Shown piece after piece: positions 1 through 12,340 of a stretch of 12,340 nucleotides of DNA (its first letter is position 1; each line of letters starts with the position of its first letter). The position numbers and the translations under genes are program-made. Under the pieces are notes generated by a model. That model ran no database searches and was not told the DNA's origin. It saw only the letters and a program-made list of their open reading frames with translations. The stretch lies in assembly GCA_016840125.1 (NCBI GenBank), contig JAEOSY010000139.1:1-12340 (forward strand). Direction: 5' to 3'. Source of the stretch: Candidatus Helarchaeota archaeon. Its GTDB lineage: Archaea; Asgardarchaeota; Lokiarchaeia; Helarchaeales; HEL-GB-A.

Positions 1-1
1 A

Positions 2-565
2 TCTAAAACTGACACCCTCATTTCTAATTATTTAAAGAAGGAGAAGGGGAAAGAAAAAAAACTTCTAGGGACTAAACCTAGCGATATTGTTTGGCTTATT
101 AATTCGGAAGCCCGTATTAAGAATGCGATTTTTAAATTAATAGAAAAGTCCAATTCTTCAATAATCGTAAGTCTTCCCACACTTGATACTGTATCTTACA
201 ACCAAACCCGCCAAGAGATTCTTTCAGAACTTCAATCGGTCATTAAAGAAAAAAAGAATAAAATGGATCTAACCTTAATTTGGGAACTACGGGAGGGGAC
301 CGCAGATGAAAAAATTGCTAATACACTGTCGAAATACGGTGCCAATATATACCGGTGGACACCTAGAGAATTAGAGGAAGAATTACCTTTGCCTTTTGCC
401 GCTATTTTAATAGATAATTCGGAGGGTTTGATTGTTTTACAGAATAAAGCCCTTTCGACCCCAAAATTTGATCTAGCCCTCTGGATTCGCCACCCCGCCT
501 ACGTGGAACCATTCGAAAGTCTCATCCAATGGCTCAGGAAGGAGGCTTTCAAAAAATGGATCTGA
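2..565 (+). CDS. TrmB-family transcriptional regulator, C-terminal effector part (5' end outside window)
   Basis: The reading frame is open from the left edge and ends with TGA at 563-565, giving 187 residues with no start inside the window. What is visible resembles the C-terminal effector-binding half of archaeal TrmB-like regulators: a WLINSEARI segment opening a conserved helix, a SSIIVSLPT strand about 50 residues in, then an LTLIWELREG strand, a YGANIYRW strand and an AAILIDNSEGLIVL hairpin. In this family such a domain senses a small molecule, often a sugar, and controls an N-terminal winged-helix DNA-binding domain, which here would lie to the left of the window. The internal Met codon at 263 is not a likely start, because the family-like sequence continues well upstream of it. 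Target genes and ligand cannot be told from the sequence. The family call is by resemblance only. Confidence 0.6.
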   Translation, partial: SKTDTLISNYLKKEKGKEKKLLGTKPSDIVWLINSEARIKNAIFKLIEKSNSSIIVSLPTLDTVSYNQTRQEILSELQSVIKEKKNKMDLTLIWELREGTADEKIANTLSKYGANIYRWTPRELEEELPLPFAAILIDNSEGLIVLQNKALSTPKFDLALWIRHPAYVEPFESLIQWLRKEAFKKWI

Positions 566-614
566 AATTCTAATCATTCACACGTATTGAAAATATGCGC
601 AAAACTGAACCGAA

Positions 615-640
615 ATCTTTAAGTTGCATCCCCTATTGAA
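615..640 (+). promoter_or_regulatory. Candidate archaeal promoter for the 653-1543 gene
   Basis: A purine-rich CGAAA precedes a TATA-like CTTTAAGTT (617-625). Its centre lies about 30 bases before the ATG at 653, which would put the transcript start at or just before the start codon. The following AAGTTGCATCCCCTAT (621-636) recurs almost unchanged at 1561-1576, behind another TTTAAA box. Confidence 0.4.
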
Positions 641-652
641 GGTCATGATAGT

Positions 653-1543
653 ATGAGCATAAATTTCTATTCTGCGCACCTGTTTTTCGGATTCCCCCTC
701 TCATCGGAAGTCGGTGCCCAGCTAGCATCTGATACATCCTTCCAGAGTGCGGAGGCGAAAGCCGGCGTATTACTCCTTCACGAAGAGCTCGGAGAGTCCA
801 AGACGAGTTATTACCTGCACCTCACTGAACTGTACTACTATATTTCATTTTCCTACCGAAGATTTCATTTACTCTCAGAAGATTTTTATGAAAGAAGACC
901 TGTTTTCTTGGGCGGACTAGATAAGGCTATCGAAGCTCAGTGCAAGAGTTCAATTGGAGACGCCGTTACGTTTCCTCCCTCATATATGTATAGAAGGCTA
1001 TCCTTTCAATCATACATGTTCTGGTTACGGAGTGGAGAAGAAGTATTCGTTATGTTTTTTTATGGTTTTGTACCTCAAACCGCCTTTGAGATGAAGCAGG
1101 TGAAGATCTTCCGGGACTTCCTTGCGCAGTACTTCCCGGAGCTATTTATTGAGCCTGAGGATAGTGACTTTCTGGAAATGCGCGAGCCCGTGGAGTTACG
1201 TGACCTGTTAGATAGTGACCGTTACGAGAACGGGTTCAAGGCGGATTTCAACGCCTACCTTGCCGCGCAAACCGACAGTGCGATCCAATTCGATTGGTAT
1301 TGGTATGATGGATTCGTGCACGAAGGGCGCGAAGAGCCCCTCTGCTACTTCTACCTCCCCGACACCTTCCACCAGGTGGGCACCTCCTTCCATCCACCGC
1401 GAACACGCGTTAGTTTCCACCTGAATCCCCCCTATACCACAACTCAACCCCTCAAGGATATTTGTGATGCCCACGGTCTAGATTGGCAGCCCCCAGCCTT
1501 CCACCTCATCTTAGCCTATGAACCATCCCCTCCATCATTTTAA
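653..1543 (+). CDS. Unknown aromatic-rich soluble protein
   Basis: This 296-residue protein is not one I recognise. Roughly one residue in five is Phe, Tyr or Trp, including clusters such as LYYYISFSYRRF near residue 60, MFFYGF near residue 135 and DWYWYDGF near residue 215. There is no signal peptide or clear membrane segment, and no Cys/His cluster suggesting a metal site, so a soluble cytoplasmic protein is most likely. The C-terminal third is Pro-rich and very GC-rich: bases 1321-1380 are about 65% G+C, against roughly a third for the kinase genes on the right. The ATG at 653 is preceded by AAGG about 10 bases upstream and by a TATA-like box about 30 bases upstream. The shadow frames in 1208-1474 are less protein-like. 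No function is proposed; GC bias and promoter position support a real gene. Confidence 0.6.
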   Translation: MSINFYSAHLFFGFPLSSEVGAQLASDTSFQSAEAKAGVLLLHEELGESKTSYYLHLTELYYYISFSYRRFHLLSEDFYERRPVFLGGLDKAIEAQCKSSIGDAVTFPPSYMYRRLSFQSYMFWLRSGEEVFVMFFYGFVPQTAFEMKQVKIFRDFLAQYFPELFIEPEDSDFLEMREPVELRDLLDSDRYENGFKADFNAYLAAQTDSAIQFDWYWYDGFVHEGREEPLCYFYLPDTFHQVGTSFHPPRTRVSFHLNPPYTTTQPLKDICDAHGLDWQPPAFHLILAYEPSPPSF

Positions 1544-1551
1544 AAGACACA

Positions 1552-1579
1552 ACATTTAAAAAGTTCAATCCCCTATAAC
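1552..1579 (+). promoter_or_regulatory. Candidate promoter for the structured spacer and 1838 ORF
   Basis: ACATTTAAAAAG (1552-1563) is a good TATA-like box just after the stop of the 653 gene. It is followed by AAGTTCAATCCCCTAT (1561-1576), matching 14 of 16 positions of the segment after the box upstream of 653. The expected transcript start is near 1580. That would give a leader of about 260 bases before the ORF at 1838. Confidence 0.35.
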
Positions 1580-1642
1580 ATAGCTTCTTTCCTAAACCTT
1601 TCTTATCCTATTCAACCGGGGAGTTAGACACATACCAGCACG

Positions 1643-1702
1643 CCCCGCAGAGAAAACCTAGACGGGGAGTGAATACGCCACCTATCGTATTCAGTAAGGT
1701 GG
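1643..1702 (+). other. Candidate structured RNA: hairpin plus possible H-type pseudoknot
   Basis: Two helices sit side by side. CCCCG (1643-1647) pairs with CGGGG (1663-1667). GAATACG (1671-1677) pairs perfectly with CGTATTC (1686-1692). The loop of the second helix holds CCACCT (1678-1683), which is complementary to AGGTGG (1697-1702), so a pseudoknot could form, with a short 4-base connecting loop. A further 6-bp hairpin with an ACGT tetraloop lies at 1779-1794. The stretch lies in a 294-base spacer with no convincing ORF. It could be a leader of the downstream ORF or a small RNA. No known RNA family was recognised. Confidence 0.3.
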
Positions 1703-1837
1703 GTGGAGTCAGGCGAGGATAGAATTGAGGTTGTGGGTTCAAAGGATTAGAGGGTTCGTTCTCCATGTTCATGATCCCTACGGTACGTGCCGTACTTCTA
1801 TTTTTCCTTGCCTAGCACTTGGATGAGTGATTGAATT

Positions 1838-2077
1838 ATGATGTTGAAGAGTTTGGCTGGGCAGCCCCGCGAGGTGCAGCTCCAGCTGTTGGATGGCACT
1901 ACACATACTTTCCCTACCAGCGCAAAGTACGCCGTACGGGAAATCTTCCTCCAAATCCCGGACGACACCATCAAGACTGAATTCCTTAACCTGCTTGCGA
2001 CGTATGTACAAATCAGACAATCCCGAGATCTTACGAATCGAGATCTTAAGAAATATATGAGCAAAAGCGTGCTTTAA
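1838..2077 (+). CDS. Small unknown protein, 79 residues
   Basis: I do not recognise this protein. It is hydrophilic and looks mostly helical, with a basic C-terminus that includes a five-residue near-repeat (RDLTN-RDLKK) encoded by two in-frame CGAGATCTTA copies. There is no membrane segment and no metal-binding cluster. The first ATG (1838) is followed at once by a second (1841); an upstream in-frame TGA (1829-1831) rules out a longer form. No strong ribosome site is visible, only GGATGAGTGA ending 7 bases upstream. Third codon positions are G/C-rich in this frame, as in the 653 gene. That favours it over two overlapping minus-strand frames (1778-2020 and 1798-2064). It may be read from the promoter near 1552. 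A chance ORF cannot be excluded. Confidence 0.4.
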   Translation: MMLKSLAGQPREVQLQLLDGTTHTFPTSAKYAVREIFLQIPDDTIKTEFLNLLATYVQIRQSRDLTNRDLKKYMSKSVL

Positions 2078-2275
2078 AAAAGGAAGATCCCCCTTTCATC
2101 ATTTAGAATGCTCACACTAAGCTTGGATCTTCTCTAACTTTAACCTCAACCTAGAATGCATGAATCTACTCTGGTTCTGATAGTCCGAATATTTATAGTT
2201 ACAGCTCCACCGTGACACCTTGATGATAAGTGGACCATTTGAAAAAGTAATGGGAGGCGTTCTAACGATAAGATC

Positions 2276-2297
2276 TCGGGGGTGAAGTGTGGGGGCA
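2276..2297 (+). repeat. Copy of a ~20-base element (direct copy at 2825, inverted copy at 2916)
   Basis: Bases here read TCGGGGGTGAAGTGTG followed by GGGGCA. The copy at 2825 reads TCGGGTGTGAAGTGTG followed by ATGGGCA. They differ by one substitution and a small length change. The two direct copies lie on either side of the zinc-ribbon gene. The rest of 2078-2336 shows no convincing gene or RNA. Confidence 0.45.
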
Positions 2298-2336
2298 CAT
2301 CCTACCTCAAATCCGATTTCTTTAAACTCAAATAAC

Positions 2337-2798
2337 TTATAATTCCAATTTCTTTCCACATGCAGCACAATAGGTGGCATCGGATGGTAGTGGGGTACCG
2401 CAATGGATACAATACTTTGAACCCTGTGCCTCCATAACATTCTCTGGAAAACAGGTTTTCAAAAAAGTAGCAAGTTGGATAACCTCTTCCTTAATCAGGG
2501 AACCAAACATCCAAGCCAAGAATCGAACCTTCTCAGAAAGGATGACCTTTTGCATACCACGATGAGGTCTAATCTGAATTTCAAGCCATCGCCGCGTCTG
2601 TCGATCGGTCCAAAAAAAGGCATCCCAGCCAGCATAAGAATTAATATAGGTCTCAGGAATTTCAGTTTTTATTCTAAATTCATTTCGTTCCAGCCACTCC
2701 TTCGCCTTCTTGAAAATTTTACTCGCAGAAACTCCGAGATAAAACTCCTCTTGATACTTATTCACTCCGATACTCTTCATCCCTACAAGGATAAGCAT
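2337..2798 (-). CDS. Zinc-ribbon protein with unknown N-terminal domain
   Basis: The 153-residue product ends in a compact zinc ribbon: Cys130-x2-Cys133 and Cys144-x2-Cys147 in the arrangement YCIHCG...YCAACGKKL, typical of archaeal and bacterial zinc-ribbon tails that bind one Zn2+. Residues about 14-120 form a mixed alpha/beta domain with no membrane segment. It starts with a Tyr/Phe-rich strand and a long helix (SKIFKKAKEWLERN) and has a conserved-looking WLEIQI strand. I do not recognise this part. The function may be nucleic-acid or protein binding, but that is a guess. The start is uncertain: Met1 (2798) lacks a strong ribosome site, and Met7 (2780) directly follows TAGGG, too close to act as one. 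The gene stands alone on this strand, between two copies of the ~20-base element. Confidence 0.7.
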   Translation of the reverse strand: MLILVGMKSIGVNKYQEEFYLGVSASKIFKKAKEWLERNEFRIKTEIPETYINSYAGWDAFFWTDRQTRRWLEIQIRPHRGMQKVILSEKVRFLAWMFGSLIKEEVIQLATFLKTCFPENVMEAQGSKYCIHCGTPLPSDATYCAACGKKLEL

Positions 2799-2824
2799 CT
2801 CTGGATCATACTAACGGCAATACA

Positions 2825-2935
2825 TCGGGTGTGAAGTGTGATGGGCAGCCCCGTTTTGTGAAAAGGGGGAGGGGAGGAGGGAATAATAAATTTCAACAAA
2901 AGTAGAGGGACTTGCCTGCCATCCTTCACATCCGA
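2825..2935. repeat. Imperfect palindromic element with inner hairpin
   Basis: The left arm (2825-2848) and right arm (2916-2935) are inverted copies: CTGCC-ATC-CTTCACA-YCCGA matches on both, with a 1-base and a 3-base gap. Inside, CCCC-G-TTTT-GTG-AAAA-GGGG (2849-2868) forms a second hairpin with one bulged G. The arms also match the lone copy at 2276-2297. It could be a small non-autonomous mobile element, a structured RNA or paired operator sites. Confidence 0.4.
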
Positions 2936-3087
2936 CTCGCACTGGAGGTATTAAGTCAGTACTTCTTTAAAAAGTTTATTCTTAAAGCCCTTACCCTTTT
3001 GTGCGATGCATTATTGGGGGTTTAGGGAAGACCGAGAGAATTACCATTGGAAAGTCGTGTGAAAATGGATAAGGTCGCAGTTTTTTG

Positions 3088-3110
3088 GCAAAAACCATCA
3101 TAAAAAAATA
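3088..3110 (-). terminator. U-rich archaeal-type terminator after the 3123 gene
   Basis: Read on the minus strand, the region just past the stop of the 3123-3419 gene carries a run of seven T (3102-3108) and then a run of five T (3090-3094). The second run is part of a 6-bp stem (3080-3095). T-runs of this kind end transcription in archaea. Confidence 0.4.
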
Positions 3111-3122
3111 GGGGGACTCCGC

Positions 3123-3419
3123 CTAATTGAAGATTATAGTCAACCGCCTACCAAAGATCTGCTTGAGAATATGGTCGAAGAACGGGTGGCGATCCAGCGC
3201 CTTGAGAATCAGGCGGATCTCCTTAGTCAAAAACCGTCCATCTTTGTAAATGCAGTCATTAATAAATTTCTCGATTAGGCTGGAAGGGATACATCGTAAC
3301 TCTACGAATTCAGACTTTTTATCAGAAACAACCTGAATGATGGTCGAAGCTATTTCGACGGGGCGTAATTTTTTATAAGTTCCCCATCTCCATTTTTCAC
3401 CCAAGCGCCGAAAGTCCAA
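3123..3419 (-). CDS. Small unknown protein; true start probably further upstream
   Basis: I do not recognise this product. The 98-residue form begins at a TTG (3419), but the same frame is open to 3503. The 28 residues upstream of that TTG look fully coding (the frame reads QKWSEAEITKRVLLYNEIEK), continuing smoothly into FLLDFRRLGEKW. No ATG, GTG or TTG exists in that extension, whose last in-frame stop is at 3506-3504. The extension overlaps the end of the M28 gene and is in the -1 frame relative to it. So the protein is probably about 115-125 residues, starting at a non-standard codon (ATA at 3497 or ATT at 3488), or is made by coupled or shifted translation, or contains an indel. It is charged, mostly helical and lacks membrane segments. 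It is probably co-transcribed with the M28 gene. Confidence 0.5.
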   Translation of the reverse strand: MDFRRLGEKWRWGTYKKLRPVEIASTIIQVVSDKKSEFVELRCIPSSLIEKFINDCIYKDGRFLTKEIRLILKALDRHPFFDHILKQIFGRRLTIIFN

Positions 3420-3493
3420 GAGAAATTTTTCAATTTCATTATAAAGAAGGACGCGCTTCGTAATTTCTGCTTCAGACCACTTTTGAATATTAC

Positions 3494-5089
3494 TTATTTG
3501 TTTTTAATGACATAAGCATTTTTGATCGATGAATATTCATTACCGAAATTATCCATTACAGTTAATTTTACCTCGTGTTGGCCAATTTTATTAAAGAACT
3601 GTGGAACAATTGGAGCGTGCACCTCTTTTTTACCATCAATTGTCCATTTTAAACTGACAATGATTCTGTCTGTACTCAAATAGGATGTTAAATATAGAAG
3701 GGCGGTGGTACCTTTGATCATTGGATTGGGTATAATATTGAAATTGAAATAGATATCCCCTCGTTTAGTGGGATCGGGTTTATTAGGAAAAGAAATCCCT
3801 TTCCTATCGGCTTCTCTAATAAGATTGGTTGGGGTTTGATGTAATTTATGCAATATTTCTAGATGTGCCTTTGCAGTCCGCTCTAATTGATCCGGTAGTA
3901 CTTTATCGGCGGTATCTTCAATGGTGTGATAGAATATTCCCTTTCCAATCATCATGATACTTGGTACTTTTGCCGCAACTAATGGCCCTAAATCTGAATA
4001 GGGACCCGCCACCGCGGAAACATGCATTGCAGGAAATAAATGGTATTTAAACACCGCATCTGAGAGGAACTCGAAGAGAACTTGGTTATCCGTAGTAAAT
4101 AATCCCTTGGCTTCATCTAATTGCGTTCCAATAACATTCCGTGAGGGACTCGCGAGAGTGAAGCCCTTCGAACCAAAACCATCAACCATGCAATAAGTGG
4201 ATATTTTATCGAACCATTCGTGATGCGTTCTGGCGAATTCTATCACCCCAATCGATCCCACTTCATGCCCTGCGAATCCAGCGAAGACCATGGTTTTTTT
4301 TCTGTCCTTTTTTGGAATTTGGCTGAAATAATGCGCAATTTCCAGAAATCCTGCGTTGCCACCTGCGTTATCAATGGCTCCATCAAACCAACTGTCAATG
4401 TGAGTACCAATAAGGATGATTTCATCTTGTTTTGTACCTGGTAAAGTTCCAATTAAATTGTCAGTTGGAGCAGGTTTAATACTTGTTTCTAGCAAAATAC
4501 TTGCTGTCAATTGTTCCTCCGATTGCATTAACGCTTTCAGATATTGACCCGGTTCTAATCCTATATACAAGGAAGGAATGCTACCACTTTGAAGATCTGT
4601 ATCTTTAAATGTTTGATGACGGGTTGCGTATTCCGCAAAAATAGTGCCTGGGGGTGTATCATGTATTCCAATGAGCCCAAGTGCTCCCTTTTTTCTTGCC
4701 CGCTCATAGGCGCGGAAAAAATCCATGGTAGGAAAAAAATTCATCATACGAAATGAATCTACAACAATAATTTTTCCTTTAACTTCCTTTCGCTTGAATT
4801 CCTTCTCTGTCCCTAAACCCACATAGACTAATTCTGCCTCAATCCTCCCCACTTCGGCTGAATTGGAATGCCAAGCAGGTAAGCAATTAATTATTGTTTC
4901 ATTATTCGGGAGAGAGTCACATTTGACTGTCAGATCCCATTTGGTGGGGGTATATAATAACATTTCAAAGGGCTCTAAGCGCGTATCCTGAAGCCCAAAT
5001 TCATCAAACTTTTTAAGAATGAACTCTGCAGTCTGATGTGCTTCAGGAGTACCTGGTCTGCGCCAGCCTATCTTAATAAAATCCATCAT
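3494..5089 (-). CDS. M28-family zinc metallopeptidase with PA domain and C-terminal beta domain
   Basis: The 531-residue protein opens with RRPGT (10-14), the usual lead-in of M28 aminopeptidases. A protease-associated insert spans about 85-205 (VKGKIIVVD, ARKKGALGLIGI). The catalytic domain carries the family zinc sites: His230-x-Asp232 in GTHIDSW, bridging Asp240 in IDNAGG, Glu276 in AGHE, Asp303, and His388 in FYHTIEDTAD. The position normally held by the catalytic Glu of the EE pair is His275. About 95 C-terminal residues look like a PKD-like beta domain ending KLTVMDNFGNEYSS. Known members trim amino acids from peptides or proteins. No signal peptide is visible. The frame is coding-like for 22 more codons upstream (to 5155), without any start codon, up to a stop in the 38-base repeat. 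The 5' end may therefore have been cut. Alternatively, TTTAAGAA in the repeat may be the promoter and ATG 5089 the start. Confidence 0.85.
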   Translation of the reverse strand: MMDFIKIGWRRPGTPEAHQTAEFILKKFDEFGLQDTRLEPFEMLLYTPTKWDLTVKCDSLPNNETIINCLPAWHSNSAEVGRIEAELVYVGLGTEKEFKRKEVKGKIIVVDSFRMMNFFPTMDFFRAYERARKKGALGLIGIHDTPPGTIFAEYATRHQTFKDTDLQSGSIPSLYIGLEPGQYLKALMQSEEQLTASILLETSIKPAPTDNLIGTLPGTKQDEIILIGTHIDSWFDGAIDNAGGNAGFLEIAHYFSQIPKKDRKKTMVFAGFAGHEVGSIGVIEFARTHHEWFDKISTYCMVDGFGSKGFTLASPSRNVIGTQLDEAKGLFTTDNQVLFEFLSDAVFKYHLFPAMHVSAVAGPYSDLGPLVAAKVPSIMMIGKGIFYHTIEDTADKVLPDQLERTAKAHLEILHKLHQTPTNLIREADRKGISFPNKPDPTKRGDIYFNFNIIPNPMIKGTTALLYLTSYLSTDRIIVSLKWTIDGKKEVHAPIVPQFFNKIGQHEVKLTVMDNFGNEYSSIKNAYVIKNK

Positions 5090-5137
5090 GGACTCATATA
5101 GCTGAGAACCTGAAATCTGATCAATGGTTTTAATAAT

Positions 5138-5175
5138 AAATCCCTTCTTAAACTGCTATGTCATTGAATATCAAG
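5138..5175. repeat. 38-base direct repeat, copy 1
   Basis: Begins AAATCCCTTCTTAAACTGCT and ends TGAATATCAAG. It matches 6249-6286 in 37 of 38 positions (A5170 versus G6281), with no similarity beyond the ends. This copy lies between the 5' end of the M28 frame and the remnant of a dehydratase-like gene. On the minus strand it supplies the stops that close both frames. Together the two copies bracket a 1.1-kb segment with a toxin-antitoxin pair. Confidence 0.85.
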
Positions 5176-5268
5176 ATTTTTTCTTGATATCTGCTTGCCA
5201 AACAAAAAGCGATTATATTCCTGTTCCTTTATGCTTTCAAGATACTCTTTCGGGGTTTTTAAAGTCAC
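5161..5268 (-). pseudogene. 5' remnant of a 4-hydroxybutyryl-CoA dehydratase / HpaB-type hydroxylase gene
   Basis: A GTG at 5268 with a good ribosome site (GAGAGG, ending 7 bases upstream) opens a 35-residue frame reading VTLKTPKEYLESIKEQEYNR, then FLFGKQIS. This matches the start of the 4-hydroxyphenylacetate 3-hydroxylase / 4-hydroxybutyryl-CoA dehydratase family, whose members begin with a Thr-x-x-x-Tyr-Ile-Glu-Ser-Leu segment followed by a Val-Tyr-x-x-Gly-Glu-x-Ile strand. Full members are about 500 residues. Here the similarity ends near residue 28, where a perfect inverted repeat starts, and the frame stops at TGA inside the 38-base repeat. A TATA-like box lies about 30 bases upstream, so the remnant may still be transcribed. 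The family call rests on a short segment and should be taken as likely, not certain. Confidence 0.5.
5168..5190. repeat. Perfect 9-bp inverted repeat at the junction
   Basis: ATATCAAGA (5168-5176) and TCTTGATAT (5182-5190) are perfect inverted copies around five T. The left arm overlaps the last bases of repeat copy 1. The right arm lies where similarity of the dehydratase-like remnant ends. No such hairpin is present at copy 2. It may be an end of a lost element or a weak terminator. Confidence 0.55.
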
Positions 5269-5290
5269 AATTCATCCTCTCATAAGGTGA

Positions 5291-5304
5291 GCATATATAT
5301 TCGG
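5291..5304 (-). promoter_or_regulatory. Candidate promoter of the dehydratase-like remnant
   Basis: On the minus strand CCCGAATATATATG places a BRE-like CGAA directly before a TATATATG box (5293-5300). The box centre is about 28 bases before the GTG at 5268, so the transcript would be leaderless or nearly so, which fits poorly with the strong ribosome site. Confidence 0.4.
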
Positions 5305-5329
5305 GCAAATGGCGATTGATATTTATCTC

Positions 5330-5842
5330 TTATTTGATTTTATTAATTATTTTACTAACTAATTTAGGGTGAAACCTATACTCTTCTACATGAGTTTGAA
5401 TATTTTTCAGAAGATTTAGCGTATCCTTTTTATTTATTCTACCGAGTTTATAAGATTTTAAAATAATTCCCAAAGTTCCTACAACTTGAAATCCTTCAGA
5501 TTGCATTACAATTCTTACTTTATTTTCATTCGCTAAACAATATGATACATTAAAATCTTTCGCCAAGACAATGATAGAACTTTCCCCCTCATGAATACTA
5601 TATTTTTTCATCATCGCCGTAACTTCATTTTTTTCAACCTGTTTTACTATAATTAGCTCTTTTTGTAAAAAATCTTTTAGGACAAATGCATCCTTTTTTT
5701 CTAAGGCTATTCCTTGCGTAACAGTTTCATTGTAAACAATATCCGAAATATAAATCCTTGAAAATTGATCTTGTAAAAGTTCTAGTCTATTTAATTTAGA
5801 AAGATGAATAAGAACATCGGAATCACTTACTGCCAAAAGCAT
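5330..5842 (-). CDS. PIN-domain toxin, DUF3368 type (VapC-like)
   Basis: The 170-residue protein has the layout of DUF3368 PIN nucleases, which cleave RNA and act as toxins paired with UPF0175 antitoxins. Visible marks are Asp7 in AVSDSDVLIHLSKLNRLELL, Glu39 in DIVYNET, Glu87 in HEGES, and the closing VVGTLGIILKSYKLGRI (120-136). The usual second acidic pair before Arg110 (commonly Asp-Asp) is Asn105-Glu106 here, so the metal site is altered though not empty. The ATG at 5842 lies within the end of the antitoxin gene (20-base overlap) and is served by GAGGAATT about 8 bases upstream, which is a typical coupled arrangement. The last 25 residues form a basic tail. The pair sits between two 38-base direct repeats and next to gene remnants, consistent with a mobile or plasmid-like origin. 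Activity cannot be judged from sequence. Confidence 0.8.
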   Translation of the reverse strand: MLLAVSDSDVLIHLSKLNRLELLQDQFSRIYISDIVYNETVTQGIALEKKDAFVLKDFLQKELIIVKQVEKNEVTAMMKKYSIHEGESSIIVLAKDFNVSYCLANENKVRIVMQSEGFQVVGTLGIILKSYKLGRINKKDTLNLLKNIQTHVEEYRFHPKLVSKIINKIK

Positions 5843-6077
5843 AAGTTAATTCCTCATCTAATTCCTTTTTCCCCAAGTCCAAATATATTCTATTTTTTGC
5901 TAGAATTTCTTGCATTTCTCTATAAGATATTTTTAAAATTTCTGCAGCTTGGCGAAGGCTCAATTTTTGTTCCCTATAAAGCTCAAAAACGAGTAAAATT
6001 AAAATCTTACTTTGTGGATCATCCTCTAAATAAGGTCGCAATTGAGGAGGAATTTCAAATTTAATGGAGTTTTCCAT
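5823..6077 (-). CDS. UPF0175-family antitoxin
   Basis: The 84-residue protein has the marks of UPF0175 proteins: an N-terminal strand (IKFEIPPQL), a long helix (ILILLVFELYREQKLS) and a helix-turn-helix-like segment LSLRQAAEILKISYREMQEIL at about 39-59, followed by a C-terminal region that would wrap around the toxin. Members are antitoxins of DUF3368 PIN nucleases; they usually bind the operator of their own operon as well as the toxin. It is the first gene of the pair and overlaps the toxin by 20 bases. The start ATG (6077) has AGGT about 8 bases upstream, and a TATA-like TTATAAATG lies about 24 bases upstream, so the transcript probably begins close to the start codon. Autoregulation is expected from the family, but no clear operator palindrome was seen. 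Confidence 0.8.
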   Translation of the reverse strand: MENSIKFEIPPQLRPYLEDDPQSKILILLVFELYREQKLSLRQAAEILKISYREMQEILAKNRIYLDLGKKELDEELTYAFGSK

Positions 6078-6095
6078 TTAAATAACCTAATATTT

Positions 6096-6106
6096 CATTT
6101 ATAATT
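6096..6106 (-). promoter_or_regulatory. Candidate promoter of the toxin-antitoxin operon
   Basis: AATTATAAATG on the minus strand is a TATA-like box centred about 24 bases before the antitoxin ATG. A second AT-rich box (TTTAAAAG) lies just upstream. The surrounding 60 bases are nearly all A/T, so the exact box is uncertain. Confidence 0.4.
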
Positions 6107-6141
6107 AACATTCTTTTAAATTAATAAATCAATCTTTATTT

Positions 6142-6248
6142 TTAAGTTTGACGAACGTTCTTAAAAATTATCCTACAGCTACTGCTTTGGCACCACTTTT
6201 AGTCACATTGACTTCCTTTGAATGGGGAAATCATCCCCCATATACACA
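6142..6248 (+). pseudogene. Internal remnant of a second DUF1152 gene
   Basis: Bases 6160-6246 align without gaps to 7030-7116 of the intact DUF1152 gene downstream: 69 of 87 bases and 25 of 29 residues agree (LKNYPTATALAPLLVTLTSF against LKNHPTATALAPLLVTLTPF). Most differences are at third codon positions, so this copy was under selection as a protein before it was broken and is not a fresh duplicate. The N-terminal ~225 residues and the C-terminal ~50 residues are absent. On the right, similarity stops where the 38-base repeat begins; the frame runs on through the repeat to TGA at 6310-6312. No start codon or promoter of its own was seen. Confidence 0.75.
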
Positions 6249-6286
6249 AAATCCCTTCTTAAACTGCTATGTCATTGAATGTCAAG
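6249..6286. repeat. 38-base direct repeat, copy 2
   Basis: This copy matches 5138-5175 in 37 of 38 positions and lies in the same orientation. It joins the DUF1152 remnant on its left to the promoter region of the intact DUF1152 gene on its right. It lacks the hairpin that follows copy 1. Confidence 0.85.
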
Positions 6287-6296
6287 GAATAACACC

Positions 6297-6342
6297 TAAT
6301 TTAAGTTTTTGAAAATAAATTCTTTCTTACCTTACATGAGGG
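6297..6342 (+). promoter_or_regulatory. Promoter and ribosome site of the DUF1152 gene
   Basis: TAATTTAAG (6297-6305) is a TATA-like box, predicting a transcript start near 6328. GAGGG (6338-6342) is a good ribosome site ending 6 bases before the ATG at 6349 and supports that start. The box lies just outside the 38-base repeat. Confidence 0.45.
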
Positions 6343-6348
6343 TTTTGT

Positions 6349-7281
6349 ATGACCGAAAAGTCTTCTCCAACTCACTCCTATATTGGAATCGATCACATGC
6401 TGACTAAGGTAAAAAGAGTTTTAATTTCTGGAATCGGCGGCGGTGGGGATGTTTTAACTGCGTTGCATGTTCGATGGGCTCTTGAGAAGATAGCTCCCCA
6501 TATTGAATGGGTACAAGGTGGCATTACAGGCGCTGATATCAATCATTTTGAACACCTTATTAAGTTAGATGAGACTTCCGCTTGGGTTACAGAAAAGAGC
6601 CGTAGCTCGCCACCTCACAGATTAATCGAGACCGATATTGCGGAACACCTCCAAGAAAAAATTTTCCTCCTCTCCTGCTATCACGGGATCCAAAACATGG
6701 TCCAGAGTTTGAATAAACTAATTGAGTTCAAGAAGATTGACATGGTGATTTTTATTGACGGTGGTACGGATTCCCTTACTTTTCAAGGGAGTTCAGTCAT
6801 TTCCCCCGTTGAAGATACGATGGGTTTAGCTGCAATTGGATTAGGAGAATACTCTAGTATTTTAAAATACAGAGTTGCAGGTGTTTCGGTGGTTGGTAGC
6901 GATGGAGAAATGATGCTGGACGAAATCGGGAATCAATTACTAAAAATATCTAAAAAAGGGGGGTACCTTGGAGGAACCTTTTTTCCAGTTGAACGTTTAA
7001 AAGAATATGCCGGACTTATAACTAAAATACTCAAGAATCATCCTACGGCAACTGCTCTAGCACCACTTTTGGTTACACTAACGCCCTTTGAATGGGGAAA
7101 ATATCCACCTTATACCCCTTTTACAAATGGATTTCAGCTCGCTACCTTTCTCTTCGATGCCCAAATTGCATCTAATGTGGGGAATGATTTTACTTCATTA
7201 ATTTTTGATAAATCCTCTCGTAAAGATGCAAAGAAAGCTATTTATGAAGCCCTTAAACAAAATCCACGAACGAAGGTTTGA
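6349..7281 (+). CDS. DUF1152 family protein
   Basis: The 310-residue protein matches the largely archaeal DUF1152 family, whose function is not established. Marks are a strand followed by a Gly-rich loop GIGGGGD (28-34) that resembles a nucleotide-binding turn, IDGGTDSL (136-143), SPVEDTMG (152-159) after it, and the late ALAPLLVTLTPFEWGKYPPY segment. There is no membrane segment or signal peptide, so it is probably cytoplasmic. Length is typical as far as I recall. The ATG at 6349 is backed by GAGGG six bases upstream. The stop (7279-7281) directly abuts the stop of the convergent histidine kinase, leaving no room for a terminator. A broken paralogue lies just upstream, so DUF1152 genes were once in tandem here or this locus recombined with another copy. 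The Gly-rich loop suggests ligand binding; anything more would be a guess. Confidence 0.8.
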   Translation: MTEKSSPTHSYIGIDHMLTKVKRVLISGIGGGGDVLTALHVRWALEKIAPHIEWVQGGITGADINHFEHLIKLDETSAWVTEKSRSSPPHRLIETDIAEHLQEKIFLLSCYHGIQNMVQSLNKLIEFKKIDMVIFIDGGTDSLTFQGSSVISPVEDTMGLAAIGLGEYSSILKYRVAGVSVVGSDGEMMLDEIGNQLLKISKKGGYLGGTFFPVERLKEYAGLITKILKNHPTATALAPLLVTLTPFEWGKYPPYTPFTNGFQLATFLFDAQIASNVGNDFTSLIFDKSSRKDAKKAIYEALKQNPRTKV

Positions 7282-10200
7282 TTAATCTGTTGGTAAAATG
7301 ATTGTCGCCTCTGTTCCTCTACTAAAAACACTCTTGATTGTAAGCTCGCCGCCATGTTTTTCAACTATACCGCGGCTAATTGATAAACCAAGTCCCGTCC
7401 CTTTCCCGACACCCTTCGTGGTAAAGAAAGGTTCGAAGATTCTTGTAATGTCTTCATTTCTGATCCCCTTACCATTATCTTTTATCTTTATTTCTAATTT
7501 GTTCTTATTCCTCCCTATTCTAACAACAATTTGAGGTTGGCGTGAGATTACCTCGAGAGCATCAATTGAATTTTCTATAAGATTTTGTATAACCTGTGAG
7601 ATCAACGTCTGATCCCCTTTAATACTAACATCCTCTTGTATTCCCAACGAAATCTGAATATTACTTTCTTTTAATTGCTTTTTTAATGCGGGATAATTCA
7701 TTATTTCAGTTAATAGAGTGGAAATTGAAAATATCTGCTTTTTTATTTCGATTTTTCTTGAAAACTGAAGGAGATCTTTAACAATTTTTGCACAGAATTT
7801 CACTTGTTTCTTTATATCTAATATCTCTGAACGCAATAGGTCTGGATTCGGCACTCTATTTTCTTTCTCAAGAAAATTTTCTAGATATTCAGCGGTCAAA
7901 TTGATATTCGCTAAAGGCGTATTGAGTTCATGAGCTACACCCGCTTCTAGTTGACCTTCTGCCGCCAGTTTGCTTTTTTCTTGAATTTGTTCCTCAGATT
8001 CCTTCAGTTTTTGTTCAGCCAGTTTACGGGCGGTAATATCTTGTATTCGGGCCTGAATGAATACACTATGTCGAAATTCAATTATAGAAGCTTCTAAACT
8101 TACCCACAACAAACTCCCATCTTTTTTGTGAATTAAAAGCTCCACCGGTTCTGTAATGCTCCCTGTTAATCTATTCTTAGCTTTTTCTACTAGAACAGAT
8201 GATATTTCTCCAAGACTATTTCCTATTAGTTCTTCTTTTTCAAAGCCAAAATACTGGATAGTTGCAGAGTTGCACTCTCTAATCGTACCGCTGATATCCA
8301 TCAATATTATGGAATTTGGCGAATTTTCGAATAATTCTCGATATTTTTCCTCCGATTCTGTTAATTTTAATTCAGCTTCTTTTCGCTCTGTTATGTTTCG
8401 GACAATTCCCTGGATATATTTATTTCCACCTACCTCAATGAAGGAAGCTTGAATGTCGACCCATATGAAATTTCCGTCTTTTGTAGAAATTTGAAGTTCT
8501 AGTGGATCCGGAACCGTACCTTTGAGTAATATTTCAAACATCCTTATTAATAAAGGAAAGTCTTTAAACTGAATTATTCCTTTCATATCCTGAAAGTTCT
8601 TTCCAATTAATTCCTCCTTACTATATCCTAAATATTGAGACGTTACATGATTACAGTCAATAATCTCTCCTTTATTGTTTGCGAGTATTATTGCAAATGG
8701 GGTTTTTTCAAATAGATGCCGATATTTTTCCTCGGATTCCTTTACTTTTTGGATCGCAGACTTTTGTTCAGAAATATCTCTCAGAGTGATAAGATAGCCA
8801 TCAACATTTCCTTCCTCGTTGTAATGCGGCTTGGTTGAACTTGCTAGCCAAATATAATAGCCCTTTTGATGTAATGCCCTAAATTCAACTTCTGGAGTGC
8901 TCCCAACTCTATGTTCCTTAGCGGATTTCCAAAAAGTATCTAACAACTTTTGGACATCATCCGTATGGATGAATTTACTCACAGCAATCAGATCATCCCC
9001 CAGTATCTCCCTCCCTACCAACTTAGTGAATTGGGGGGATTGATAGTGCAATTTTCCATCAAATCCTATAATCACCACTGCATCTTTCACATTTTCGATT
9101 ATATTCCGATATTTTTTCTCGGATTCTTCCAGCTTTTTCTCCATTAGCTTACGGACTGTGATATCATGTGCAATCACGTTAATAGCTCGCTGTCCTCTAT
9201 AAGTAATAAGACCTGCTCGAACTTCTACCTCTACTTTGCTCCCATCTTTCTTTCTATAGAGTTGTTCTCCAAGAAAACTGCTTTGCTCTTTCAGAATTTG
9301 GTGGATCTTCGCATCTACAACCCGCCGTTCTTGTGCAACAATATCATATATTGATAGTTCCTGTATCTCCTCTACGGAATACGCAAATAAATGCTGAAAT
9401 GCATAATTAGCCTTCAATATTCGACGTGTTTTAGGCTCAACAACGAACATGCAATCTGAAGTTTTACTATTAAGAGTTTCTTCAATTAATATCTTTTCAG
9501 TAATATCTCTACTCACAGAAAGTAATCTTTGTTTCCCATCCGTCCCTGTAAATACTTTTCCCCTTGATTCAATCCAAATATATTCACCATTCTTCTTCTT
9601 AAATCTAACTTCAGCTATTGCCTCACTTCTTTTGAATATTTCTCGAAGATAGGTTTTCAGTTTATCATGATCACTCGGATGTATTAAATCGCGCGCATTT
9701 ATATTCCTTACATCATCAAAGAAGTATCCCACCAGTTTTGAAAATGAATTATTCACGTATTCATAGTTAAAATCTGAATTTATTATAGAAATCGAATCAG
9801 ACACATTTTCCGTAATGAGGCGGTACTTTTCCTCAGATTCTCCGAGTTTATCTTCTGCCTGCTTTCGTTCAACGGCAGCTCCTATAGCTTGAGACGAAAT
9901 CTGAAGGAGTTTTATATCAGTATTACTCCAATGACGCGATTCTTGAATTTGATCTAAACCTATAAACCCTAAAGTCCTGGTTGAACCTAAAACCGGGAGT
10001 AACAAAAGCGATTTGATGCTCTGTCCCTTTAATATTTCCTTTTCCGCTTTATCTTCATCGGAAAGTTCCGATATATCTCCAACATTAATAATTTTTCCCA
10101 GACAGAGTTTCTTCATCCATGATAAAAAATGCTCAATAAAAAGATTTTGGAGATTATTTTTTTGCGGAACGACTCCTTCAGCACACCATTCATGAGTATT

Positions 10201-10746
10201 ATTTATTTGAGTTTTATCATCGCTAAGTAGGAATATATATGCCCTACTTGCATCACTTAATCTACCTATATCGGCAAGAGTTTTATCAATTGCCTCGTTG
10301 AGTTTTTTAACACCAAGAAACCGTGAAGTTATTAAGGAACCTACTTTCTCCAACTCAAAACTTTCTCTTAGGGCTTCCTCAGCTAGCTTCTGCTTTGTAA
10401 TATCCTGTACTATTATTTGTATTAATCTCTTTTGTCTTAAGTGAATTATAGCACTTTGAAACTTAACCCAAATAAAATTTTTATCCTTCAGATTAAGTGG
10501 AATTTCGATTGAATCTAAACTAAATCCTTTCAATATCGCCTCATGGTAATGCTTTAGAACTCCAGAATACTCTTGAGAACTGAAGAATTCAAGAAAATTC
10601 TTTGATATTAACTCTTCTTTCTTAAATCCCAACATTTTTTCGGTAATTGGATTCAAATTTATAATAAATCCATCCAAATCCACCAATAATGCTGCAAAAG
10701 GTATATTTTCAAAGAAAATTGGATAAATATCTTCAGCTTCTGTCAT
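7282..10746 (-). CDS. Multi-PAS/GAF soluble histidine kinase
   Basis: The 1154-residue protein is a sensor kinase. Domains in order: PAS (about 5-125), GAF (135-295), then five PAS domains (305-420, 430-535, 545-665, 675-790, 800-910), and the kinase core. In the core, HisKA carries the phospho-acceptor His939 in AGVAHELNTPL. The ATPase domain shows the N box (QVIQNLIENSIDAL), DNGKGI (about 1090-1095), FEPFFTTK and GKGTGLGLSI (1114-1123). All catalytic boxes look intact. PAS domains are joined by helical linkers reading KLxESEEKYR. No membrane segment is present, so it senses cytoplasmic signals; PAS and GAF domains bind haem, flavin or small ligands, but the cofactors cannot be told. It lies 65 bases downstream of the response regulator on the same strand, its likely partner. 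A TATA-like ATTTAAAC near 10801-10808 could also give it its own promoter. Confidence 0.92.
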   Translation of the reverse strand: MTEAEDIYPIFFENIPFAALLVDLDGFIINLNPITEKMLGFKKEELISKNFLEFFSSQEYSGVLKHYHEAILKGFSLDSIEIPLNLKDKNFIWVKFQSAIIHLRQKRLIQIIVQDITKQKLAEEALRESFELEKVGSLITSRFLGVKKLNEAIDKTLADIGRLSDASRAYIFLLSDDKTQINNTHEWCAEGVVPQKNNLQNLFIEHFLSWMKKLCLGKIINVGDISELSDEDKAEKEILKGQSIKSLLLLPVLGSTRTLGFIGLDQIQESRHWSNTDIKLLQISSQAIGAAVERKQAEDKLGESEEKYRLITENVSDSISIINSDFNYEYVNNSFSKLVGYFFDDVRNINARDLIHPSDHDKLKTYLREIFKRSEAIAEVRFKKKNGEYIWIESRGKVFTGTDGKQRLLSVSRDITEKILIEETLNSKTSDCMFVVEPKTRRILKANYAFQHLFAYSVEEIQELSIYDIVAQERRVVDAKIHQILKEQSSFLGEQLYRKKDGSKVEVEVRAGLITYRGQRAINVIAHDITVRKLMEKKLEESEKKYRNIIENVKDAVVIIGFDGKLHYQSPQFTKLVGREILGDDLIAVSKFIHTDDVQKLLDTFWKSAKEHRVGSTPEVEFRALHQKGYYIWLASSTKPHYNEEGNVDGYLITLRDISEQKSAIQKVKESEEKYRHLFEKTPFAIILANNKGEIIDCNHVTSQYLGYSKEELIGKNFQDMKGIIQFKDFPLLIRMFEILLKGTVPDPLELQISTKDGNFIWVDIQASFIEVGGNKYIQGIVRNITERKEAELKLTESEEKYRELFENSPNSIILMDISGTIRECNSATIQYFGFEKEELIGNSLGEISSVLVEKAKNRLTGSITEPVELLIHKKDGSLLWVSLEASIIEFRHSVFIQARIQDITARKLAEQKLKESEEQIQEKSKLAAEGQLEAGVAHELNTPLANINLTAEYLENFLEKENRVPNPDLLRSEILDIKKQVKFCAKIVKDLLQFSRKIEIKKQIFSISTLLTEIMNYPALKKQLKESNIQISLGIQEDVSIKGDQTLISQVIQNLIENSIDALEVISRQPQIVVRIGRNKNKLEIKIKDNGKGIRNEDITRIFEPFFTTKGVGKGTGLGLSISRGIVEKHGGELTIKSVFSRGTEATIILPTD

Positions 10747-10800
10747 ATTATCTCATTCCTTTTTCTATCAGGTCAGTACTAAAGAATTTTTTTATCTGGA

Positions 10801-10816
10801 GTTTAAATAAATTAAG
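10801..10816 (-). promoter_or_regulatory. Possible internal promoter of the kinase gene
   Basis: AATTTATTTAAAC on the minus strand overlaps the last codons of the response regulator and lies about 58 bases before the kinase ATG. A transcript from it would have a leader of about 30 bases containing AAAGGAATGAG as a ribosome site. In such AT-rich DNA this may be chance. Confidence 0.25.
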
Positions 10817-11942
10817 TTTTAGAAATTTCTGAATAATTAAAAACTCTAACTTGAGATTGAGGATCTGAAAATCCCAATTTTTCTAAAAGTAAAATTAATT
10901 CAGCAAAGTAAATGCCTCTCGAAGAGAGATTATAAAGGTTTTCTTCTTTTACCAGAATATTCCCTTGAACTAATTTATTCATATGGAATGCAAGAATTGA
11001 GGAGCGGTCCACATTCAATTTTTTAACTATTTTGTTAAAATTTAAACTATCTTGTGCTTTCAAGAGCGATATAATGTTTTTTCTTAAAGGATGCGATAAC
11101 AATTCAATTATATTGTGAAAGACGGGATTTATTAAAATCGAAAAAGCGTCATGTAATAAAGACTGGTAATTTGTTTTCACAAAATCATCACTATCTATGA
11201 GAACAATCAAGGAAAAATTAGAAGAAATTATATCTGATTGTAAATATATAAGAAATTGCTTAAAATCAATCCACTCATGGATCTTTAAAAGTTCCTCAAT
11301 TCCTTTTAATATTATAGTTCCTTTCTCATTTTGATTCACAAAATCTTCAATAACAGATTTAATCATATATAGTTTGGTTGGGGCAACCGTATTCTCATCC
11401 GCTTCATGAGTCAGCCAAAGGGGTATTCCTTGACTAATCTTTAAATTATTGATAATTTTTTTTGGATCTCCATCTGATATTACTAAAACGGGGCTATTAT
11501 AGTTGTTTAAATCTCCCATTTTCAAAAATTCACTCTTTTCTAATTTTTGAACGCCTTCTGGAATTACTAGATTAGTCCTTAATTCTAATTCCGATTCAAC
11601 TTCTCTTATTTTTGATTTTAATAGAGCAAATTCAAATGGTTTTAATATATAATCATAAGCACCAGCTCTGGTTGTTTGGACTGCAGATTCGATTGTTCCA
11701 TAACCTGTTATTACAATAATCATTGAAGTACAACCTGTTCCCCTGATTTCATTTATCAAATCTACTCCTGATAATCCTGGCATCTTTAAGTCCATTAAAA
11801 TCAGATCAAATTGGTCTTCATTTAACATCAATATTGCTTTTTCACCAGAGATTGCAGTGACTATTGAATGATCTTCCAAACTTAAGATTTTTTCCATTTT
11901 AGCTAAGAACGTCTCATCATCGTCAATAACCATTATTCTCAT
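10812..11942 (-). CDS. Response regulator: REC-DUF835-winged helix
   Basis: The 376-residue protein has three parts. A receiver domain (1-118) is complete: acidic pocket Asp7-Asp8, phospho-acceptor Asp51 in LMDLKMPGLSG, Thr79 and Lys101 in ILKPFE. The middle (about 148-265) matches DUF835, an archaeal domain of unknown role, with PLWLTHEADENTVAPTKL, then GTIILKGIEELL and SLIVLID. The C-terminal part (about 273-355) is an ArsR-like winged helix (LLSHPLRKNIISLL, then DRSSILAFHMNKLVQGNIL and the wing ENLYNLSSRG), expected to bind DNA. So the protein should be a phosphorylation-controlled transcription factor. That is less common in archaea, where many receivers lack a DNA-binding output. The kinase gene follows on the same strand. 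The ATG at 11942 has a TATA box about 25 bases upstream, suggesting a leaderless message. Nearby repeats at 12012-12143 may be its targets. Confidence 0.9.
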   Translation of the reverse strand: MRIMVIDDDETFLAKMEKILSLEDHSIVTAISGEKAILMLNEDQFDLILMDLKMPGLSGVDLINEIRGTGCTSMIIVITGYGTIESAVQTTRAGAYDYILKPFEFALLKSKIREVESELELRTNLVIPEGVQKLEKSEFLKMGDLNNYNSPVLVISDGDPKKIINNLKISQGIPLWLTHEADENTVAPTKLYMIKSVIEDFVNQNEKGTIILKGIEELLKIHEWIDFKQFLIYLQSDIISSNFSLIVLIDSDDFVKTNYQSLLHDAFSILINPVFHNIIELLSHPLRKNIISLLKAQDSLNFNKIVKKLNVDRSSILAFHMNKLVQGNILVKEENLYNLSSRGIYFAELILLLEKLGFSDPQSQVRVFNYSEISKT

Positions 11943-11961
11943 ACTGAAAATCCCGGCTTTT

Positions 11962-11973
11962 TCATTTATACTA
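11962..11973 (-). promoter_or_regulatory. Promoter of the response regulator gene (probably leaderless)
   Basis: AGTATAAATGAA on the minus strand holds a clear TATA box (11964-11971) centred about 25 bases before the ATG at 11942, which would put the transcript start at or next to the start codon. Confidence 0.5.
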
Positions 11974-12011
11974 ATAAAAGTCCTTTCTTATTTTACAATT
12001 ATTAGGTTCAT

Positions 12012-12143
12012 TCAATTTAACTTAATTCAATTGAACTTACCTAAAAATAAACTAAAGAAAAACAAATTAGAACGGATTTTGGAATAATTTGGGTTATCAA
12101 TTCATTTTGAGTCATTTTGGTTAGACTTAACTCAATTTAACTT
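12012..12143. repeat. Three copies of TCAATTKAACTT between divergent genes
   Basis: The 12-mer occurs at 12012-12023 (T at the variable base), 12027-12038 (G) and 12132-12143 (T). The first two are 15 bases apart in a tandem array. An extended form ACTTAAYTCAATTKAACTT is shared by the second and third copies (17 of 19 positions). The same spacer has TCATTTTG twice, 10 bases apart (12102 and 12112). The repeats lie between the response regulator and the small GTPase gene, which fits operator sites for a winged-helix regulator. The rest of the 295-base spacer is AT-rich and shows no gene. Confidence 0.5.
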
Positions 12144-12147
12144 TTTA

Positions 12148-12157
12148 TTTTAAATAT
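12148..12157 (+). promoter_or_regulatory. Candidate promoter of the small GTPase gene
   Basis: TTTAAATAT (12149-12157) is a TATA-like box starting 5 bases after the third TCAATTTAACTT copy. The predicted transcript start is near 12180, giving a leader of about 60 bases. A regulator bound to the adjacent repeat would overlap the BRE. Confidence 0.35.
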
Positions 12158-12237
12158 CACCGACTATCTACTAAGTACAAGGCATCGCTGGATTAAAAAA
12201 ATGAAAAAAATTGATAAAAATGGTTGTTCGAGGAAAA

Positions 12238-12340
12238 ATGATGAAAGCTGAGGATAAAATAATGACTCATAAAGAAAGATCCGTATTTAAAATCATTGTT
12301 GGTGGTGATGGTGGAATTGGAAAGACCACTCTTTTAAAAG
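12238..12340 (+). CDS. Ras/Rab-like small GTPase, N-terminal part (continues past the right edge)
   Basis: The visible 34 residues end in VFKIIVGGDGGIGKTTLLK, a beta strand followed by a P-loop of the form GDxGxGKT, which binds the phosphates of GTP. This arrangement and the KI-I-VGGDG lead-in are typical of Ras-superfamily small GTPases, which are abundant in Asgard archaea and rare elsewhere in archaea. The G2-G5 motifs lie outside the window, so the subfamily (Ras, Rab, Arf-like) cannot be told. Start choice: AGG at 12231-12233 suits ATG 12241 (7 bases) better than ATG 12238 (4 bases). An in-frame ATG at 12220 and a TTG at 12211 also exist, and the frame is closed upstream by a TGA at 12202-12204. 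The gene is divergent from the response regulator across the repeat-bearing spacer. Confidence 0.75.
   Translation, partial: MMKAEDKIMTHKERSVFKIIVGGDGGIGKTTLLK

Follow-up and report, generated by a model that had tools for sequence, protein, structure and literature searches.

Introduction

Toxin-antitoxin (TA) genes and restriction-modification genes are in general known to select against their own loss. Small TA cassettes lying between short repeats, with no recombinase of their own, occur as Xer/dif modules, and a TA pair with its own promoter can constitute an integron gene cassette, archaeal ones included. Restriction-modification genes have been described to insert with a long target duplication (Nobusato 2000 and Furuta 2010, as cited in PMC3874152 and PMC3031569), of the order of 100 bp (PMC3874152), and such insertions of restriction-modification systems are also treated in PMC2654758. 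For TA pairs, the literature that we searched, with subscription journals mostly outside its scope, held no description of bracketing of this kind.

Here we describe a 12,340-nucleotide stretch of DNA from a Candidatus Helarchaeota archaeon (the window, meaning the whole stretch that was analyzed) in which a TA cassette, flanked on either side by a copy of a 38-bp direct duplication, has probably been inserted between the divergent genes of an M28 peptidase and a DUF1152 protein (Table 1). Like the restriction-modification insertions as the cited accounts portray them, the locus combines an addiction-type pair with the lack of a linked mobility gene and with a long, variable direct duplication as bracket; unlike them, it has TA genes as cargo, an archaeon as host, a duplication of only 38 bp, and gene remnants inside. 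Xer/dif modules are similar in being small TA cassettes between short repeats, but the 38-mer of the window lacks their two inverted 11-bp arms around a short spacer. With integron cassettes the locus shares a TA pair with a presumed promoter of its own, but neither an integrase nor an attC-like palindrome was recognized: the Rfam scan of the window was empty, and the general, not attC-specific, scans gave only a 9-bp hairpin at the left junction.

Table 1. Features of the bracketed locus (positions in the window)
Feature	Positions	Strand	Basis or remark
M28 peptidase gene	3494-5137	-	listed ATG at 5089; homology to relatives up to 5131
Left copy of the 38-bp direct repeat	5138-5175	+	sequence comparison
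9-bp perfect hairpin	5168-5190		spans the junction of left repeat and insert
Gene-start stub, 31 codons, likely HpaB_N-like	5176-5268	-	GTG start at 5268
DUF3368 PIN-type toxin, 170 aa (predicted)	5330-5842	-	PADLOC; AlphaFold/Foldseek; Pfam below cut-off
UPF0175 antitoxin, 84 aa (predicted)	5823-6077	-	Pfam; PADLOC
AT-rich presumed promoter of the TA pair	6078-6150	-	base composition
Internal DUF1152 gene piece, 95 bp	6151-6245	+	alignment to the resident gene
Right copy of the 38-bp direct repeat	6249-6286	+	differs from the left copy at position 33 only (G for A)
Intact DUF1152 gene	6349-7281	+	beyond the right repeat

Results

The preliminary description of this DNA had reported a pair of 38-base repeats in the same orientation, identical at 37 of 38 positions and about 1.07 kb apart, and exactly this pair was recovered, enclosing 1,073 bp. 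From base composition, ~3e-12 such pairs are expected by chance, and the runner-up site for the 38-mer within the window has 16 mismatches. The insert has a GC content of 29%, against 39% in the flanks, and contains, from left to right, a gene-start stub, the DUF3368 toxin gene and the UPF0175 antitoxin gene, all on the minus strand, followed by a piece of a DUF1152 gene on the plus strand; outside the repeats lie the M28 peptidase gene at the left (minus) and an intact DUF1152 gene at the right (plus). Open reading frames of at least 50 aa in the insert comprise the TA pair, one of 86 aa antisense to the antitoxin gene, and two short ones over the remnants, and no mobility gene was recognized among them. 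Shuffling the surrounding 200 bp yields a hairpin like that at the left junction in ~1% of cases, and the sole mismatch between the two repeat copies falls inside it. Positions 7282-11942 encode a protein of 1,154 aa, by inspection sensor kinase-like with repeated segments, next to a response regulator with DUF835.

The enclosed genes likely encode a PIN-type RNase toxin and its cognate antitoxin, with a putative toxic or defensive role; the UPF0175/DUF3368 assignment made previously was thereby borne out. The antitoxin matches Pfam UPF0175 with an E-value of 5e-14 (52.2 bits against a cut-off of 27.9). Both proteins match the UPF0175/DUF3368 pair of PADLOC, PDC-S70, the toxin at 3.9e-21 and the antitoxin at 0.002, and the genes overlap as they do in that pair, the antitoxin gene end with the toxin gene start by 20 bases, whereas the toxin falls short of the curated Pfam cut-off for DUF3368 (5.5e-5, 23.4 bits against 27.3). 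An AlphaFold model of the toxin is confident (pLDDT 94.6), and its best PIN match in Foldseek is 1o4w (1.9e-5), with VapC20 at 3.8e-4; residues D7, D9, E39 and E87 are invariant in 12 aligned relatives. Upstream of the pair, GC content drops to 12% at positions 6101-6150.

Among the relatives of the window proteins, the closer named ones are mostly Helarchaeota. A toxin relative of 94% identity (P0018) comes from a contig of 30,854 bases, a length absent among the listed DUF1152 and M28 relatives, lending slight support to an insertion, while an M28 relative (P0044) and a DUF1152 relative (P0011) come from contigs of equal size, 41,325 bases. Scans of genome contigs for relatives of the locus returned only distant bacterial DUF1152 loci. 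The 38-mer, the DUF1152 and M28 sequences and the toxin had no match in viral contigs, and positions 5100-6400 had none among plasmids and phages.

Both ends of the insert are occupied by gene remnants. The stub runs from its GTG start to a last base that adjoins the left repeat, so that the start of a gene is, as previously described, cut exactly at that repeat. Its assignment to the dehydratase/hydroxylase type fared less well: when the stub and 20,000 shuffles of it are scored with an N-terminal HpaB_N profile of 33 proteins, the stub comes second, and it had no match of note in Pfam, NCBIfam or the PDB and none in plasmids or in four bacterial genomes. A relationship to HpaB_N, of the 4-hydroxybutyryl-CoA dehydratase/hydroxylase type, is therefore likely but not proven from these sequence comparisons. 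At the other end, the proposed internal DUF1152 fragment was confirmed as a sharply edged piece, 78% identical to positions 7021-7115 of the intact gene and separated from the right repeat by 3 bp. Its 21 differences in 95 bases fall 6, 0 and 15 times on codon positions 1, 2 and 3. This pattern points to evolution as a coding sequence, either in another lineage or in another copy of the gene, and not to recent copying from its neighbor.

On the left flank, the M28 frame stays open upstream of the listed ATG as far as the left repeat and on into it; coding homology extends to 6 bp from the repeat. Many M28 relatives share an MKTIEQISG-like start, and Met1 of the relatives aligns with an ATT at 5134-5132, the second codon from the repeat edge. 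Either this unusual codon (start region 5129-5137) or an internal Met pair may serve as the start, and since the closest relative, P0035, is likewise called from an internal Met pair, the odd start may predate the insertion. The Shine-Dalgarno energy before the ATT is equaled at 20% of random places and thus does not identify the left repeat as a native leader of the M28 gene.

A survey was made in the bacterial phylum of genome G008, inferred to be Chloroflexota, in which a bracket was defined as a direct repeat of 25-400 bp with at least 80% identity and copies 0.5-2.5 kb apart. A first look found bracketing at 8 of 30 UPF0175 loci and 1 of 33 HpaB loci. The sample consisted of 100 listed UPF0175 places, mostly from the top of the list and in regions of up to 18.2 kb, of which the 81 with 1.5 kb on both sides were scored; 2,112 positions at least 3 kb from UPF0175 in the same regions served as controls. 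Brackets surround 20 of the 81 loci and 56 of the control positions, and draws from each region's own rate gave 1.6 expected cases and a maximum of 7 in 20,000 draws. For repeats with no third copy in the pool the counts are 8/81 and 27/2,112, respectively; in the remaining 12 of the 20 bracketed cases the repeat occurs again elsewhere in the pool.

Other gene families were compared with ~1.5 kb on each side, starting from 30 loci each for UPF0175, MazF/PemK, ParE and ribosomal L22 and 33 for HpaB, and excluding loci shorter than 2.9 kb. Bracketing was found at 9/27 UPF0175, 6/25 MazF/PemK and 3/26 ParE loci, compared with 0/30 for L22 and 1/32 for HpaB, L22 being the fairer control because the longer HpaB match leaves less room for a bracket; pooled, this gives 18 of 78 TA loci against 1 of 62 (Fisher 1.2e-4). 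In a second phylum, that of G001, 2 of 27 UPF0175 loci are bracketed, a figure that stands without a control from that phylum. Relative to the positions and genes that served as controls, direct-repeat bracketing is enriched around TA pairs in one bacterial phylum, where the pairs are often bracketed as if moving without an enzyme of their own.

In these bacterial loci the repeat corresponds to the start of the neighboring gene in L087 (68 bp) and L091 (166 bp), to its end or close to it in L104 (81 bp), L097 (311 bp) and L111 (76 bp), and to codons 7-32 in L081 (77 bp). In L104 and L091 a repeat copy is found 3-4 bases from the toxin stop, and in L267 and L261 a copy abuts the stop. Loci L087 and L091 have the order of the window, with gene start, copy, toxin end, antitoxin and copy, all co-directional, while in L097 and L111 the TA pair runs opposite to the neighboring gene. 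In L088 (G128), a relative of L087, and L102 (G216), a relative of L097, the junction of gene and TA pair is present and a second copy was not found; in both pairs of related genomes the TA genes stand beside the same gene, with the second repeat in one of each. A search with the joined flanks of L091 returned relatives with a single copy of the gene start and the second flank elsewhere, and no clean empty site.

Of 120 genomes in the family of L104, 53 matched some part of its joined flanks, and 20 regions of gatB were chosen (this and other neighbor-gene names, such as asnS, were read from the proteins). An extra gatB end lies downstream of gatB in 11 of 21 regions, L104 included, a share biased upward by the choice of genomes with a second piece. 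Pfam typing of ten cargo proteins, a scan outside which L266, L268 and L269 fell, identified a nucleotidyltransferase with HEPN in L262, PIN in L263 and L261, PemK/MazF in L265, DUF433 with DUF5615 in L267, DUF3368 in L104, a DUF2204-like nucleotidyltransferase in L278 and an aspartyl protease in L264; by inspection, the cargo of L268 and L269 is of no recognizable TA type. Empty sites, with asnS directly after gatB, were found in L277 and L280; in L274, gatB is followed by a DUF433/DUF5615-like pair and by no further gatB end. Varied small gene pairs, several of them of TA type, sit between gatB and a partial second end, which suggests a hot spot at the 3' end of this gene; in L261 three gatB ends stand in a row. 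The duplication extends 26-40 bases past the gatB stop in both copies of L263 and L278 and includes a promoter-like TTTTGATGTAAAAT or a variant of it, so that the cargo may use the copied promoter.

The copies of a bacterial repeat differ mainly at third codon positions. Ten cases from outside the gatB survey have 51 of their 81 differences there (p 0.003, with a rough 47% of our own as the expectation), and the gatB survey has 95 of 137; the L104 pair is counted in both tallies. The ten-case tally omits L078, for which the frame is uncertain, and L117, L173 and L225, for which none was found, and includes L097 with a frame set by hand; within it, L100 (3/9) and L213 (3/7) show no third-position excess. 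The gatB tally used 12 of 18 pairs, the other six being shorter loci of the same genomes, and in 8 of the 12 the second copy is nearer to the gatB end of another genome than to its own, same-genome loci excluded, although for several pairs the lead is slight and the comparison sets the closest of many genomes against a single one. In the bacteria, this third-position excess speaks against a target that was simply duplicated and of which one copy then decayed neutrally; one copy was probably imported from another lineage. The gatB copies often appear, by this sequence evidence, to be alleles of different lineages. They differ in this from the restriction-modification insertions of the cited reports, whose copies are presented as one duplicated target.

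Discussion

An insertion at the window is likely, and its mechanism is inferred. Insertion with a long duplication was one of the readings first offered for this DNA, and it is the best supported of them: the broken gene pieces abut the repeats, no mobility gene was recognized, and in one bacterial phylum TA pairs commonly have this architecture around them. What stands is the architecture, and the earlier reading as a whole is partly supported. In the insertion that we favor, the 38-mer would be the duplicated target, and the DNA inserted would have been larger than the TA pair, bringing a broken gene start on the toxin side and a foreign DUF1152 piece on the antitoxin side, possibly from a related lineage. 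No transposase would have been involved: ordinary recombination or repair would have joined the DNA, with homology at the neighboring gene on one side and illegitimate joining on the other. Once inserted, the TA pair, through its addictive effect, would disfavor descendants that lose it. Our comparison suggests a refinement of the long-target-duplication model in which imported DNA carrying a piece of a host gene may be joined at that gene, and the DUF1152 piece of the window, situated beside the resident DUF1152 gene, fits such joining. Relative to the gatB cassettes, the window has a short (38 bp), non-coding repeat and an insert with extra cargo on both sides.

The preliminary description had also considered a small element bounded by a fixed repeat, and an undescribed element of this kind, moved by a recombinase that acts in trans at the repeat (a transposase, integrase or Xer), would account for a short insert with TA cargo between direct repeats, as in Xer/dif modules and integron cassettes. 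We regard it as very improbable. The repeats of the analogous cassettes differ from one another, several being pieces of the neighboring gene, and no inverted 8-mer within 60 bp is common to the two ends of the insert. The best match of the 38-mer to Xer arms, 6/11, is the commonest value in 5,000 shuffles, and a Xer/dif site was rejected, as were a transposon or insertion sequence, terminal inverted repeats being absent from the insert ends, and site-specific integration at a tRNA, there being none anywhere in the window. Movement through the repeats themselves is somewhat less remote, though still doubtful: the 38-mers would recombine to release a circle with the TA pair and one repeat, which would integrate by a single crossover at the same short sequence. 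Direct repeats of 38 bp are compatible with such a circle, and the resemblance of the gatB copies to alleles of different lineages is what is expected if a circle brings a foreign gene end, but 38 bp is short for efficient homologous recombination, and the circle leaves the stub and the DUF1152 piece unnecessary.

The window is probably a whole contig of 12,340 bases of uncultured origin, and its gene pieces stop at the repeat or at most 3 bp away, as they might if unrelated fragments had been joined at a shared 38-mer during metagenome assembly or binning; the k-mers used in assembly span a range that includes 38 bp. An error of this sort seems unlikely to us, since the insert itself must have existed between two 38-mers, the copies differ at one base, and the architecture recurs in many bacterial assemblies, some with contigs of at least one megabase. 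Compared with these alternatives, the insertion of a TA cassette with duplication of 38 bp remains the reading that we prefer. A broader proposal, which we put forward tentatively, is that TA pairs are widespread recombinase-free mobile cassettes carrying the end or leader of a host gene, of which the Helarchaeota locus would be an archaeal example. Such cassettes would enter by recombination at the same host gene, the recipient's own end becoming the second repeat, and hot spots such as the 3' end of gatB would accumulate them.

Small chromosomal TA pairs spread with no mobile element in sight, and for the question of how they do so, TA bracketing with gene-end copies that look like alleles of different lineages provides a measurable signature. 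The gatB-asnS site is a bacterial hot spot at which TA spread between related species can be tested, and the window described here would carry TA bracketing into the Asgard archaea.
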